NCBI RefSeq assembly: GCF_029626265.1
Contig: NZ_JARUBN010000001.1
Span: forward strand, 4,839,001-4,903,000
Direction of reading: 5' to 3'
Source of the DNA: Micromonospora sp. WMMD1102
Lineage (GTDB): Bacteria; Actinomycetota; Actinomycetes; Mycobacteriales; Micromonosporaceae
DNA: 64,000 nt
Positions 1-64,000 of this stretch are shown piece after piece. The translations under genes were made by a program, and so were the position numbers. Every line of letters begins with the position of its first letter. Positions within the stretch are counted from its first letter, which is position 1. The notes beneath the pieces were generated by a model, which was not told the DNA's origin, made no database searches, and saw only the letters and a list, made by a program, of their open reading frames with translations.

Positions 1-17
1 CAGTACAGCGGACAAGT

Positions 18-52
18 GAACGGGCCCGGCGCCGGTGGCGCCGGGCCCGTTC
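18..52 (-). terminator. Hairpin terminator downstream of asnB
   Basis: A perfect 16-bp inverted repeat (arms 18-33 and 37-52) encloses a 3-nt loop. It lies about 45 bp beyond the asnB stop codon on the minus strand. There is no clear U-tract, which is common for actinobacterial terminators. Termination is inferred from structure and position. Confidence 0.6.
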
Positions 53-97
53 GCCGCCTCGGGGACTTCTCCGCAGGTCAGCGCATTGTCGGGGTGG

Positions 98-2056
98 TCA
101 GCGCACCATCGAGCCGACCACCGGCTTGGTCAGCAACGCCGACTGGTTGCGCTGGATGCCGGGGTCCAGGGTGCGGGCCACGAAGATCGCGTGCCAGACA
201 CAGAAGATGAGTACGGTCCAGATCTTGCGGGAGTGGTCGGCCTCGCCCCGCCGGTGCTCCTCGAGCAGGCGCAGCGCGTACGACAGGTCGAGCAGCTCAC
301 CGGCGCCGGAGATCGAGAAGATGTGCCGGGCCCAGTCGTACATCTCGCCGGCCAGCCAGACCCGGGTCGGGGTGGGGAAGCCGAGCTTGCGCCGGTTGAC
401 GATGGCCGGCGGCACCACGCCCTGCAACGCCTGCCGCATCGCGTATTTCGTGGCGTCGGAGCGGGGCGGCAGTTTCAGGTCCACCGGGATACCGGCGGCC
501 ACCTCGAAGACCTCCCGGTCCAGGAACGGCACCCGCACCTCCAGCGAGTGCGCCATCGAGATCCGGTCCGCCTTGACCAGGATGTCGCCGCGCAGCCAGG
601 TGTAGAGGTCGACGTACTGCATCTTGGTCACGTCGTCCAGCTCGGTGCACTCGGCGTAGATCGGCGCGGTGACGTCGGTGTAGCGCACCCCGGGGTCGTA
701 CCGGCGGAGCAGCTTCTCCTTCTCCTCCTCGGTGAACATCCGGGCGTTGCCGTAGTAGCGCTCCTCGATCGGGGTGGTGCCGCGTTCCAGGAAGCTCTTG
801 CCCTTGACCCCCTGCGGGATCGCCTTGGAGACCGCGCGCAGCCCCTTCTGCACCCCGCCCGGCAGCCCGTTGACCGTGCCGAGCGAGAGCGGCTCCCGAT
901 AGATCGTGTACCCGCCGAAGAACTCGTCGGCGCCCTCGCCGGAGAGCACCACCGTGACGTGCTCGGCGGCCTTCTTCGCCACGAAGTAGAGCGGCACCAG
1001 GGCCGGGTCGGCGACCGGGTCGTCCAGATGCCAGACGATCTTCGGCAGCGCCTCCATCATGTCCTGCGGACCGATCTTGGTCGGGATGGTGGTCACCCCG
1101 AGGTGCCGGGCCGAGTCCTGGGCCACCTCGATCTCCGAGTAGCCGGGGACGTCGTAGCCGACGGTGAAGGTGAGGATGTTCGGGTTGAACTCCCGGGCCA
1201 GCGCCACCACGGCGGTCGAGTCGATGCCGCTGGAGAGGAAGCAGCCGACCGGCACGTCGGCCCGCATGTGCATCCGGACGCTCTCCCGCAGCGTCTCCCG
1301 GATCCGGTCGTAGAGCTTCTGCGGCTCCTGCACCGGGGCGGGCCGGAACACCGGCCGGTACCAGCGGCGCACCTCGATCTGCCGGCCCGGCGTCCAGGTC
1401 AGGTACTCCCCCGAGCCGATCCGGTTGATGCCCTGGTGCAGGGTCCCGGGCTCGGGGACGTACTGCAACGTCAGGTAGTGCGACAGGTTGGCGGTGTCCA
1501 CCCCGGCGTCCCCGGCGTGCGCCGCCGGTGCGAACGGCAGCAGCGCCTTCTTCTCGGAGGCGAGGTAGACCCCGTCCCGGGTCTGGAGGTAGTGCAGCGG
1601 CTTGATCCCGAAGTAGTCCCGGGCGCCGAAGGCGCGGCGCTGCTGCCGGTCCCAGATCACGAAGGCGAACATCCCGCGCAGCCGGGTGAGCACCTGCTCG
1701 CCCCAGTAGTGGAAGCCGGCGACGATCACCTCGCCGTCACCGGCGGTGGCGAACTGGGCGCCGTAGTCCCGGGCCAGCTCCTCGCGCAGCTCGATGTAGT
1801 TGTAGATCTCACCGTTGAAGGTCAGCAGGTATCGGCCGCCCGCGTACGGCAGCGGCTCGTGGCTGGAGGCCACGTCGATGATCGAGAGCCGCTTGTGCGC
1901 GAAGACGGCGTCGGTGTACCCGTCCGGGGTGGTGATCACCTCTACCCCGGTCTCGTCCGGTCCCCGGTGGTGCAGGCATTCCAACGCACCGGCCAGGGCG
2001 TCTCGGTGTGCGCCGGCGTTGCCGTGCGCGCTGAAGAAGGCCAGGAGTCCGCACAT
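98..2056 (-). CDS. asnB: Asparagine synthase (glutamine-hydrolysing)
   Basis: This 652-aa enzyme makes asparagine from aspartate, glutamine and ATP in the cytosol. I chose the ATG at 2056 because it gives MCGLLAFF, which places the catalytic N-terminal cysteine of the class-II glutamine amidotransferase domain at position 2, exposed after Met removal. A longer reading from 2104 would bury it. The N-terminal Ntn-type domain (LTFNGEIYNY and GDGEVI segments) is followed by the synthetase domain, whose PP-loop variant SSGIDS sits near residue 275. The C-terminal YAMRQALQG and RKLGFPTP segments are typical. It stands alone, divergent from pepP, with a hairpin terminator downstream. Paralogues of this family also act in antibiotic or cell-wall amidation, so the exact acceptor is not certain. 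Confidence 0.93.
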   Translation of the reverse strand: MCGLLAFFSAHGNAGAHRDALAGALECLHHRGPDETGVEVITTPDGYTDAVFAHKRLSIIDVASSHEPLPYAGGRYLLTFNGEIYNYIELREELARDYGAQFATAGDGEVIVAGFHYWGEQVLTRLRGMFAFVIWDRQQRRAFGARDYFGIKPLHYLQTRDGVYLASEKKALLPFAPAAHAGDAGVDTANLSHYLTLQYVPEPGTLHQGINRIGSGEYLTWTPGRQIEVRRWYRPVFRPAPVQEPQKLYDRIRETLRESVRMHMRADVPVGCFLSSGIDSTAVVALAREFNPNILTFTVGYDVPGYSEIEVAQDSARHLGVTTIPTKIGPQDMMEALPKIVWHLDDPVADPALVPLYFVAKKAAEHVTVVLSGEGADEFFGGYTIYREPLSLGTVNGLPGGVQKGLRAVSKAIPQGVKGKSFLERGTTPIEERYYGNARMFTEEEKEKLLRRYDPGVRYTDVTAPIYAECTELDDVTKMQYVDLYTWLRGDILVKADRISMAHSLEVRVPFLDREVFEVAAGIPVDLKLPPRSDATKYAMRQALQGVVPPAIVNRRKLGFPTPTRVWLAGEMYDWARHIFSISGAGELLDLSYALRLLEEHRRGEADHSRKIWTVLIFCVWHAIFVARTLDPGIQRNQSALLTKPVVGSMVR

Positions 2057-2272
2057 GGCGGTCATCTTTCCACGCGTACCGGTCCGCTGTGCCGGCACCG
2101 CCACCGAGACCGACCGGTCCGGGCACGGTACGGTCGGAGCACGCCAGAAGCACAGACCAGGTCAGCCGGACGAGGGACCGGGTCGCCGGCCGACGGGGTG
2201 CCGAGGCGCTCCCCCGCCCGCCCGCCGACTCCGGCCACGGCGGGAACGGGGCCGGACGAGGAAGGAACGGCG

Positions 2273-3817
2273 ATGTCAGACGAGCGCACCGACATCACGG
2301 CGGAGCCGGCAGAGGTGGAGACGGCCCGGACGGAGTCGCACGACCCGGACTTTCCGGAGAAGTTCCTCGAGTTCATGCGGCAGGGCTGGCGGGACAGCAC
2401 CCTGCCGGTCGGCCCCCGCCCCGAGGTCCCCAACCACGCCAAGCGGCGCTCGGCGCTCTCCGCCGCGCTGCCCGGCGAGACCCTGGTGATCCCGACCGGC
2501 CCGGAGAAGGTACGCGCCAACGACACCGCGCACCGGTTCCGCCCCGGCAGCGACTTCGTCTACCTGACCGGCGACCACGAACCGGACAGCGTGCTGGTGA
2601 TGCGCCCGAACGGCTCCGGCCACGACGCGGTGCTCTACATGCGGCCCCGCTCGTCCCGGGACGGCGACGAGTTCTTCCGCAGCCGAAACGGCGAGCTGTG
2701 GGTCGGCCGCCGGCACACCCTGACCGAGAAGGCGACCGAGCTGGGCATCGAGACCGCGCCGCTGTCCGAGCTGCCGGCCGCGCTGGCCGACTGCGCCCCG
2801 GGGCGGACCCGGGTGCTGCGCGGGCTGGACCCGTCGGTGGACGGCGCGGTGCGGCCGTACGACCCGCCGCAGGGCGGGACCGGGCAGGGCGGGGCGGCGG
2901 AGGGCGGAAAGGCCGACGGCGCCGAGCGGCTCGGCCGGGACCGCGAACTCGCCGCGCTGCTCAGCGAGCAGAAGCTGGTCAAGGACGAGTGGGAGATCGC
3001 CCAGCTCCAGGAGGCGGTCGACGCCACCGTACGCGGCTTCGAGGACGTCGCCCGGGTGCTGCCGGCCGACCGGGCGGTCAGCGAGCGGCTGCTGGAGGGG
3101 ATCTTCGGGCTGCGGGCCCGGCACGACGGCTACGACGTCGGCTACAACTCGATCGTCGGGGCCGGCGAGCACGCCACGATCCTGCACTGGATCCACAACA
3201 CCGGCATCACCCGCCCGGGTGAGCTGCTGCTGATGGACATGGGGGTGGAGGGGCGCAACCTCTACACCGCCGACGTGACCCGGGTGCTGCCGGTCTCCGG
3301 CACCTTCTCGCCGCTGCAACGCCAGGTCTACGACATCGTGTACGCCGCCCAGCAGGCCGGCATCGACTTCGTCCGCCCCGGCGTGACCTTCAAGGACGTG
3401 CACCGGACCTGCATGCGGGTGCTCGCCGAAGGGCTGGCCGAGCTGGGGCTGCTGCCGGTGAGCGTGGACGAGGCGATGGACGAGACCTCGACGGTCTACC
3501 GCCGGTGGACGCTGCACGGCTTCGGGCACATGCTCGGGCTCGACGTGCACGACTGCGCCAACGCCCGCAAGGAGAACTACCGGGAGGGCACCCTCGGCGA
3601 GGGCTACGTGCTGACCGTCGAACCGGGGCTCTATTTCCAGCCCGAGGACGACCTGGTGCCGGCGGAGCTGCGCGGGATCGGCATCCGGATCGAGGACGAC
3701 GTACTGGTGACGGCCGACGGCGCGGTAAACCTCTCGGCCGGGCTGCCCCGGGCGGCCGACGAGGTCGAGGCGTGGCTGGCCGAGCAGCGGGAGGCCGGGT
3801 TCCGGCTGCCGGGCTGA
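2273..3817 (+). CDS. pepP: Xaa-Pro aminopeptidase (M24B)
   Basis: This 514-aa dimetal aminopeptidase P removes an N-terminal residue that precedes proline. The ATG at 2273 follows a GAGGAAGGA ribosome site. Residues about 55-190 form the aminopeptidase-P N-terminal domain (ANDTAHRFRPGSDFVYLTG). Residues about 245-500 form the pita-bread domain, with metal ligands visible in order: Asp in MDMGVEG, Asp in YTADVTR, His in HGFGHMLG, Glu in TVEPGLY and Glu in IRIEDDV. A Gly-rich insertion (PQGGTGQGGAAEGG) separates the two domains. It is divergent from asnB, with a 216-bp gap for both promoters. Confidence 0.93.
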   Translation: MSDERTDITAEPAEVETARTESHDPDFPEKFLEFMRQGWRDSTLPVGPRPEVPNHAKRRSALSAALPGETLVIPTGPEKVRANDTAHRFRPGSDFVYLTGDHEPDSVLVMRPNGSGHDAVLYMRPRSSRDGDEFFRSRNGELWVGRRHTLTEKATELGIETAPLSELPAALADCAPGRTRVLRGLDPSVDGAVRPYDPPQGGTGQGGAAEGGKADGAERLGRDRELAALLSEQKLVKDEWEIAQLQEAVDATVRGFEDVARVLPADRAVSERLLEGIFGLRARHDGYDVGYNSIVGAGEHATILHWIHNTGITRPGELLLMDMGVEGRNLYTADVTRVLPVSGTFSPLQRQVYDIVYAAQQAGIDFVRPGVTFKDVHRTCMRVLAEGLAELGLLPVSVDEAMDETSTVYRRWTLHGFGHMLGLDVHDCANARKENYREGTLGEGYVLTVEPGLYFQPEDDLVPAELRGIGIRIEDDVLVTADGAVNLSAGLPRAADEVEAWLAEQREAGFRLPG

Positions 3818-3853
3818 CCCGGCCGGTACGGCGACGCCGCTCGACCGTCCCAC

Positions 3854-3901
3854 GTTCACCTCGATCGTCTTCACGTTGTTCGCCTCGATCGTTTTCACGT
3901 T
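3854..3901. repeat. Two tandem 24-bp direct repeats upstream of the RyR/TrkA-N gene
   Basis: Two abutting 24-bp copies (3854-3877 and 3878-3901) differ at two positions and each contains the palindromic core CGATCG. They lie 70-117 bp upstream of the GTG at 3971, where an operator or promoter would sit. The regulatory role is inferred. Confidence 0.5.
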
Positions 3902-3970
3902 CGCTGTCGGCAGACCGCGACGGTACGATGGCGCTGCGTCGTCACACCGGAGGAGCAGGAGAGGTGTGGT

Positions 3971-5704
3971 GTGCCCGGACACAGCCTCGGCGAGCCGTCC
4001 CGCGTACCGACCAGGAGTGTGCTCCGGCCGATCTTCGCGCTCGCCGGCGCGGTCGCCTTCGTCTGTGGCTACATCGGGCTCTACCAGCACATCGACCGGG
4101 TCGGCGGCTACGGGACCGACCCGTTCGACCTTTTCTACTACGACCTACAGCTCTTCGTGCTCGGGTCACCCCCGCTGGACGAGGGCGGGCCGTTCCCGCC
4201 GCTGCTGGACTTCGCCCGGTTCGCGGCGCCGGCCGTCACCGCGTACGCCGTGGTGGAGGCGTGCCGGCTGCTCTTCGCCACCGAACTGCGCCGGCTGCGC
4301 GACCGAAACGCCCGCGGACACGTCATCGTCTGCGGCGACGGCTTGGTCGCGGACACCCTGGCCCGCCGGCTCCAGGCCGCCGGACACCGGGTGGTGGCAG
4401 TCCGCTCCGACGACACCACCCCGGCCGGCTCCGGGCAGGTGGCGCGGGCGGCCCGGGATCCGGCCGTGCTGCGCGGCGCCGGCATCGGGCGGGCCAGGGC
4501 GGTCTACGCGTGTACCGACGACAGCGCCACCAACGCGGCGATCGGGCTGGCCGCGGCCCGGCACGGCCGTTCCCCGCTGGCCGTCTACGCCCAGATCGCC
4601 GACCCGGAACTCTGCCTCGCCCTACAGGCCCGGCACCTCGGGTTGGCCCGGCACCCCGGCGCCCGGCTGGACTTCTTCAACATCGACGACCTGGCCGCCC
4701 GGAAACTCTTCGCCGAGGACCCGCTGACCGCCGTCGACGGTCGGCCGCCCCGGGTGGTGGTGCTCGGCGCCACCGCCTTCGGCCGGGCGGTACTCGTCGA
4801 ACTGGCCCGCCGCTGGCGGGTACGCGACCCGCACGGCGCCCGGCGGGTGCCGCTGGTACTCGTCGACGAGGCGGCCACCGAGGCGGCGGCCCAGCTGACC
4901 CACCGCTACCCGTTCCTGTCCCGGGTCTGCCGGATCGTCCCGCTCGACGGCGGCCTCGGCGAGCTGCTCGACCAGCTGCCCCGAGCCGGATTCCCGCTCC
5001 CGCCGGACAGGGTCTTCATCTGCTACGACGACGAGGAGCGGGCGCTGAAGACGGCACTCACCGCCGAGCAGCTCTGGCACGGCGGCCCCGGCTCGATGGT
5101 GGTCCGGCTGGACCGGCTGGCGAACCTGCGGGAGGCGTTCGGCAGCGGGCACGGCCTCGGCATCCTCGACGACCTCTCCGGTGCGCTCCGGCTCTACGGC
5201 GTGGTGCACGCCGCCTGCGATCCGGCGCTGATCGGGGACGACCTGGTGGAGCGGCTGGCCCGGGTGATCCACGAGAGTTACGTGGTGGCCCGGCGCCGGC
5301 ACGGCGAGCGGCCCGGCGGCAATCCGGCGCTGGTGCCCTGGGAGGAGTTGCCGGAGTCGCTGCGCCGGGCGAACCGCGCCCAGGCCAAGGACATCGGCCG
5401 GAAGCTGCGCGAGCTGGGCTGCGCCCTGTCGCCCCGGGTCGGTCCGGCTGACGAGCACGCCCTGAAGGAGCCCGAGATCGAACGACTCGCCGTCCTGGAA
5501 CACCAGCGTTGGCTGGCGGAGCAGGTGGCGAGCGGGTGGCGGTACGCGCCGGACCGGGACGACGAGCGGCGCCTCCATCCGGCATTGAGCCCCTGGGAGG
5601 ATCTACGGGAAGATCTCCGGGAGCGTAACCACGAGGCGGTCCGGGAACTCCCGGTCATCCTGGCCGACGCGGGCTTCCGGATCGTCCGCGTCGGGCACGC
5701 GTAA
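3971..5704 (+). CDS. Membrane protein with tandem TrkA-N-like Rossmann folds and C-terminal RyR repeats
   Basis: This 577-aa protein starts at a GTG preceded by GGAGGAGCAGGAGAGG. Two hydrophobic segments (about residues 17-36 and 85-105) flank a stretch containing GGYG. Then come a Rossmann nucleotide-binding fold (HVIVCGDGLVADTLARRL, from about residue 117) and a second one (RVVVLGATAFGRAVLVEL, from about 260), like the TrkA-N/RCK folds of ion-transport regulators. The C-terminal third carries RyR-type repeats: one beginning IHESYVVARR, and a clear one with LEHQRWLAEQVASGW and HPALSPWEDL. In bacteria, RyR domains occur with nucleotide-signalling domains. The SLOG-like gene starts 20 bp downstream, so the two probably form one unit. 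A ligand-gated membrane sensor or effector is an inference; the ligand and any conducted ion are unknown. Confidence 0.75.
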   Translation: MPGHSLGEPSRVPTRSVLRPIFALAGAVAFVCGYIGLYQHIDRVGGYGTDPFDLFYYDLQLFVLGSPPLDEGGPFPPLLDFARFAAPAVTAYAVVEACRLLFATELRRLRDRNARGHVIVCGDGLVADTLARRLQAAGHRVVAVRSDDTTPAGSGQVARAARDPAVLRGAGIGRARAVYACTDDSATNAAIGLAAARHGRSPLAVYAQIADPELCLALQARHLGLARHPGARLDFFNIDDLAARKLFAEDPLTAVDGRPPRVVVLGATAFGRAVLVELARRWRVRDPHGARRVPLVLVDEAATEAAAQLTHRYPFLSRVCRIVPLDGGLGELLDQLPRAGFPLPPDRVFICYDDEERALKTALTAEQLWHGGPGSMVVRLDRLANLREAFGSGHGLGILDDLSGALRLYGVVHAACDPALIGDDLVERLARVIHESYVVARRRHGERPGGNPALVPWEELPESLRRANRAQAKDIGRKLRELGCALSPRVGPADEHALKEPEIERLAVLEHQRWLAEQVASGWRYAPDRDDERRLHPALSPWEDLREDLRERNHEAVRELPVILADAGFRIVRVGHA

Positions 5705-5724
5705 CGACGAACGGACGGTGCTCG

Positions 5725-6207
5725 ATGACCCGGATCGGTGTCACTGGGCACGTGATGCTCGCCGACGGCACGGCGGAACTGGTCTACGCCCGGCTCACCG
5801 AGGAGCTGCGCCCGTACGCCGGGCCGGAGCTGCACGGGATCACCTGCCTCGCCGACGGTGCCGACCAGCTCTTCGCCCGGGCGGTACTCGCCTGCGGCGG
5901 GAGCTACGAGGCGGTGATCCCGGCCCTGGACTACCGGCAACGGGCGGTACGGGAGCACAACCTGCGCGACTTCGACGAGTTGCTGCGCGGGGCCACCTCG
6001 GTGTCGTACATGCCGTTCCCGTGTTCGGGGCGGGAGGCGTACCTGGCGGCGAGCCTGGAGATGCTCCGCCGCTGCGAGCGGCTCTTCGCGATCTGGGACG
6101 GCCACCCGTCGGCGGACGTGGGCGACACCGCGGACGTGGTCCGAGCCGCCCACGAACACCAACTGCCGGTCACCGTACTCTGGCCGTCCGGGGCGCAGCG
6201 GCAGTGA
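5725..6207 (+). CDS. SLOG-like nucleotide-binding protein
   Basis: This 160-aa cytosolic protein opens with RIGVTGHVML, followed by GITCLADGADQLFARAVL and a C-terminal FAIWDGHPSADVGDTADVV segment. That is the pattern of the SLOG/LOG-DprA superfamily of Rossmannoid proteins, which bind or cleave nucleotides and nucleotide-sugar ligands. It consists of this single domain. It lies 20 bp behind the TrkA-N/RyR gene on the same strand and is probably co-transcribed. I infer that it makes, binds or degrades the nucleotide ligand read by its neighbour. No LOG-type PGGxGT motif is visible, so cytokinin-activating phosphoribohydrolase activity is unlikely. Confidence 0.7.
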   Translation: MTRIGVTGHVMLADGTAELVYARLTEELRPYAGPELHGITCLADGADQLFARAVLACGGSYEAVIPALDYRQRAVREHNLRDFDELLRGATSVSYMPFPCSGREAYLAASLEMLRRCERLFAIWDGHPSADVGDTADVVRAAHEHQLPVTVLWPSGAQRQ

Positions 6208-6370
6208 CCGGGCGTTCGACACCGGCGTGACCGACGTCTTCCGCCAGCCGATGCCGGACGGGAACCAGCGCGGCAGCACCGGGCGGAACGGCTTCGACCA
6301 GGTCCTGGACAAGTGGCGGGCGGCGGTGGTCAGCCACGCCGGCTGGTTAATGCGGGCGATCGTGGCCGCG

Positions 6371-7306
6371 TCAGTGCCGGGTGACCGCGTCGTAGCTGCT
6401 GAGCAGCGCGCGGGCCAGCGGAGTGAGGGTGTGGTGGGCGGCCTTGCCGTGCCGGGTGGTGCGCAGCAGCCCGGCGTCGCGGAGCACGCTGGCGTGCTGG
6501 GACGCGGACGGGGTGCTGATGCCGGCCCGCCGGGCCAGGTCGGTGGTGTTCGCGCCGACCAGGGCGGCCCGGAGGACCGCGGCCCGGGAGCGCCCGAGCA
6601 GCGCGGTCAACGGATCGCCGGTGGCGGCGGTGGCGGCGAGCGCGTACGCCGGCACCGGCCGGTGGCCCGGCGCACGGCTTCCCGGGGTGCGCGGCCGGCG
6701 CACCGGATAGCCCAGCACGACCGAGTCCGGCCGGGTGCCGACCCAGGGCCGCCGGGCGAAGACCGACGGCACCAGCAACAGGCCGGTGCCGTTGGGCCGC
6801 AGGTCCAGGTCGACCGCGGAGGTCACCGAGAGCACCGGGTTGCGCCACACCGCCCACGGGTCGAACATCGCCAGCAGTGCCTGCACCCCACCGGTGGCCA
6901 GGGCCCGGCTGCGCTCGTTGACGTCGAGCCGGACCACCGACTCCCAGGCGGCAAGTTCGGTGCCGATCCGCCGCTCGTAGTAGCCCCGGACGGCCGCCGC
7001 CAGGCTCCGCCCCCGGCCCGCCGAGGTGGTGAGCAGCCAGGCGAGGGCTCCCTCCAGGGTCCGGTCCTCGGAGAGCGGGGCGAGCAGCTCGGCCGAACCA
7101 GCCGGTCCAGCCACGCCGGCCGGGCCGGCGCCGGTCGACTCGGCCAGTTCGCGCAGCCAGCCGGCCAGATCCGGGCCGGCCACCGGGTCCGGTGCGTCGC
7201 CGGCCGGGGCGCCGGCCAGGCTGACGACCACCTCGTACAGCGGCAGCGGGGCGGGAGCGATCCGGGTCCGGGCGATGTCCTCGGGGCCCAACCAGATCCG
7301 GATCAT
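6371..7306 (-). CDS. ArsR-type winged-helix regulator with DUF5937-like N-terminus
   Basis: This 311-aa protein has a C-terminal winged helix-turn-helix (about residues 235-305: LLGRSRAAVLRAALV, TTDLARRAGISTPSASQHASVLRDAGLL). It sits behind a long N-terminal region of the kind found in actinobacterial ArsR-like regulators. The ATG at 7306 is preferred over the in-frame GTGs at 7312 and 7309 because GGAGG lies 5 nt upstream of it. No metal-binding cysteines are visible, so it is not a classical metal sensor. It diverges from the peptide-transporter lipoprotein gene across 265 bp; control of that gene or of itself is possible but unshown. Confidence 0.75.
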   Translation of the reverse strand: MIRIWLGPEDIARTRIAPAPLPLYEVVVSLAGAPAGDAPDPVAGPDLAGWLRELAESTGAGPAGVAGPAGSAELLAPLSEDRTLEGALAWLLTTSAGRGRSLAAAVRGYYERRIGTELAAWESVVRLDVNERSRALATGGVQALLAMFDPWAVWRNPVLSVTSAVDLDLRPNGTGLLLVPSVFARRPWVGTRPDSVVLGYPVRRPRTPGSRAPGHRPVPAYALAATAATGDPLTALLGRSRAAVLRAALVGANTTDLARRAGISTPSASQHASVLRDAGLLRTTRHGKAAHHTLTPLARALLSSYDAVTRH

Positions 7307-7571
7307 CACCACCTCCAGGCCTCGGCCGGGCGGTCCGGCCCGACTGCTGTCTGCTCACCAGACGCGGTCGCCCCGCCGCCCAGTTGTCGACTCTCCGGAC
7401 GGTTTGGACCCAGTCAAAAGCATTGCCCGGACGGGCTGATCGGCTCGTAACTGGGAGGCAGGAGCCGGCCGGTGACGGTCTGGCCCGGCCGGACGGACGG
7501 ATGGACCACCGTCGTGCCCGGCGTACGCCGCCCGGGGGCTCGCGGTGCGGCGCCGATACGAAGGAGGCTTC

Positions 7572-9206
7572 ATGCCGGTGTCCAGACGGATCAGCTGGAG
7601 CGCGGCGGCGATGGCCGCCGTACTCGCCGCGACGGGATGCAGTGGCGGCGGCGAGGAGGCGAGCGCCCCGGACGCCGACGCGGTGGTGCGGATCGGGATC
7701 GCCGAGCCGCAGCACCTGATACCCTCGAACGCCACCGAGAGCGCCGGGGCGCAGGTACTGGCCGCGCTCTACACCCCGCTGGTGGAGTTCGACGAGGACA
7801 GGAAGCCGGTCGAGGTGGCCGCCGAGTCGATCGAGTCGACGGACAACACACTGTGGACGGTAAAGCTGAAGAGCGGGTACACCTTCCACAATGGTGAGCC
7901 GGTAACCGCCGACAGCTACATCAACGCCTGGAACCACGCCGCGTACGGTCCGAACGGCAACGGCGGGTCGTACTTCTTCGGCCAGATCCAGGGCTTCGAC
8001 GACGTCCAATCGACCGACCCGGACGGCGAGGGACCGCAGACGGCGCCGGAGCCGAAGGCGAAGAAGCTGACCGGCCTGCAGAAGGTGGACGACCTCACCT
8101 TCACCATCACCCTCTCCGGGTCGTTCGCCGAGTTCGAGTCGGTGCTCGGCTACCACGTCTTCGCGCCGCTGCCGAACGCCGCGTGGGCCTCGGACGGGGT
8201 GCTGCAGGAGGGCTTCGAGGAGGCGCCGATCGGCAACGGCCCGTTCAAGATGAAGGGCAGCTGGCAGCACGACAGCCGGATCGAGGTCGAGCGGTACGAC
8301 GCGCACCCCGGTCCGAAGCCGAAGGTCGGCGGCGTGGCCTTCCAGATCTACCAGGCGCTCAGCGCCGACTACGCGGACCTGCTCGCCGGCAACAACGACG
8401 TGACCCGGCAGGTGCCGACCGAGGCGCTGGGCACCGCACCCGGCGACCTGGGCGACCGGTTCAAGAGAAGTCCGTTGTCGTCGTTCCAGTTCCTCGCCTT
8501 CCCCACCTTCCAGCCCGAGTTCGCGAAGGCGGAGGTACGCAAGGCGATCTCGATGGCGATCGACCGGGACGAGATCGTGAAGACCGTCTTCAAGGACTCG
8601 CAGACCTCGGCCAGGTCCTTCGTCTCCCCGCTGCTCGCAGGTGCCCGGCCGGACACCTGCGGCGAGGCGTGCCAGTTCGACCCGGCGAAGGCGAAGGCGG
8701 CGTACCAGGCGGCCGGCGGGCCGGCGAAGTTGCAGATCTCCTACAACGGCGACGGCGGCCACAAGGACTGGGTGGAGGCGACCTGCAACCAGCTCTCCAA
8801 CAACCTCGGCGTGGACTGCACCAGCACCCCGGAGGCACGCTTCGCCGACCTGCTGAACAAGGTGGAGGCGAAGACCCCGGTCGGGATGTTCCGGATGGGC
8901 TGGTCGATGGACTACCCGTCGATGCAGAACTACCTGGGTCCGATCTACACCACCGACGGGTCGTCGAACTACTACGGGTTCAGCAACGCCGACTTCGACC
9001 GGCTTGTCTCCGAGGGTGAGCGGGCGCCGAACCAGGAGGAGGCGATCAAGAAGTACCAGGAGGCGGAGCAGATCCTGGCCCGGGAGATGCCGGTGATCCC
9101 GCTGCGGTTCGGGCAGAACAACTTCGGCCACTCGACCCGGGTCGGCAACGTCGAGCTGAACCCGCGGGGCCAGGTCGACCTGCTGAAAATCGAGGTGACC
9201 GGCTGA
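7572..9206 (+). CDS. ABC transporter peptide/oligopeptide-binding lipoprotein
   Basis: This 544-aa SBP_bac_5-type (DppA/OppA-like) solute-binding protein starts at an ATG 6 nt after AAGGAGG. The signal sequence ends in the lipobox LAATGC, giving lipidation at about Cys25 and anchoring outside the membrane. Family segments include AEPQHLIPSNATES, LAALYTPLVEFD, WTVKLKSGYTFHNGEPVTADSY and the C-terminal EAEQILAREMPVIPLRF. No permease or ATPase gene is adjacent, so it is an orphan binding protein that must work with a transporter encoded elsewhere. The ligand is predicted only as peptide-like. Confidence 0.9.
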   Translation: MPVSRRISWSAAAMAAVLAATGCSGGGEEASAPDADAVVRIGIAEPQHLIPSNATESAGAQVLAALYTPLVEFDEDRKPVEVAAESIESTDNTLWTVKLKSGYTFHNGEPVTADSYINAWNHAAYGPNGNGGSYFFGQIQGFDDVQSTDPDGEGPQTAPEPKAKKLTGLQKVDDLTFTITLSGSFAEFESVLGYHVFAPLPNAAWASDGVLQEGFEEAPIGNGPFKMKGSWQHDSRIEVERYDAHPGPKPKVGGVAFQIYQALSADYADLLAGNNDVTRQVPTEALGTAPGDLGDRFKRSPLSSFQFLAFPTFQPEFAKAEVRKAISMAIDRDEIVKTVFKDSQTSARSFVSPLLAGARPDTCGEACQFDPAKAKAAYQAAGGPAKLQISYNGDGGHKDWVEATCNQLSNNLGVDCTSTPEARFADLLNKVEAKTPVGMFRMGWSMDYPSMQNYLGPIYTTDGSSNYYGFSNADFDRLVSEGERAPNQEEAIKKYQEAEQILAREMPVIPLRFGQNNFGHSTRVGNVELNPRGQVDLLKIEVTG

Positions 9207-9517
9207 CCGGTGGCCCGGCAGGTAACCAACTGGCGCTGGAGCGCTTGGAGTGCTTTGTCAAGGCTTGATTGGGCAGGGGGGTTTCCGTGTGGGGAACCGT
9301 GTTTGCAGGTTTGGCAGGGTTTGCGGGTTGGGCAGGCGCCGGCCAGGCGGACGAGTAGGTGCGGCAGCTGCCGGAGTGCTCGGGGCCAGTCGACGATCAG
9401 CCTCCTCTCGGGAAGGTTCTGATCGCGGTGTGCGGCCAGGAGCGTCCGCCCGGCCGGCGGTGCGTCACACCGTCGGCCGGGCGGCTCGGGATCAGGTGGT
9501 CTCCCACCGAACGTTGC
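9207..9517. other. Gap with an unassigned open frame on the minus strand
   Basis: No confident gene is present between the convergent lipoprotein and secreted-protein genes. On the minus strand, roughly 9470 down to 9230, a start-less open frame reads LPERRLIVDWPRALRQLPH and then a Cys-rich stretch (CPTRKPCQTCKHG). It could be the tail of a lost gene or mobile element. I could not assign a family. Confidence 0.3.
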
Positions 9518-10105
9518 TCACGCTTCTACGCAGGGCGAGTAGACAGTCGGTTTGGAGCCTTTCCAGACGGTGCCGCTCGCGTCCCGCACCTGCACCGTCG
9601 AGAACCAGGTCGTGGCCTGGACACCATGGGCATCCATCGCGGTCGGCCAGGGCAGATCGTCTCCGGACAGCTGAGACGTGCCGATCGACTGGCCGTGAGG
9701 CATGAAGGGCAACGCATAACCGTAGCAGTCGTACGGTCGCGCCTTGTACGTAAGGTTGATCACCCCGATGTAGGAATCGTACGAGTCGCGGGCTCTCCAT
9801 CGAATCCCGTACCAGACCTGGTCCCCGACGTGCTGGACACATCCCGCCAGCAGCAGGCTTGGCGCCTGTCGGGCGGGGCCACTGACCTTGGTCAGGGTAA
9901 CAGTGGTCCACACTCCACACTGCAAAGGTGGCGCGGACGGCGTGGGAGTAGCGGCCACCGCACCGGTGCCGGTCGTACCGCTGAGGTCGCTTGCCGCTGC
10001 GTTGCTGGCAAAGGCACCTGCGCCGATCGCGGCAGTGACGGCGAGCCCGAGGGCGGCCAGCCGCCTCGCATGACCCGACCGCCACCGGTTGATCCTGGAA
10101 TTCAA
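9518..10105 (-). CDS. Secreted protein of unknown function
   Basis: The 195-aa product has a signal peptide (RR, then LAALGLAVTAAIGAGAFA, with cleavage probably near ASNAAAS). A short Thr/Pro/Ser linker and a compact domain of about 140 residues with several cysteines (LQCGVW, LLAGCVQHV, YDCYGYA, SPCVEA) follow, suggesting disulfides outside the cell. I chose the TTG at 10105 because GGAAGG lies 8 nt upstream; the upstream in-frame ATG at 10210 would put 35 charged residues before the signal peptide. No recognised family. Its neighbours are transposon debris. Confidence 0.6.
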   Translation of the reverse strand: MNSRINRWRSGHARRLAALGLAVTAAIGAGAFASNAAASDLSGTTGTGAVAATPTPSAPPLQCGVWTTVTLTKVSGPARQAPSLLLAGCVQHVGDQVWYGIRWRARDSYDSYIGVINLTYKARPYDCYGYALPFMPHGQSIGTSQLSGDDLPWPTAMDAHGVQATTWFSTVQVRDASGTVWKGSKPTVYSPCVEA

Positions 10106-10265
10106 AAGCTGGTCCTTCCATGACGGTTTGCACCGACGAGCAGAATCCACCTCGGTCGCCCAGAGAGCGACGCCGCACAGTATCCCCTCGTGCCTACAGA
10201 TTGGTTTCATCGCTCGTGACGTCCAGCCAGCGGCGGTCGTGGCCGAACAGCAGGCGCGACTTCTA

Positions 10266-10993
10266 GTACTGCAACGGCACTTATGGGGGCTGTCGTCGCC
10301 GGTAGTGGCTTTGCTGGGCTTGCCATTGTCGGTGACGGCGGAAGCGTGACCAGGCGACCACGTGGTCGTTGGTTTCGTGGCGGTCCTGACGCAGTTTGAT
10401 GATCAGTTTGCGGGCTTCGGGAACGGTGATGGGGATGAGTTGCTCACCGTCAGGCGATTTGCCCCCTTTAGGTCCTCGGCGCGGATAACCGCCAGCCAGG
10501 CCAGGGCCAGCATCGACAAGGTGATGTGGGCGTACCAGCCCCGCCAGGTACGCACCTGATAGTGGTCCAGGCCCGCCTCCTGCTTGGCCTGCTTGAAGCA
10601 CTCCTCTACCGGCCACCGTCGCCCCGCTACCCAGACCAGCGTGGCGAGGGTGGTCCGCCTCGACGCGTAGCAGATGTAGTAGGCGATCTCGGTCGGGTCG
10701 CTGACGCTGCGTCGGGCCAGGAGCCAGTGTCCACGCCCGGGCGCCCACCACGGCCGGATCGGCACCCTGGCCCAGTCGTAGACCCGCGGCCCGTGCGCGC
10801 CGTCCCCACAGGACAGACGACGCCAGGCCCTGGCCGGTAGCTGGGCGACGATGGTGTCGACCCGGCCGTGCCCGATCCCCTGGGCCGACACGTCGTCGTT
10901 GCACCGGGTCGCCACCACATGGAACACGTCCCGCTCTTCCAGCCACACCCGCAGGTACTTGGCCTGCCCGAACGCCTCGTCGGCGGTGAACCA
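10266..10993 (-). mobile_element. Remnant of an IS701-type insertion sequence
   Basis: Only the 3' part of the element survives. Its outer end is probably near 10266, where GTACTGCAACGGCACTT reads like a terminal repeat. The inner border is sharp at 10993/10994, where transposase homology stops and the phosphotransferase remnant begins on the other strand. The opposite terminal repeat is missing, so the element cannot move by itself. Confidence 0.65.
10281..10993 (-). pseudogene. Truncated, frameshifted IS701-family transposase
   Basis: The surviving part begins at WFTADEAFGQ and continues through VEECFKQAKQEAGLDHYQVR and the WYAHITLSMLALAWLAV helix, all characteristic of IS701-type DDE transposases. 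After IRAEDLKG the frame is lost. The expected C-terminus (LIPITVPEARKLIIKL, then WSRFRRHRQWQAQQSHYRRR) continues in another frame and ends at a TAA at 10281. The shift maps to the run of five C on the plus strand at 10462-10466. The N-terminal half is absent. Confidence 0.75.
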
Positions 10994-10994
10994 G

Positions 10995-11309
10995 CTCGGC
11001 GCCGACGGCTGGCGGCTGATCGACTGGGACACCGTGCGGATCGCGCCGCCCGAACGCGACCTCTGGCTGGTGGAGCCCGGTGACGGCTCGGTGCTCGACG
11101 CCTATGCCAAGGCGACCGGGGTGGCGCCGCAGGACGAGGTGCTGGAGCTGTACCGCAGCTGGTGGCACCTTGCCGACGTCGCCGAGGAGACCAGCCGGTT
11201 CCGCGCCCCGCACACCGGCACCGAGGACGACGACGAGTCGTTCGCGATCCTGCGCTCGGTGCTCGACCACATCAGCACACTGCCGGCCGCCGGCACCGGA
11301 TCGCGATGA
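10995..11309 (+). pseudogene. C-terminal remnant of an APH-type phosphotransferase
   Basis: About 104 codons read LGADGWRLIDWDTVRIAPPE and continue with RDLWLVEPGDG to the stop at 11307-11309. The IDWDTVxxAPPERDL pattern is the Mg-binding and C-terminal part of spectinomycin/aminoglycoside phosphotransferase-like kinases. The N-lobe and the catalytic HGDLH-type loop are missing, cut at the border with the IS701 remnant. It is not functional as seen. Confidence 0.7.
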
Positions 11310-11378
11310 CCGGCGGAGAACCGGGTCGCGACAAGCGGCGCCGGGGACCGGACACCGTACCGCCGCCGGTCGGCCCGG

Positions 11379-11846
11379 GTGCTGCTGCTCGACCGCGCGG
11401 ACCGGCTCCTGTTGCTGCGCTGCCTGCTCGATCCGGCCGACCCGGCCGGCGGGCACTGCTGGTTGGTGCCCGGCGGCGGCGTGCGGGACGGTGAGTCGCT
11501 GCCCCGGGCCGCCGTCCGGGAGTTGCACGAGGAGGTCGGCCTGCTGGTCGGGCCGGACGCCCTCGGCGGCCCGGTGGCGTACTGCGCCGGCTACGCCGAT
11601 CTCGGCTGGGCCGAGGGTGTCTTCCGGGACGACTTCTTCTGGCACCGGGCCCAGGCGCACCGCGTCGACACCAGCCGGATGGAAGAGGGCGAGCGGAACG
11701 CCCTGGTCGGACACCGCTGGTGGAGCACCGCCGAGCTGGCGACGACCGACGAGCGGATCCTGCCGTTCGGGCTGGCCGATCTGCTTACCGCCCTGCTGGC
11801 CGGCGGCGCACCGGCGGCACCGGTACGCCTGCCGTGGCGCCACTGA
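11379..11846 (+). CDS. NUDIX hydrolase, 5' end probably damaged
   Basis: The 155-aa open frame contains a perfect Nudix box: GGVRDGE, seven residues, then RELHEEVGL. It should hydrolyse a nucleoside-diphosphate-linked compound with a divalent metal. The conserved start of the domain (RRSARVLLLD) extends upstream of the first usable codon here, a GTG at 11379. The natural ATG, overlapping the previous stop as ATGA at 11306, is in a different frame. The likely reading is an ancestral gene coupled to the phosphotransferase and then frameshifted between 11306 and about 11370. Expression and activity are doubtful. Confidence 0.6.
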   Translation: MLLLDRADRLLLLRCLLDPADPAGGHCWLVPGGGVRDGESLPRAAVRELHEEVGLLVGPDALGGPVAYCAGYADLGWAEGVFRDDFFWHRAQAHRVDTSRMEEGERNALVGHRWWSTAELATTDERILPFGLADLLTALLAGGAPAAPVRLPWRH

Positions 11847-11960
11847 CCGAGACTGTTCCGCCGAGCGGCCCTGACCCGGGCGGAGCGCGGTCGGAAGTCA
11901 GATCGCCGTGGCCGTGGACCTGCTCCGAGCGGCCACCTGATCCCGGCCTGCTCCGGGCGG

Positions 11961-12650
11961 CTACCAGATCTCGCAGGCCCGGCCGTTGACGGTGCAGCTG
12001 ATCGGCCGCTCGCCGTCACCCCAGCGTTCGAACTGGAACCGCAGCGGGTCGGAGCGCCCACCGCCCAGCGGCGCACCGCTGCGGAAGATCCACCGTCCGT
12101 CGTCGCGGTCCACCCACGGCCGGGGCGCACCGTCGACCCAGACCGCCCGCAGGTCGTCGACCTCGCGCGGGAAGCGCAGTTCCACGGTCCAGGACTGGGC
12201 CGAGCCGCCGGTGTTCCGGACCAGCACCTCGGCGATGAACGAGTCCCGATAGTCGGAAAGTACCCGGTAGCGGCCGGTCAGCGCGGGCTCGGCCGGCTTC
12301 GGCGCGGTGGTGGTCGGCCGGGCTCGCGGCGGCGCGCTGCGCGGCGGCGCGGAACGCGACGCCCCCGCCCTGTCGCCGCCGGGCCGGTCCGAACTGGGTG
12401 GCGGGGTTCGGGAACCCGGCGTCGGCGACGCGGCGGGGTCCGCCGGGCCGGTGCCGGAGGCGAGCGCGGACGGGGTCGAGCCGGGCGCGAACGGCCAGTC
12501 CGGATCGGGTGCCCCAGAGGTGCGCCGGTCGCCGGTGAGGTAGCCGGTGGCGAAGGCGAAGAGCACCGTCATCACCAGCACACCGGCCAGTACGACGATC
12601 CAGGGTGCCGCCGCGAACCAACGCGGTCGGGTCGGGTCGGAGGTCCTCAC
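11961..12650 (-). CDS. Membrane-anchored protein with CBM2-like domain
   Basis: In this 229-aa protein, one transmembrane segment (about residues 15-37, APWIVVLAGVLVMTVLFAF) is followed by a Pro/Ser/Gly-rich linker to about residue 120. The C-terminal domain reads GRYRVLSDYRDSFIAEVLV, SWTVELRF, RAVWVDG, ending in CTVNGRACEIW, which resembles family-2 carbohydrate-binding modules. It probably presents a sugar- or wall-binding module outside the membrane. Its ATG overlaps the stop of the papain-like amidase gene by 4 bp, so the two are translationally coupled and may act together on the envelope. Ligand unknown. Confidence 0.7.
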   Translation of the reverse strand: MRTSDPTRPRWFAAAPWIVVLAGVLVMTVLFAFATGYLTGDRRTSGAPDPDWPFAPGSTPSALASGTGPADPAASPTPGSRTPPPSSDRPGGDRAGASRSAPPRSAPPRARPTTTAPKPAEPALTGRYRVLSDYRDSFIAEVLVRNTGGSAQSWTVELRFPREVDDLRAVWVDGAPRPWVDRDDGRWIFRSGAPLGGGRSDPLRFQFERWGDGERPISCTVNGRACEIW

Positions 12651-13291
12651 CGAGCCGGGATCCGCACCGAGATCTCGTCGCCGAGCCGCCGTCCGGCGGA
12701 AAGCTCCAGGTCGTCACCGCTCCAGAACCGGCCGGGGTCGTACCAGTTGGGCCGGCGACCGGCCGGGAGCAGCCCCATCGCCTGGTAGGTCGCCGCGACG
12801 ACCTCGGCACAGTACGCCGTCTCCAGAGTGCTGTCACTCGGCCGGCGGCGTACGGCGGGCGCCCGGCCGCGCAGCCACCGCCAGGCCAGCTGGGCGGTGG
12901 ACGGGAACGGCGTCCCGTCCAGGCGGGCGATGGTACGCAGCACCGCGTTCTCCATCTCGTCGTCGGCCGTCGGTTCGAGTTGCCGAAGCCAGCCGCGCTG
13001 GCCGTACCGGGTTCCCCAGACCCGGACCGCGTCCCGCAGGTCGTGCAGCTGCACGCCCCGGTGGTGGCCACCGGACCACATGTCGGGCAGCGACCGGCCG
13101 AGTTCGGCGTGCCACATTAACGGCGGCAGGTCCTCGATGACCACGGACATTCCGACATGGTTCACCGGACTGTTCGTGGTGATCTGGATCGCCCGATCCG
13201 GCACGCTGCGCCCCCGGAAGACCCAGACGTCACCGGTACGGGTCAGCTCGACCGCCTCGTCGAGGCTGAGTTCGGTGCGCTCCTCGGCCAT
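12647..13291 (-). CDS. Permuted papain-like (NlpC/P60, YiiX-type) hydrolase
   Basis: The 214-aa product starts at the ATG at 13291 (MAEERTELSLDEAVE). The catalytic His appears first (TNSPVNHVGMSVV, about residue 45) and the Cys later (LETAYCAEVVAATY, about residue 160). This order is the hallmark of circularly permuted NlpC/P60 (LRAT/YiiX-like) amidases and thioesterases. DVWVFRGRSVPDRAIQ is the usual opening strand. No signal peptide is visible. It is the first gene of a coupled pair with the CBM2-like membrane protein. The substrate (lipid, peptide or wall amide) cannot be told from sequence. Confidence 0.65.
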   Translation of the reverse strand: MAEERTELSLDEAVELTRTGDVWVFRGRSVPDRAIQITTNSPVNHVGMSVVIEDLPPLMWHAELGRSLPDMWSGGHHRGVQLHDLRDAVRVWGTRYGQRGWLRQLEPTADDEMENAVLRTIARLDGTPFPSTAQLAWRWLRGRAPAVRRRPSDSTLETAYCAEVVAATYQAMGLLPAGRRPNWYDPGRFWSGDDLELSAGRRLGDEISVRIPAR

Positions 13292-13345
13292 CGCCCCCAC
13301 CTCGGTCCGCCGGGCCGTTCCCGGCCTGGCGACTACCCTAGGCGG

Positions 13346-13558
13346 ATGCGTTGGTGGAAGGTAATCGGCGTGGCGAGCGTTGTCGGGGTGGCCGCCACCG
13401 GGGTGGTGCTGGCCCGGGCCGAGCGGCGGCGTCGGGCGTACAGCCCGGAACAGATCCGGGACCGGCTGCGGGAACGGCACGCGGCGGCGGCCGATGGCGC
13501 AACTTCCACCGGCGGCGGCCCGGACGACAGCCCGAACAAATCCCAAAGCTCACAGTAG
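13346..13558 (+). CDS. Small single-pass membrane protein
   Basis: This 70-aa protein opens with MRWWKVIGVASVVGVAATGV, one hydrophobic helix, followed by a basic RAERRRRAYSPEQIRDRLRERH stretch and a low-complexity Ser/Gly tail. This shape recurs in actinobacteria and has no known function. It is divergent from the amidase gene, with only 54 bp between the start codons. Confidence 0.65.
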   Translation: MRWWKVIGVASVVGVAATGVVLARAERRRRAYSPEQIRDRLRERHAAAADGATSTGGGPDDSPNKSQSSQ

Positions 13559-13579
13559 GTACGCGCACCGCCAACCTGC

Positions 13580-13608
13580 TTGCGGGCGGCAAAGCGAATC
13601 AACATTAT
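13580..13608 (+). promoter_or_regulatory. Predicted promoter for a leaderless transcript
   Basis: TTGCGG (13580-13585) and CATTAT (13603-13608) are spaced by 17 bp, and the ATG follows 6 nt after the -10 box. No Shine-Dalgarno sequence precedes the ATG at 13615, which fits leaderless translation. Predicted from sequence only. Confidence 0.4.
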
Positions 13609-13614
13609 CGATAG

Positions 13615-15102
13615 ATGGCGGGGCCGCGACCGGAGGCGGGACAGTCGGGCGTCGGCGCGGCCGGTCCCGATCCACCGGAAATCGTCGGCTTCGGCGCCCT
13701 GAACGTCGACTACATCGCGAGCGCGTCGCGGCTGTCCCAACGGATGGCGGAGCGGATTACCGAATCCGTCGCTCGGTTCGAGTGGAATCGCGAGGGGCCG
13801 GTCGACGAGGAGGTCATCAACGACGCGATCGCACACCTCGGGGTCGCCTCTCTCGGTTACTCGCTGGGCGGGTCGGCCTGGCTGACCATCTTCGCCCTGG
13901 CCCAGATGGGTGTCAGTCTCCGGCTCGGCTACGTGGGCGTGGTCGGCCGGGTGGAGGCTCCGGGGCTCTCCTTCCTCCGGCAGATGGCCGAGTTGCGGAT
14001 CGACCATCGCTGGGTCAGCCGGCGGCCGGACCGGCTCAGCGGACTCTGTCTGTCCTACATCGACGACACCGACCGGGTCATGCTGACCCACCCCGGCGCC
14101 AACTTCGAGATGTGCGGATTCATCCGGGAGAACCTTGACGAGTTGGCCCGTTATCTCGCCGCGGCGCGCGTCGTGCACGTCACGTCGTTTCTCGACGAGG
14201 AAACTCCGGTTCAGGTCCTGGAGGTGCTGACCCTGGCCAAGCGGCTCAATCCGAAACTCTGCCTCAGTTTCGATCCCGGATTCGACTGGGCCGAACATCC
14301 CAGTGCGGCGGTCGAGGGAATTCTGCGCCTAACCGACCTCCTCTTCGTGAACTACCGCGAATTCAAGGCGCTCGGCCGCTACGTGTACGGCGAGCCGGAC
14401 GACCAGATCGCCCGCAAGACGCTGGCCCGGTGCGGCTCGGACTGCACCGTTTTCGTCACCAAGCGGTACGACGTCATCGAGGTGTTCCGGTCGGTGCCGG
14501 CGGGAGTGCTCACCTCCCGGTTCCAGTTGCAGCGCCCGGTGCGGGAGACCGAGTTGGAGGACGCCACCGGAGCCGGGGACGTCTTCGCGGCGGGCGTGCT
14601 CTCGGCGCTGGCCTCCCGCCGGCTACAGGTCGAACTCGGTGCCTTCGTCGGGCTCAGCCTCGCCCGGCAGAAGGAGCTGCACCGGCACTCAGTCGGGGAG
14701 CGTCCCGGGCTGCCCGACCTCAGCAAGGGCTTCCTGCAGAAGACGGAGCGGCTGGGCGGGACCGGACCGGGGCCACCCGGTGTGTTCATCGCACACGACG
14801 AACATCCGCAGTGGAGGGTCGTACGCCTTTTCATCGAACAGAACTGCGGTCTGCCCACGTACGAGTTGAAGTCCTCGGATCTCGACGGGCACAACCTGGC
14901 TGCGCTGATGCGGCAGAGCCTGGCCCGGTGCAGCTTCGCGGTCTGTCTGCTCAGTGCGAAGGGCAGCGGTCCGGGCGCCCGGAGCCCGGCGAACCAGAAC
15001 ATTGTTCACCAGGCCGGAATCTTCCAGGGTCGCTACGGGTTCGGGCGAGTCGCGATATGGCCGAGGAGGGCTGCGATACGTTCTCGAACATCGCGGGCCT
15101 GA
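13615..15102 (+). CDS. PfkB-type kinase-TIR fusion, copy 1 (degenerate, frameshifted)
   Basis: The 495-aa reading has an N-terminal ribokinase/PfkB domain (IVGFGALNVDYI, YSLGGSAWLTIFALAQMG, catalytic DATGAGD with Asp322). A CAP12/PCTIR-type TIR-like domain begins at VFIAHDEHPQWRVVRLFIE, about residue 383. At the position where copy 2 has the conserved Glu (NVVHEVG), this copy has Gln466 (NIVHQAG). Near 15050-15062 the frame is lost: the homologous tail (AEEGCD, LGRITSTFLELERML) continues in another frame to a stop at 15227, which would restore about 537 residues, equal to copy 2. It is probably a pseudo-TIR protein or a decaying duplicate; a sequencing error is the alternative for the frameshift. 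The kinase half appears intact. Confidence 0.75.
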   Translation: MAGPRPEAGQSGVGAAGPDPPEIVGFGALNVDYIASASRLSQRMAERITESVARFEWNREGPVDEEVINDAIAHLGVASLGYSLGGSAWLTIFALAQMGVSLRLGYVGVVGRVEAPGLSFLRQMAELRIDHRWVSRRPDRLSGLCLSYIDDTDRVMLTHPGANFEMCGFIRENLDELARYLAAARVVHVTSFLDEETPVQVLEVLTLAKRLNPKLCLSFDPGFDWAEHPSAAVEGILRLTDLLFVNYREFKALGRYVYGEPDDQIARKTLARCGSDCTVFVTKRYDVIEVFRSVPAGVLTSRFQLQRPVRETELEDATGAGDVFAAGVLSALASRRLQVELGAFVGLSLARQKELHRHSVGERPGLPDLSKGFLQKTERLGGTGPGPPGVFIAHDEHPQWRVVRLFIEQNCGLPTYELKSSDLDGHNLAALMRQSLARCSFAVCLLSAKGSGPGARSPANQNIVHQAGIFQGRYGFGRVAIWPRRAAIRSRTSRA

Positions 15103-15192
15103 TCCGGATGGACTTCCCTCTAGGCCGGATCACCAGCACGTTCCTGGAACTGGAACGCATGTTGCGGCGCGAGGGCCTGATGCGGCGATGGG

Positions 15193-16821
15193 GTGACAGA
15201 CGTGACAGATTCTTCAATTCGCATTGACGATCGTGCCGATCCGGAGGGTTTTGCCCTTGATGTCGTCGGGATTGGCGCGCTGAATCTCGACTATCTCGTC
15301 AGCGCCGGCTCGTCGCCCTCCGAGCCGATCCGCCCGCTGACGGAACGCATCTCCCGGCTGGTCGAACGGAGTGGACCTCCGGTGGAACCGGGCACCGAGC
15401 GTGCGGTCGACGCCGAGACGATCCATGCGGCGATCGAGGCCGCCGGCTTCGCCCGACCGGAGACGCTGCTCGGCGGGACCACGTTCAGCCTGGGCGGGTC
15501 GGCCTTCAATGCGATCTTCGCCATCGCGCAGACCCAGGTCGGGCTCCGGCTCGGGTACGTCGGGGTGGCCGGGCGGGTACCGGTGATCGGGCTCTCCACG
15601 GTCACCCAGTTCGAGGCGCTCGGCATCGACCACCGGTTCGTCTTCCAGGACAACGCGCACCTCTGCGGGATCTGCCTGTCCCTGGCCGAGGAGGGTGACC
15701 GGACCCTGCTCACCCACGCCGGCGCGAACGAATACCTGGCCGACCACCTGGACCGGGAGTTCACCCGGGTGGTCGCCTATCTGGCCGGCGCCCGGGTGGT
15801 GCACCTCACCTCGTTCCTGGACGACCGGACCCCCGGTCGGCTGCTCCGGGTGCTGCGCGCGGTCAGGGAGGCGGGCACCGGCACGTCGATCTGCTTCGAC
15901 CCCGGCCACGTCTGGAGTGCGACGGCCAGTGCCGAGATCGAGGCGCTGCTCGGGCTCAGCGACTATCTGCTGGTCAACTACCGCGAGTTCCGGGAACTCG
16001 GCCGGCATGTCGAGGGCGAGTCGGACGAGACGGTGGCCGCCCGGCTGGTCTCCCGGACCGCGGCCGGACAGGGCGTGGTGGTGGTCAAGCTGCCCACCGG
16101 GATCTGGTCCTACCAGCGGGAGAACGGCAAGCTGACCAGCGACTTCTACGCCCAGGCACAGGTCGTCGTCCCGGAGGACGTCAAGGACGCCACGGGTGCC
16201 GGCGACGTCTTCGCGGCCGGTCTGCTCACCGTACTGACGAGTGACAGGTTGCAGGTCGAGCTGGGTTCACTGTTGGGGATGCGGCTGGCCCGGCACAAGC
16301 TGCGGCACGTGGGCAGCGCCGGGCACGCGCAGTTCGCCGAGGTGACCAAGGAGTTCATCCGCTCGCTGGCCAGCGAGCGGCGCAGTGCCGGGCTGCCCAA
16401 CGGGGTCTTCATCGCGCACGGCGCGCATCCGGAGTGGCTCGCGGTGCAGCGTTTCATCGAGGAGCGGTTCGAGTTGCCGGTGTACTCGTTCGAGAGCGGG
16501 TCGTGGGGCGGACGCCAGGTGACCGAGGCACTCGCCGACTATCTGGAGCGGTGCGGGTTCGCGATCTGCGTACTGACCGCCGAGGACTTCACCGGCGACG
16601 GGCGGCGGCTGGCCCGGCAGAACGTGGTGCACGAGGTCGGGCTCTTCCAGGGGCGGCACGGCTTCGACCGGGTGATGGTGTTGGCCGAGGAGGGCTGCGA
16701 CTTCGTCCCGCAGGCCGCCGAGCCGTACACGATCTCGTTTCCGCGCAACGGGATCAGCCGGACGTTCTACCAGCTCGACGAGATGATCCGGGCCCAGGGC
16801 TTCGGCGCCGTCGAGTCCTGA
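15193..16821 (+). CDS. PfkB-type kinase-TIR fusion, copy 2 (intact)
   Basis: This 542-aa protein fuses a PfkB/ribokinase-like sugar or nucleoside kinase domain (about residues 18-375; VVGIGALNLDYL, FSLGGSAFNAIFAIAQTQ, DATGAGD with Asp338) to a TIR-like domain (about 395-540; GVFIAHGAHPEWLAVQRF, ICVLTAEDF, ARQNVVHEVGLFQGRHGFD, ISRTFYQLDEMI). Glu481 in NVVHEVG is at the position of the catalytic Glu of NAD-cleaving TIR enzymes. The GTG at 15193 (or the GTG at 15202) overlaps the frame-restored end of copy 1, so the two copies look translationally coupled. Known TIR domains of this class act in cyclic-nucleotide antiphage systems; that this pair is defensive, or couples sugar/nucleoside phosphorylation to NAD cleavage, is inference. 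Confidence 0.8.
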   Translation: MTDVTDSSIRIDDRADPEGFALDVVGIGALNLDYLVSAGSSPSEPIRPLTERISRLVERSGPPVEPGTERAVDAETIHAAIEAAGFARPETLLGGTTFSLGGSAFNAIFAIAQTQVGLRLGYVGVAGRVPVIGLSTVTQFEALGIDHRFVFQDNAHLCGICLSLAEEGDRTLLTHAGANEYLADHLDREFTRVVAYLAGARVVHLTSFLDDRTPGRLLRVLRAVREAGTGTSICFDPGHVWSATASAEIEALLGLSDYLLVNYREFRELGRHVEGESDETVAARLVSRTAAGQGVVVVKLPTGIWSYQRENGKLTSDFYAQAQVVVPEDVKDATGAGDVFAAGLLTVLTSDRLQVELGSLLGMRLARHKLRHVGSAGHAQFAEVTKEFIRSLASERRSAGLPNGVFIAHGAHPEWLAVQRFIEERFELPVYSFESGSWGGRQVTEALADYLERCGFAICVLTAEDFTGDGRRLARQNVVHEVGLFQGRHGFDRVMVLAEEGCDFVPQAAEPYTISFPRNGISRTFYQLDEMIRAQGFGAVES

Positions 16822-16911
16822 CCGGCTGCCGGCGTCCCGGGATCCGGACAGGCTTGCGTTTATAGCAAGACGGACGTACGGTTTTGTTGAGTCGAACGGA
16901 CGTCGGTAAGG

Positions 16912-16938
16912 GTTACCTGAGCCCATTGCCGAGGTAAC
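16912..16938. promoter_or_regulatory. Inverted repeat upstream of acnA, candidate operator
   Basis: Perfect 7-bp arms GTTACCT (16912-16918) and AGGTAAC (16932-16938) lie 56 bp before the acnA start. Two direct ACGGACGT copies precede them (16870-16877 and 16896-16903). A role in acnA control, for example by AcnR, is inferred. Confidence 0.4.
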
Positions 16939-16993
16939 AGGTAGGAAAGACTGCGGTACGGGCCGGGACGAAGACAGCGTGAAGGAGTACGAC

Positions 16994-19783
<2,790 letters not shown>

Positions 19784-19806
19784 TCCTCGCCACCCAGCGC
19801 ACCAGC

Positions 19807-19841
19807 GGGCCGGTCATCCCCCACTCGGGGGTGGCCGGCCC
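19807..19841 (+). terminator. Hairpin terminator after acnA
   Basis: GGGCCGG and CCGGCCC arms plus an inner C5/G5 stem pair around a 4-nt ACTC loop with one bulge, 24 bp past the acnA stop. No U-tract. Confidence 0.5.
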
Positions 19842-20039
19842 ACCGCGTGACGCCCCGGCGCCGGGTCGCCGGGCTGTGCCCGGTAGCCGGGACCGGACGG
19901 CATATGCCCGACGAGCGTGATACCACCAGGGCATCAGGATGACACTGTGGTATCACTGGCAACCGGGAACTGCCCGGCCCGCCGGCCGGGCGCCCGGCCG
20001 GGCAGGCACCGGATCGGGTACGAGACGAGGAGGCCGGAA

Positions 20040-20822
20040 ATGCGGCAGAGTTCGACCCGAGTCGGCCGCGTGCCGGCGCTCTTCGCGTCCGCACTGGCGG
20101 CGGAGCCGGTCCGGCCGCTGCTCACCTACTACGACGACGCCACCGGGGAACGCACCGAACTCTCCGCCGAGGCGCTGGCCGGCTGGGTGGCCCGGACGGC
20201 GAACCTGTTGCTGCACGGTTGCGGACTCGGCATCGGTGCCCGGGCCGCGGTGCTGCTGCCGCCGCACTGGCAGACCGCCGCCGTACTGCTCGGCACCTGG
20301 TCGGCCGGGGTGTCGGTGAGCTTCCACGGCCTCGCCACCGCCGGGCTACCCGCGCTCGGCCCGGGAGTCGAGGAGCCGTTCGACGTCACGTACGCCGCGC
20401 TGCCCCGGATCGGCGACTGGCTCGACCACGTACCCGAGGCGGAGCACCGGTTCGTGCTGGGCCTCGCCCCGGACGCCGCACCGCTGGCCGCGCCGCCGGC
20501 CGGCTACCGGGACTACCTCACCGAGGTACGCGGCCACGACGCCGACCTGCGGCCGTACGTGCCGCTGCACCCCGACGACCCGGCGAGTGTCGACGGCACC
20601 AGCTACGCCGAGTGGGGCCGACTGGCCCGGTTGATGGCGACCGATCTGTTCGACCTGCGCCCCGGCGACCGGGTACTCGTCGACGCCGCCGAGCACGAGC
20701 ACCCGGTGAAGTGGCTGCTGGCGCCGCTGGCGGCCGGCGCCTCGGTGGTGCTCTGCGCGAACCTCGACCCGGACAGCGTCGAGCGGCGCACCCGGGAGGA
20801 ACAGGTGACCCGGATGCTGTGA
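20040..20822 (+). CDS. TIGR03089-type protein (acyl-CoA synthetase-like N-terminus)
   Basis: This 260-aa protein resembles only the N-terminal part of AMP-forming acyl-CoA synthetases (LTYYDDATGERTELSAEALAGW, LLLHGCGLGIGARAAVLLPPHW, DRVLVDAAEHEHPVKWLLAPLAAGASVVL). It lacks the adenylate-forming core motifs and the C-terminal lid, as is usual for the actinobacterial TIGR03089 family, so catalysis is doubtful. The ATG is preceded by GAGGAGG. It is convergent with the NDK-like gene, 34 bp away. Function unknown. Confidence 0.8.
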   Translation: MRQSSTRVGRVPALFASALAAEPVRPLLTYYDDATGERTELSAEALAGWVARTANLLLHGCGLGIGARAAVLLPPHWQTAAVLLGTWSAGVSVSFHGLATAGLPALGPGVEEPFDVTYAALPRIGDWLDHVPEAEHRFVLGLAPDAAPLAAPPAGYRDYLTEVRGHDADLRPYVPLHPDDPASVDGTSYAEWGRLARLMATDLFDLRPGDRVLVDAAEHEHPVKWLLAPLAAGASVVLCANLDPDSVERRTREEQVTRML

Positions 20823-20856
20823 CCGCCCTCGGCCGGCCGTGCTCAGAGTGCCGTGG

Positions 20857-21813
20857 TCAGGGCGTCGTGGAGGTGTCCGGCAGCAGGCTGGTCGCCCCGG
20901 GCACGTACGGGTCGAGCAGGTGGGTGGCGAGGACGATCCGCTGCCAACGGCTGACCGGTACTCCGCTGGAGTCGGCCAGCCGCACCACCGCCCGCCAGTC
21001 CCGGGAACAGCGGGCCCGGATCCGGCCGATAAGCGACAGCAGCTCGCCGGCCGGGGTACCCGGAGCACGCCGGCAGCGTTCCTCGGCCGCGTCGGCCAGC
21101 TCGCCGAGCGTCCGGTCGAGTTCGAGGTCCACCTCCGGGGTGGCTGCCTCCAGCCGGTCGACCAGGGCGAACGCCTCCGACCGGCCGTCCGGGACCGGGC
21201 CGGTCGACCCGCCGATGGTGCGCCGGTAGAGGCCGGCCCGGGTCTCGTGGTTGCAGAGCACCGCCAACTCGCGGAGCAGGTCGGCCGGCTCGTCGGCGGC
21301 GTGCACCAGGTTGAGCTGGTAGTTGAAGCTGCCGACGTCGTAGCGGAGCTGCCCGGGGCGGCACCGGACCGGGTCGGCCGGCCCCTTGGCGGTGCTGAGC
21401 AGCAACGAGGCCGGCTCGGGGCGGCCGGGCAGGGCGAGCAAGAGGAGCAGGCACTCGCACGCCGTCACGTAGAGGTCGGCGGCGTCCCGCCGGTCCCGGC
21501 TGGCGGCGTTCAGCCCGTACTGCCACAGCGCCCGTACGCCGTGCCGGTCGATCGTCACGGTCGCCGCCCAGACGATGCTGAAGCCGTACGCCAGCACCCA
21601 GCGCAGCACCGGGGCGAGCCGGCGGCTGACCACGGCGTCCGGCTTCAGCAGCAGCAGCGCGTGGTCGTGGCAGAACTCCTCGACCCGGCCGGCACCGACG
21701 GAGAGCAGGTCTTCGAAGCTCTCCCGGAAGTACGTGTCGACCGCGTAGAGGGACCGCTTCCGGGGAAGCGTCGACAGGAAGGCGGGAATCTCCTGGGCGC
21801 CGGGGGTGGCCAT
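20857..21813 (-). CDS. Nucleoside diphosphate kinase-like domain protein
   Basis: The 318-aa product contains an NDK-like core: ALLLLKPDAVVSRRLAPVL (compare the LIKPDAV strand of NDK, about residue 52) and GPADPVRCRPGQLRYDVGS followed by NLVHAADEP, where His matches the phosphorylated His of NDK (NVIHGSD). An insertion of about 60 residues and a helical C-terminal extension of about 130 residues set it apart from true NDK (about 137 aa). It starts 6 bp after the eIF2B-like gene, so the two are co-transcribed. Phosphotransfer to a nucleotide or sugar phosphate is plausible but unproven. Confidence 0.65.
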   Translation of the reverse strand: MATPGAQEIPAFLSTLPRKRSLYAVDTYFRESFEDLLSVGAGRVEEFCHDHALLLLKPDAVVSRRLAPVLRWVLAYGFSIVWAATVTIDRHGVRALWQYGLNAASRDRRDAADLYVTACECLLLLLALPGRPEPASLLLSTAKGPADPVRCRPGQLRYDVGSFNYQLNLVHAADEPADLLRELAVLCNHETRAGLYRRTIGGSTGPVPDGRSEAFALVDRLEAATPEVDLELDRTLGELADAAEERCRRAPGTPAGELLSLIGRIRARCSRDWRAVVRLADSSGVPVSRWQRIVLATHLLDPYVPGATSLLPDTSTTP

Positions 21814-21819
21814 CGCCTG

Positions 21820-22464
21820 TCACTCACGCAGTTCCGCGGCTCGCCGGCCGACCTCTCCCGGGCTGAGCAGTTCACCGTCGAGCACCACGCCGACGAAGTT
21901 GTCCAGCGGGATGTGCTCGAAGACCGGTGCACCGAGCCGGGCGAAGACGGGCCCGGGGACCAGCTTCAGCGCGCTGGTGACGATCAGGGTGGGCAGCTGT
22001 TCGGCCAGCTCCCGGGTACCCCGGATGTTGAGCACGGTGTCCGGACCGATCGCGTCGGCTCCGGCCAGCGCCACCGCCGGCTCGCCGGTGCGCAGCGAGT
22101 CCGGCAGCTGGGCCAGGATCTGCTTGACGATCGAGCTGCTGGGCGCGTAGGTGACCGGGACGCCCTGCTCGCCGACCCAGGTCACCGCCGCCTTCACGGT
22201 GTTCTCCACCGCGTGGTCCAGCTCGGCCCGGATCCGGCGCAGTTCCTCGGCCGGCTCGGCGGAGCGTACCGCGTTGGCGATGTGCCACATCGGTGCGTAA
22301 CCGGGCAGCCGGGCGGTCAGGAAGTCCGTCGCGTCGGCCGCCGCGGCGGGATCGTCGATCAGCTCGAGCAGACCCTGGATCACCAGCCGGGCCACTCCGG
22401 TGGCCCCGGCCGTGGTGACCGTGACAGCCTCGCGGAGCGATGTCGGCAACGTAGCTTGGTCCAT
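21820..22464 (-). CDS. eIF-2B / ribose-1,5-bisphosphate isomerase-like protein
   Basis: The 214-aa product (ATG at 22464, MDQATLPTSLREAV) has the C-terminal Rossmann-like half of the eIF2B-alpha/MtnA/R15P-isomerase superfamily: GVPVTYAPSSSIVKQIL, AGADAIGPDTVLNIRGTREL, LPTLIVTSALKL. The helical N-terminus is short. Family enzymes isomerise phosphorylated pentoses or bind nucleotide monophosphates. It is the first gene of a pair with the NDK-like gene, preceded by a palindrome at 22559-22579. A sugar-phosphate/nucleotide function is inferred; the substrate is unknown. Confidence 0.65.
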   Translation of the reverse strand: MDQATLPTSLREAVTVTTAGATGVARLVIQGLLELIDDPAAAADATDFLTARLPGYAPMWHIANAVRSAEPAEELRRIRAELDHAVENTVKAAVTWVGEQGVPVTYAPSSSIVKQILAQLPDSLRTGEPAVALAGADAIGPDTVLNIRGTRELAEQLPTLIVTSALKLVPGPVFARLGAPVFEHIPLDNFVGVVLDGELLSPGEVGRRAAELRE

Positions 22465-22558
22465 GTGCGGGCTCTTTCCGTTCCGGGTCTGGTCCTCTGA
22501 GGACGGGACTACCTTCCCGGCATCGAGAATGCCCGATCTACAGACATCCCGGCACCGA

Positions 22559-22579
22559 GTTTGGTAGTTCATATCAAAC
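22559..22579. promoter_or_regulatory. Palindromic operator candidate between divergent genes
   Basis: GTTTGGTA and TATCAAAC (one mismatch) flank a 5-bp spacer in a relatively AT-rich stretch, 95 bp upstream of the eIF2B-like gene. Inferred binding site. Confidence 0.4.
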
Positions 22580-22756
22580 GGACACCCCGGCCGGAGCCGA
22601 ATGACCAAATGGCATCATCCGTAACCGTCCGACGACGCGCGGTGCGGCACCCGCTGCGCGACCCGGGCCCGGGTGCCCGGATCAACCGGTCGGCCGTCGG
22701 ACCTGGTCAGCGAGGATGGTGGGCGGCAGGTTCGACGCTGTGCCAGGATCTTGGGC

Positions 22757-23002
22757 ATGGACGACAGGACGATTCTGAGCCGGATCACCGAGCTGGTCGA
22801 CGAGGAGCACCGGCTCCGCAACCACGCCCAGCAGGTGGAGAACTCGACCGACGAGGACCGGACCCGGCTCCGGGAGCTGGAGGAGTCCCTCGACCAGTGC
22901 TGGGACCTGCTCCGGCGGCGCCGGGCCGCCCGGCAGGCCGGCAACGACCCGGACACCACCGGGGCCCGTAGCGTGAACGAGGTCGAAAAGTACCTCCAGT
23001 GA
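22757..23002 (+). CDS. DUF2630-family small protein
   Basis: This 81-aa acidic, mostly helical protein (MDDRTILSRITELVDEEHRL, then LRELEESLDQCWDLLRRRRAARQ) matches the actinobacterial DUF2630 family. It is likely a soluble two-helix protein of unknown role. Its stop lies 4 bp from the end of the convergent RIO kinase gene. Confidence 0.8.
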   Translation: MDDRTILSRITELVDEEHRLRNHAQQVENSTDEDRTRLRELEESLDQCWDLLRRRRAARQAGNDPDTTGARSVNEVEKYLQ

Positions 23003-23006
23003 ACCG

Positions 23007-23957
23007 TCAGCCCACTCCCGCCTCCCGGAGCAGTTGACCGGTCAACGCGTCCGGGTCGACCAGCTCGCCCGGAAGTCCGCGCGAGGCGAACCACGCGGCC
23101 ACCACCCGTACGTCCCGGGCCAGGAAATCCCGTCCGCTCGGGTTGGCCACCACGTCCACCACCTGCGGCAGGTCGATAAGCACCAGCCGCTCCCCGTGCA
23201 CCAGCAGGTTGTACGGCGACAGGTCACCGTGCGCCAACCCGGCCCGGGCCAGTACGACGAGCGCGTCGACGAGCTGGTCCCAGAGCGCCCGCAACGGCAC
23301 CGGGTCGGGCCGGAGCTGGGCCAGCCGGGGTGCCGCCTCCCCCTGCACCGGGTCGCCGACGAACTCGAGCATCAGCTCGGTCCCGGCCAGCTGCACCGGG
23401 TACGGCACGGCGACGCTGCCCAGGTCCCGCCCCAGCTCCCAGAGCCGGCCCAGCGCGGCGAACTCGGCGGCCGCCCACTGGCCGGCGATCATCTGCCGGC
23501 CGAACGCGGTACGCCCGGCCATCGCCCGGTTCTCCCGGGACCGGCGTACCCGCCGCCCCTCCAGATAGCCGGCGTCCCGGTGGAAGAGCCGGTGTTCGGG
23601 CTCGCGGTAGCGCTTGGCGGCGAGCAGGCAACTGCGGTCGGTCGCCGGCACGGCCCGGCGGACCAGGTGCACGTCCGCCTCCTTGCCGGTCTTCAGCACA
23701 CCCAGCTCGGTGTCGGTGGCGGCCAGCTCGGTGACCAGCCAGTCAGGGTACGGCTCCGGCCCGTGCACCGCCTGGTCCCAGCTCGACCAGCGGTCCCCGA
23801 CGTCGGGGACGTCGGTGTCGGCGTTGGTGTCGAACGCGGCCGCGGTGGCGTGCCGGTGGCGTTTCAGGAAGCGCGGCTCGTCGTCGTCGAACCGGCGGGT
23901 GGTGCGACCGCCACGAGGGCGGGCCGAACCGGAATATTCGTCGTAGTCGCGTGGCAT
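23007..23957 (-). CDS. RIO-type serine protein kinase
   Basis: The 316-aa product (ATG at 23957, MPRDYDEYSG) has a charged N-terminal tail and an atypical RIO1-like kinase domain: GVLKTGKEADVHLVRR (nucleotide loop), LLAAKRYRE (Lys), the catalytic loop LAHGDLSPYNLLVH and the metal-binding Asp in LVLIDLPQVVD. AAGGA lies 8 nt upstream. Archaeal and eukaryotic RIO kinases act in ribosome maturation; the bacterial role is not settled. A short out-of-frame ORF with a strong ribosome site starts 68 nt upstream and overlaps this start. Confidence 0.88.
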   Translation of the reverse strand: MPRDYDEYSGSARPRGGRTTRRFDDDEPRFLKRHRHATAAAFDTNADTDVPDVGDRWSSWDQAVHGPEPYPDWLVTELAATDTELGVLKTGKEADVHLVRRAVPATDRSCLLAAKRYREPEHRLFHRDAGYLEGRRVRRSRENRAMAGRTAFGRQMIAGQWAAAEFAALGRLWELGRDLGSVAVPYPVQLAGTELMLEFVGDPVQGEAAPRLAQLRPDPVPLRALWDQLVDALVVLARAGLAHGDLSPYNLLVHGERLVLIDLPQVVDVVANPSGRDFLARDVRVVAAWFASRGLPGELVDPDALTGQLLREAGVG

Positions 23958-24025
23958 TGGAGGAATCCTTCGGTCGAGTCGGAAGAAGACAGGCGGGAGC
24001 GCAGCACAACGACAGCCACAGTCAC
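23864..24025 (-). CDS. Possible upstream leader ORF overlapping the RIO kinase start
   Basis: A 53-codon frame begins at a GTG at 24025 immediately after GGAAGGAGGG, a stronger ribosome site than that of the kinase. It reads VTVAVVVLRSRLSSSD and continues past the kinase ATG in a different frame. It could couple or attenuate kinase translation. No homologue is recognised and it may not be translated. Confidence 0.25.
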   Translation of the reverse strand: MTVAVVVLRSRLSSSDSTEGFLQCHATTTNIPVRPALVAVAPPAGSTTTSRAS

Positions 24026-24223
24026 CCCTCCTTCCGCTCGGCCGGGCGGTGCCCGGAAATGCGATAAGACCAGCGGGGCCCAGGCACGGTCCTCCGACGC
24101 GCAATGCTCGTCCGTCCCGAACCCGCCGGTCAACCGAATTACCGCTCCGACCGCCACGGGCCGGCGACGAAGGCGATCCGCCGGTGCCCCGCAGCGGCAC
24201 CGAGCCGCCGGGGCGGGCCGGAC

Positions 24224-24868
24224 TCAGGCGGCGAGCACCGTGGCGACGGCGGCGATCAACCCGTCCACGGTCCTGGTCGGGGCGTACCTGCGTTCCATCC
24301 AGCGGCGGCCCCGGTGCAGCCAGACGCTGGGCAACCCGACCGCCGTGGCGCCGCCGATGTCCGCCTCCGGGCTGTCCCCGACCATCCAGGCACCGCGCAG
24401 CCGCATCCGGGCCCGCTCGGCGGCCAGGGTGAAGATCCGGGGATTCGGCTTGCTGACCCCGACCTCCTCGGAGATCACCCAGTCGGCCAGATAACGGTCC
24501 AGGCCGGTACGCCGGATCTTCATCTCCTGGAGCCGCTCGGTGCCGTTGGTGACCGCCACCGGCACCCAGCCGGCCTCGTCGGCGATCCGCAGCGCGCAGG
24601 CGACCAGCGGATCGAGCCGGGTGTACTCCACCACGCCCTCGTGCAGCGCCTCGACCAGGTCGATCGAGGGGATCCGGAGGCGGTAGCGGTCCCGGATCGC
24701 GTCGGCCACGTCCCAGCGGTTCGTCAGGCCGTCGGCGTCGACCGAAAGAAGCCAGTCGATGTCGCTCTCGGGCGCCCCGATCTCGGCCAGGAACCCCTGC
24801 GCCCAGGTCCGGAACGGACCCGCCCGGTCCAGCAGAGTGTTGTCCAGATCGAGGAGCAACAGCGGCAC
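24224..24868 (-). CDS. HAD-superfamily hydrolase
   Basis: This 214-aa protein starts at a GTG giving VPLLLLDLDNTLLDRAG, with the HAD nucleophile motif DxDxT within the first dozen residues. Further motifs are VAVTNGTERLQ (motif II Thr), VGVSKPNPRIF (motif III Lys) and MVGDSPEADIGGA (motif IV). An alpha-helical C1 cap lies between. The pattern fits phosphoglycolate-phosphatase/haloacid-dehalogenase-like phosphatases of small phosphorylated metabolites. Substrate unknown. Confidence 0.88.
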   Translation of the reverse strand: MPLLLLDLDNTLLDRAGPFRTWAQGFLAEIGAPESDIDWLLSVDADGLTNRWDVADAIRDRYRLRIPSIDLVEALHEGVVEYTRLDPLVACALRIADEAGWVPVAVTNGTERLQEMKIRRTGLDRYLADWVISEEVGVSKPNPRIFTLAAERARMRLRGAWMVGDSPEADIGGATAVGLPSVWLHRGRRWMERRYAPTRTVDGLIAAVATVLAA

Positions 24869-24951
24869 TTGCGCACAGTACGGGACGCACCCGGTCGGAC
24901 AACAGTCCCAGCATGTAAACAGACCGGGTTGTCCGAGCTGACGACAGGCGG

Positions 24952-25836
24952 TCAGCCGGTCAACAGGTGCCGTTTCCCACCCTGGCCGGGCAGCCGTTCG
25001 GCGAGCATCCGGTGCGCGTCGCGTACCCGGTGCAGCTCGGCCGGGTCGAACCGGGCGACGACGACGGCGACGCCGGTGTCCGGGCCCCGGTCCAGCGTCC
25101 GGCCCTCCGGGTCGTGGATCGCCGCACCGCCGTTGAACCGCCACGGCGCCGGGCCGCCGACCGCGTTGGCGAAGACCACGTACATGGTGTTGTCCAGCGC
25201 GCGGGCCCGGTAGTAGAGGTCACGGCGGTGTTCGGAGCCGACCAGGTAGCCGCTCGGGCAGAGGTAGCCGTGTGCCCCGTCCTGCGCCGCGGCCCTGCCG
25301 TGCTCGGGGAAGCAGCCGTCGTAGCAGACCCCGAGGCCGAGCCGCCAGCCGTCGACCAGCAGGGTGGCGCCGCGGCTTCCGGGGGTGAACAGGGCGTTCT
25401 CGTCCGGGCCCCACAGGTGCTGCTTGGCGTAGCCGGCGTCGACCCGGCCCGCGCCGTCCACCAGCAGCGCCGAGCAGGTCCGCCGGCCGTCCGGGTGCCG
25501 GACCGCCGCGCCGACCACGACCACGACCCGGCGGTCCCGGGCCACCTCGCGCAGCGGATCGAGCCGGGGATCGGCCACCTCGCCGTCGGGCCCGGCCGGC
25601 ACGTCGGTACCGGCCGGATCGCCGGCCAGCGTCGGCGGGTGGTACGCCGGCAGGAACAGCTCGGGTAGCACGACGACCCGGGCGCCGCCGTCGGCGGCCC
25701 GCGCGACCAGCCGAGCGGCGCAGGCGGCGTTGCCGGCCACGTTCCCGGGTTCGGGTTCGGCCTGGACCGCGGCGACCGGCAGAGCCGCATCCGGCAGGGC
25801 CGCATCCGGCGGAGCGGTGGGGGTGGTCTGCGTCAC
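24952..25836 (-). CDS. Carbon-nitrogen hydrolase (nitrilase superfamily)
   Basis: The 294-aa product (GTG at 25836) has the nitrilase triad in order: Glu in VVLPELFLPAY, Lys in YAKQHLWGPDE and the nucleophile Cys in LGVCYDGCFPEHGR. A second Glu occurs in CFPEHGR as usual. It should hydrolyse a C-N bond in an amide or carbamoyl substrate. No close functional cue comes from its neighbours; it is divergent from the thioesterase gene with a 72-bp gap. Confidence 0.88.
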   Translation of the reverse strand: MTQTTPTAPPDAALPDAALPVAAVQAEPEPGNVAGNAACAARLVARAADGGARVVVLPELFLPAYHPPTLAGDPAGTDVPAGPDGEVADPRLDPLREVARDRRVVVVVGAAVRHPDGRRTCSALLVDGAGRVDAGYAKQHLWGPDENALFTPGSRGATLLVDGWRLGLGVCYDGCFPEHGRAAAQDGAHGYLCPSGYLVGSEHRRDLYYRARALDNTMYVVFANAVGGPAPWRFNGGAAIHDPEGRTLDRGPDTGVAVVVARFDPAELHRVRDAHRMLAERLPGQGGKRHLLTG

Positions 25837-25908
25837 GGTCGCGATGGTAGCCGACCGGAACACCCGATCCGATCTTGCGAACCTGCCGTCGGGGAGGAGA
25901 ATCGGCCC

Positions 25909-26706
25909 GTGCCCGACGCCTTCTACCTGCCCACCGACGACCCCGAGCGGCACCTGTCCACCCCGGCGACCGAGGGACCGTGGAGCAGTGGCCTGCAACA
26001 CGGCGGGCCGCCGTGCGCGCTGCTGACCCGGGCCGTGGAACGGACGCCGAGTTCGCTGGACGGGCCGGCCCAGGTCAGCCGGATCACCGTCGACTTCCTC
26101 GGCGCGGTGCCGGTCGACGAGGTCACCGTACGGGCCGCCGTGGCCCGGCCGGGGCGCTCGGTCGAACTGGTCGAGGCCGAACTGCACGCCGCCGGGCGGG
26201 TGGTGTTGCGGGCCCGGGTGTGGCGGATCCGGCGTACCCCGGTGGAGCTGCCCGCCGAGGTGTTCGGCACCGCCGTGCCGCCGCCGCCCCGGCCGGCCGA
26301 GCCGTCCCGGTTCACCGAGCCGCGCTGGCAGGTCGGCTACCTGCGGGCGATCGACTGGCGGTTCGTCGAGGGACACTTCGAGCGCCCCGGCCCGGCGTCG
26401 GCCTGGGCGCGGCAGCGGATCCCGCTGGTGGCCGGCGAGGAGCCGAGCCCGCTGCAACGGGTCGCCCTGCTCGCCGACTCCGGCAACGGGCTCAGCCGGC
26501 TGCTGGAGATGGAGCGGTGGTGGTTCATCAACACCGAGCTGACCGTGCACCTGCACCGGCAGCCGAGCGACGACTGGCTGCACGTCTCGGCCGCCACCAC
26601 CCTGGACCCGCAGGGGTCCGGACTGGCCGAGACGGTGCTCTCCGACGCCGCCGGGCCGCTGGGCCGGGGCGCCCAGGCCCTGATGGTCGGCCGCCGGTCC
26701 GGCTGA
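25909..26706 (+). CDS. Acyl-CoA thioesterase-like protein (double hotdog)
   Basis: This 265-aa protein starts at a GTG 8 nt after GGGGAGGAGA. Segments LQHGGPPCALLTRAVE, RITVDFLGAVPVDEVTV and GRSVELVEAELHAAGRVVLRA are those of the TesB-like/4HBT_3 thioesterase family of actinobacteria with two hotdog folds. It probably hydrolyses an acyl-CoA. Its stop codon lies inside the target-site duplication of the adjacent IS1380-type element, so the coding sequence is complete but any native terminator has been displaced downstream. Confidence 0.85.
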   Translation: MPDAFYLPTDDPERHLSTPATEGPWSSGLQHGGPPCALLTRAVERTPSSLDGPAQVSRITVDFLGAVPVDEVTVRAAVARPGRSVELVEAELHAAGRVVLRARVWRIRRTPVELPAEVFGTAVPPPPRPAEPSRFTEPRWQVGYLRAIDWRFVEGHFERPGPASAWARQRIPLVAGEEPSPLQRVALLADSGNGLSRLLEMERWWFINTELTVHLHRQPSDDWLHVSAATTLDPQGSGLAETVLSDAAGPLGRGAQALMVGRRSG

Positions 26707-26707
26707 G

Positions 26708-28341
26708 CCTGGATCCACCGGTGGTTGGTGAGGTGGGCGTGCCGGTGTGTGGGGATTGACCGCCGCTGATGGGTGGGGGTGCTGGGCAGGTCGGGTCTGC
26801 CGGTCTGTCCGGCTTGCTCCGTGGTCCTGGTCGTGGTGGTCGGTGTTGGTGTGGTTAGCCGGCGGGTGGGGGCAGGGCGCGGATGCGGTGCAGGGCGGTG
26901 AGGAGCGCGTCGGCCCAGGGCCAGGCGCGGGGTAGGTGTAGGTGCAGGCGGCGGGCGGTGCGGGTGAGGCGTGCGCCGACGGTGTAGATCTTGCGGCGGA
27001 CGGTCTTGGCGGTGACGCGGGGCAGGCTGAGGCCGAGGCGGGCGGTCCAGCGGGTCAGGTTGTGGGCGATGGTGTTCAGGACCAGCCAGGCGGCGTTGCC
27101 GCCGAAGCTTTTGGTGGGTAGGTGGGCCAGGCCCATGCCGTGTTTGAGGTCGCGGATGGCTAGTTCGACCTCGGCGTGGCGGCGGTGGTCGGCTTCCAGG
27201 TCGAGCATCGGCCCGTCGCGGTCGGTGATGAACGGGTGGTAGTCGTAGACGGGGAACAGAGCCTGTTGGGCGGCGCGGCCGGTGTTGCGGGCCAACGCGT
27301 CGGTGCAGGGGGTGCGGCGCACGATCAGCCGGACCGGGGCCGGGTTGGGCCGGTCGTGGCCGTGGGTGTCCTGGGTGAACGGGGTCCAGGTGATCTCGGT
27401 GACGGCGGCGCCGGGTAGGAAGTAGTCGATCGGAGTCCAGGCGGTGTCGTCGATGGCGGGGATGACGTGTTTCAGGTTGCCGATCATGCGGGCGCCGATG
27501 GAGAACCGCACTCCGGCGGCCCGGCAGGCGGCGACCACGTCGTGCAGGTAGAACCCGGAATCCATCCGGAACACGAGGTTCCCGGCTGCGCCGGCGGCCC
27601 GCACACGGCCGATGGTCTCCTTGATGAACACCGGCGCGGCGGTGGCGTCGTTGGACCGGCCCCGCCGCAGTCGGGCGTGCGCGACGTCGCCGGTGCCGGC
27701 GATCACCGCGAGCAGGGGGTGATAGCCCCGCCGTCCGGTGCGCATCACCTCCCGCGCGCCGGCTTTGCCCAGCCCGTACGTCTCACACAGCGTGGAGTCG
27801 ATGTCCACCGTCACCGACTCGGTCAGGCCGGGTGACGCCCCGGCGGCGACCGCCCGGGCCAGCAGCCGGCGGGCGACCACATCGAGTTGCCGGGCGTGGT
27901 TGAACCCGAACGCCCGCAGAAACGACCCGACCGTCGAGGGCGCCGCCACCCGGTGACCCAGCACCGCCTGGGTCGACCCGGCCCGCAACGCGGCCACATC
28001 ATCGATGCAGTCCCCACCGGCCAGCAGCGAGTGGATCACCGTCAGGCACTTGTCGTCCGGATGCGCGCCCAGACTGCCCGGCACCGTCACATGCTCCCGC
28101 AACAGCCCAGGCAGACCCAGCCGCTGCCCCAACGACGCCGCCACCAGCAGACCCGCATCCGACACGGCATTACCGTCATCCGCGCTGACAACAAGCCGAT
28201 CCAAGCTGTGCGATGCTGACACCACGAGGGTGCTCCTTGGGTAGGTGAATCATTGGTGTGGTAACCACGATTTTCCCTGCCCAGGAAGCACCCTCACTCG
28301 TTCAACACGCCTCACCCCGACCACACCCCGGTGGATTCAGG
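26708..28341. mobile_element. Complete IS1380-family insertion sequence
   Basis: The 1,634-bp element has related terminal inverted repeats starting CCTGGATCCACCGG at the left end and CCTGAATCCACCGG at the right end (read inward). It is flanked by a 5-bp direct repeat CTGAG (26703-26707 and 28342-28346), the target-site duplication. One intact transposase gene fills it. Identical duplications and an open transposase suggest a fairly recent, possibly active insertion. Confidence 0.88.
26855..28225 (-). CDS. IS1380-family transposase
   Basis: This 456-aa DDE-type transposase is full length. Visible landmarks are SDAGLLVAASLGQRLGLPGL, the first Asp region VTVDIDSTLCETYG, the second FRMDSGFYLHDVV, and the C-terminal Glu region HRRHAEVELAIRDLKHGMGL followed by the basic tail. 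It is the only gene in the element; the start lies 117 bp from the right-hand IS end. No frameshift or internal stop was seen, so mobility is plausible. Confidence 0.92.
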   Translation of the reverse strand: MVSASHSLDRLVVSADDGNAVSDAGLLVAASLGQRLGLPGLLREHVTVPGSLGAHPDDKCLTVIHSLLAGGDCIDDVAALRAGSTQAVLGHRVAAPSTVGSFLRAFGFNHARQLDVVARRLLARAVAAGASPGLTESVTVDIDSTLCETYGLGKAGAREVMRTGRRGYHPLLAVIAGTGDVAHARLRRGRSNDATAAPVFIKETIGRVRAAGAAGNLVFRMDSGFYLHDVVAACRAAGVRFSIGARMIGNLKHVIPAIDDTAWTPIDYFLPGAAVTEITWTPFTQDTHGHDRPNPAPVRLIVRRTPCTDALARNTGRAAQQALFPVYDYHPFITDRDGPMLDLEADHRRHAEVELAIRDLKHGMGLAHLPTKSFGGNAAWLVLNTIAHNLTRWTARLGLSLPRVTAKTVRRKIYTVGARLTRTARRLHLHLPRAWPWADALLTALHRIRALPPPAG

Positions 28342-28423
28342 CTGAGGCCGCCGGTCCGGCGTGGGCCGGGGGGAGCCAGGCAACCCAAGACGTACGTACG
28401 GATTGCATGCCGGGTCGTCGCCT

Positions 28424-28442
28424 GGCACCATCGGATGGTGCC
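28424..28442. promoter_or_regulatory. Palindrome overlapping the acnR start codon
   Basis: GGCACCAT (28424-28431) and ATGGTGCC (28435-28442) form a perfect 8-bp inverted repeat around CGG, with the ATG start inside the right arm. It could be an autoregulatory operator or an RNA hairpin masking the start. Inferred. Confidence 0.4.
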
Positions 28443-29016
28443 CAGGGTAAGCCAGAACCAGCTCGACGCCCGCCGCCAGGAAATCCTCGGTGCGGCGCGG
28501 GCCTGCTTCGCCCGGCACGGCTACGAGGGCGCCACGGTGCGCCGGCTCGAAGAGGCGACCGGGCTCTCCCGGGGAGCGATCTTCCACCACTTCCGGGACA
28601 AGGACTCCCTCTTCCTCGCCGTCGCCGAAGACGACGCCGCCGCCATGGTGACCACGGTGGCCCGCAACGGCCTGGTGCAGGTCATGCGCGACCTGCTGGC
28701 CGGCGCTACCTCGCCGGACACCACCGGCTGGCTGGGCAGTCAACTGGAGGTGTCCCGGCGGCTGCGCACCGATCCCGAGTTCGCGAAGCGCTGGGCCGAA
28801 CGCTCGGCGAGTCTCGCCGAGGCCACCCGGGAGCGGCTGGCCCGGCAGCGGGACGCCGGAGTGCTCCGCGACGACATACCGATCGAGACGCTGGCCCGCT
28901 TCCTGGAGCTGGCCTACGACGGGCTGGTGCTGCAACTGGCGATGGCCCGGCCGGCCGGCGACCTCGGCCCGGTGCTGGACCTGGTGGAGGAGGCGGTCCG
29001 CCGGCCGGGCCGCTGA
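28435..29016 (+). CDS. acnR: TetR-family regulator, AcnR-like aconitase repressor
   Basis: The 193-aa product starts at ATG 28435 (a GTG follows at 28438). The N-terminal helix-turn-helix region RQEILGAARACFARHGYEG, RRLEEATGLSRGAIFHHFRD and the ligand-domain segments DSLFLAVAEDDAA, SQLEVSRRLRTDPEFAKRW and LAYDGLVLQLA resemble, from memory, corynebacterial AcnR, which represses aconitase and responds to citrate and iron state. In corynebacteria acnR lies beside acn; here it is 8.7 kb away, with an insertion sequence directly upstream that may have separated it from its native promoter region. Target assignment is by homology. Confidence 0.75.
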   Translation: MVPRVSQNQLDARRQEILGAARACFARHGYEGATVRRLEEATGLSRGAIFHHFRDKDSLFLAVAEDDAAAMVTTVARNGLVQVMRDLLAGATSPDTTGWLGSQLEVSRRLRTDPEFAKRWAERSASLAEATRERLARQRDAGVLRDDIPIETLARFLELAYDGLVLQLAMARPAGDLGPVLDLVEEAVRRPGR

Positions 29017-29191
29017 GCCCGATCGCCCGATCCGACGCGATCCGGGCCGGGCGGAGCCGGGCCGGGCCGGGCCGCCCGATGCGGACCGGGCCGGTCTGTC
29101 GGGAGGTTTACGCAACCGCGACCGGAGCGACTGGCGTACCGGATCCACAATGGTGACAGTCCGAGACCTCCGTACGCCTGGAGTCACCCCC

Positions 29192-30118
29192 ATGGACGAA
29201 CTGCTAGCGGTACGGGCCGAGACCTGGGGCGTCCCCGGGCCGGTCTTCCTGACCCTCTATCTCACGACCGCCGGGCTGATCCTGCTCGGCACCCTGGCGC
29301 ACCGGCTGGTCGCGTTCGCCGGACGCCGACCGCCCGGCGCCGAGCAGCGCCACCCCGTCGAACTCGCCTGGCTCGCCGGCGGCGACCAGCTCGCCCTGCA
29401 CGCCACGCTCGGCGGGCTGCGCGCCGCCGGTGCGGTCGGCACGGCGGAGCGGCACCGGCTGGCCCAGACCGGGCCGTTGCCGTTCCGGGCCACCCGGCTG
29501 GACGCCGCCGTGCACCGGGCGGCCGGCCAGGGCGTACCCGGACGGGCGCTCGGCAACGACCCGCAGGTCCGTACCGCCCTCGCCGACCTCCGGGCCGACC
29601 TGGTGCGCAGCGGGCTCGCCCTGCCCGACTCCGCCCGACCGGCCGCCCGGGTCGGGCCGGTGCTGCTGCTCGGGCTGGTCGCGGTCGGCCTGGCCCGGCT
29701 GGTCGCCGGGCTGGCCGCCGACCGGCCGGTCGGCTATCTCGTGCTGAGCCTGCTGGTGCTGGCTCCGACCGGTGTGGTGCTGCTCTGCGCGGTTCCCCGC
29801 CGGACCCGGGCGGCGAAGGCCCTGTTGCGCGACCTGCGGCGGCAGCACCAGCACCTCGCGCCCCGGCACTCGCCGGCCTACGCCACCTACGGCCCGGCCG
29901 GCGCCGCGCTCGGCGTCGCGCTGTTCGGCACGGCCGCCCTCGTCGCGTTCGACCCGGGGTTCGCGGTCGAGGCGGAGGTGCAGCGCGCGATGACCGCGTC
30001 GGCGACGAGCAGCGGCGGCTGGACGACCGCAAGCACCGGCGGCGGATCCGGCGACAGCTCCGGTGACGGTGGGGGCGGCTGCGGGGGCGGCTGCGGCGGC
30101 TGTGGCTGCGGCGGATGA
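29192..30118 (+). CDS. TIGR04222-type membrane protein with Gly/Cys-rich tail
   Basis: The 308-aa product (ATG 29192, with GGAG 8 nt upstream) has three hydrophobic segments: about residues 14-34, 147-190 (two closely spaced spans) and 238-258. The N-terminal half fits the actinobacterial TIGR04222 domain. The tail is a Ser/Gly run ending GGGGCGGGCGGCGCGG, with Cys297, 301, 304 and 306. It is directly followed by a DUF692 (MNIO) enzyme and its partner, enzymes that oxidise Cys-containing peptides in known systems. The tail is therefore a candidate substrate, or a metal-binding site. Both are inferences. Confidence 0.75.
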   Translation: MDELLAVRAETWGVPGPVFLTLYLTTAGLILLGTLAHRLVAFAGRRPPGAEQRHPVELAWLAGGDQLALHATLGGLRAAGAVGTAERHRLAQTGPLPFRATRLDAAVHRAAGQGVPGRALGNDPQVRTALADLRADLVRSGLALPDSARPAARVGPVLLLGLVAVGLARLVAGLAADRPVGYLVLSLLVLAPTGVVLLCAVPRRTRAAKALLRDLRRQHQHLAPRHSPAYATYGPAGAALGVALFGTAALVAFDPGFAVEAEVQRAMTASATSSGGWTTASTGGGSGDSSGDGGGGCGGGCGGCGCGG

Positions 30119-30140
30119 CGACGACCGGAGGAGACCGCCG

Positions 30141-31037
30141 ATGACGACCGGAGGAAGCGGCCCGGGCGGGGGGCGCACGATTGGCGCCCCGACACCAGAG
30201 GGCCGGCGCGGCATTCCGGCGCCGGAGGGGGGTTACGGCGTCGGGATCGGCTGGCGGCCCGAGATCGCCGGCTTCGTCGCCGACCTGCCCGGACTGCGCT
30301 TCGTCGAGGTGATCGCCGAGTCGATCTCCGCCACCGGGCCGCCACCGGGCCTCGCCGAGCTGCGCGGCCGAGGCGTGACGGTGGTGCCGCACGGAGTACG
30401 GCTCTCCCTCGGCGGCGCCGAGCCGGTCGAGCCGGCCCGGGTACGCCAGTTCGCCCGCGCCGCCGAACTGCTCGACGCGCCGCTGGCCAGTGAACACATC
30501 GCCTTCGTCCGGGCCGGCGGGATCGAGGCGGGGCACCTGCTGCCGTTGCCGCGTACCCGGGAGGCGGTCGACGCGGTGGTCGCAAACGTGGCCCGGGTAC
30601 GCGCCGAACTGCCCGTGCCGCTGGCCCTCGAACCGATCGCCGCCATCTTCGACTGGCCGGACGACGAGCTGGACGAGGCGGACTTCCTCACCGAGATCCT
30701 GGACCGCAGCGGCGCGCTGCTGCTGCTCGACATCGCCAACGTCTACGCGAACGCCCGCAACCGGGGCGCCGACCCACTCGACCTGCTCGACCGGCTGCCG
30801 CTGGACCGGGTCGGCTACGTACACGTCGCGGGCGGGGCGGCCAGCGACGGGATCTACCACGACACGCACACCGACCCGGTCCCGCCGGAGGTGCTGGAGC
30901 TGGTCACCGAACTCTGCGCCCGGCACCGGCCACCGGCACTGCTGCTGGAACGGGACGGCCACTACCCGCCGGCCGCCGCGCTGCGCGCCGAACTCGACGC
31001 GATCGCCACCGCCGCCGGCTACCCGGCGGTGACCTGA
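30141..31037 (+). CDS. DUF692-family MNIO (multinuclear iron oxidative) enzyme
   Basis: The 298-aa TIM-barrel protein belongs to the DUF692 family that includes MbnB and TglH. Expected metal ligands are all visible in order: His in VVPHGVRLSLG, His in LASEHIAFV, Glu in ALEPIAA, Asp/Asn in LLLDIANVYANA, His in YVHVAGG, Asp and His in DTHTDPVPPEV, and Glu in LLERDGHYP. Family members use two or three irons and O2 to rearrange cysteine or other residues in peptides. A disordered N-terminal tail of about 30 residues is extra. It lies 22 bp after the Gly/Cys-tailed membrane protein and abuts the partner gene, so a modification cassette is likely. Substrate inferred, not shown. Confidence 0.85.
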   Translation: MTTGGSGPGGGRTIGAPTPEGRRGIPAPEGGYGVGIGWRPEIAGFVADLPGLRFVEVIAESISATGPPPGLAELRGRGVTVVPHGVRLSLGGAEPVEPARVRQFARAAELLDAPLASEHIAFVRAGGIEAGHLLPLPRTREAVDAVVANVARVRAELPVPLALEPIAAIFDWPDDELDEADFLTEILDRSGALLLLDIANVYANARNRGADPLDLLDRLPLDRVGYVHVAGGAASDGIYHDTHTDPVPPEVLELVTELCARHRPPALLLERDGHYPPAAALRAELDAIATAAGYPAVT

Positions 31038-31038
31038 G

Positions 31039-31563
31039 TTGACCGATCGGAGCAGCGGTACGCTCGGTCTGCCACCGCAGGCGGCCGGGACGCTTGCCGA
31101 CCGGCAGGCCGCGCTGGTCGCCTCGCTGGTCGCCGGGGCACCGCTGCCGCCGGGCTTCGACGCCCGGCGGGTCGGGGTGGCCCGGTCGGCGCTGCTGCAC
31201 AAGCGCTCGACCGAGGTGGCCCGGCAGTGGCCGCTGCTCGCCGCCGGGCACGGCCGGAACTGGCGGAGCGTCTTCGCGGCCTGGGCGGCGGACCGGCCGA
31301 CCTCGGGCTCGGTCCGGGACGGCTGGGACCTGGCCCGCCTGTTGGCCGCCGGGCGGACGCTGCCGGCACCGGCCGCCGAGGAACTCGCGGTCCGGGAGGC
31401 CGGCTGGCGGTACGACGGCCGCACCCCGCCCCGGCGCCGCCGGCTGCCGGCGCTGCGCCGGGCCGGAAACGTGCTCGTGGTGCAGGTCGCCGGCCGGGTA
31501 CGGGTGTGGCCGGTACCCGGCCGCCGCGACCCGAAGATCGACTGGTCGCCGTCCGGGTCATAG
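31039..31563 (+). CDS. DUF2063-like MNIO partner protein
   Basis: This 174-aa protein starts at a TTG one base after the MNIO stop codon, indicating coupled translation. Its N-terminal helices (LADRQAALVASLVAGAPLPP, FDARRVGVARSALLHKRSTE, RQWPLLAAG) resemble the DUF2063-type partner proteins found beside DUF692 enzymes, which recruit the peptide substrate. The C-terminal half has a basic RRRRLPALRRAG segment and a short strand-rich end. No enzyme motif is seen. Its position as third gene of the unit supports the partner role. Confidence 0.65.
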   Translation: MTDRSSGTLGLPPQAAGTLADRQAALVASLVAGAPLPPGFDARRVGVARSALLHKRSTEVARQWPLLAAGHGRNWRSVFAAWAADRPTSGSVRDGWDLARLLAAGRTLPAPAAEELAVREAGWRYDGRTPPRRRRLPALRRAGNVLVVQVAGRVRVWPVPGRRDPKIDWSPSGS

Positions 31564-31573
31564 GATCCGTTCC

Positions 31574-32335
31574 ATGGATCTCGGACTCGCCGACCGGGTG
31601 TACGTGTTGACCGGCGCATCGAAGGGACTCGGCCTCGCCACCGCACGCGCCCTGGTGGCCGACGGCGCCCGGGTGGTGCTCTCGGCCCGGGACCCGGAGC
31701 AGGTGGCCACGGCGGCCGGACAGCTCGGCCCGGACGACCGGGTGCTGGGACTTCCCGCCGACCTGGCCGACCCGGACACCCCGGCCCGGCTGGTGGAGAC
31801 CGCCCTGGAGCGGTTCGGCCGGCTCGACGGTGCGCTCGTCTCGGTCGGCGGGCCGCCGCCGGGCAGCGCCGCCCGGGCCACCGACGCGCAGTGGCGGGAC
31901 TCCTTCGAGACCATCTTTCTCGGCACCGTCCGGGCAGCCCGGACGATCGTGGCGGCCCTGCCCCCCGGTGGCGCGCTGGCCCTGGTGCTCTCCAACTCGG
32001 CCCGGTCGCCGATCCCGGGACTCGGCATCTCCAACGGGCTGCGGCCGGGACTGGCCGGGGTGGCCAAGGACATGTCCGACGAGTACGGCCCGCGCGGCGT
32101 ACGGGTGGTCAGCCTGTTGCCGGGCCGGATCCTCACCGACCGCAACCGGGAACTCTTCGCTGCCGGCGGAGACCCGGAACGTGCCCGCGCCGACGCGGAG
32201 GCGGCGATTCCGCTACGCCGGATCGGTGACCCGGACGAGTTCGGCCGGGTGGCCGCGTTCGTGCTCTCCCCCGCCGCCAGCTATCTGACCGGGGTCACCA
32301 TCCCGGTCGACGGTGGCGCGCTACGCGGTCTCTGA
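31574..32335 (+). CDS. Short-chain dehydrogenase-like protein with altered active site
   Basis: The 253-aa Rossmann protein has the NAD(P) motif TGASKGLG (residues 13-20), LSARD and the C-terminal YLTGVTIPVDGG. The catalytic Ser is present (LVLSNSAR, about residue 140). The usual YxxxK is replaced by Ser153-N-G-L-Arg157 (GISNGLRPGLAG). A related subgroup of SDRs with SN..R at this site exists, so this may be a lineage trait, but ordinary ketoreductase chemistry is doubtful. It stands just downstream of the MNIO unit. Confidence 0.8.
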   Translation: MDLGLADRVYVLTGASKGLGLATARALVADGARVVLSARDPEQVATAAGQLGPDDRVLGLPADLADPDTPARLVETALERFGRLDGALVSVGGPPPGSAARATDAQWRDSFETIFLGTVRAARTIVAALPPGGALALVLSNSARSPIPGLGISNGLRPGLAGVAKDMSDEYGPRGVRVVSLLPGRILTDRNRELFAAGGDPERARADAEAAIPLRRIGDPDEFGRVAAFVLSPAASYLTGVTIPVDGGALRGL

Positions 32336-32470
32336 CCTGACCTGCTCCCAGCGCGCACCCTGCCCTCGCCCGCCGCACCCGACGCCGCGCCGCTCCGGGC
32401 CGACTCGTCCGGGCCGACTCGTTCCGGACCGCTGCCGGCCGGATAGAGTTGCCAGCCGTTGTCCTCGGAG

Positions 32471-32593
32471 GTGAGCGTCATCGCAAGCGTCAGCGTGGTG
32501 GTACTCGCCGTCGGTGGGCTCTGCTGCCTGATGGCGGTGACCGCGGTGGTGATGGGAGTGGTATGGGCGGCCCGGAAGAACCGCGGGCCCTGA
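32471..32593 (+). CDS. Tiny single-pass membrane protein
   Basis: A 40-codon frame starts at a GTG directly after GGAG and encodes a strongly hydrophobic helix (SVIASVSVVVLAVGGLCCLM, then AVTAVVMGVVWAARKNRGP) with a basic C-terminus. Its last 31 bases overlap the glycosylase start in another frame. The hydrophobic-then-positive pattern and the overlap argue for a real small gene. The ribosome-site spacing is poor, so confidence is moderate. Confidence 0.45.
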   Translation: MSVIASVSVVVLAVGGLCCLMAVTAVVMGVVWAARKNRGP

Positions 32594-33198
32594 CGCCGGC
32601 CCGGCGGGCGCGGCCGCCCCGACCGACCCCGGCCGAGGTGGCGGCGGCGACCGACCGGCAGCTCCCCGACCTGATCGCCCCGGACCTGGACGTACTCTTC
32701 TGCGGGATCAACCCGGGCCTCTACTCGGCCGCCACCGGCTGGCACTTCGCCCGGCCCGGCAACCGGTTCTGGCCGGCGCTGCACCATGGCGGCTTCACCC
32801 CGCACCTGGTCGACCCGGCCGACCAGGCCGAACTGCTCGGTTACCGGCTCGGCATCACCAACCTGGCGGCCCGGGCCAGCGCGCGGGCCGACGAGTTGGG
32901 CCGGGACGAACTCGTCGAGGGCGGCCGGCTGCTGGTCGGCAAGGTCCGCCGCTACCGGCCGCGCTGGGTGGCGGTACTCGGCGTCACCGCCTACCGGACG
33001 GCGTTCGAGCGGCGTACGGCCCGGATCGGCCGGCAACCGGAGACGCTCGGCGGGGCCCGGTTGTGGGTACTGCCGAATCCGAGCGGGCTGAACGCGCACT
33101 TCACCGCTGCCGGGCTGGCCGCCGAGTTCGCGGCGTTGCGGGCGGCGACCCTGGCGGAGTCGGTCAGACCGGGTCGTAGTCGGGACGCGGCATCGTGA
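32563..33198 (+). CDS. mug: G/U mismatch-specific DNA glycosylase
   Basis: This 211-aa base-excision enzyme removes uracil or thymine opposite guanine. The active-site motif FCGINPGLYSAATG (the GINPG of Mug/TDG) is followed by HFARPGNRFWPALHHGGF and the C-terminal WVLPNPSGLNAHF. An Arg/Pro-rich extension of about 25 residues precedes the domain. GGGAG lies 5 nt before the ATG. Its end overlaps the 3' end of the convergent ABC exporter by 35 bp. Confidence 0.92.
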   Translation: MGGPEEPRALTPARRARPPRPTPAEVAAATDRQLPDLIAPDLDVLFCGINPGLYSAATGWHFARPGNRFWPALHHGGFTPHLVDPADQAELLGYRLGITNLAARASARADELGRDELVEGGRLLVGKVRRYRPRWVAVLGVTAYRTAFERRTARIGRQPETLGGARLWVLPNPSGLNAHFTAAGLAAEFAALRAATLAESVRPGRSRDAAS

Positions 33199-35131
33199 TC
33201 ACCGGCTCGGGGCCGACCGCGTCGACGTACGGCTTCGGGGAGTCGACGACGGCGAACTGCGTCCGGTACAGCTCGGCGTAGAGACCGCCGACGGCGACCA
33301 GCTCGTCGTGCCGGCCCCGCTCCACGATCCGTCCGCCGTCCAGCACCAGGATCTGGTCGGCCTCGCGTACGGTCGAGAGCCGGTGCGCGATGACCAGCGC
33401 CGTACGCCCGCTCAGTGCCACCGAGAGCGCCCGCTGCACCGCCGCCTCCGACTCGGAGTCGAGGTGTGCGGTCGCCTCGTCGAGGATCACGATCGACGGG
33501 GCCTTGAGCAGCAGCCGGGCGATGGCGATGCGCTGCTTCTCGCCCCCGGAGAACCGGTAGCCGCGCTCGCCGACCATGGTGTCGAGCCCGTCCGGCAGCG
33601 AGCGGACCAGCTCCGCCACCTGGGCGCCGCGCAGTGCCTCCCAGAGTTCGTCGTCGGTCGCGTCCGGCTTGGCGTAGCGCAGGTTCTCGGCGATCGTCTC
33701 GTGGAACAGGTGCGAGTCCTGGGTGACCACGCCGATGGTGTCGCGCAGCGAGTCGAGGGTGGCGTCCCGGACGTCGACGCCGCCGACCCGGACCGCCCCG
33801 TCGGTGACGTCGTAGATCCTTGAGACCAGCATCGAGGTGGTGGACTTGCCGGCTCCGGAGGGGCCGACCAGCGCCACCATCCGACCGGGTTCGACGGTGA
33901 ACGAGACGCCGCGCAGCACCGGCTCGTTGACCGTACGCTCCAGGGTGGCGACCTCCTCCAGCGAGGCCAGCGACACCTCGGCGGCGCTCGGGTAGCGGAA
34001 CCGCACGTCGTCGAACTCCAGCCGGCCGGCGCCGCGCGGGATCGGCGCCGCGTCCGGCTTCTCGGCGATCGACGGGGTCAGGTCGAGCACCTCGAAGACC
34101 CGGTCGAAGGAGACCAGCGCGCTCATCACGTCCACCCGGACGTTGGAGAGCGCGGTCAGCGGGCCGTAGAGGCGGGTGAGCAGCAGGGCGAGCGTGACCA
34201 CGGTGCCGGCGCTGACGTTGCCCTGCACCGCGAGCCAGCCGCCGAGGCCGTAGGTGAGCGCCTGGGCCAGCGAGGCGACCAGCAGCATCGCCACGAAGAA
34301 GGTGCGGGAGTACATCGCGGACTGGATGCCGATGTCGCGGACCCGTTCGGCCCGGTCGCCGAAGCGCCGCGCCTCGACCTCGGGCCGGCCGAAGAGCTTG
34401 ACCAGCAGTGCCCCGGCCACCCCGAACCGCTCGGTCATGGTGGCGTTCATCTTGGCGTCGAGGTCGTAGGACTCCCGGGTGATCTCGGCCAGCCGGCGGC
34501 CGACCCGGCGGGCCGGGATGATGAAGATCGGCAGCAGTACCAGGGAGAGCGCGGTGATCTGCCAGGAGAGCGTGAACATGACGGCGGCGGTGAGCACCAG
34601 CTGGATGATGTTGCTGACCACCCCGGAGAGGGTGCTGGTGAAGGCCCGCTGCGCGCCGGTCACGTCGTTGTTGATCCGGCTGACCAGGGCCCCGGTCTGG
34701 GTCCGGGTGAAGAACTGCAACGGCATCCGCTGGACGTGGTCGTAGACCCGGGTCCGCAGGTTGAGGATGATCCCCTCGCCGATCCGGGCCGAATACCAGC
34801 GCTGGGCCAGCGAGAGCAGCGCGTCGGCCACCGCCAGGCCGGCGATCACCACGGCCAGCCGGATCACCAGACCGGCCGCGTCCGAGCCGCCCCGGGAGAT
34901 GGCGTTGATCACGTCTCCGGCGAGGACCGGGGTGGCCACCCCGATGATCGCGGCGAGCACCACCGTGACCAGGAACACCGCGATGTCGCTCCGGTAGGGC
35001 CGGGCGAACTCGACCACCCGGCGCACGCTGCGCCGGGTCACCCGGTGCGCGGTCACCTCGTCCCGGTTGCGCAACGAACGCAGCATGTTCCAACCGCCCA
35101 TGCTGGCACCGCCACCCATCGGGTTCACCAC
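33164..35131 (-). CDS. ABC exporter, fused permease and ATPase (multidrug/lipid type)
   Basis: This 655-aa half-transporter dimerises. Six transmembrane helices lie between about residues 55 and 345 (SDIAVFLVTVVLAAIIGVA, LVASLAQALTYGLGGWL). The ATPase carries Walker A GPSGAGKST, Q-loop VVTQDSHLF, signature FSGGEKQR, Walker B IVILDEATAHLDS and switch His in IAHRLST. An insertion near residue 395 splits the early ATPase strands. I chose the GTG at 35131 because GGGAGG lies 6 nt upstream. Substrate unknown. Confidence 0.92.
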   Translation of the reverse strand: MVNPMGGGASMGGWNMLRSLRNRDEVTAHRVTRRSVRRVVEFARPYRSDIAVFLVTVVLAAIIGVATPVLAGDVINAISRGGSDAAGLVIRLAVVIAGLAVADALLSLAQRWYSARIGEGIILNLRTRVYDHVQRMPLQFFTRTQTGALVSRINNDVTGAQRAFTSTLSGVVSNIIQLVLTAAVMFTLSWQITALSLVLLPIFIIPARRVGRRLAEITRESYDLDAKMNATMTERFGVAGALLVKLFGRPEVEARRFGDRAERVRDIGIQSAMYSRTFFVAMLLVASLAQALTYGLGGWLAVQGNVSAGTVVTLALLLTRLYGPLTALSNVRVDVMSALVSFDRVFEVLDLTPSIAEKPDAAPIPRGAGRLEFDDVRFRYPSAAEVSLASLEEVATLERTVNEPVLRGVSFTVEPGRMVALVGPSGAGKSTTSMLVSRIYDVTDGAVRVGGVDVRDATLDSLRDTIGVVTQDSHLFHETIAENLRYAKPDATDDELWEALRGAQVAELVRSLPDGLDTMVGERGYRFSGGEKQRIAIARLLLKAPSIVILDEATAHLDSESEAAVQRALSVALSGRTALVIAHRLSTVREADQILVLDGGRIVERGRHDELVAVGGLYAELYRTQFAVVDSPKPYVDAVGPEPVITMPRPDYDPV

Positions 35132-35287
35132 ACGCGACCTCCCAGTCGTCCTCGACGACTACGACAACCGGAATGGCGGCCCGATGCTTCCCGAACGATC
35201 CGTCGCACCGTCGTGGTCCTGAGCAGCCCCGCCGTCGGCCGCGGCGCGCTCACCACCGGTTGCGCGCGAACGCCGTCGGCGTCCAGC

Positions 35288-36085
35288 CTATTCGCCGGCT
35301 CCGACAAGATCACGCATTCGGCGGGTCTGCGCCTCGCGCTCGGCCCGCTGCTGCTCCGCCGGGGAGCGCCCGGCCGCGCCGGCCAGCAGCGCCTTGATCT
35401 CCACCACCGCGTCCCGGTTGCCGCTCAGGATCGCCGCCGTCAGGTCTCCGACGGCGCCGTCCAGCTGCTCCGGCGGCACCACCACGGTGGCCAGGCCGAG
35501 CCGCTCGGCCTCGGCCGCGTCGATCCGCCGGCCGGTCACGCAGACCTCCAGGGCCCGGGCGTAGCCGACCAGCTCCACAAGCCGCTTGGTGCCGGCCAGA
35601 TCGGGGACCAGGCCGAGGGTGACCTCGGCCATCGCGAAGGTGGCGTCGGTGGTCAGCACCCGCAGGTCACAGGCGAGCGCGAGCTGGAAGCCGGCGCCGA
35701 TGGCGTGCCCCTGGACGGCCGCGATCGAGATCAGGTCGGGGCGGTGCAGCCAGGTGAAACCGGCCTGGAAACCGGCGATGCGCTCGGCACACTCCTCGGG
35801 CGGCAGGGCGGCCAGCTCGGCAAGCGACGTCCCCGGGGACTCCCCCGGGTTCTCCGGGGACTCCCCCGGGCCGGGCCGGCCGGCCGCCACCGAGAGGTCG
35901 AGCCCTGCCGAAAAGGCTCGACCCTCGCCCCGTACCACCACGATGCGGACGTCGCCCGGGAGATCCCGGGCGAAGTCGTGCATCGCCCGCCACATCTGCG
36001 GTGTCTGTGCGTTGAGTACGTCGGGCCGGCACAACGTCACTGTCGCTACCGGCCCGTCGCAGTTGAGCCGTACGCCGACGGTCAT
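35288..36085 (-). CDS. Enoyl-CoA hydratase/isomerase family protein
   Basis: The 265-aa crotonase-fold protein (ATG at 36085, MTVGVRLNCDGPV) shows the oxyanion-hole motif RAFSAGLDLS and HAIGAGFQLALACDLR, and the acidic residue in FAMAEVTLGLVPD. It may hydrate or isomerise an acyl-CoA. An unusual Pro/Glu/Ser insertion near residue 85 is encoded by two 17-bp direct repeats spaced 21 bp apart (35833-35849 and 35854-35870), so it grew by an in-frame duplication of seven codons. Confidence 0.88.
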   Translation of the reverse strand: MTVGVRLNCDGPVATVTLCRPDVLNAQTPQMWRAMHDFARDLPGDVRIVVVRGEGRAFSAGLDLSVAAGRPGPGESPENPGESPGTSLAELAALPPEECAERIAGFQAGFTWLHRPDLISIAAVQGHAIGAGFQLALACDLRVLTTDATFAMAEVTLGLVPDLAGTKRLVELVGYARALEVCVTGRRIDAAEAERLGLATVVVPPEQLDGAVGDLTAAILSGNRDAVVEIKALLAGAAGRSPAEQQRAEREAQTRRMRDLVGAGE

Positions 36086-36131
36086 ACAGAGGTCCGCTGG
36101 CGTGCGGGTCCGGACCAGGCTGCTGTGCGGG

Positions 36132-36359
36132 TCACGCCTTCTTCCGACGACGTGCACCGCCACGCTGACGAAGCTGTACACCAGACTCGGTGAGCACCCG
36201 GTGGATGAACCCGTAGGAACGGCCGGTCGAGGCCGCCAGGGCGCGGATGCTTTCGCCGGAGGTATACCGCTTGACCAGGTCCTTGGCGAGCGTCTGGCGC
36301 TCGGCTCCGACGATCCGGCGACCCTTCTCAGTGCTGGTGGCTGTGCCAGTGGCTGCCAT
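36132..36359 (-). CDS. Conserved actinobacterial helix-turn-helix protein
   Basis: The 75-aa basic protein reads EKGRRIVGAERQTLAKDLVK, SGESIRALAASTGRSYGFIH, RVLTESGVQLRQRGG and a Lys/Arg-rich tail. This small resolvase-like HTH is extremely conserved across actinobacteria. It probably binds DNA; its targets are unknown to me. GAGGAA lies 5 nt before the ATG. A 583-bp gap precedes it. Confidence 0.88.
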   Translation of the reverse strand: MAATGTATSTEKGRRIVGAERQTLAKDLVKRYTSGESIRALAASTGRSYGFIHRVLTESGVQLRQRGGARRRKKA

Positions 36360-36942
36360 GTTGATTCCTCACGTCCCAGACTGTGCGGTTCGATACGGTC
36401 CCACCTATTAGACCGCCTCGAACGATCATGCGCTAGATATCAACTCTTCGCCAACCGACACGCACAGCAGTGTCAGTTTCCCGATTGAGTGATTGCGCCA
36501 TCGGCGCGATGCACTCCGACCACCCGGGCTCGCACCGCAGCTCAGCGGGTATTTCGAGCCGCGGCCGTCCGCACGGGAGCCGCCCGGTACGCGGTTTTCC
36601 CGTCTTCCGGTCGACTTTCCTTCCACCCCACCCGAGTTTTGCTTCATCATCCGGCGAGTTTCGTTCCGGCGACGTCAAGTTTCGGCTCACCCGGTAGGGG
36701 GTTTCGTCCCCGGCCAGGATTCCGCGCTGCCGGATTCCGCAGAATGGTGTTCCGTCCGCGCAGTACCGTCCGCGAGCACCGGTGGCCATCCACGAGACAT
36801 TGTCGTACCTGCCGTCCCCATCGGCACCTCGGCGAGGCTCGGGATGCACCGATCCCGGCGGATCCCCGTCGGTCACCCGGCAGATCGTCGTCGGTCAGTA
36901 GGCGAAATCGAGCCGCCGCCGCCACCGGGGCTTGGGCCCGGG
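36360..36942. other. 583-bp intergenic gap
   Basis: No convincing gene is seen between the HTH gene and the ABC-F gene, which are both on the minus strand. The sequence is less GC-biased near 36360-36440, where a promoter for the HTH gene probably lies. Open frames on either strand here lack usable ribosome sites and recognisable domains. Confidence 0.5.
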
Positions 36943-38550
36943 CTAGGCCAGCTCGACCAGTTCGAGGAGGTCGTCGCTCCAGGCGTCCTCGTCGCCGTCG
37001 GGCAGCAGGATCGCCCGGTCCGGCTTGAGTGCCAGCACCGCGCCCGGGTCGTGGGTGACCAGCACGATCGCACCGGGATAGCGGGCGATGGCGTCGAGCA
37101 CCTGCTCCCGGCTGACCGGGTCGAGGTTGTTCGTCGGCTCGTCCAGCAGCAGCACGTTCGCGCCCGAGCAGACCAGGGTGGCCAGCGCCAGCCGGGTCTT
37201 CTCACCGCCGGAGAGCACCCCGGCCGGCTTGTCCACGTCGTCGCCGGAGAAGAGGAACGCCCCGAGGATCTTGCGCAGGTCGGTGTCGGACTGCTCGCTG
37301 GCGGCGCTGCGCATGTGGTCCAGTACGCTGCGGTCCACGTCGAGGGTCTCGTGCTCCTGCGCGTAGTAGCCCAGCCGCAGTCCGTGCCCCGGCCGCACCT
37401 CGCCGGTGTCCGGCTCCAGCAGGCCGCCGAGGATCCGCAGCAGGGTGGTCTTGCCGGCACCGTTCAGCCCGAGGATCGCCACCCGGGAGCCCCGGTCGAC
37501 GGCGACGTTCACGTCGGTGAAGATCTCCAGCGAGCCGTACGACTTCGACAGGCCGCCGGCGGTCAGCGGCGTCTTGCCGCACGGTGCCGGGCTGGGGAAC
37601 CGCACCTTGGCCACCCGGTCGGCGACCCGGGCCTCCTCCAGCCCGGAGAGCAGCTTCTCGGCCCGGCGGGCCATGTTCTGCGCGGCCACCGTCTTGGTCG
37701 CCTTGGCCCGCATCTTGTCGGCCTGGGCCATCAGCGCGCCGGCCTTCTTCTCGGCGTTGGCCCGCTCCCGGCGGCGGCGCCGCTCGTCGGTCTCCCGCTG
37801 CTCGAGGTATTTCTGCCAGCCGACGTTGTAGACGTCCACCACCGAGCGGGTGGCGTCCAGGAACCAGACCTTGTTGACCACCGCCTCCAGCAGCGAGGCG
37901 TCGTGGCTGATCACGATCAGTCCGCCCTTGTGCGCGGCGAGGAAGCCGCGCAGCCAGGTGATCGAGTCGGCGTCCAGGTGGTTTGTCGGCTCGTCGAGCA
38001 GCAGGATCCCGCCGCCGTTCTCGGCCGCGTCCCGGAAGAGGATCCGGGCCAGTTCGACCCGGCGACGCTGGCCGCCGGAGAGGGTGCCGATGGTCTGGGC
38101 GAGGATCCGGTCCGGCAGGCCGAGGTTGGCGCAGATCCGGGCCGCCTCCGCCTCGGCGGCGTACCCGCCGAGCGAGGCGAACTGGTCCTCCAGGGCACCG
38201 TACCGGCGGACCAGGCGCTCGTCGTCGGTCCCGTCGGCGAGCTGCTCCTCGATCTCCTTCATCCGGGCCATCAGCACGTCCAGGCCCCGGGCCGAGAGCA
38301 CCCGGTCCCGGGCGGTGACCCCCAGGTCGCCGGTACGCGGGTCCTGCGGCAGGTAGCCGACCTGGCTGCGCCGGTCGATCTGGCCGGCGTAGGGCTGGCC
38401 CTCGCCGGCCAGCACCTTGAGGGTGGTGGTCTTGCCGGCGCCGTTGCGGCCGACCAGGCCGATCCGGTCGCCGGGCTGCACCCGCAGCGTGGTGTCGGAC
38501 AGCAGGATCCGGGCGCCGGCTCGCAGTTCCAGGCCGTTCGCAGTGATCAT
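36943..38550 (-). CDS. ABC-F family ATPase
   Basis: This 535-aa soluble protein has two ABC domains and no membrane segment. Domain 1: Walker A GRNGAGKTT, signature LSGGQRRR, Walker B LLLDEPTNHLD. A charged linker follows (ETDERRRRRERANAEKK, about residue 260). Domain 2: GLNGAGKTT, LSGGEKTR, LLLDEPTNNLD. The ATG at 38550 gives MITANGLELRAG, the usual ABC-F opening. Family members act on the ribosomal E site as translation or antibiotic-protection factors; which applies here is not decidable. Confidence 0.92.
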   Translation of the reverse strand: MITANGLELRAGARILLSDTTLRVQPGDRIGLVGRNGAGKTTTLKVLAGEGQPYAGQIDRRSQVGYLPQDPRTGDLGVTARDRVLSARGLDVLMARMKEIEEQLADGTDDERLVRRYGALEDQFASLGGYAAEAEAARICANLGLPDRILAQTIGTLSGGQRRRVELARILFRDAAENGGGILLLDEPTNHLDADSITWLRGFLAAHKGGLIVISHDASLLEAVVNKVWFLDATRSVVDVYNVGWQKYLEQRETDERRRRRERANAEKKAGALMAQADKMRAKATKTVAAQNMARRAEKLLSGLEEARVADRVAKVRFPSPAPCGKTPLTAGGLSKSYGSLEIFTDVNVAVDRGSRVAILGLNGAGKTTLLRILGGLLEPDTGEVRPGHGLRLGYYAQEHETLDVDRSVLDHMRSAASEQSDTDLRKILGAFLFSGDDVDKPAGVLSGGEKTRLALATLVCSGANVLLLDEPTNNLDPVSREQVLDAIARYPGAIVLVTHDPGAVLALKPDRAILLPDGDEDAWSDDLLELVELA

Positions 38551-38819
38551 GTCGGAGAACTCGCTCTCGGGATCGAAGGCTGACTCAGGGCACACGGACG
38601 AGCCGGCGGACCTCGGATCCGTCGGCTCGGGGCGTTCAGCCTTCGCAGAGCAGCACGTGTCGAGTGTACCGGGCGAGCGGGCCGGGCCGGTGCCGGATTA
38701 CCGATCAAGATCACGGGGTATCGACCAACCGCGACATCGGGCGAGGTATCCGCGCGACAACCGGGCGAGCCACCCGACGACGGACCAGGCATCGGCGATC
38801 AGGGCGATCGGGGAACGGA

Positions 38820-39731
38820 ATGGAACTCAACGAGAACGCACGGATCGACACCAGTCAGGTGGAGGACCGGCGCGGGTCCGGCGGCGGGCGGGCCGGGATT
38901 CCCATCCCGATCGGCGGCGGTCGGGGCGGGATCGTCGGCCTGATCATCGCCGTGCTGGTCACCCTGGTCGGTGGCGGCTTCGGCGTCAGCCAGCTCACCG
39001 GCTCCGGCGGCGAGGAGCAGGGCGACAACACCGCGCTGGAGCAGCGCTGCGAGGCCGAGGACGCGTTGCAGCAGCTCGACTGCCGCAACACGCTCTACAT
39101 CAACTCCATCCAGGCGTACTGGCAGCAGGCGATGCCCCGGCACTTCGACCAGCCGTACCAGGAATCCGACACCGTCTTCTTCGAGCAGGCGGTGAGCAGC
39201 GGCTGCGGTCAGGCGGACTCCGGCGTCGGGCCGTTCTACTGCCCGCTCGACGACAAGGTCTACATCGACCTGAGCTTCTACCGGGTACTCGCCGAGCAGC
39301 TCGGCGCCCCCGGCGAGTTCGCCCAGCCGTACGTGCTGGCGCACGAGTACGGCCACCACGTGCAGGACCTGCTCGGCACCGAGCAGCGGGTACGCGACCA
39401 GCGGCAAGCTGATCCCGGCGAGGCGAACCGCCTCTCGGTGCTGCTGGAACTCCAGGCGGACTGCTACGCCGGCGCCTGGGCCCGCAACGCCACCGGTACC
39501 GCCGACGAGCAGGGGGTGAAAATTTTCACCAGCCTGACCGAGCAGGACATCCAGGAAGGGCTGGACACGGCGGCGGCGATCGGCGACGACGCGATCCAGG
39601 GCAAGTCCGGCGGCCGGATCGACGAGTCGCAGTTCACCCACGGCAGCTCGGCCGACCGGCAGAAGTGGTTCGGCGCCGGCTACTCCAGCGGCGACCCCAG
39701 CTCCTGCGACACCTTCGGCACCGCTCGCTGA
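38820..39731 (+). CDS. Neutral zinc metallopeptidase (YpfJ/KPN_02809 family)
   Basis: In this 303-aa protein a cytoplasmic N-terminus and one transmembrane helix (about residues 39-60, GIVGLIIAVLVTLVGGGFGV) place the catalytic domain outside the cell. The zinc site is AHEYGHHVQDLLG (about residue 178), with the downstream Glu in LLELQADCYAGAW. Paired cysteines (CEAEDALQQLDC, CGQ/YCP) suggest disulfides. It is divergent from the ABC-F gene across 269 bp. Its physiological substrate is unknown. Confidence 0.9.
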   Translation: MELNENARIDTSQVEDRRGSGGGRAGIPIPIGGGRGGIVGLIIAVLVTLVGGGFGVSQLTGSGGEEQGDNTALEQRCEAEDALQQLDCRNTLYINSIQAYWQQAMPRHFDQPYQESDTVFFEQAVSSGCGQADSGVGPFYCPLDDKVYIDLSFYRVLAEQLGAPGEFAQPYVLAHEYGHHVQDLLGTEQRVRDQRQADPGEANRLSVLLELQADCYAGAWARNATGTADEQGVKIFTSLTEQDIQEGLDTAAAIGDDAIQGKSGGRIDESQFTHGSSADRQKWFGAGYSSGDPSSCDTFGTAR

Positions 39732-39838
39732 CCCGGACCGACCCGGCACGGCGGCCGGGAACTGCCGGCTAGCGGACCGGGCGCAGACCACCGGTCGCCG
39801 GTCGCCGTCGGGTCGGGCCGGGTCGGGCCGGGTGCAGG

Positions 39839-40489
39839 CTACGGGTCGCGGAGCAGGACGCGTACCGCCCGGGCGGCGGGGATGGCGTCGACGAGTACGG
39901 TGTGCCGGGGCTCCGGAACGTCGAGCAGGCGTTCGGCCCGCAGCGCCGCCAGCGGGGCGAGCCGCCGGTCGGCCAGGATGCTCTCCACCGCCCGCCGGTC
40001 GCCGCCGGCCACCACGGCGGCGAGCCGGCCGGCCGCGGGGAGCAGCAGCCGGACCGCCAGGTCAGCCCCGTCGGCGGCGGCGGCCTTCGCCTGGTTGTCC
40101 CGACGCCGGGCGAAGCGCTGCTGCGACCAGCCACCGGCCGCGGTGCGGCCCTGCACGTACCGGCTGTCCACCTTGGAGACGACAAGCCGGTCGCCGTCGG
40201 CGACGCCGACCGCCACCGCACCCTTGCGGGCCAGTAGCAGGCCCAGCCGCCGGGGCGCCGCGACCGCCGCCAGGAAGGCAGTCAGGTCGTCGGTCGGTCC
40301 GGGCACGCCGGGCGGCGGATGCAGCACCGCGAGCGTGCCGTCGGGGGCGGTCAGCCGTGGCCCGTCCGGCCCGGCGGCGACCTCCGGCGGCCCGCCGTGC
40401 CGCTGCGCGAAGCCGTCCAGCCAGCGGGCGAGCCGGGCCGGTGGCACGTCCACCCACCGGCCGCCGCCGGCAGCGGGTCGGCTGTTCAC
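39839..40489 (-). CDS. acVLRF1-type peptidyl-tRNA hydrolase (Vms1-like release factor)
   Basis: This 216-aa protein belongs to the actinobacterial Vms1-like release factor family. The active loop RYVQGRTAAGGWSQQRFARR contains the GGWSQQR motif with the conserved Gln, followed by DNQAKAAAADGA. Such proteins are predicted to free nascent chains from stalled or split ribosomes. The start is a GTG at 40489. The C-terminal half (VVAGGDRRAVESIL, RLLDVPEPRHTVL) is an eRF1-domain-2/3-like fold. Confidence 0.85.
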   Translation of the reverse strand: MNSRPAAGGGRWVDVPPARLARWLDGFAQRHGGPPEVAAGPDGPRLTAPDGTLAVLHPPPGVPGPTDDLTAFLAAVAAPRRLGLLLARKGAVAVGVADGDRLVVSKVDSRYVQGRTAAGGWSQQRFARRRDNQAKAAAADGADLAVRLLLPAAGRLAAVVAGGDRRAVESILADRRLAPLAALRAERLLDVPEPRHTVLVDAIPAARAVRVLLRDP

Positions 40490-40657
40490 CCCCGAACGGT
40501 ACGACGTCCGCCGCCGGCACCCGACCGCCGGGTCCGCCCCGGCCGTGGTCCGGCCCGGGGTCGACCTGCCGTGGTCCGGCGCGGGGCCGACCTGCCGTGG
40601 TCCGGCGCGGGGCCGACCCGGCCGCGGTCCGGGCGGAGACGGTCTCGGGCGACCGGG

Positions 40658-41284
40658 TCAGCTCAGCAGCACGTTGACCGCGAGCACCGCGACGAGGGTG
40701 CTGGAGACCAGGGCGGTGCCGAGCCGGCCCCGCGGTCCGGCCAGCGCCCGCCCGATCAGCGAACCGCCGGAGGCGACGAGCAACTGCCAGCTCGCCGAGG
40801 CGGCGAATGCGGCGAGCACGAAGACCGCCTCCGCACCGGCCGACCACTCGGCGCCGGCCCGGCGGCCGAGCACCAGGGCGGCGAAGTAGAGCACCGTCAT
40901 CGGGTTCAGCAGGGTCAACGCCAGCAGGCCGGCGTACGCCCGCGGCGGCGTACCCAGGCTCCGGTCGGTGCGGGCGGCCCGGCCGGGGTCGGCGCGGTGC
41001 CGGATCGCACCCCAGGCACCGGTGACCGCCAGCAGCAGCAGTACCCCGACGGCGAGCCAGCGCAGCGGCTCGGCGACCGGCTCGACCAGGCCGGCCAGCG
41101 CGGCACCGCCGAGCACCGCGACCGCCGCGTAGAGCCCGTCGGCGGTGGCGACCCCGAGCGCGGCGGCGGCCCCGACCCAGATGGAGGTACGGGCGGTCAG
41201 TCCGATCACGAGGATGGCGATCGCGCCGACCGGCACGGCGACGCCGTAGCCGGCGAGCAGGCCGGCGACAAGGGCGTCGGTCAT
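40658..41284 (-). CDS. LysE-family amino-acid exporter
   Basis: The 208-aa membrane protein (ATG at 41284) has about six hydrophobic helices and the LysE signature near the N-terminus (AGYGVAVPVGAIAILVIGL). ALGVATADGLYAAVAVLGG and LTLLNPMTVLYFAALVLG are further family segments. It probably exports an amino acid or a related metabolite. No adjacent LysG-type regulator is present. Confidence 0.88.
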   Translation of the reverse strand: MTDALVAGLLAGYGVAVPVGAIAILVIGLTARTSIWVGAAAALGVATADGLYAAVAVLGGAALAGLVEPVAEPLRWLAVGVLLLLAVTGAWGAIRHRADPGRAARTDRSLGTPPRAYAGLLALTLLNPMTVLYFAALVLGRRAGAEWSAGAEAVFVLAAFAASASWQLLVASGGSLIGRALAGPRGRLGTALVSSTLVAVLAVNVLLS

Positions 41285-41544
41285 GACGGTGCCGGCGTGA
41301 TCGACGCCGGTCGCGGAGGCTTCCGCTGTCGCCGGGTGGCCCGGTCGGGCGCGGCGGCGGAAGCGGAGGTCCACGAGACAGGCACGATCACCTGACGATT
41401 CTGGCCGGTCCCCGGCCCGTCCCGCGACGGATTATCGGCACCGCACGGGGTGTGATCCAGGACTATCTATCGGGCCGGTGAACTCGTTACCATCCGGTAG
41501 CCGAATGTTGCTCACATTCGCTCGTACCGTCGGAAGGACCGCCG

Positions 41545-42632
41545 ATGGCCCACCGCCCCCGCCGCCGGACCACCGCCGGGATCGCGGTGTTCAGCGCCGC
41601 CGTGCTCGGCTTCACCGCCGCCCCCGCCCCGGCCGCGACGGCCGCCGGCACGGTCCCCGCCGACCGTCACGCCGCCCTGCCGGCCGGCGCACCCGCTGCC
41701 AGCCCCGCCGCCGGACCCGTCGCCGGATCCGCCGCAGCATCCGCTGCGGCGCCGGCAAGCGGCGCGTTCGCGGCCGGCGACTACTGCCTGGGTGAATGTG
41801 CCGACATCCTGCCGCCCGGCCAGAACGGCAACGCCACCCTGGTCGAGGTGCTCGCCAACCAGACCCTCGGGGTACTTCCCCGGCACGCCGGTGACCAGCT
41901 CGACCGGTACGCGAGCCTGGTCTACGGGTACGCCGGGCTGCGCGAGGACCAGCTCGGGGCGTTCTTCAACGACGCGTCGTTCGGGGTGCCGCCGGGCCAG
42001 GTCGAGCGAAGCTACTCGCCGCGCGCCGACGTCACCGTGCGGCGGGACCGGGCGACCGGCGTCCCGCACGTCACCGGCACCACCCGGGGCGGCACGATGT
42101 TCGGCGCCGGATACGTCGGCGCGGAGGACCGGCTCTTCACCATGGACCTGCTCCGGCACGTCGGGCGGGGCACCCTCACCCCGTTCGCCGGTGGGGCGCC
42201 CGGCAACCGGGCCCTCGAACAGAGCGTGTGGCGCAACTCGCCGTACACCGAGGCCGATCTCGCCGCCCAGGTCGCCGCACTGCGCGAACGGGGTCCCCGG
42301 GGCGAGCAGCTGCACGCCGACGTGCGGGAGTACATCGCCGGGATCAACGCCTACATCCGGCACTGCATGGCGAACCGGAACTGCCCCGGCGAGTACGTGC
42401 TGACCGGCCACCTGGACGCGATCACCAACGCGGGCGGCCCGGAGCCGTTCGAGATGACCGACCTGATCGCGATCTCCGGGGTGGTCGGCGGGCTGTTCGG
42501 CGGCGGAGGCGGGCACGAGATGCAGTCCGCACTGGTCCGGATCGCCGCCCGGGCGAAGTACGGGCCGGTCGAGGGCGACCGGGTGTGGACCGCGTTCCGG
42601 ATGGAGAACAACCCGGAGACGGTCGTCGGTAC
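41545..42632 (+). pseudogene. Penicillin-acylase-family protein, 3' half deleted
   Basis: The gene starts normally: a signal peptide (AGIAVFSAAVLGFTAAPAPA) and then the acylase alpha-chain region (DVTVRRDRATGVPHVTGTT, GYVGAEDRLFTMDLLRHVGR, FRMENNPE). Homology stops near residue 360 (42625-42640). The beta chain with its N-terminal nucleophile Ser is absent, so the enzyme cannot be active. The frame then runs antisense through another truncated gene to 43077. Full-length relatives are roughly twice as long. Confidence 0.8.
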
Positions 42633-42915
42633 ACGCCCAACCGGCCGCGTCGACAAGGGACCGGGCGGCGGTCAGCCCGGCGAGCACCGCGTCGGAGCCG
42701 ACCGACAGCACCGCGACCCAGAGCTGCTGGGCACGGGTCAGCTCACCCGGATGCGCCACCAGTACACCCCGGCACCACCGCCGCCAGCGCCCGACCGCCA
42801 GCAGATGGCGCACCTTTCCCGGCGTCAGTGCCCGGCTGGCCTGCCCCCAGGTCACCTGCGACTGGTCGAACAACAACCACTCCCACTCGCCATCCCGCTC
42901 CCCCGGCATCCGCAT
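42633..42915 (-). pseudogene. N-terminal remnant of an AbiEi/DUF559-like protein
   Basis: About 90 codons from the ATG at 42915 read LLFDQSQVTWGQASRALTPG, VRHLLAVGRWRRWCRGVLVA and LWVAVLSVGSDAVLAGLTAA. This is the N-terminal AbiEi-like winged-helix region found in front of DUF559/Vsr-like nuclease domains in actinobacteria. The nuclease part is missing, cut at the same point as the penicillin acylase gene. A 17-bp palindrome lies just upstream of the start. Confidence 0.6.
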
Positions 42916-42936
42916 CGGGAAAGCCCAGCGGAGATG

Positions 42937-42976
42937 TTGACGAGTTGTTGTCGTTCGCGCGACAACAACTCGTCAA
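42937..42976. repeat. Perfect 17-bp palindrome upstream of the AbiEi-like remnant
   Basis: Arms TTGACGAGTTGTTGTCG (42937-42953) and its complement (42960-42976) enclose TTCGCG. It is located 21 bp before the start of the truncated gene. Operator, RNA hairpin or repeat-family copy are all possible. Confidence 0.7.
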
Positions 42977-43036
42977 GATTCACGACAGTCCGCGTGCGGC
43001 GCGGAGCGGCGCACGCGGAGCCGTGCGCGGAGCGGC

Positions 43037-43064
43037 GTGGGGTGGGGTGGGGTGGGGTGGGGTG
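43037..43064 (+). repeat. GGGGT tandem repeat with G-quadruplex potential
   Basis: Five consecutive GGGGT-type units lie immediately beyond the sufT stop codon (C-rich on the sufT coding strand). Five G-tracts of three or more fit an intramolecular quadruplex on the plus strand. Confidence 0.6.
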
Positions 43065-43066
43065 GG

Positions 43067-43564
43067 TCAGACGTTGAAGCCGAGGGAGCGGAGCTGGTCG
43101 CGGCCCTCGTCGGTGATCTTGTCCGGGCCCCACGGGGGAAGCCAGACCCAGTTGATCCGGATGTCGTTCACCAAGCCGCCGCCGGGGCCGGTGGTGAGCG
43201 CCTGCCGGGCCTGGTCCTCGATCACGTCGGTAAGCGGGCAGGCCGCCGAGGTGAGGGTCATGTCCAGCGTCGCCACGTTCTCGTCGTCGACGTGCACCCC
43301 GTAGACCAGGCCGAGGTCGACCACGTTGATGCCCAGCTCGGGGTCGACGACATCCTTCATCGCCTCTTCGATGTCGGCGATCACCGCCTTGCCGGCCGAG
43401 CCCGCGACTGCCGCCGAGCCGTTCACATCCGCCGAGCCGTTCACATCCGTCGGCCCGCTCGCACCGGGCGACCCGGCCGCACCTGCCGAGCCGTTCACGC
43501 CGGTCGGCCCGGTCGTCTCCGCCGACTCGGCCGCCGACGCCGTCGTCGTGTCCTGATCGGTCAT
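43067..43564 (-). CDS. sufT: Iron-sulfur assembly protein SufT (MIP18/DUF59)
   Basis: The 165-aa product has a DUF59 domain from about residue 58: ADIEEAMKDVVDPELGINVV, DLGLVYGV, TLTSAACPLTDVIEDQ with the conserved Cys, and INWVWLPPWGPDKIT. The first 57 residues are a Gly/Ser/Ala-rich tail with repeated VNGSA units, unusual for a core assembly factor. It is the last gene of the suf operon and overlaps sufU by 4 bp. It should help deliver Fe-S clusters to client enzymes. Confidence 0.9.
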   Translation of the reverse strand: MTDQDTTTASAAESAETTGPTGVNGSAGAAGSPGASGPTDVNGSADVNGSAAVAGSAGKAVIADIEEAMKDVVDPELGINVVDLGLVYGVHVDDENVATLDMTLTSAACPLTDVIEDQARQALTTGPGGGLVNDIRINWVWLPPWGPDKITDEGRDQLRSLGFNV

Positions 43565-44043
43565 GCCGTCGTCACCTCGCTACGCTCGTCGTTGTCCTCG
43601 CCCGCCGCGGGCACACCGGCCCGGGCCGCGGCGTCCTTGAACGCCATCCAGGGCAGCAGCGCGCACTTCACCCGGGCCGGATAGCGGGCCACCCCGGCGA
43701 ACGCCACCGCGTCGCCGAGCAGTTCCTCGTCCGGGGTCACCTGCCCGCGCCCGGACATCAGCTCGACGAACGCGGCGTGCACCGCGAACGCCTCCCCGGT
43801 GCTGCTGCCGGTGAGCAGCTCGTGCAGCACGCTCGCCGACGCCTGGCTTATCGAACAACCCAGCCCGTCGTAGGAGACGTCACTGAGCGTGTCGTCGTCG
43901 AGCGCCACCCGGACGGTCACCTCGTCCCCGCAGGTCGGGTTGACGTGGTGCGCCTCGGCGGCGTACGGCTCGCGCAGCCCGCGCCCGTGCGGATGCTTGT
44001 AGTGATCCAGGATGATCTCCTGGTAGAGCTGGTCGACCTGCAT
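43561..44043 (-). CDS. sufU: Fe-S / sulfur-transfer scaffold SufU
   Basis: This 160-aa IscU-like protein has the zinc/cluster ligands in NPTCGDEVTV, GLGCSISQASASVL and RVKCALLPWMAF. It includes the roughly 20-residue insertion (SGRGQVTPDEELLG region) typical of SufU rather than IscU. SufU accepts persulfide sulfur from SufS. It overlaps the sufS stop by 1 base (TGATG) and sufT by 4 bp, so all three are translationally coupled. Confidence 0.93.
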   Translation of the reverse strand: MQVDQLYQEIILDHYKHPHGRGLREPYAAEAHHVNPTCGDEVTVRVALDDDTLSDVSYDGLGCSISQASASVLHELLTGSSTGEAFAVHAAFVELMSGRGQVTPDEELLGDAVAFAGVARYPARVKCALLPWMAFKDAAARAGVPAAGEDNDERSEVTTA

Positions 44044-45350
44044 CAACCGAACACCTTCCGTACCTGTTCCAGCCCGCGCACCAGGGCGTCGACCTCGCTG
44101 GTCGTGGTGTACAGGTAGAACGACGCGCGGGTGGTCGCCGGTACGCCGAACCGCACGCAGACCGGTCGCGCACAGTGATGGCCGACCCGCACCTCGACAC
44201 CCTGGGCGTCCAGGATCTGCCCCACGTCGTGCGGGTGTACGCCGTCCAGATCGAACGAGATCGTCCCGCCCCGCCCGACCGGCAGCTCCGGCCCGAAGAT
44301 CCGCAGCCCGGGAACGGTCCCCAGCGCGTCCAGCGCGTACGCGGTCAGCTCCCGCTCGTGCCACTCGATCGCCTTCATGCCGATCCCGGTCAGGTAGTCC
44401 ACCGCCGCCCCCAGCGCCACCGCCTCGGCGATCGGCGGGGTACCCGCCTCGAACCGGGCCGGCGGCGCCGCGTACGTCGAGCCGGCCATGCTCACCGTCT
44501 CGATCATCGAACCGCCGCCGAAGACCGGCGGCATCGCGGCCAGCAGCTCGGCCCGGCCCCAGAGCACCCCGATCCCGCTCGGCCCGCACATCTTGTGCCC
44601 GGTGAAGGCGATGAAGTCGGCGTCCAGGTCGACCACGTCGACCGGCAGGTGCGGCACCGACTGCGAGCAGTCGAGCAGCAGCAGCGCGCCGACCTGGCGG
44701 ACCCGCTCGGTGATCCGGGCGGTGGCGTTGACCGTGCCGAGGATGTTGGACATGTGCACGATCGAGACCAGTCTGGTCCGCTCGTTGACCAGCTCGTCCA
44801 GCCCCGACTCGTCGAGCCGGCCGCCGTCCGTGACCGGGAACCAGCGCAGCGTGGCGCCGGTCCGCTCGCAGAGCAGCTGCCACGGCACGATGTTCGAGTG
44901 GTGCTCCATCTCGGAGATCACGATCTCGTCGCCGGGGCCGAGCCGGAACCGGGGGTCGCCGGCCGGGCCGCCGAGCGAGGCGTTCGAAAAGGCGTACGCG
45001 ACCAGGTTGATCGCCTCGGTGGAGTTCTTGGTGAAGACCACCTCGTCGGCGCTCGGCGCGTTGACGAACGCCGCCACCTTGGCCCGGGCGCCCTCGTACG
45101 CCTCGGTCGCCTCTGTGCCGAGCGTGTGCACCGAGCGGGAGACGTTGCCGTTGTGCCGCTCGTAGTGCCCACGCAGCACGTCCAGCACCTGCCGGGGCTT
45201 CTGCGAGGTGTTCGCGCTGTCGAGGTAGACCATCGGGTGGCCGTTGACCTCGCGCCCCAGGATCGGGAAGTCGGCGCGTACCGCCTCGACGTCGTAGCGC
45301 GGCACGTCGTCGTACTGTGGCATCCCCGGTGGGATCGCGATCGTGGTCAT
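44043..45350 (-). CDS. sufS: Cysteine desulfurase SufS
   Basis: This 435-aa PLP enzyme converts cysteine to alanine plus persulfide for Fe-S assembly. The PLP Lys is in FTGHKMCGPSG and the catalytic Cys in VGHHCARPVC. EMEHHSNIVPW and NTSQKPRQVLD are further SufS hallmarks. The ATG at 45350 gives MTTIAIPPGMPQYDD. It lies between sufC and sufU; the 42-bp gap to sufC holds half of a 20-bp tandem duplication. Confidence 0.95.
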   Translation of the reverse strand: MTTIAIPPGMPQYDDVPRYDVEAVRADFPILGREVNGHPMVYLDSANTSQKPRQVLDVLRGHYERHNGNVSRSVHTLGTEATEAYEGARAKVAAFVNAPSADEVVFTKNSTEAINLVAYAFSNASLGGPAGDPRFRLGPGDEIVISEMEHHSNIVPWQLLCERTGATLRWFPVTDGGRLDESGLDELVNERTRLVSIVHMSNILGTVNATARITERVRQVGALLLLDCSQSVPHLPVDVVDLDADFIAFTGHKMCGPSGIGVLWGRAELLAAMPPVFGGGSMIETVSMAGSTYAAPPARFEAGTPPIAEAVALGAAVDYLTGIGMKAIEWHERELTAYALDALGTVPGLRIFGPELPVGRGGTISFDLDGVHPHDVGQILDAQGVEVRVGHHCARPVCVRFGVPATTRASFYLYTTTSEVDALVRGLEQVRKVFG

Positions 45351-45361
45351 CTCGACACTGC

Positions 45362-45401
45362 CTTTCCGGCTCTCAGGCGCGCTTTCCGGCTCTCAGGCGC
45401 G
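45362..45401. repeat. Perfect 20-bp tandem duplication at the sufC 3' end
   Basis: Two identical 20-bp units (45362-45381 and 45382-45401) lie side by side, the second spanning the sufC stop codon. The extra copy duplicates the end of sufC into the sufC-sufS gap. Confidence 0.85.
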
Positions 45402-46166
45402 GGCCGCGCCGGCGCCGGCGACGTACCGCTCGTAGCCCTCGGCCTCGAGCTTCTCGGCCAGCTCCGGGCCGCCCTCCTCGACGATCCGGCCGGCCACGAA
45501 GACGTGTACGAAGTCCGGCCTGATGTAGCGGAGGATCCGGGTGTAGTGGGTGATCAGCAGCAGCCCGGTCTCGCCGGTCTCGCGGACCCGGTTGACGCCC
45601 TCGCTGACCACCCGCAGCGCGTCGATGTCGAGCCCGGAGTCGGTCTCGTCCAGGATCGCCACCTTCGGCTTGAGCAGCTCCAGCTGGACGATCTCGTGCC
45701 GCTTCTTCTCGCCGCCGGAGAAGCCCTCGTTGACGTTGCGCTGGGCGAACGCCGGGTCCATCTGGAGCCGCTCCATCGCACCGCGCAGCTCGCCGGCCCA
45801 GGTGCGCAACTTCGGCGCCTCGCCGTCGATCGCCGTCTTCGCGGTACGCAGGAAGTTCGCCACCGACACCCCGGGCACCTCGACCGGGTACTGCATGGCC
45901 AGGAAGAGGCCGGCGCGGGCCCGCTCGTCCACGGCCATCGAGAGCACGTCCTGGCCGTCCAGCAGCACCTCGCCGCCGGTGATCTCGTACTTCGGGTGGC
46001 CGGCGATCGAGTACGCCAGGGTGGACTTGCCGGACCCGTTCGGGCCCATGATGGCGTGGGTCTCGCCCGCCCGCACGGTGAGGTCGACCCCGGCCAGGAT
46101 CGGCTTCAGCTCGCCCTCGGGCAGCCGGACCGACACCTGCAGGTCACGGATCTCCAGAACGCTCAT
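45393..46166 (-). CDS. sufC: Fe-S assembly ATPase SufC
   Basis: This 257-aa ABC-type ATPase of the SufBCD scaffold has Walker A GPNGSGKST, signature FSGGEKKRHEI, Walker B AILDETDSGLD and switch His in LITHYTRIL. ALVEM-type segments match SufC. It starts by overlapping the ferredoxin-like gene by 4 bp (ATGA). It powers the conformational change of SufB-SufD during cluster building. Confidence 0.96.
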   Translation of the reverse strand: MSVLEIRDLQVSVRLPEGELKPILAGVDLTVRAGETHAIMGPNGSGKSTLAYSIAGHPKYEITGGEVLLDGQDVLSMAVDERARAGLFLAMQYPVEVPGVSVANFLRTAKTAIDGEAPKLRTWAGELRGAMERLQMDPAFAQRNVNEGFSGGEKKRHEIVQLELLKPKVAILDETDSGLDIDALRVVSEGVNRVRETGETGLLLITHYTRILRYIRPDFVHVFVAGRIVEEGGPELAEKLEAEGYERYVAGAGAARA

Positions 46167-46492
46167 GGTGCGGTAACTCCATTGCTCGGTGTGAGACTCA
46201 GGTAGATGTCGCCGTCGCGGATCTCGACGGGGTAGACGGGTACGGGTTCGGTGGCCGGCAGTCCGGTCGGCTCACCGGTACGCAGGTCGAAGCGGGAGCC
46301 GTGCAGCCAGCACTCCAGAGTGCAGCCGTCCACCTCGCCCTCCGACAGCGCCACGGCGGCGTGCGAGCACTCGTCGCGTACGGCGTAGAAGTTGCCGTCC
46401 TCGGCGTGCACGACGGCGACCTCGGTGCCGTCCACGTCGGCGGAGACGACGCCGCCCTTCGGCACGTCCTCGGCAGAACAGATCCGGATCAT
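46163..46492 (-). CDS. Rieske-type ferredoxin of the suf operon
   Basis: The 109-aa product has a Rieske [2Fe-2S] fold with ligands in DECSHAAVAL (Cys-x-His) and CTLECWLHGSRFDL (Cys-x2-His). It probably supplies electrons for cluster assembly. This non-heme-oxygenase-like ferredoxin is regularly placed between sufD and sufC in actinobacteria. It shares one base with the sufD stop and overlaps sufC by 4 bp. Confidence 0.93.
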   Translation of the reverse strand: MIRICSAEDVPKGGVVSADVDGTEVAVVHAEDGNFYAVRDECSHAAVALSEGEVDGCTLECWLHGSRFDLRTGEPTGLPATEPVPVYPVEIRDGDIYLSLTPSNGVTAP

Positions 46493-47748
46493 CAGACCCC
46501 GACCTTCACTGCGGTGTCTTCGCCTGCGGCTGCGGGGCTCGCAAGCTCACTCCTCGCCTTGGCCAGTCTGGTCTCGATCTGGGTGCCGAGCCGATCCCGC
46601 AGCTCCTCGGCCGGGATCTTGTGCAGCAGTTCGGCGAAGAAGCCCCGGACCACCAGCTTGCGGGCCTCCCCCTCGGGGATGCCCCGGGCCATCAGGTAGA
46701 AGAGCTGCTCGTCGTCGAAGCGCCCGGTCGCGCTGGCGTGCCCGGCCCCGGCCACCTCGCCGGTCTCGATCTCCAGGTTGGGTACCGAGTCGGCGCGGGC
46801 GCCGTCGGTGAGCACCAGATTCCGGTTGATCTCGTAGGTGTCGGTGCCGGTGGCGGCGGCCCGGATCAGCACGTCGCCGACCCAGACGGTGTGTGCGCTC
46901 TCGCCCTGCAACGCACCCCGGTAGCCGACGTAGCTGCGGCAGTCCGGCACGCTGTGGTCGACCAGCTGCCGGTGCTCCAGGTGCTGCCCGGCGTCGGCGA
47001 AGTAGAGGCCGTACAGCTCGGCCTCGCCGCCCCGGCCGGTGTACTCCACGCTGGTGTACTGCCGGACCAGGTCGCCGCCGAGACTCACCTGCACGTGCGT
47101 CACCTTGGCGTCCCGGCCCAGCCGCACCTTGAGGTGCTGGGCCTGCACGGCGTCCGGCGCCCAGTCGGCGACGGTGACCAGGGTCAGCTTCGCACCCTCG
47201 GCGACCACGACCTCGACGTTGTCGGCCAGGGTCACCGAACCGGTCTGCTCCAGCACCACTGTCACCTCGGCGAACCGGCCGACGTCGACGAAGGTGTGCC
47301 CGAACGAGGCGCCGTCGGCGCCCTGGCCGACCAGCTTGACGGTGACCGGTTCGGCCGGCCGGATCTCCGGGGCCACCGCGAGCAGCACCGCCTCGCCGGC
47401 CCGGCCGTGCGCCAGCGCGCTGATCCGGTCGAACGGGGTCAGCACGCTGCCGATCCGGGCGTCGCCCTCGTGCACGCCGCCGAAGGTCACCCCGTCCGGC
47501 AGCGCGGCGACCTCGTAGCGCAGCCGGCCGTCGACCGGGCTGAACGTGTCGTCGGCGAGGCCGGCGAGCCGCTTCAGCGGGGTGAACCGCCACTCCTCCT
47601 CCAGGCCGGTCAGGGCCGGGAAGTCGCGGACGTCGTACGAGCGGAGCGTCTGCGCCTTGGTCTGCGCGACCGACGCGCCGGACGCATGCTGCGCGTCGGT
47701 CGCCTGCCGCGCGTCGGGCGCTTCGGGCGCGAATGCTTCGGTAGTCAT
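46492..47748 (-). CDS. sufD: Fe-S assembly protein SufD
   Basis: This 418-aa beta-helix protein partners SufB. The ATG at 47748 follows AAGGAAGAG. After a low-complexity Ala/Gln/Ser-rich tail of about 35 residues come SYDVRDFPALTGLEEEWRFT and the C-terminal core with GHASATGRFDDEQLFYLMAR and GFFAELLHKIP. It is coupled to the Rieske gene by a 1-base overlap and lies 77 bp after sufB. Confidence 0.94.
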   Translation of the reverse strand: MTTEAFAPEAPDARQATDAQHASGASVAQTKAQTLRSYDVRDFPALTGLEEEWRFTPLKRLAGLADDTFSPVDGRLRYEVAALPDGVTFGGVHEGDARIGSVLTPFDRISALAHGRAGEAVLLAVAPEIRPAEPVTVKLVGQGADGASFGHTFVDVGRFAEVTVVLEQTGSVTLADNVEVVVAEGAKLTLVTVADWAPDAVQAQHLKVRLGRDAKVTHVQVSLGGDLVRQYTSVEYTGRGGEAELYGLYFADAGQHLEHRQLVDHSVPDCRSYVGYRGALQGESAHTVWVGDVLIRAAATGTDTYEINRNLVLTDGARADSVPNLEIETGEVAGAGHASATGRFDDEQLFYLMARGIPEGEARKLVVRGFFAELLHKIPAEELRDRLGTQIETRLAKARSELASPAAAGEDTAVKVGV

Positions 47749-47825
47749 CTCTTCCTTGGTCTGTTCTCGACGAGGTCCGAGGCCGGCTGCGGTGGGTGCG
47801 GGTTGCGGAACGGTCGCGACCGGCG

Positions 47826-49256
47826 TCAGCCGACCGCGCCCTCCATCTGGAGTTCGATCAGCCGGTTGAGTTCCAGCGCGTACTCCATCGGAAGTTCCTT
47901 GGCGATCGGCTCGATGAAGCCGCGCACGATCATCGCCATCGCCTCGTCCTCGCTCAGCCCCCGGCTCATCAGGTAGAAGAGCTGGTCCTCGCTGACCTTG
48001 GAGACGGTCGCCTCGTGCCCCATCGCCACGTCGTCCTCGCGGATGTCGACGTACGGGTAGGTGTCCGAGCGGGAGATGGTGTCGACGAGCAGCGCGTCGC
48101 ACTTGACGGTGCTCTTGCTGTGGTGCGAGCCCTCCAGCACCTGCACCAGGCCGCGGTAGGAGGTCCGGCCGCCGCCCCGGGCGATCGACTTGGAGACGAT
48201 CGTGCTGGAGGTGTGCGGCGCGGCGTGCACCATCTTGGCGCCGGCGTCCTGGTGCTGCCCCTCGCCGGCCATCGCCACCGAGAGCACCTCGCCCTTGGCG
48301 TGCTCACCGGTCATCCAGACCGCCGGGTACTTCATGGTCACCTTGGAGCCGATGTTGCCGTCGATCCACTCCATGGTCGCACCCTCGTGGCAGACCGCCC
48401 GCTTGGTGACCAGGTTGTAGACGTTGTTCGACCAGTTCTGGATGGTGGTGTAGCGGCAGCGCGCGTTCTTCTTGACGACGATCTCGACGACCGCGCTGTG
48501 CAGCGAGTCGGAGGAGTAGATCGGCGCGGTGCAGCCCTCGACGTAGTGCACGTACGCGCCCTCGTCGACGATGATCAGGGTCCGCTCGAACTGGCCCATG
48601 TTCTCGGTGTTGATCCGGAAGTACGCCTGGAGCGGGATCTCCACGTGCACGCCCTTCGGCACGTAGATGAACGAGCCGCCGGACCAGACCGAGGTGTTCA
48701 GCGCGGCGAACTTGTTGTCGCCGACCGGGATCACCGTGCCGAAGTACTCCTTGAAGAGGTCCTCGTGCTGCTTGAGCGCGGTGTCGGTGTCCAGGAAGAC
48801 GACGCCCTGCTCCTCAAGGTCCTCACGGATCTTGTGGTAGACCACCTCGGACTCGTACTGGGCGGCGACACCGGCGACCAGCCGCTGCTTCTCGGCCTCC
48901 GGGATGCCCAGCTTGTCGTAGGTGTTCTTGATGTCCTCCGGCAGGTCCTCCCAGCTCGCGGCCTGCTTCTCGGTGGAGCGGACGAAGTACTTGATGTTGT
49001 CGAAGTCAATCCCGCCGAGGTCGGCACCCCAGTTCGGCATCGGCTTGCGGCCGAACAGCCGCAGCCCCTTGAGCCGGAGGTCGAGCATCCAGGCGGGCTC
49101 GTTCTTCTTCGCGGAGATGTCCCGGACCACGGCCTCGTTCAGACCACGCTGGGCCACGGCACCGGCGGTGTCGGAGTCGGCCCACCCGTACTCGTAGCGC
49201 CCCAGGGCGGCGAGCTGCTCCTCCTGCGTCATGGGCTGGACGATCTGCTCGGTCAT
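47826..49256 (-). CDS. sufB: Fe-S assembly scaffold SufB
   Basis: In this 476-aa scaffold the Fe-S cluster is built. The conserved C-terminal block [40 protein letters not shown] and [17 protein letters not shown] is intact, as are [19 protein letters not shown] and [18 protein letters not shown]. The ATG at 49256 overlaps the sufR stop as ATGA, which ties scaffold synthesis to regulator synthesis. Confidence 0.96.
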
Positions 49257-49978
49257 CTGTCTGTCCTCACACTGCTGACGGAAGGTTTGGGCTGGGTCGG
49301 GATGTGTGTGGTGCACACCCCGTCGCCGTGGGCGATGGTGGCCAGGCGCTGCACGTGGGTGCCGACCAGGCGGGAGATGACCGCCGTCTCGGCCTCGCAC
49401 AGCTGGGGAAACTCCACGGCCACGTGGGCCACCGGGCAGTGGTGCTGGCAGAGCTGCCCGCCGGAGGCGATCGTGGACGCGTTGGCAGCGTAGCCCTCCG
49501 CGGTCAGCGCCCCGGCGAGTGCCTCGGCCCTGGCCAGCGGGTCCTCTCCGGCGCCCTCCATGGCGGCCCGGCAGCGGGCCTCCAGTGCCGCCACCTGCTC
49601 GGCGGCGAAGGCGTCGACGGCGTGCGGCCCACCGTGCCGGAAGATCCACCGCAGTGCGGCGGTGGCCATCCCGTCGTAGGTGTGGGTGCCGCAGCGCCGC
49701 CGGCCGGAGTCGGTGAGCCGGAAGATCCTGGCGGGCCGGCCGCGACCGCGCTGGCCGCGCACGACCTGGTCACGGGCGACCACGTCGCCGTCGGCGAGCA
49801 TCGCGTCCAGATGCCGGCGGATCGCCGCCGGGCTGAGCCCCAGCTCCGCGCCGAGCTGGGCGGCGGTGGCCGCGCCGTGCTCCAGCAGCAGCTGGGTGAC
49901 CCGGTTGCGGGTGGGGCGGCCGTCCGGACCGGCGACCGCGGCGACGGGCAGGCCGGAATCGGCGACCGGATCGGTCAC
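49253..49978 (-). CDS. sufR: SufR-type Fe-S-sensing regulator
   Basis: The 241-aa product (GTG at 49978, with GGAG 9 nt upstream; a GTG at 50014 is an alternative) has a winged helix-turn-helix ([40 protein letters not shown]). The sensor domain carries the cluster cysteines in [16 protein letters not shown] and FPQLCEAE. SufR proteins repress the suf operon when they hold a [4Fe-4S] cluster. As first gene of the operon it is probably autoregulated. Its promoter shares a 143-bp region with divergent ctaA, including the AT-rich stretch ACGTTACGTATTTCG near 50022-50037. Confidence 0.9.
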
Positions 49979-50121
49979 CCGTTCCCGCTCCGAGCACGCC
50001 GCCAGGTTTTTCACTACGCCAACGTTACGTATTTCGTCCAAGGTCCGCAAACCCGAGATCCGGTGATCCGGGCCACCGGAGGGCGGACGCGCCGTCCAGC
50101 ATGATCACATTTGCACGTACG

Positions 50122-51072
50122 ATGGCCGGCGTGAGCCGATTCGGCGAATTCTCGAGCAAATCCACCCTATCGCGACTGGCCCTCGCCTCCGTGGTGGGGA
50201 ACGTGCTGATCGTCGGGACGGGCGGCGCGGTCCGGCTGACCAAATCCGGGCTCGGCTGCCCCACCTGGCCCCGCTGCACCGACGACTCGTACGTCGCGAC
50301 CGCCGAGATGGGCGTGCACGGGGTGATCGAGTTCGGCAACCGGCTGCTCACCTTCGTGCTCGCCGCCGTGGTGATCGCCGGGGTGCTGGCCGCCTGGCAG
50401 CAGCGCCCGGCCCGCCGTCGGCTCCGCTGGCTCAGCGTCGGCGCCGCGTTCGGCATCCCGGCACAGGCGGTGATCGGCGGGATCACCGTGCTCACCGACC
50501 TGAACCCGTGGGTGGTCGGGCTGCACTTCCTCGCCTCGATGGCGGTGATCGCCGCCGCGTACGCGTTCTGGCGCCACACCCTCGAACCGGACGGGCCGGC
50601 CCGGCCGACCGTACCGGGCCCGCTGCGTACCCTCGGCCGGGTGATCGCGGTCGTCACCGTCGGCGTACTCGTGGTCGGCACCTGGGTGACCGGCAGCGGC
50701 CCGCACTCCGGCGACTCGGGGGCGGCCCGCAACGGACTCGATCCGGAGACCATCTCCCAGGTGCACGCCGACACGGTCTTCCTGCTGCTCGGCCTCTCCG
50801 TCGCGGCATGGTTCGCGTTCCGCGCGGTCGGCGCGCCGCCCGCCGCGACCAGGGCCGTCGGCCTGCTGCTGCTCGCCGAACTCGGCCAGGGGCTGATCGG
50901 TTTCGTGCAGTACCTGACCGGGCTGCCGGTGGTGCTGGTCGGGGCACACATGCTCGGCTCCTGCCTGGTCTGGCTGGCAACCCTGGCGGTGCTCTGGTCG
51001 ACCCGGGAACGCACCGAACCCGGCACCACCGCACCGCCCAGCACCGAAGCCCGGCTACTCGAACGGGTGTGA
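50122..51072 (+). CDS. ctaA: Heme A synthase
   Basis: In this 316-aa membrane protein about eight helices carry the heme-ligand histidines (GVHGVIEFGNRLL, VGLHFLASMAV, VHADTVFLLLG, VGAHMLGSCLV) and the extracellular paired-Cys loop (LGCPTWPRC). It oxidises heme O to heme A for cytochrome c oxidase; ctaB follows nearby. The start is uncertain: ATG 50101, ATG 50122 or GTG 50131. TACGAT at 50118-50123 would suit a leaderless GTG 50131. A long inverted repeat follows the stop. Confidence 0.92.
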   Translation: MAGVSRFGEFSSKSTLSRLALASVVGNVLIVGTGGAVRLTKSGLGCPTWPRCTDDSYVATAEMGVHGVIEFGNRLLTFVLAAVVIAGVLAAWQQRPARRRLRWLSVGAAFGIPAQAVIGGITVLTDLNPWVVGLHFLASMAVIAAAYAFWRHTLEPDGPARPTVPGPLRTLGRVIAVVTVGVLVVGTWVTGSGPHSGDSGAARNGLDPETISQVHADTVFLLLGLSVAAWFAFRAVGAPPAATRAVGLLLLAELGQGLIGFVQYLTGLPVVLVGAHMLGSCLVWLATLAVLWSTRERTEPGTTAPPSTEARLLERV

Positions 51073-51078
51073 GGACAG

Positions 51079-51138
51079 GGTGTAAGGAAGGGCCCCCGCT
51101 TATCGTTTTCTGTTGTAGCGGGGGCCCTTCCTTACACC
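51079..51138. terminator. Perfect 22-bp inverted repeat between convergent genes
   Basis: Arms 51079-51100 and 51117-51138 are exactly complementary around a 16-nt T-rich loop. Located 6 bp after ctaA and ending at the stop of the ATP-grasp gene, it should stop transcription from both sides. The AAGGAAGGGCCCC core resembles an element I recall as common between genes in Micromonospora. Confidence 0.75.
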
Positions 51139-52053
51139 TCAGGTGAGGCGGGCGGCGATGGCGTCGGCCAGCCGGTCGGGCGCGCCCGGGGAGTGGGCCA
51201 GGAAGAGCGACGGCTCGGTGAGTTCCACCTCGACCAGCACCGGCGCGCCGTCCGGACCGGGAATCAGGTCCACCCGGGCGTAGAGCGGCGTGCCCCATCC
51301 GGTCGGCAGCGCCGCGAGTACCCGCTCGGCGAGGGCCAGCTCGACCCCGGCCGGGGTACGCGGATCGATCCGCTCCGGCCGGAACAGCCCGTCGACGCCG
51401 TGGTCCGGGCCGACCAGCATCGGGCCCTTCCGGACCGCGTGACTGAACCGCAGCCCGGCCGGGCCGCCGACGAAGAGCAGGCTGGTCTCCCCGGCGGTGT
51501 CCACGGCGGCCAGGTACGGCTGCACCATCACCCACCGCCCGGCCGCCTGGAGCCGCTTGACGTGTGCGACGGCCAGTTCGCGGTGCTCGGCGCCGGTCAG
51601 GTCGTACCGGCCGGTGTCCAGGCTGCCTGCGCCGACGACGGGCTTGAGCACGTACTCGCCGGGCTCGGCCGGCAGGGACCAGGCGGTGTCCGGGGCGAGC
51701 CAGTCCGTCGGAACGGTCGGCACGCCGGCCTCGGCGAGTTCCCGCAGGTAGCGCTTGTCGGTGTTCCAGCGCACCAGGCCGGCGGGATTCGCCAGCCGGG
51801 GCACGGTCTCGGCCCAGGCGACGAACTCGGCCCGCCGGGTCGGGTAGTCCCAGGCCGAGCGGAGCACCGCCAGGGCGTAGCCGGTCCAGTCCACCGCCGG
51901 GTCGTCCCAGACCGCCGCCTCGACCCGGAGGCCGCGTTCGGCGAGCGGGCCGAGCAACAGCCGGTCGTCGGGGTCGAGCTCGGGAAGTTCGGCACAGGTA
52001 ACGAGAGCGACCCGGGGCTGTTCGCCCCGGGTCGCGCGGATGTTGTCGGACAA
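51139..52053 (-). CDS. ATP-grasp-domain protein
   Basis: The product is about 304 aa. After an N-terminal Rossmann-like part (RVALVTCAELPELDPDDRLL, VDWTGYALAVLRSAWDYPTR) comes the ATP-grasp core: WNTDKRYLRELAEAGVPTVP, YVLKPVVGAGSLDTGRYDL, WVMVQPYLAAVDTAGETSLL and LYARVDLIPGPDGAPVLVEV. It should ligate a carboxylate to an amine or thiol using ATP (glutathione-synthetase-like). The start is unclear; I use the TTG at 52053, 5 nt after the preceding gene's stop. Product unknown. Confidence 0.8.
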   Translation of the reverse strand: MSDNIRATRGEQPRVALVTCAELPELDPDDRLLLGPLAERGLRVEAAVWDDPAVDWTGYALAVLRSAWDYPTRRAEFVAWAETVPRLANPAGLVRWNTDKRYLRELAEAGVPTVPTDWLAPDTAWSLPAEPGEYVLKPVVGAGSLDTGRYDLTGAEHRELAVAHVKRLQAAGRWVMVQPYLAAVDTAGETSLLFVGGPAGLRFSHAVRKGPMLVGPDHGVDGLFRPERIDPRTPAGVELALAERVLAALPTGWGTPLYARVDLIPGPDGAPVLVEVELTEPSLFLAHSPGAPDRLADAIAARLT

Positions 52054-52058
52054 AATTA

Positions 52059-52394
52059 TCAACGGGCCAGGACACGCCGAGACATAGACCGCCAAAGGTC
52101 GTTACTCGGACGCATCTGGTCCATCAGTTCCCGCTCCCATTCGTTCTCCACGGCGACCCCCGCCCTGGCGCAGGCCAGTCGCGCGACGTCGGTGCTGTCC
52201 GCGAACTGGTCAGCCCACACGCCGTCCTCCCCCACCAGGACAATGCGTGCGCCCCGCTTGCCGACGTACTCGATGACCGCCTTCGCGCCACCGTGGCCGG
52301 CGGCAAACGACTGGATGCCGGCGACCAGACCTTCGGGGGTCTGCCCCGCGACGGTCTGCTCGGCCGTCGGCGTCGTATCGGAACCATCTGCCAT
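52059..52394 (-). CDS. Conserved hypothetical protein
   Basis: The 111-aa soluble protein (ATG at 52394, MADGSDTTPTAEQTVAG) has two central strands (GAKAVIEYVGKRGARIVLVG) and a helical, Arg-rich C-terminus (VENEWERELMDQMRPSND). I do not recognise a family. The downstream ATP-grasp gene begins within 5 nt of its stop, so they are probably expressed together. Upstream lies an AT-rich 190-bp gap before ctaB. Confidence 0.6.
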   Translation of the reverse strand: MADGSDTTPTAEQTVAGQTPEGLVAGIQSFAAGHGGAKAVIEYVGKRGARIVLVGEDGVWADQFADSTDVARLACARAGVAVENEWERELMDQMRPSNDLWRSMSRRVLAR

Positions 52395-52590
52395 AACGCG
52401 AAGCCTAAGCAGGCTTCGACCGCCGCGAGGGGCAGCTACCGATAATTTGTGATGCCGATTACCCTGGGGTTTACCGGAGTGACACGTCTGATTCGGCCGA
52501 TTTTTCGGCTTATACGCGACTAATTCACCGACATCATTCACGTTCTTACACTGCCGAATGGGACGATCGGGCACGAACAGCCCCAAAGCC

Positions 52591-53538
52591 TCAGAGCAGC
52601 GCGTCGACCGCCACCGCGGCGAAGACGATGGTCAGGTACGTGATCGACCAGTGGAACAGCCGCATCGGCTTGACCGACTCGCCCCGGGCCCCCCGTCGGC
52701 GGAGCCGGTGCGCCTCGGCGATGAACATCCCGCCGGCGGCCAGCACCGTCACCCCGTAGACCGGGCCCATGCCCAGCGGCCAGACCAGCACCGACGCCAG
52801 CACGGTCAACCAGGTGTAGACCACGATCTCGGCGGTGACCCGGCGGATCGAGGCCACCACCGGCAGCATCGGGATGCCGGCCCGGGCGTAGTCGTCCTTG
52901 AACTTGATGGCCAGGGCGTAGAAGTGCGGCAACTGCCAGAAGAAGACCACCGCGAACAGCCCCCAGGCCTGCGGCGCCAGCGAACCGGTCACCGCCACCC
53001 AGCCGATGAGCACCGGCGCCGAGCCGCAGATCCCGCCCCAGAAGGTGTTCTGCCAGGTGGTCCGCTTCAGCCACAGCGTGTAGACGAGGTCGTAGTAGGC
53101 GATGGCGGCCAGGGTCAGCGCGGTGGCCAGCCAGTTGGTGAAGACCGCCATCACGGTCACCGAGACCGCCGCCAGCACCAGCCCGAAGAGCAGCGCGTTG
53201 CGCGGCGCCACGGTGTGCGTCGGCAGCGGCCGACGCTTGGTCCGCTTCATCACCTGGTCGATGTCGCGGTCGATGTAGCAGTTCAGCGCGTTCGCCGCAC
53301 CCGCCGCCAGCGAACCGCCGACCAGCACCACCGCGACCAGCCAGAGCGGCGGGATCCCGCCGTCGGCAAGCATCATCGTCGGCACCGTGGAGATCAGCAG
53401 CAGCTCGACGATCCGTGGCTTGGTCAGCGCGACGTACGCCCGGAGCAGGGCGGCGACGTCACGTCGCCGGGTCGCCTCGGCCGGCGTGCCCGCGCCCGGG
53501 GCACCGCCGGTCACGGGGCGCTCGGTGATCATGCTCAC
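52591..53538 (-). CDS. ctaB: Protoheme IX farnesyltransferase (heme O synthase)
   Basis: This 315-aa UbiA-type membrane prenyltransferase adds farnesyl to heme B. Asp-rich motif 1 [20 protein letters not shown] and the second loop [12 protein letters not shown] are intact, and about eight or nine helices are visible. The GTG at 53538 has GGAAGG 9 nt upstream (ATG at 53532 also possible). It supplies the substrate for CtaA. It is divergent from tkt across 264 bp. Confidence 0.94.
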
Positions 53539-53802
53539 GGATTGCCACCTTCCGGCGTCGGGCACACGGTTGATTCGCTGCGCGGAGACAGCGGGGGTGG
53601 CGGACGAGGCGAGGGCCGGTACGCCGACCGACAGCCTACGCGTCGTCGTTTTCGCTGCCCGGGCGACCCTTCTTCGGTGCGAACGATCACACTTCCGACG
53701 AACCGCACTGCCGGTGGCGAGATCCGGGGGATGGGTTTCCGAACCGGTCGCTAGGGTCATGAGTGAGGGTTCCGCCCATCACGCCGAGGAGCACACACGA
53801 TC

Positions 53803-55941
53803 GTGGCTGACAATCGACCCGAGCAAACCTCGCTGGACTGGTCCGATCTCGACCAGCGTGCCGTGGACACCGTCCGAGTGCTGGCCGTCGACGCCGTCGA
53901 GAAATCCGGCAACGGCCACCCGGGCACGGCGATGAGCCTGGCACCGGCCGCCTACCTGCTGTTCAACCGGGTCATGCGGCACGACCCGTCGCACCCCGAC
54001 TGGACCGGCCGGGACCGGTTCGTGCTGTCGGCCGGGCACAGCAGCCTCACCCTCTACGTCCAGCTCTACCTCAGCGGCTACGGTCTCGGCCTGAGCGACC
54101 TCAAGTCGCTGCGCCAGTGGGGTTCGCTCACCCCCGGCCACCCCGAGCACGGGCACACCCGGGGCGTCGAGACCACCACCGGCCCGCTCGGGCAGGGGCT
54201 CGGCAACGCGGTCGGGATGGCGATGGCCGCCCGCCGCGAGCGGGGCCTGCTCGACCCGGACGCCGCGCCCGGCACATCCCCGTTCGACCACCACATCTGG
54301 TGCATCGCCTCCGACGGCGACATCGAGGAGGGGATCAGCCACGAGGCCAGCGCGCTCGCCGGGCACCAGCGGCTCGGCAACCTGATCCTCATCTACGACG
54401 ACAACGAGATCTCGATCGAGGACGACACCCGGATCGCCAAGAGCGAGGACGTCGCCGCCCGCTACGAGGCGTACGGCTGGCACGTGCAGACCGTGGACTG
54501 GCGCAGCGGGGAGACCGACGACGGCCACTACCACGAGGACGTGGCGGCGCTGTACGACGCGCTGCTGGCGGCCAGGGCGGAGACGAACCGGCCGTCGTTC
54601 ATCGCGCTGCGCACCATCATCGGCTGGCCGGCGCCGACCAAGCAGAACACCGGCAAGATCCACGGTTCGGCGCTCGGTGCCGACGAGGTCGCCGAGACCA
54701 AGAAGCTGCTCGGGTTCGACCCGGCCCAGCACTTCATGGTCGACGACGAGGTGCTGGCGCACGCCCGTCAGGTGCTGGAGCGGGGCCGGGCCGCCCGCGC
54801 CGAGTGGGAGACCGCCTACCAGGCGTGGGCCGACGCCAACCCAGAGGGCAAGGCGCTGCACGACCGGCTGGCCACCCGTACGCTGCCGACCGGCTGGACC
54901 GACGCGCTGCCCGAGTTCCCCGCGGACGCCAAGGGGATCGCCACCCGGGCCGCCTCCGGCAAGGTGCTCAACGCCCTCGCCCCGGTGCTGCCGGAACTCT
55001 GGGGCGGCTCGGCCGACCTGGCCGAGAGCAACAACACCACCATGGAGGGCGAGCCCTCCTTCATCCCCAGCGACTACGCCACCAAGGCGTTCCCGGGCAA
55101 CGAGTTCGGCCGCACCCTGCACTTCGGCATCCGCGAGCACGCGATGGGTGCGATCCTGAACGGCATCGCGCTGCACGGCGGCACCCGCCCCTACGGCGGC
55201 ACCTTCCTGGTCTTCAGCGACTACATGCGCCCGGCGGTCCGGCTCGCCGCGCTGATGAAGCTGCCGGTGGTCTACGTCTGGACGCACGACTCGATCGGCC
55301 TCGGCGAGGACGGCCCGACGCACCAGCCGGTCGAGCACCTGACCGCGCTGCGCGCCATCCCCGGGCTGGACGTGATCCGCCCGGCCGACGCCAACGAGAC
55401 CGCCTGGGCCTGGCGGCGGGCACTGGAGAACACCGACCGGCCCGCCGCGCTGGCGCTGAGCCGGCAGACGCTGCCGACGCTGGACCGCGGCGAGCTGGCC
55501 GGCGCGGACCAGACCGTCAAGGGCGGCTACGTCCTCGCCGAGGCGTCGAACGCGCAGCCGAAGGTGATCCTGATCGGCACCGGCTCCGAACTCCAGCTCT
55601 GCCTGACGGCCCGGGACCGGCTGGAGGCCGAGGGGACCCCGACCCGGGTGGTCTCGATGCCCTGCCAGGAGTGGTTCCGGGAGCAGGACTCGGCCTACCA
55701 GGACTCGGTACTCCCCCGCGACGTGCGGGCCCGGGTCAGCGTGGAGGCAGGCATCGCGATGTCCTGGCGGGACCTGATCGGCGACAGCGGCGAGGCGGTC
55801 AGCCTGGAGCACTACGGCGCCAGCGCGCCGTACAGCGTGCTCTTCGAGCAGTTCGGATTCACTCCCGACCGGATCGTCGCGGCCGCGCACGCGTCGCTGA
55901 CCCGGGTGGGCCAGATCACCGGTGACACCACCGGCAACTGA
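53803..55941 (+). CDS. tkt: Transketolase
   Basis: This 712-aa thiamine-diphosphate enzyme of the non-oxidative pentose phosphate pathway shows KSGNGHPGTAMSLAP, TGPLGQGLGNAVGMAMA, the TPP-Mg motif GDGDIEEGISHEAS (continuing to YDDNEIS) and the central FGIREHAMGAILNGIALHGG. The GTG start follows GAGGAG. It leads the tkt-tal-pgi-zwf-opcA-pgl block, which directs carbon between glycolysis and NADPH/pentose production. Confidence 0.96.
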   Translation: MADNRPEQTSLDWSDLDQRAVDTVRVLAVDAVEKSGNGHPGTAMSLAPAAYLLFNRVMRHDPSHPDWTGRDRFVLSAGHSSLTLYVQLYLSGYGLGLSDLKSLRQWGSLTPGHPEHGHTRGVETTTGPLGQGLGNAVGMAMAARRERGLLDPDAAPGTSPFDHHIWCIASDGDIEEGISHEASALAGHQRLGNLILIYDDNEISIEDDTRIAKSEDVAARYEAYGWHVQTVDWRSGETDDGHYHEDVAALYDALLAARAETNRPSFIALRTIIGWPAPTKQNTGKIHGSALGADEVAETKKLLGFDPAQHFMVDDEVLAHARQVLERGRAARAEWETAYQAWADANPEGKALHDRLATRTLPTGWTDALPEFPADAKGIATRAASGKVLNALAPVLPELWGGSADLAESNNTTMEGEPSFIPSDYATKAFPGNEFGRTLHFGIREHAMGAILNGIALHGGTRPYGGTFLVFSDYMRPAVRLAALMKLPVVYVWTHDSIGLGEDGPTHQPVEHLTALRAIPGLDVIRPADANETAWAWRRALENTDRPAALALSRQTLPTLDRGELAGADQTVKGGYVLAEASNAQPKVILIGTGSELQLCLTARDRLEAEGTPTRVVSMPCQEWFREQDSAYQDSVLPRDVRARVSVEAGIAMSWRDLIGDSGEAVSLEHYGASAPYSVLFEQFGFTPDRIVAAAHASLTRVGQITGDTTGN

Positions 55942-55956
55942 GGGAGCGTTGCAGAC

Positions 55957-57144
55957 ATGACTGACCGGTTGGGTGAGCTCACCGCCGCGGGAGTGGCGGT
56001 CTGGCTCGACGATCTTTCGAGAGTACGGCTGAGTTCCGGCAACCTGGACGAGCTGCGGCGGCAGAAGCACCTGGTCGGGGTGACCACCAACCCGACCATC
56101 TTCGCCAAGGCACTGAGCGACGCCGACGAGTACAACTGGCAGCTGCGGGACCTGGCGGTGCGCGGGGTCAGCGTCGAGGAGGCGGTACGCGCGCTCACCA
56201 CGTACGACGTGCGGTGGGCCTGCGACGTCATGCGCCCGGCGTACGACAGCAGTGCCGGGGTGGACGGTCGGGTCTCGATCGAGGTGGACCCGCGGCTGGC
56301 GTACCGGACCGAGCCGACGGTGGCCGAGGCGAAGGCGCTGTGGTGGCTCATCGACCGGCCCAACCTGTTCATCAAGATCCCGGCGACCGAGGCCGGGCTG
56401 CCGGCCATCACCGCGACCCTGGCCGAGGGGATCAGCGTGAACGTGACGCTGATCTTCGGGCTGGAGCGCTACTCGCAGGTGATGGAGGCGTTCCTGGCCG
56501 GGCTGGAGCAGGCGAAGGCGAACGGGCACGACCTTTCCAGGATCGCCTCGGTGGCGTCGTTCTTCGTCTCCCGGGTCGACAGCGAGGTCGACAAGCGGCT
56601 GGACAAGCTCGACGGCGCCGGCCGGCCGGAGATCGCGGCGCTGAAGGGCAGGGCGGCGGTCGCCAACGCGCAGCTCGCGTACGAGCGGTACGCCGAGGTC
56701 TTCTCCTCGGACCGCTGGCAGGCGCTGGCCGACGCCGGTGCGCATCCACAGCGCCCGCTCTGGGCCTCCACCTCCACGAAGAACCCGGAGTACCGGGACG
56801 TGATCTACGTCGAGGAGCTGATCGCGCCCGGCACCGTCAACACCATGCCGGAGCCGGTGATCGACGCCTACGCCGAGCACGGCGAGACCCGCCCGGACAC
56901 CGTCACCGGCTCCTACGACCAGGCCCGGGAGGTCTTCGCCGGGCTGGCCGACGCCGGTGTCGACTTCGACGACGTGATCGCCACCCTGGAACAGGAGGGC
57001 GTGGAGAAGTTCGAGGCGAGCTGGCAGGAGCTGCTGGACGGCGTCCGCAAGTCGCTGGAGGCCGCCGCCGAGGGTGCCGGCGAGCCGAACCAGGCCGCCA
57101 GCGAGAACGCCGAGGCGGCCGCCCGGGCGGGAGGCAACGCGTGA
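55957..57144 (+). CDS. tal: Transaldolase
   Basis: The 395-aa product forms a Schiff base through Lys140 ([13 protein letters not shown]). The opening [32 protein letters not shown] and later [25 protein letters not shown] and [12 protein letters not shown] are standard. It follows tkt by 15 bp and overlaps pgi by 4 bp (GTGA). The Ala/Glu-rich C-terminal tail of about 20 residues is extra. Confidence 0.95.
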
Positions 57145-58817
57145 CCGCAAGCGATCTGCTGGACGGCGGCTGCGAGGGTGCGGCCGGGCTGGCCGTCTAC
57201 GGCGCGGAGGCGGTCGACGCCGCCGCGCCGGCCTCGGCCCGGGCCGCGCTGCTGGCCGAGGACGTACCGGCCCGGCTGGCCGGCAAGGACGCGACACTGT
57301 GGGGGCCGGAGGCGCAGGCCGAGGCGGCGATCCGGCTCGGCTGGGTGGACACCTTCCGGCGCAGCCGGGAACTCCTCCCCCAACTCGCCGAGCTGAAGAC
57401 GGAACTGGCCGACCTGGACCACGTGGTACTCGCCGGGATGGGCGGCTCGTCGCTGGCCCCCGAGGTGATCACCCGTACCCTCGGCAAATCGCTTACCGTG
57501 CTGGACACCACCGACCCGGGGCAGGTGCGCGCGGCGATCGCCGACCGGCTGGACCGGACCGTGGTGGTGGTGGCCAGCAAGTCCGGCTCGACCGTGGAGA
57601 CCGACAGCCACCGGCGGGCGTACTGGCAGGCGTTCCTGGACTCCGGCCTGACCGAGGCGGAGGCCGGGCGGCGTTTCGTGATCGTCACCGACCCGGGTTC
57701 GCCGCTTGCCGACACCGCCGCCGAGATGGGCGCCTTCGTGGTGCTCGCCGACCCGGACGTCGGCGGTCGCTACTCGGCGCTCACCGCGTTCGGACTGGTC
57801 CCGTCGGCACTGGCCGGGGTCGAGGTGGCCGAACTGCTGGACCAGGCCGAGGAGCTGGCCGGCGCGCTCGGCGGCCCGCAGGACAACCCCGGGCTGGCGC
57901 TCGGCGCCGCGCTCGGCGCCGCCGCCACCACCGGCCGGGACAAGGTCGCGCTGGTCTCCGACGGCACCGGCATCGACGGCTTCGGCGACTGGGCCGAGCA
58001 GCTGATCGCCGAGTCGACCGGCAAGAACGGCGTCGGCATCCTGCCGGTGGTGGTCGAGGACCCGGGCAGCCCCGGTGCGACCGGACCGGACGTGTTGACC
58101 GTCACCTACGGCGGCGGGCTCGCCGCCGGTGCGGTGCCGGGCGGCGGGATCCGGCCCGACCTGGCCGTGAACGGCCCGCTCGGCGCGCAGTTCCTGGCCT
58201 GGGAGTACGCATGCGCCGTCGCCGGGGTGGTGCTCGGGATCGACCCGTTCAACCAGCCGAACGTGACCGAGTCCAAGGAGAACACCAACCGGCTGCTCGG
58301 CACCGGGCTGCCGGTCGAGACGCCGACCTTTGTCGACAGCGGGGTCGAGGGGTACTGGTTCCCGGGCGAGCCGCAGCGGTCCGACCCGCTCCCCGGCGAC
58401 CTGGCCGGGGCGCTGCGCCTGCTGGTGGCCGGGCTCGGCAACGACGGCTACCTTGCCGTGATGGCCTACCTGGACCGGTTCGCCGACGCCAAGACCGCAC
58501 AGGTGCGCCCCGGGCTGGCCGCCGCGTCGGGCCGGCCGGTCACCTTCGGCTGGGGACCCCGGTTCCTGCACTCCACCGGGCAGTACCACAAGGGCGGTCC
58601 GCAGCTCGGGTCGTACCTGCAGATCACCGGTGACGTGGCCGAGGACCTGCCGGTGCCCGGCAGGGCGTACTCGTTCGGGCAGTTGCAGGCCGCGCAGGCC
58701 GCGGGCGACCGGGAAGCTCTCGCCCAGCGGGGCCGGCCGGTGCTCCGGCTGCACCTGACCGACCGGGGCGCCGGAATTCCGCACCTCCTCGACGCGGTAC
58801 GGGGCCTGCGGAGTTGA
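57141..58817 (+). CDS. pgi: Glucose-6-phosphate isomerase
   Basis: This 558-aa SIS-domain isomerase interconverts glucose-6-phosphate and fructose-6-phosphate. Visible segments are [37 protein letters not shown] and the C-terminal [13 protein letters not shown] and [14 protein letters not shown]. The GTG at 57141 overlaps the tal stop, so the two are coupled. It is of the tal-linked actinobacterial/cyanobacterial type rather than the E. coli type. Confidence 0.92.
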
Positions 58818-58866
58818 CGGTGACCGGGCATGCTGACAGGAACCTACCGACCGAGGAGGGGGTGCC

Positions 58867-60381
58867 GTGAATCCGCTGCGCGACCCGCAGGACCGGCGGT
58901 TGCCGCGGATCCCGGAGCCGTGCGCGCTGGTGATCTTCGGTGTCACCGGGGACCTGGCCCGCAAGAAGCTGCTGCCGGCCGTCTACGACCTGGCCAACCG
59001 GGGCCTGCTGCCGCCCGGCTTCGTGGTGCTCGGGTTCGCCCGGCGCGACTGGGGCGACGGCGACTTCGAGTCGATGGCCCGGGACGCGGCACAGGCACAC
59101 GCCCGGACACCATGGCGGGAAGAGGTATGGGGCCGGCTGGCCGGCAACATCAAGTTCGTCGGCGGCGCGTTCGACGACGACGCCGCCTTCGACAAGTTGG
59201 CGAACTGCCTGGACGAGCTGCGGGACAGCCACGGCATCGGCGGCAACGCCGCCTTCTACTTCTCCATCCCGCCGGCAGCGTTCCCGACCGTGCTCAAGCA
59301 GCTGGCCCGGACCGGCATGGCCGACAACGACAAGTGCGGCGGCTGGCGCCGGGTGGTGGTGGAGAAGCCGTTCGGGCACGACCTCGGCTCGGCGAAGGCG
59401 CTCAACGACCTGGTCGACGACGTCTTCACCCGGGACGACGTGTTCCGGATCGACCACTACCTGGGCAAGGAGACCGTCCAGAACATCCTCGCGCTGCGGT
59501 TCGCCAACAGCCTCTTCGAGCCGCTGTGGAACTCCAAGTACGTCGACTCGGTGCAGATCACCATGGCCGAGGACGTCGGGATCGGCACCCGGGCCGGCTT
59601 CTACGACGCCACCGGCACCGCCCGGGACGTGTTGCAGAACCACCTCCTGCAACTGCTCGCCCTGGTGGCGATGGAGGAGCCGACAAGCTTCGACGCCAGC
59701 GAGATCCGGGCCGAGAAGCTGAAGGTGCTGCGCGCGATCACCCTGCCCGAGGACGTGCGCACCGGCACGGTACGCGGGCAGTACCTGCCCGGCTGGGTGG
59801 CCGGCAAGCGGGCGGTCGGCTACCTCGACGAGGAGGGCGTGCCGCCGGAGTCGACCACCGAGACGTACGTCGCGGTGCGGCTGGGCATCCAGAACCGGCG
59901 CTGGGCCGGGGTGCCGTTCTACATCCGCGCCGCCAAGCGGTTGCCGCGCCGGGTGACCGAGGTCGCCATCATGTTCAAGAAGGCGCCGCACCTGCCGTTC
60001 AACCCCGCCGACATGGAGATGCTCGGCAACAACCAGCTCGTCATCCGGGTGCAGCCGGACGAGGGCGTGGTGCTGAAGTTCGGCTCCAAGGTCCCCGGCA
60101 CCACGATGGAGGTCCGGGACATCGCGATGGACTTCCAGTACGGCGAGGCGTTCACCGAGTCCAGCCCCGAGGCGTACGAGCGGCTGGTGCTGGACGTGCT
60201 GATCGGTGACCGGACCCTCTTCCCGGACGCCGCCGAGGTCGAGCAGAGCTGGCAGGTAATCGACCCGCTGGAGGATGCCTGGGAGGGCACCCGACCGGAG
60301 CCGTACCGGGCCGGCGAGTGGGGTCCGCGGGCCGCCGACGAGATGCTGGCCCGGGAGGGCCGGGCCTGGCGGCGGGCGTGA
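58867..60381 (+). CDS. zwf: Glucose-6-phosphate 1-dehydrogenase
   Basis: This 504-aa enzyme is the NADP-dependent entry point of the pentose phosphate pathway. The coenzyme fold [18 protein letters not shown] is followed by VVEKPFGHD and the substrate motif [13 protein letters not shown] with His197. The GTG follows GAGGAGGGGG. OpcA, its actinobacterial/cyanobacterial activator, comes next, consistent with a G6PDH-OpcA pair. Confidence 0.96.
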
Positions 60382-60421
60382 CCCTCCGGACGGCAACAAC
60401 GACAGCAACCAGGAGGCAGCG

Positions 60422-61405
60422 TTGATCGGCCTGTGGGACACCACCGGAAACGAGGTGGTGAAGGCGCTGGCCGCCGAGCGGCGCAGTGCCGGCGGAGTGG
60501 CCAGCGGCATGGCGCTGACCCTGATCGTCGTCGTCGACGAGCCCCGGGTCCGGGAGGCCGAGGCGGCGGTCACCATCGCCTCGGCCGCGCACCCGTGCCG
60601 GATGGTGGTGGTGGTCCGCTCCGACATCGAACGGGACCGCAACCGGCTCGACGCCGAGATCGTCGTCGGCGGCCGGCTCGGCCCCGGCGAGGCGGTGGTG
60701 ACCCGGATGTACGGCCGGCTCGCCCTGCACGCCGAGTCGGTGGTGATGCCGCTGCTGGTCCCGGACGTGCCGGTGGTGACCTGGTGGCACGGCGAGCCGC
60801 CGGCCGAGATCGCCAACGACTTCCTCGGGGTGGTGGCGGACCGCCGGATCACCGACTCGGCCCAGGCCGCCGACCCGGTGGAGGCGCTGCGGCAGCGGGC
60901 CCGGGACTACGCACCCGGTGACACCGACCTGGCGTGGACCCGGATCACCCCGTGGCGCACCCTGGTCGCCGGGGCCTTCGACACCACCGAGGGCAACCGG
61001 GTCACCTCGGCCACCGTGGTCGCCCCGCACACCGACCCGACGGCCGCGCTGATGATCGGCTGGCTGAAGGCCCGGCTGGGGCTGCACCCGCACTGGGAGC
61101 ACACCAGCGAGTTCCCCCGGATGCGGTCGGTGGAGCTGCACTGCGCCAACGGCGACGAGCTGGTGCTGACCCGGGACGACAACCAGGCGACGTTCACCCG
61201 TACCGGGCAGGCCGTCCGGCGGCTGCCGCTGGTTCGCCGCCCGCTCGGCGACGAACTCGCCGAGGAGCTGCGCCGGCTCGACCCGGACCAGATCTACGCC
61301 GAGGCGTTGGGTGCCGCCGCCGGGGTGGCCGGGCTGGAGAGCCGGCCGGCCCAGCGGGTGCACGTCTGGAAGGACCCGACCAAGCAGCCGCAGGGCGTGG
61401 CGTGA
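60422..61405 (+). CDS. opcA: G6PDH assembly/activator protein OpcA
   Basis: The 327-aa product starts at a TTG 5 nt after AGGAGG (LIGLWDTTGNEVVKAL). Segments PCRMVVVVRSDIE, VVMPLLVPDVPVVTWWHGEP, ITPWRTLVAGAFD and CANGDELVLTRDD match OpcA. It binds and activates glucose-6-phosphate dehydrogenase. It overlaps pgl by 4 bp. Confidence 0.94.
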   Translation: MIGLWDTTGNEVVKALAAERRSAGGVASGMALTLIVVVDEPRVREAEAAVTIASAAHPCRMVVVVRSDIERDRNRLDAEIVVGGRLGPGEAVVTRMYGRLALHAESVVMPLLVPDVPVVTWWHGEPPAEIANDFLGVVADRRITDSAQAADPVEALRQRARDYAPGDTDLAWTRITPWRTLVAGAFDTTEGNRVTSATVVAPHTDPTAALMIGWLKARLGLHPHWEHTSEFPRMRSVELHCANGDELVLTRDDNQATFTRTGQAVRRLPLVRRPLGDELAEELRRLDPDQIYAEALGAAAGVAGLESRPAQRVHVWKDPTKQPQGVA

Positions 61406-62157
61406 CCGGCACGACGGTGGAGGTGCACGCCGGTCCCGAGCTGCTCGCCCAGGCGGTCGCGACCCGGCTGCTGGTCCGGATCATCGACGCCCAGATCGAA
61501 CGCGGCGAGGCGAGCGTGGTGCTGACCGGCGGCCGGATCGCGGCGGCGGTGCACCGGGCGGTACGCGAGCTGCCGGCCCGGGACGCGGTCGACTGGTCCC
61601 GGGTCGACGTCTGGTGGGGTGACGAACGCTTCCTGCCGGCCGGGGACCCGGAACGCAACGAGACCCAGGCCCGGGAGGCGCTGCTGGACGCGCTGCCGCA
61701 GCTGCGGGTGCATGCGATGCCCGCCTCGGACGGCCCGGACGGTGCCGATCCGGTGGCGGCGGCGGCCCGGTACGCGGCCGAACTCGCCGCCGCCGGCCCG
61801 GCTGGGGCCGTCCTGCCGCACTTCGACGTGCTGATGCTCGGGGTCGGCGAGGACGGCCACGTCGCCTCGCTCTTCCCGGGACATCCGGTCGACGACGAGA
61901 ACGGGCCGGTGAGTGCGGTCCGGGACAGCCCGAAGCCGCCACCGGTGCGGATCACCCTGACCCGGGAGGCCATCAACACCGCCGAGGACGTCTGGCTGAT
62001 CGCCAGCGGCAGCGGCAAGGCCGAGGCGGTCGGCCTGGCGCTCGGCGGCGACGCCGGCCCGGTGCGGGTGCCGGCGGCCGGGGTCGCCGGGGTGCGGCGG
62101 ACCCGTTGGCTGCTGGACGGGGCTGCGGCGGCCGAGGTGAAGCCCGGCCTGCGCTGA
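61402..62157 (+). CDS. pgl: 6-phosphogluconolactonase
   Basis: This 251-aa NagB/DevB-type enzyme hydrolyses 6-phosphogluconolactone. VVLTGGRIAAAVH, VDVWWGDERFLPAGDPERNE and FDVLMLGVGEDGHVASLFPG are intact. The GTG at 61402 overlaps the opcA stop. It is the last gene of the pentose-phosphate block; a bidirectional hairpin follows. Confidence 0.95.
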   Translation: MTGTTVEVHAGPELLAQAVATRLLVRIIDAQIERGEASVVLTGGRIAAAVHRAVRELPARDAVDWSRVDVWWGDERFLPAGDPERNETQAREALLDALPQLRVHAMPASDGPDGADPVAAAARYAAELAAAGPAGAVLPHFDVLMLGVGEDGHVASLFPGHPVDDENGPVSAVRDSPKPPPVRITLTREAINTAEDVWLIASGSGKAEAVGLALGGDAGPVRVPAAGVAGVRRTRWLLDGAAAAEVKPGLR

Positions 62158-62180
62158 TCCGCCCCGACGAGAAGTGCCAG

Positions 62181-62208
62181 CCGGGCGGCTCCGGGAGGAG
62201 CCGCCCGG
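62181..62208. terminator. Bidirectional hairpin terminator between pgl and rbpA
   Basis: Perfect 12-bp arms (CCGGGCGGCTCC and complement) flank GGGA. The hairpin lies between the convergent stops of pgl and rbpA. Confidence 0.7.
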
Positions 62209-62215
62209 AGTCAGC

Positions 62216-62560
62216 TCAGGCCCGGCCCCGGCGGGCCCGCAGCGCGGCCAGCGCCTCGGCGAGGATCGCCTCCGCGTCCGCCTCGCTGCGCCGCTCCTTC
62301 ACGTACGCCAGGTGCGACTTGTACGGCTCCGACCTCGGCCGCCCCGGCGGGTTGTGTACGTCCTGCCCGGCCGGCTGCCCGCAGTGCGGACAGTCCCAGG
62401 TCTCCGGGATCTCGGCCTCGGCCGCCAGCAGGATCTCCAGCATGTGCCCGTTGCCGCACCAGTAGGTGACCGGACGGCGGGGGGCGGGTTCGTATCGCTC
62501 GGTCGGTCGGGCTGGGCCGGCACCGACTCGGCTGCCACGGATAGCACTGCCACTGGGCAC
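62216..62560 (-). CDS. rbpA: RNA polymerase-binding protein RbpA
   Basis: This 114-aa actinobacterial transcription factor stabilises open complexes with the principal sigma factor. The core domain carries cysteine pairs (YWCGNGH, WDCPHCGQPAG). The basic linker and sigma-interaction helix follow (SHLAYVKERRSEADAEAIL). The GTG start gives VPSGSAIRGSRVGAGP, the standard N-terminal tail. Confidence 0.95.
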   Translation of the reverse strand: MPSGSAIRGSRVGAGPARPTERYEPAPRRPVTYWCGNGHMLEILLAAEAEIPETWDCPHCGQPAGQDVHNPPGRPRSEPYKSHLAYVKERRSEADAEAILAEALAALRARRGRA

Positions 62561-62607
62561 GGCTATCGCTCCGTTCGTCAGAGGAGGGGATCCCCAGGGG
62601 GTATGAC

Positions 62608-62647
62608 AAACTGCGCGCGGCCCACGTTAGCGGACCGCGCGCGGTTT
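62608..62647 (-). terminator. Intrinsic terminator after secG
   Basis: A 13-bp GC-rich stem (one G-U pair) with a 14-nt loop lies 15 bp beyond the secG stop, followed on that strand by GTTTGTC. It should end the pgk-tpiA-secG transcript. Confidence 0.6.
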
Positions 62648-62662
62648 GTACGCCCTGGTTTG

Positions 62663-62917
62663 TCAGGTGGTCTCGGCGAGACGCAGCCAGAGACCCAGCC
62701 CGACGATGCAGGCGAACCAGACAAGACCCACCAGAACGGTGTATCGGTCGAGGTTCTTCTCGGCCACCGAGGAGCCGGCCAGGCTGGAGCTGACCCCTCC
62801 GCCGAACATGCTCGACATCCCGCCGCCCTTGCCCCGGTGCAGCAGGATCAGCAAGGTGAGCAGCACGCTCGTGATCACCAGCAACACGATCAACGTGTAT
62901 GCGAACCAGATCGGCAT
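62663..62917 (-). CDS. secG: Protein translocase subunit SecG
   Basis: This 84-aa protein has two membrane helices (FAYTLIVLLVITSVLLTLLI and LVGLVWFACIVGLGLWL) joined by the conserved loop LLHRGKGGGMSSMFGGG. It is an accessory subunit of the SecYEG channel. The pgk-tpiA-secG order is typical of actinobacteria. Confidence 0.95.
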   Translation of the reverse strand: MPIWFAYTLIVLLVITSVLLTLLILLHRGKGGGMSSMFGGGVSSSLAGSSVAEKNLDRYTVLVGLVWFACIVGLGLWLRLAETT

Positions 62918-62968
62918 GGTAGGGGTCAGTCCTCTCAGCTACGCGGGGCCCGTCAAGGATAGCGACCG

Positions 62969-63766
62969 TCAGCGGGAGATGTGCTCCGGGAACCGGCAGA
63001 TCTGCGCGAACTCCTCGGCGTCCAGGCTCGCCCCGCCGACCAGGGCGCCGTCCACGTCCGGCTGCGCCATGATCGCGGCGATGTTGGCCGCCTTGACCGA
63101 GCCGCCGTAGAGGATCCGGACCTGGTCGGCCGCCTCCTGGCCGTGCACCTCGGCGAGCCGCTGCCGGATCGCCCCGCAGACCTCCTGGGCGTTCTCCGGC
63201 GTCGCGGTCTTGCCGGTGCCGATCGCCCAGACCGGCTCGTACGCGACGACCACCTTGACGACCTGCTCGGCGGTCAGCCCGGCCAGCGAGCCGTCGAGCT
63301 GGCCGCGGACGTACGCCACCTGCCCGTCCTGCTCGCGGACGTCCAGGCCCTCGCCGACGCAGACGATCGGGGTCAACTCGTTTGCCAGTGCCGCCTTCGT
63401 CTTGGCATTGACAAGCGCGTCGTCCTCGTTGTGGTACGTCCGCCGCTCGGAGTGCCCGACCACCACGTAGGTGCAGCCGAGCGCGGTCAGCAGCGCACCC
63501 GAGATGTCCCCGGTGTACGCCCCGCCCTTGTGCGGCGAGAGGTCCTGTGCGCCGTACCCGATCAGCAGCTTGTCGCCGTCGACCGCCGTCTGCACGGTCC
63601 GCAGGTCGGTGTACGGCGGCAGCACCACCGTCTCCACCTCGGTCAACCGCTTCTCGTCGAGGCTCGCGGCGAGCTTCTGGATCAGCAGGTTCGCTTCCCT
63701 GTGGTTGAGGTTCATCTTCCAGTTGCCGGCCATCAGCGGACGGCGGGCGGGTGCGGGGGTGGCCAC
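62969..63766 (-). CDS. tpiA: Triosephosphate isomerase
   Basis: This 265-aa TIM barrel has GNWKMNLNH (substrate Lys), the catalytic His in [11 protein letters not shown], the catalytic Glu in [11 protein letters not shown] and [11 protein letters not shown]. The GTG at 63766 shares one base with the pgk stop, so translation is coupled. Glycolytic and gluconeogenic. Confidence 0.97.
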
Positions 63767-64000
63767 TACTGCTCCAGTGCGACGATGCCGGGGAGAGCCT
63801 TGCCCTCCAGGTATTCCAGCGAGGCTCCCCCGCCGGTCGAGATGTGCCCGAACGACGACTCGTCCAGGCCCAGCGCGCGGACCGCGGCTGCGGAGTCGCC
63901 GCCGCCGACCACCGTGAAGCCCTTGACCGAACTGATCGCCTCGGCCACCCCCCGGGTGCCGGCGGCGAACGGGGCCAGCTCGAAGACGCCCATCGGCCCG
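63766..64000 (-). CDS. pgk: Phosphoglycerate kinase, C-terminal part (runs off the window)
   Basis: About 77 C-terminal residues are present: [56 protein letters not shown]. This is the ATP-binding C-domain end of phosphoglycerate kinase. The 5' part lies beyond position 64000. It is coupled to tpiA by a 1-base overlap. Confidence 0.95.

Follow-up and report, generated by a model that had tools for sequence, protein, structure and literature searches.

Introduction

In Actinomycetota, gene sets that combine a TIGR04222 protein with an MNIO enzyme have been described by Antoine et al. (2025), who reported Cys-rich C-terminal tails and PME-type 2 partners, proposed the TIGR04222 proteins as MNIO substrates, and predicted the tail to lie outside (PMC12452194). 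According to the text of that paper, PME-type 2 genes are present in at least 10% of the TIGR04222 gene sets, many of which have no partner, and PME-type 2 partners also occur in the gene sets of TglH and ApyH. TIGR04222 receives a passing mention in the text of a paper on a Pseudonocardia bacteriocin cluster (PMC5183585). Our literature searches found no experimental test of the TIGR04222-MNIO arrangement.

Here we analysed a cassette of three genes (positions 29192-31563, plus strand) encoding a TIGR04222 membrane protein, an MNIO (DUF692) and a partner ORF in the soil actinobacterium Micromonospora sp. WMMD1102. The window is the whole stretch of 64,000 nucleotides that was analysed. It shares with the sets of Antoine et al. 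the membrane and enzyme families, the gene order, and a Cys-rich tail predicted to be outside. PME-type 2 model B of that paper (WP_091237309, M. matsumotoense, 158 aa) matches the partner at one of our loci (L016) in both species and length; the L016 partner is 64% identical to the window partner over 138 residues. The initial annotation had regarded the cassette as possibly novel; the text of PMC12452194 already contains the arrangement, the candidate-substrate idea, a tail on the outside and the class of the partner, and novelty as first claimed is rejected in favour of that earlier work. What our analysis adds to the published picture is a near-universal partner in linked loci, a Streptomyces fusion of enzyme and partner in the TIGR04222 context, a fixed Cys-Gly-Gly (CGG) end, and counts of the linkage. 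In the sections of PMC12452194 consulted, neither the fixed CGG end nor the fusion is mentioned.

The captophorins (bufferins, oxazolin, fontiphorin; HvfABC, BufABC, FonABC) likewise involve an MNIO with a DUF2063-like partner, a candidate substrate with several Cys mostly before Gly, and likely export after modification. Their precursors, however, are small and carry a Sec signal peptide, whereas the candidate here is a 308-aa polytopic protein with four helices, and their partners are of PME-type 1 with the DUF2063 Pfam signature that the window partner lacks. MbnBC, TglHI and ApyHI also pair an MNIO with a partner, and their substrates are short peptides. The window MNIO misses the equivalog cut-offs for MbnB and ApyH.

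Results

The cassette and its chromosomal block

The genes of the cassette and their neighbours are given in Table 1. The initial annotation had recognized a TIGR04222 protein with the end GGGGCGGGCGGCGCGG, an MNIO with all metal ligands visible and a partner gene one base later. All three were confirmed in place, the MNIO being full-length and the partner starting with TTG one base past the MNIO stop, and the family names proved correct, the partner being DUF2063-like in fold. The start of the TetR gene is our own placement, at the ATG of MVPRVS.

Table 1. Features of the cassette region, with positions in the window.
Feature	Position	Strand	Basis
TIGR04222-domain membrane protein, 308 aa	29192..30118	+	NCBIfam E 2.4e-40
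Gly/Cys-rich C-terminal end GGGGCGGGCGGCGCGG, candidate substrate, conserved Cys-Gly-Gly last	30068..30115	+	sequence
MNIO (DUF692, MbnB_TglH_ChrH), 298 aa	30141..31037	+	PF05114 E 8.3e-78; PDB relatives 8hci, 3bww
Ribosome-binding-like GGAGGAG ahead of MNIO	30127-30133		
Partner protein, DUF2063-like (PME-type 2), 174 aa, TTG start	31039..31563	+	
TetR-family regulator, conserved upstream neighbour	28435..29016	+	PF00440 E 3.4e-16
Short-chain dehydrogenase (SDR), conserved downstream neighbour	31574..32335	+	PF13561 E 6.3e-40
DDE transposase	26858-28225	-	PF13701

The surroundings of the cassette were compared in 69 full-length loci, where the TetR gene was present in 68, the SDR gene in 66 and a uracil-DNA glycosylase (UDG) gene in 61; as these loci were found by MNIO similarity, the counts apply to relatives of this cassette and not to genomes at large. 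The synteny of TetR, cassette, SDR and UDG thus marks a conserved chromosomal block in these relatives, which does not look mobile. The TetR protein is a possible regulator of the cassette or a mere neighbour. The transposase was absent from all 69 loci, so it probably inserted recently next to the TetR gene; a 20-nt inverted-repeat pair lies beside it (28226-28245 and 28276-28295). No copper gene was found among the eight neighbours scanned, and none of the three cassette proteins gave a PADLOC match to an anti-phage system. A scan for promoters and terminators found none, a scan that is uninformative in such high-GC DNA.

The MNIO enzyme

The enzyme matched PF05114 with 261.7 bits against a cut-off of 25, over profile positions 1-261 of 263, and its closest relatives among named loci are from Plantactinospora (91 and 88% identity). 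In an alignment of 116 rows, 70 of which reach the region concerned, residues E164, D197, H228, D241, H243 and E270 were unchanged in all 70 and N200 was kept in 66. The counterparts of HvfB N175, D242 and H244, residues shown to be essential, are conserved, by a correspondence drawn from the 3bww alignment and the text of PMC13419390. The protein fell short of the NCBIfam equivalog cut-offs for BufB, HvfB, ApyH, ChrH and MbnB (the best, MNIO_BufB, gave 176.4 against 310), so its chemistry is not readable from those five models.

The partner and its natural fusion to the enzyme

The window partner itself gave no match in Pfam or NCBIfam. Its homologues carry PF26136, the SCO6045-like C-terminal domain, and the homologue in L007 is 80% identical to it. 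A gene directly after the MNIO, a product without the DUF2063 Pfam signature and a fold related to NGO1945 (3dee) place it in PME-type 2; a weak match to DUF2063 (E 0.018) appeared in one of 30 partner homologues.

In our Micromonosporaceae-centred set, the partner follows the MNIO in every one of the 86 linked loci that have at least 450 bases downstream, while three of the four loci with fewer than 450 bases after the MNIO show no partner. It accompanies 11 of 25 MNIOs not counted as TIGR04222-linked. The published frequency, at least 10% of TIGR04222 sets by the text of PMC12452194, contrasts with these 86 of 86 linked loci and with the fused state in Streptomyces.

MNIO and partner domain form a single open frame in all ten Streptomyces loci that were read (L177-L186). 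The genus was taken as Streptomyces because all organism names among the best 120 homologues of the L184 fusion are Streptomyces. All of these best 120 homologues listed carry PF05114 and PF26136 on one protein; the databases therefore already contain the fusion. According to the text of PMC13419390, HvfB requires its partner for an active diiron state, and an artificial HvfB-HvfC fusion is active. The natural fusion fits both the activity of the artificial one and the need of the enzyme for a partner to reach its active iron state. SCO6045, the namesake of PF26136, is presumably itself such a fusion, given its older UPF0276 name; that name is borne by the Streptomyces fusions, which fits the assignment. 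In S. coelicolor, SCO6045 is listed, alongside genes of cysteine synthesis, among those that peroxide raises (3.01-fold for SCO6045), an effect that is lost without HbpS-SenS-SenR (PMC4991794).

The membrane protein and its tail

The first gene encodes a member of TIGR04222 (near_uncomplex; 138.6 bits against the NCBIfam cut-off of 43) with several transmembrane segments and a disordered, low-complexity C-terminal tail. Hydropathy peaks and loop charges predict an N-out protein with four transmembrane helices and the tail outside, the loop before the last helix having 8 K/R and 1 D/E and the tail 1 K/R and 4 D/E. In the AlphaFold model (mean pLDDT 84.3), the tail is disordered from about residue 280.

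For the comparison of tails, 142 loci were examined, made up of 80 MNIO loci from named genomes and 62 further stretches, two of them from the genome of the window. A match was left out of the counts if it spanned fewer than 120 positions of the profile or scored no more than 25 bits. Duplicates, judged over the last 150 residues, and four unlinked proteins truncated at the edge of a contig were also left out; L029 was kept though its reading frame is broken in the tail. Across homologues the tail consists mostly of Gly and Ser with about 8% Cys, and Gly follows 300 of the 342 tail Cys. At least two Cys are present within the last 45 residues of 86 of the 88 TIGR04222 proteins that lie directly upstream of an MNIO in the Micromonosporaceae-centred set. 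In 79 of these 88 the protein ends with CGG, as opposed to 3 of the 23 unlinked proteins whose end is intact; tail composition alone would give this end in 1-2% of cases. Linked tails differ in length and make-up, and the CGG end stays. Ten of the 23 unlinked proteins have at least two tail Cys and 12 have none. One of the three unlinked proteins ending with CGG (L122) stands at a contig edge and is probably linked; it was kept in the count.

TIGR04222 copies also occur in tandem before one MNIO (L150, L170, L171, L173, L174 and others), often with a single copy bearing the CGG end. Among the copies further upstream in tandem (n = 11), nine have two Cys and seven end with CGG. Outside the family Micromonosporaceae and the genus Streptomyces, five loci hold both genes, and the CGG end is present in four of them (L187, L188, L189, L191). 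In the fifth, L190, two upstream TIGR04222 copies end with CGG, and the frame of the copy closest to the MNIO terminates without it. At that locus three TIGR04222-type copies stand one after another ahead of the MNIO (3688-5268), and between the stop of the nearest copy and the MNIO a Cys-rich stretch ending CGGGCSS lies in another frame. The L075 protein is MNIO-linked and has no Cys-rich tail, and the second TIGR04222 protein of the window genome (L006), one of the ten unlinked proteins with two or more tail Cys, has a Cys tail and no adjoining MNIO.

Such a Cys/Gly tail might, unmodified, bind metal or form disulfides, with the enzyme acting on non-Cys residues of the TIGR04222 protein or on the tail C-terminus. 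MNIOs can modify Asp, Asn and Phe, as stated in the text of PMC12452194, and Cys tails do exist without MNIO linkage. Among the named MNIO target residues, however, Cys is the common one in the tails, and the last Cys sits at a fixed place; we regard this explanation as quite improbable.

Association of the genes in relation to ancestry

In 200 Micromonosporaceae genomes, TIGR04222 was found in 150 at E 0.001 (137 above the cut-off of the family) and MNIO in 134. All but one of these 134 (the exception being G173) also have a TIGR04222 match. An MNIO lies no more than 3 kb from 123 of the best 150 TIGR04222 matches listed, in every case downstream and on the same strand; conversely, 116 of 149 MNIO matches have one of the best TIGR04222 matches listed within 3 kb. 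Across 396 Actinomycetota genomes of 237 genera, TIGR04222 was present in 19, MNIO in 20 and both in 15 (Fisher p 1.1e-19, a value that is descriptive only, since genomes do not constitute independent samples).

On a tree of 139 domains, built with the tails left out and with L190 represented by an upstream CGG-ending copy rather than that nearest the MNIO, there are 5 changes of linkage and 13 of the CGG end. Supported branches gave three independent pairs, too few for significance, and neither of two trees gave enough. The pattern of tails and linkage is thus strong in counts and is not independent of ancestry, reflecting few independent evolutionary events. Gly-rich tails could in principle gain and lose Cys by neutral drift, the association arising from co-inheritance in a conserved chromosomal block; the TetR-cassette-SDR-UDG order kept in most of the 69 loci and the few events on the tree would agree with this. 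Drift alone is nevertheless hard to reconcile with co-occurrence across the 396 genomes of 237 genera, with the changed gene order and the MNIO-partner fusion in Streptomyces, and with a CGG end that is fixed while tails vary, and we consider it most improbable.

Streptomyces loci and other candidate substrates

Gene order is changed in Streptomyces, where the TIGR04222 gene comes after that of the fused enzyme and not before. Two of the eight MNIO-linked Streptomyces TIGR04222 proteins that were read carry a long Cys/Ser tail. The other six lack a Cys tail and follow the MNIO-partner fusion in L178-L182 and L184. At L178 a protein of about 280 aa is encoded between the fusion and the TIGR04222 protein. 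The expectation that most MNIO-linked TIGR04222 proteins would bear Cys tails was thus borne out in the Micromonosporaceae-centred set, with 86 of 88 having at least two Cys, but not in Streptomyces, with two of eight. Six such proteins without a Cys tail mean that Cys modification alone does not explain the association.

A search for an alternative small precursor, as the initial annotation had envisaged, yielded nothing convincing near the window MNIO: no persuasive small Cys-rich precursor was found within 26000-35000, most matches being out-of-frame ORFs in noisy, high-GC DNA. In four of the ten Streptomyces loci (L178, L179, L185, L186), the DNA 2.0-2.8 kb upstream of the MNIO encodes a small conserved protein with the end CPVCEWQEAQRTACSG. 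It looks like a zinc ribbon and is presumably unrelated, a substrate role there being less probable.

The MNIO and its partner might therefore act on another substrate, the TIGR04222 protein serving as its membrane platform, exporter or receptor, with a Cys tail that is coincident or plainly metal-binding. Consistent with this are the Cys-less TIGR04222 proteins near the fusion in six of eight Streptomyces loci, the intervening protein at L178, the small Cys-containing protein upstream in four of ten loci, and a second MNIO in the window genome that adjoins a TOMM-type protein, with no TIGR04222 match there. The lack of a convincing small Cys-rich ORF near the window MNIO, in DNA where such searches are noisy, and the persistence of the CGG end, in 79 of the 88 linked Micromonosporaceae-set proteins, argue against it, and we judge it unlikely. 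The Cys-less Streptomyces copies, L075, the unpaired L006 and the second MNIO do show that tail modification is not the whole story for the family.

Proposed mechanism and its meaning

The tail was put forward as the substrate in the initial annotation. It remains the best candidate by genomic association, a standing qualified by the six Cys-less linked Streptomyces proteins and by some Cys tails in unlinked ones. We think it rather probable that the MNIO and its partner oxidize cysteines of the tail ahead of its passage through the membrane, with thiooxazoles as the probable product, and that the three genes constitute one modification cassette. Starting from the gene content and order, the conservation, the predicted topology and the partner fold established above, we infer complex formation, which the natural fusions support, as well as the identity of the substrate, the chemistry and the function.

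The MNIO and its DUF2063-like partner would form a cytoplasmic complex. Once a TIGR04222 protein has been made, this complex would bind its disordered Gly/Ser/Cys tail, before or during membrane crossing. Tail cysteines would then be oxidized with O2, after translation ends and before the tail moves outside. HvfB and BufB suggest, by analogy, a 5-thiooxazole as the likeliest product, including at the Cys of the conserved CGG, through a four-electron oxidation of about -4 Da per Cys; the Cys-oxidizing MNIOs behind this analogy are those treated in the texts of PMC13097082 and PMC13419390, the latter using a wavelength of 302 nm for the product. The finished tail outside the membrane may constitute a tethered brush that binds metal or is redox-active. 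Copper is our leading guess for the metal, a further step of inference.

More specifically, we tentatively propose that the MNIO-partner complex modifies the tail of a polytopic, chromosomally conserved membrane protein instead of a RiPP precursor, that it recognizes or acts on the fixed CGG, and that it installs a permanently membrane-tethered heterocycle brush, enzyme and partner being one polypeptide in Streptomyces. Should the tail be modified, membrane proteins would join small peptides as targets of MNIO chemistry, and a common, conserved gene block of actinobacteria would acquire a function, probably in the handling of metals or redox reactions at the surface of the cell. Such a modification raises the cell-biology question of how a cytoplasmic enzyme has access to a tail whose final place is outside. 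Through the fixed CGG end and the natural MNIO-partner fusions, the published hypothesis becomes open to direct test.

Additional loci

The second MNIO of the window genome lies outside the window, at about 1902500-1908700 (L005, L223), with no adjoining TIGR04222 match. Next to it are a TOMM-type leader-binding protein (SagB/cyclo_dehyd_2), ORFs of 228 and 269 aa, and a GPP34 protein, and the locus resembles a peptide cluster of mixed azoline-type and MNIO character. In L193 and L196, stretches with no MNIO match, short Streptomyces TIGR04222-like proteins end with CGGGGGGD and GGCGGD, respectively, and have one tail Cys each.
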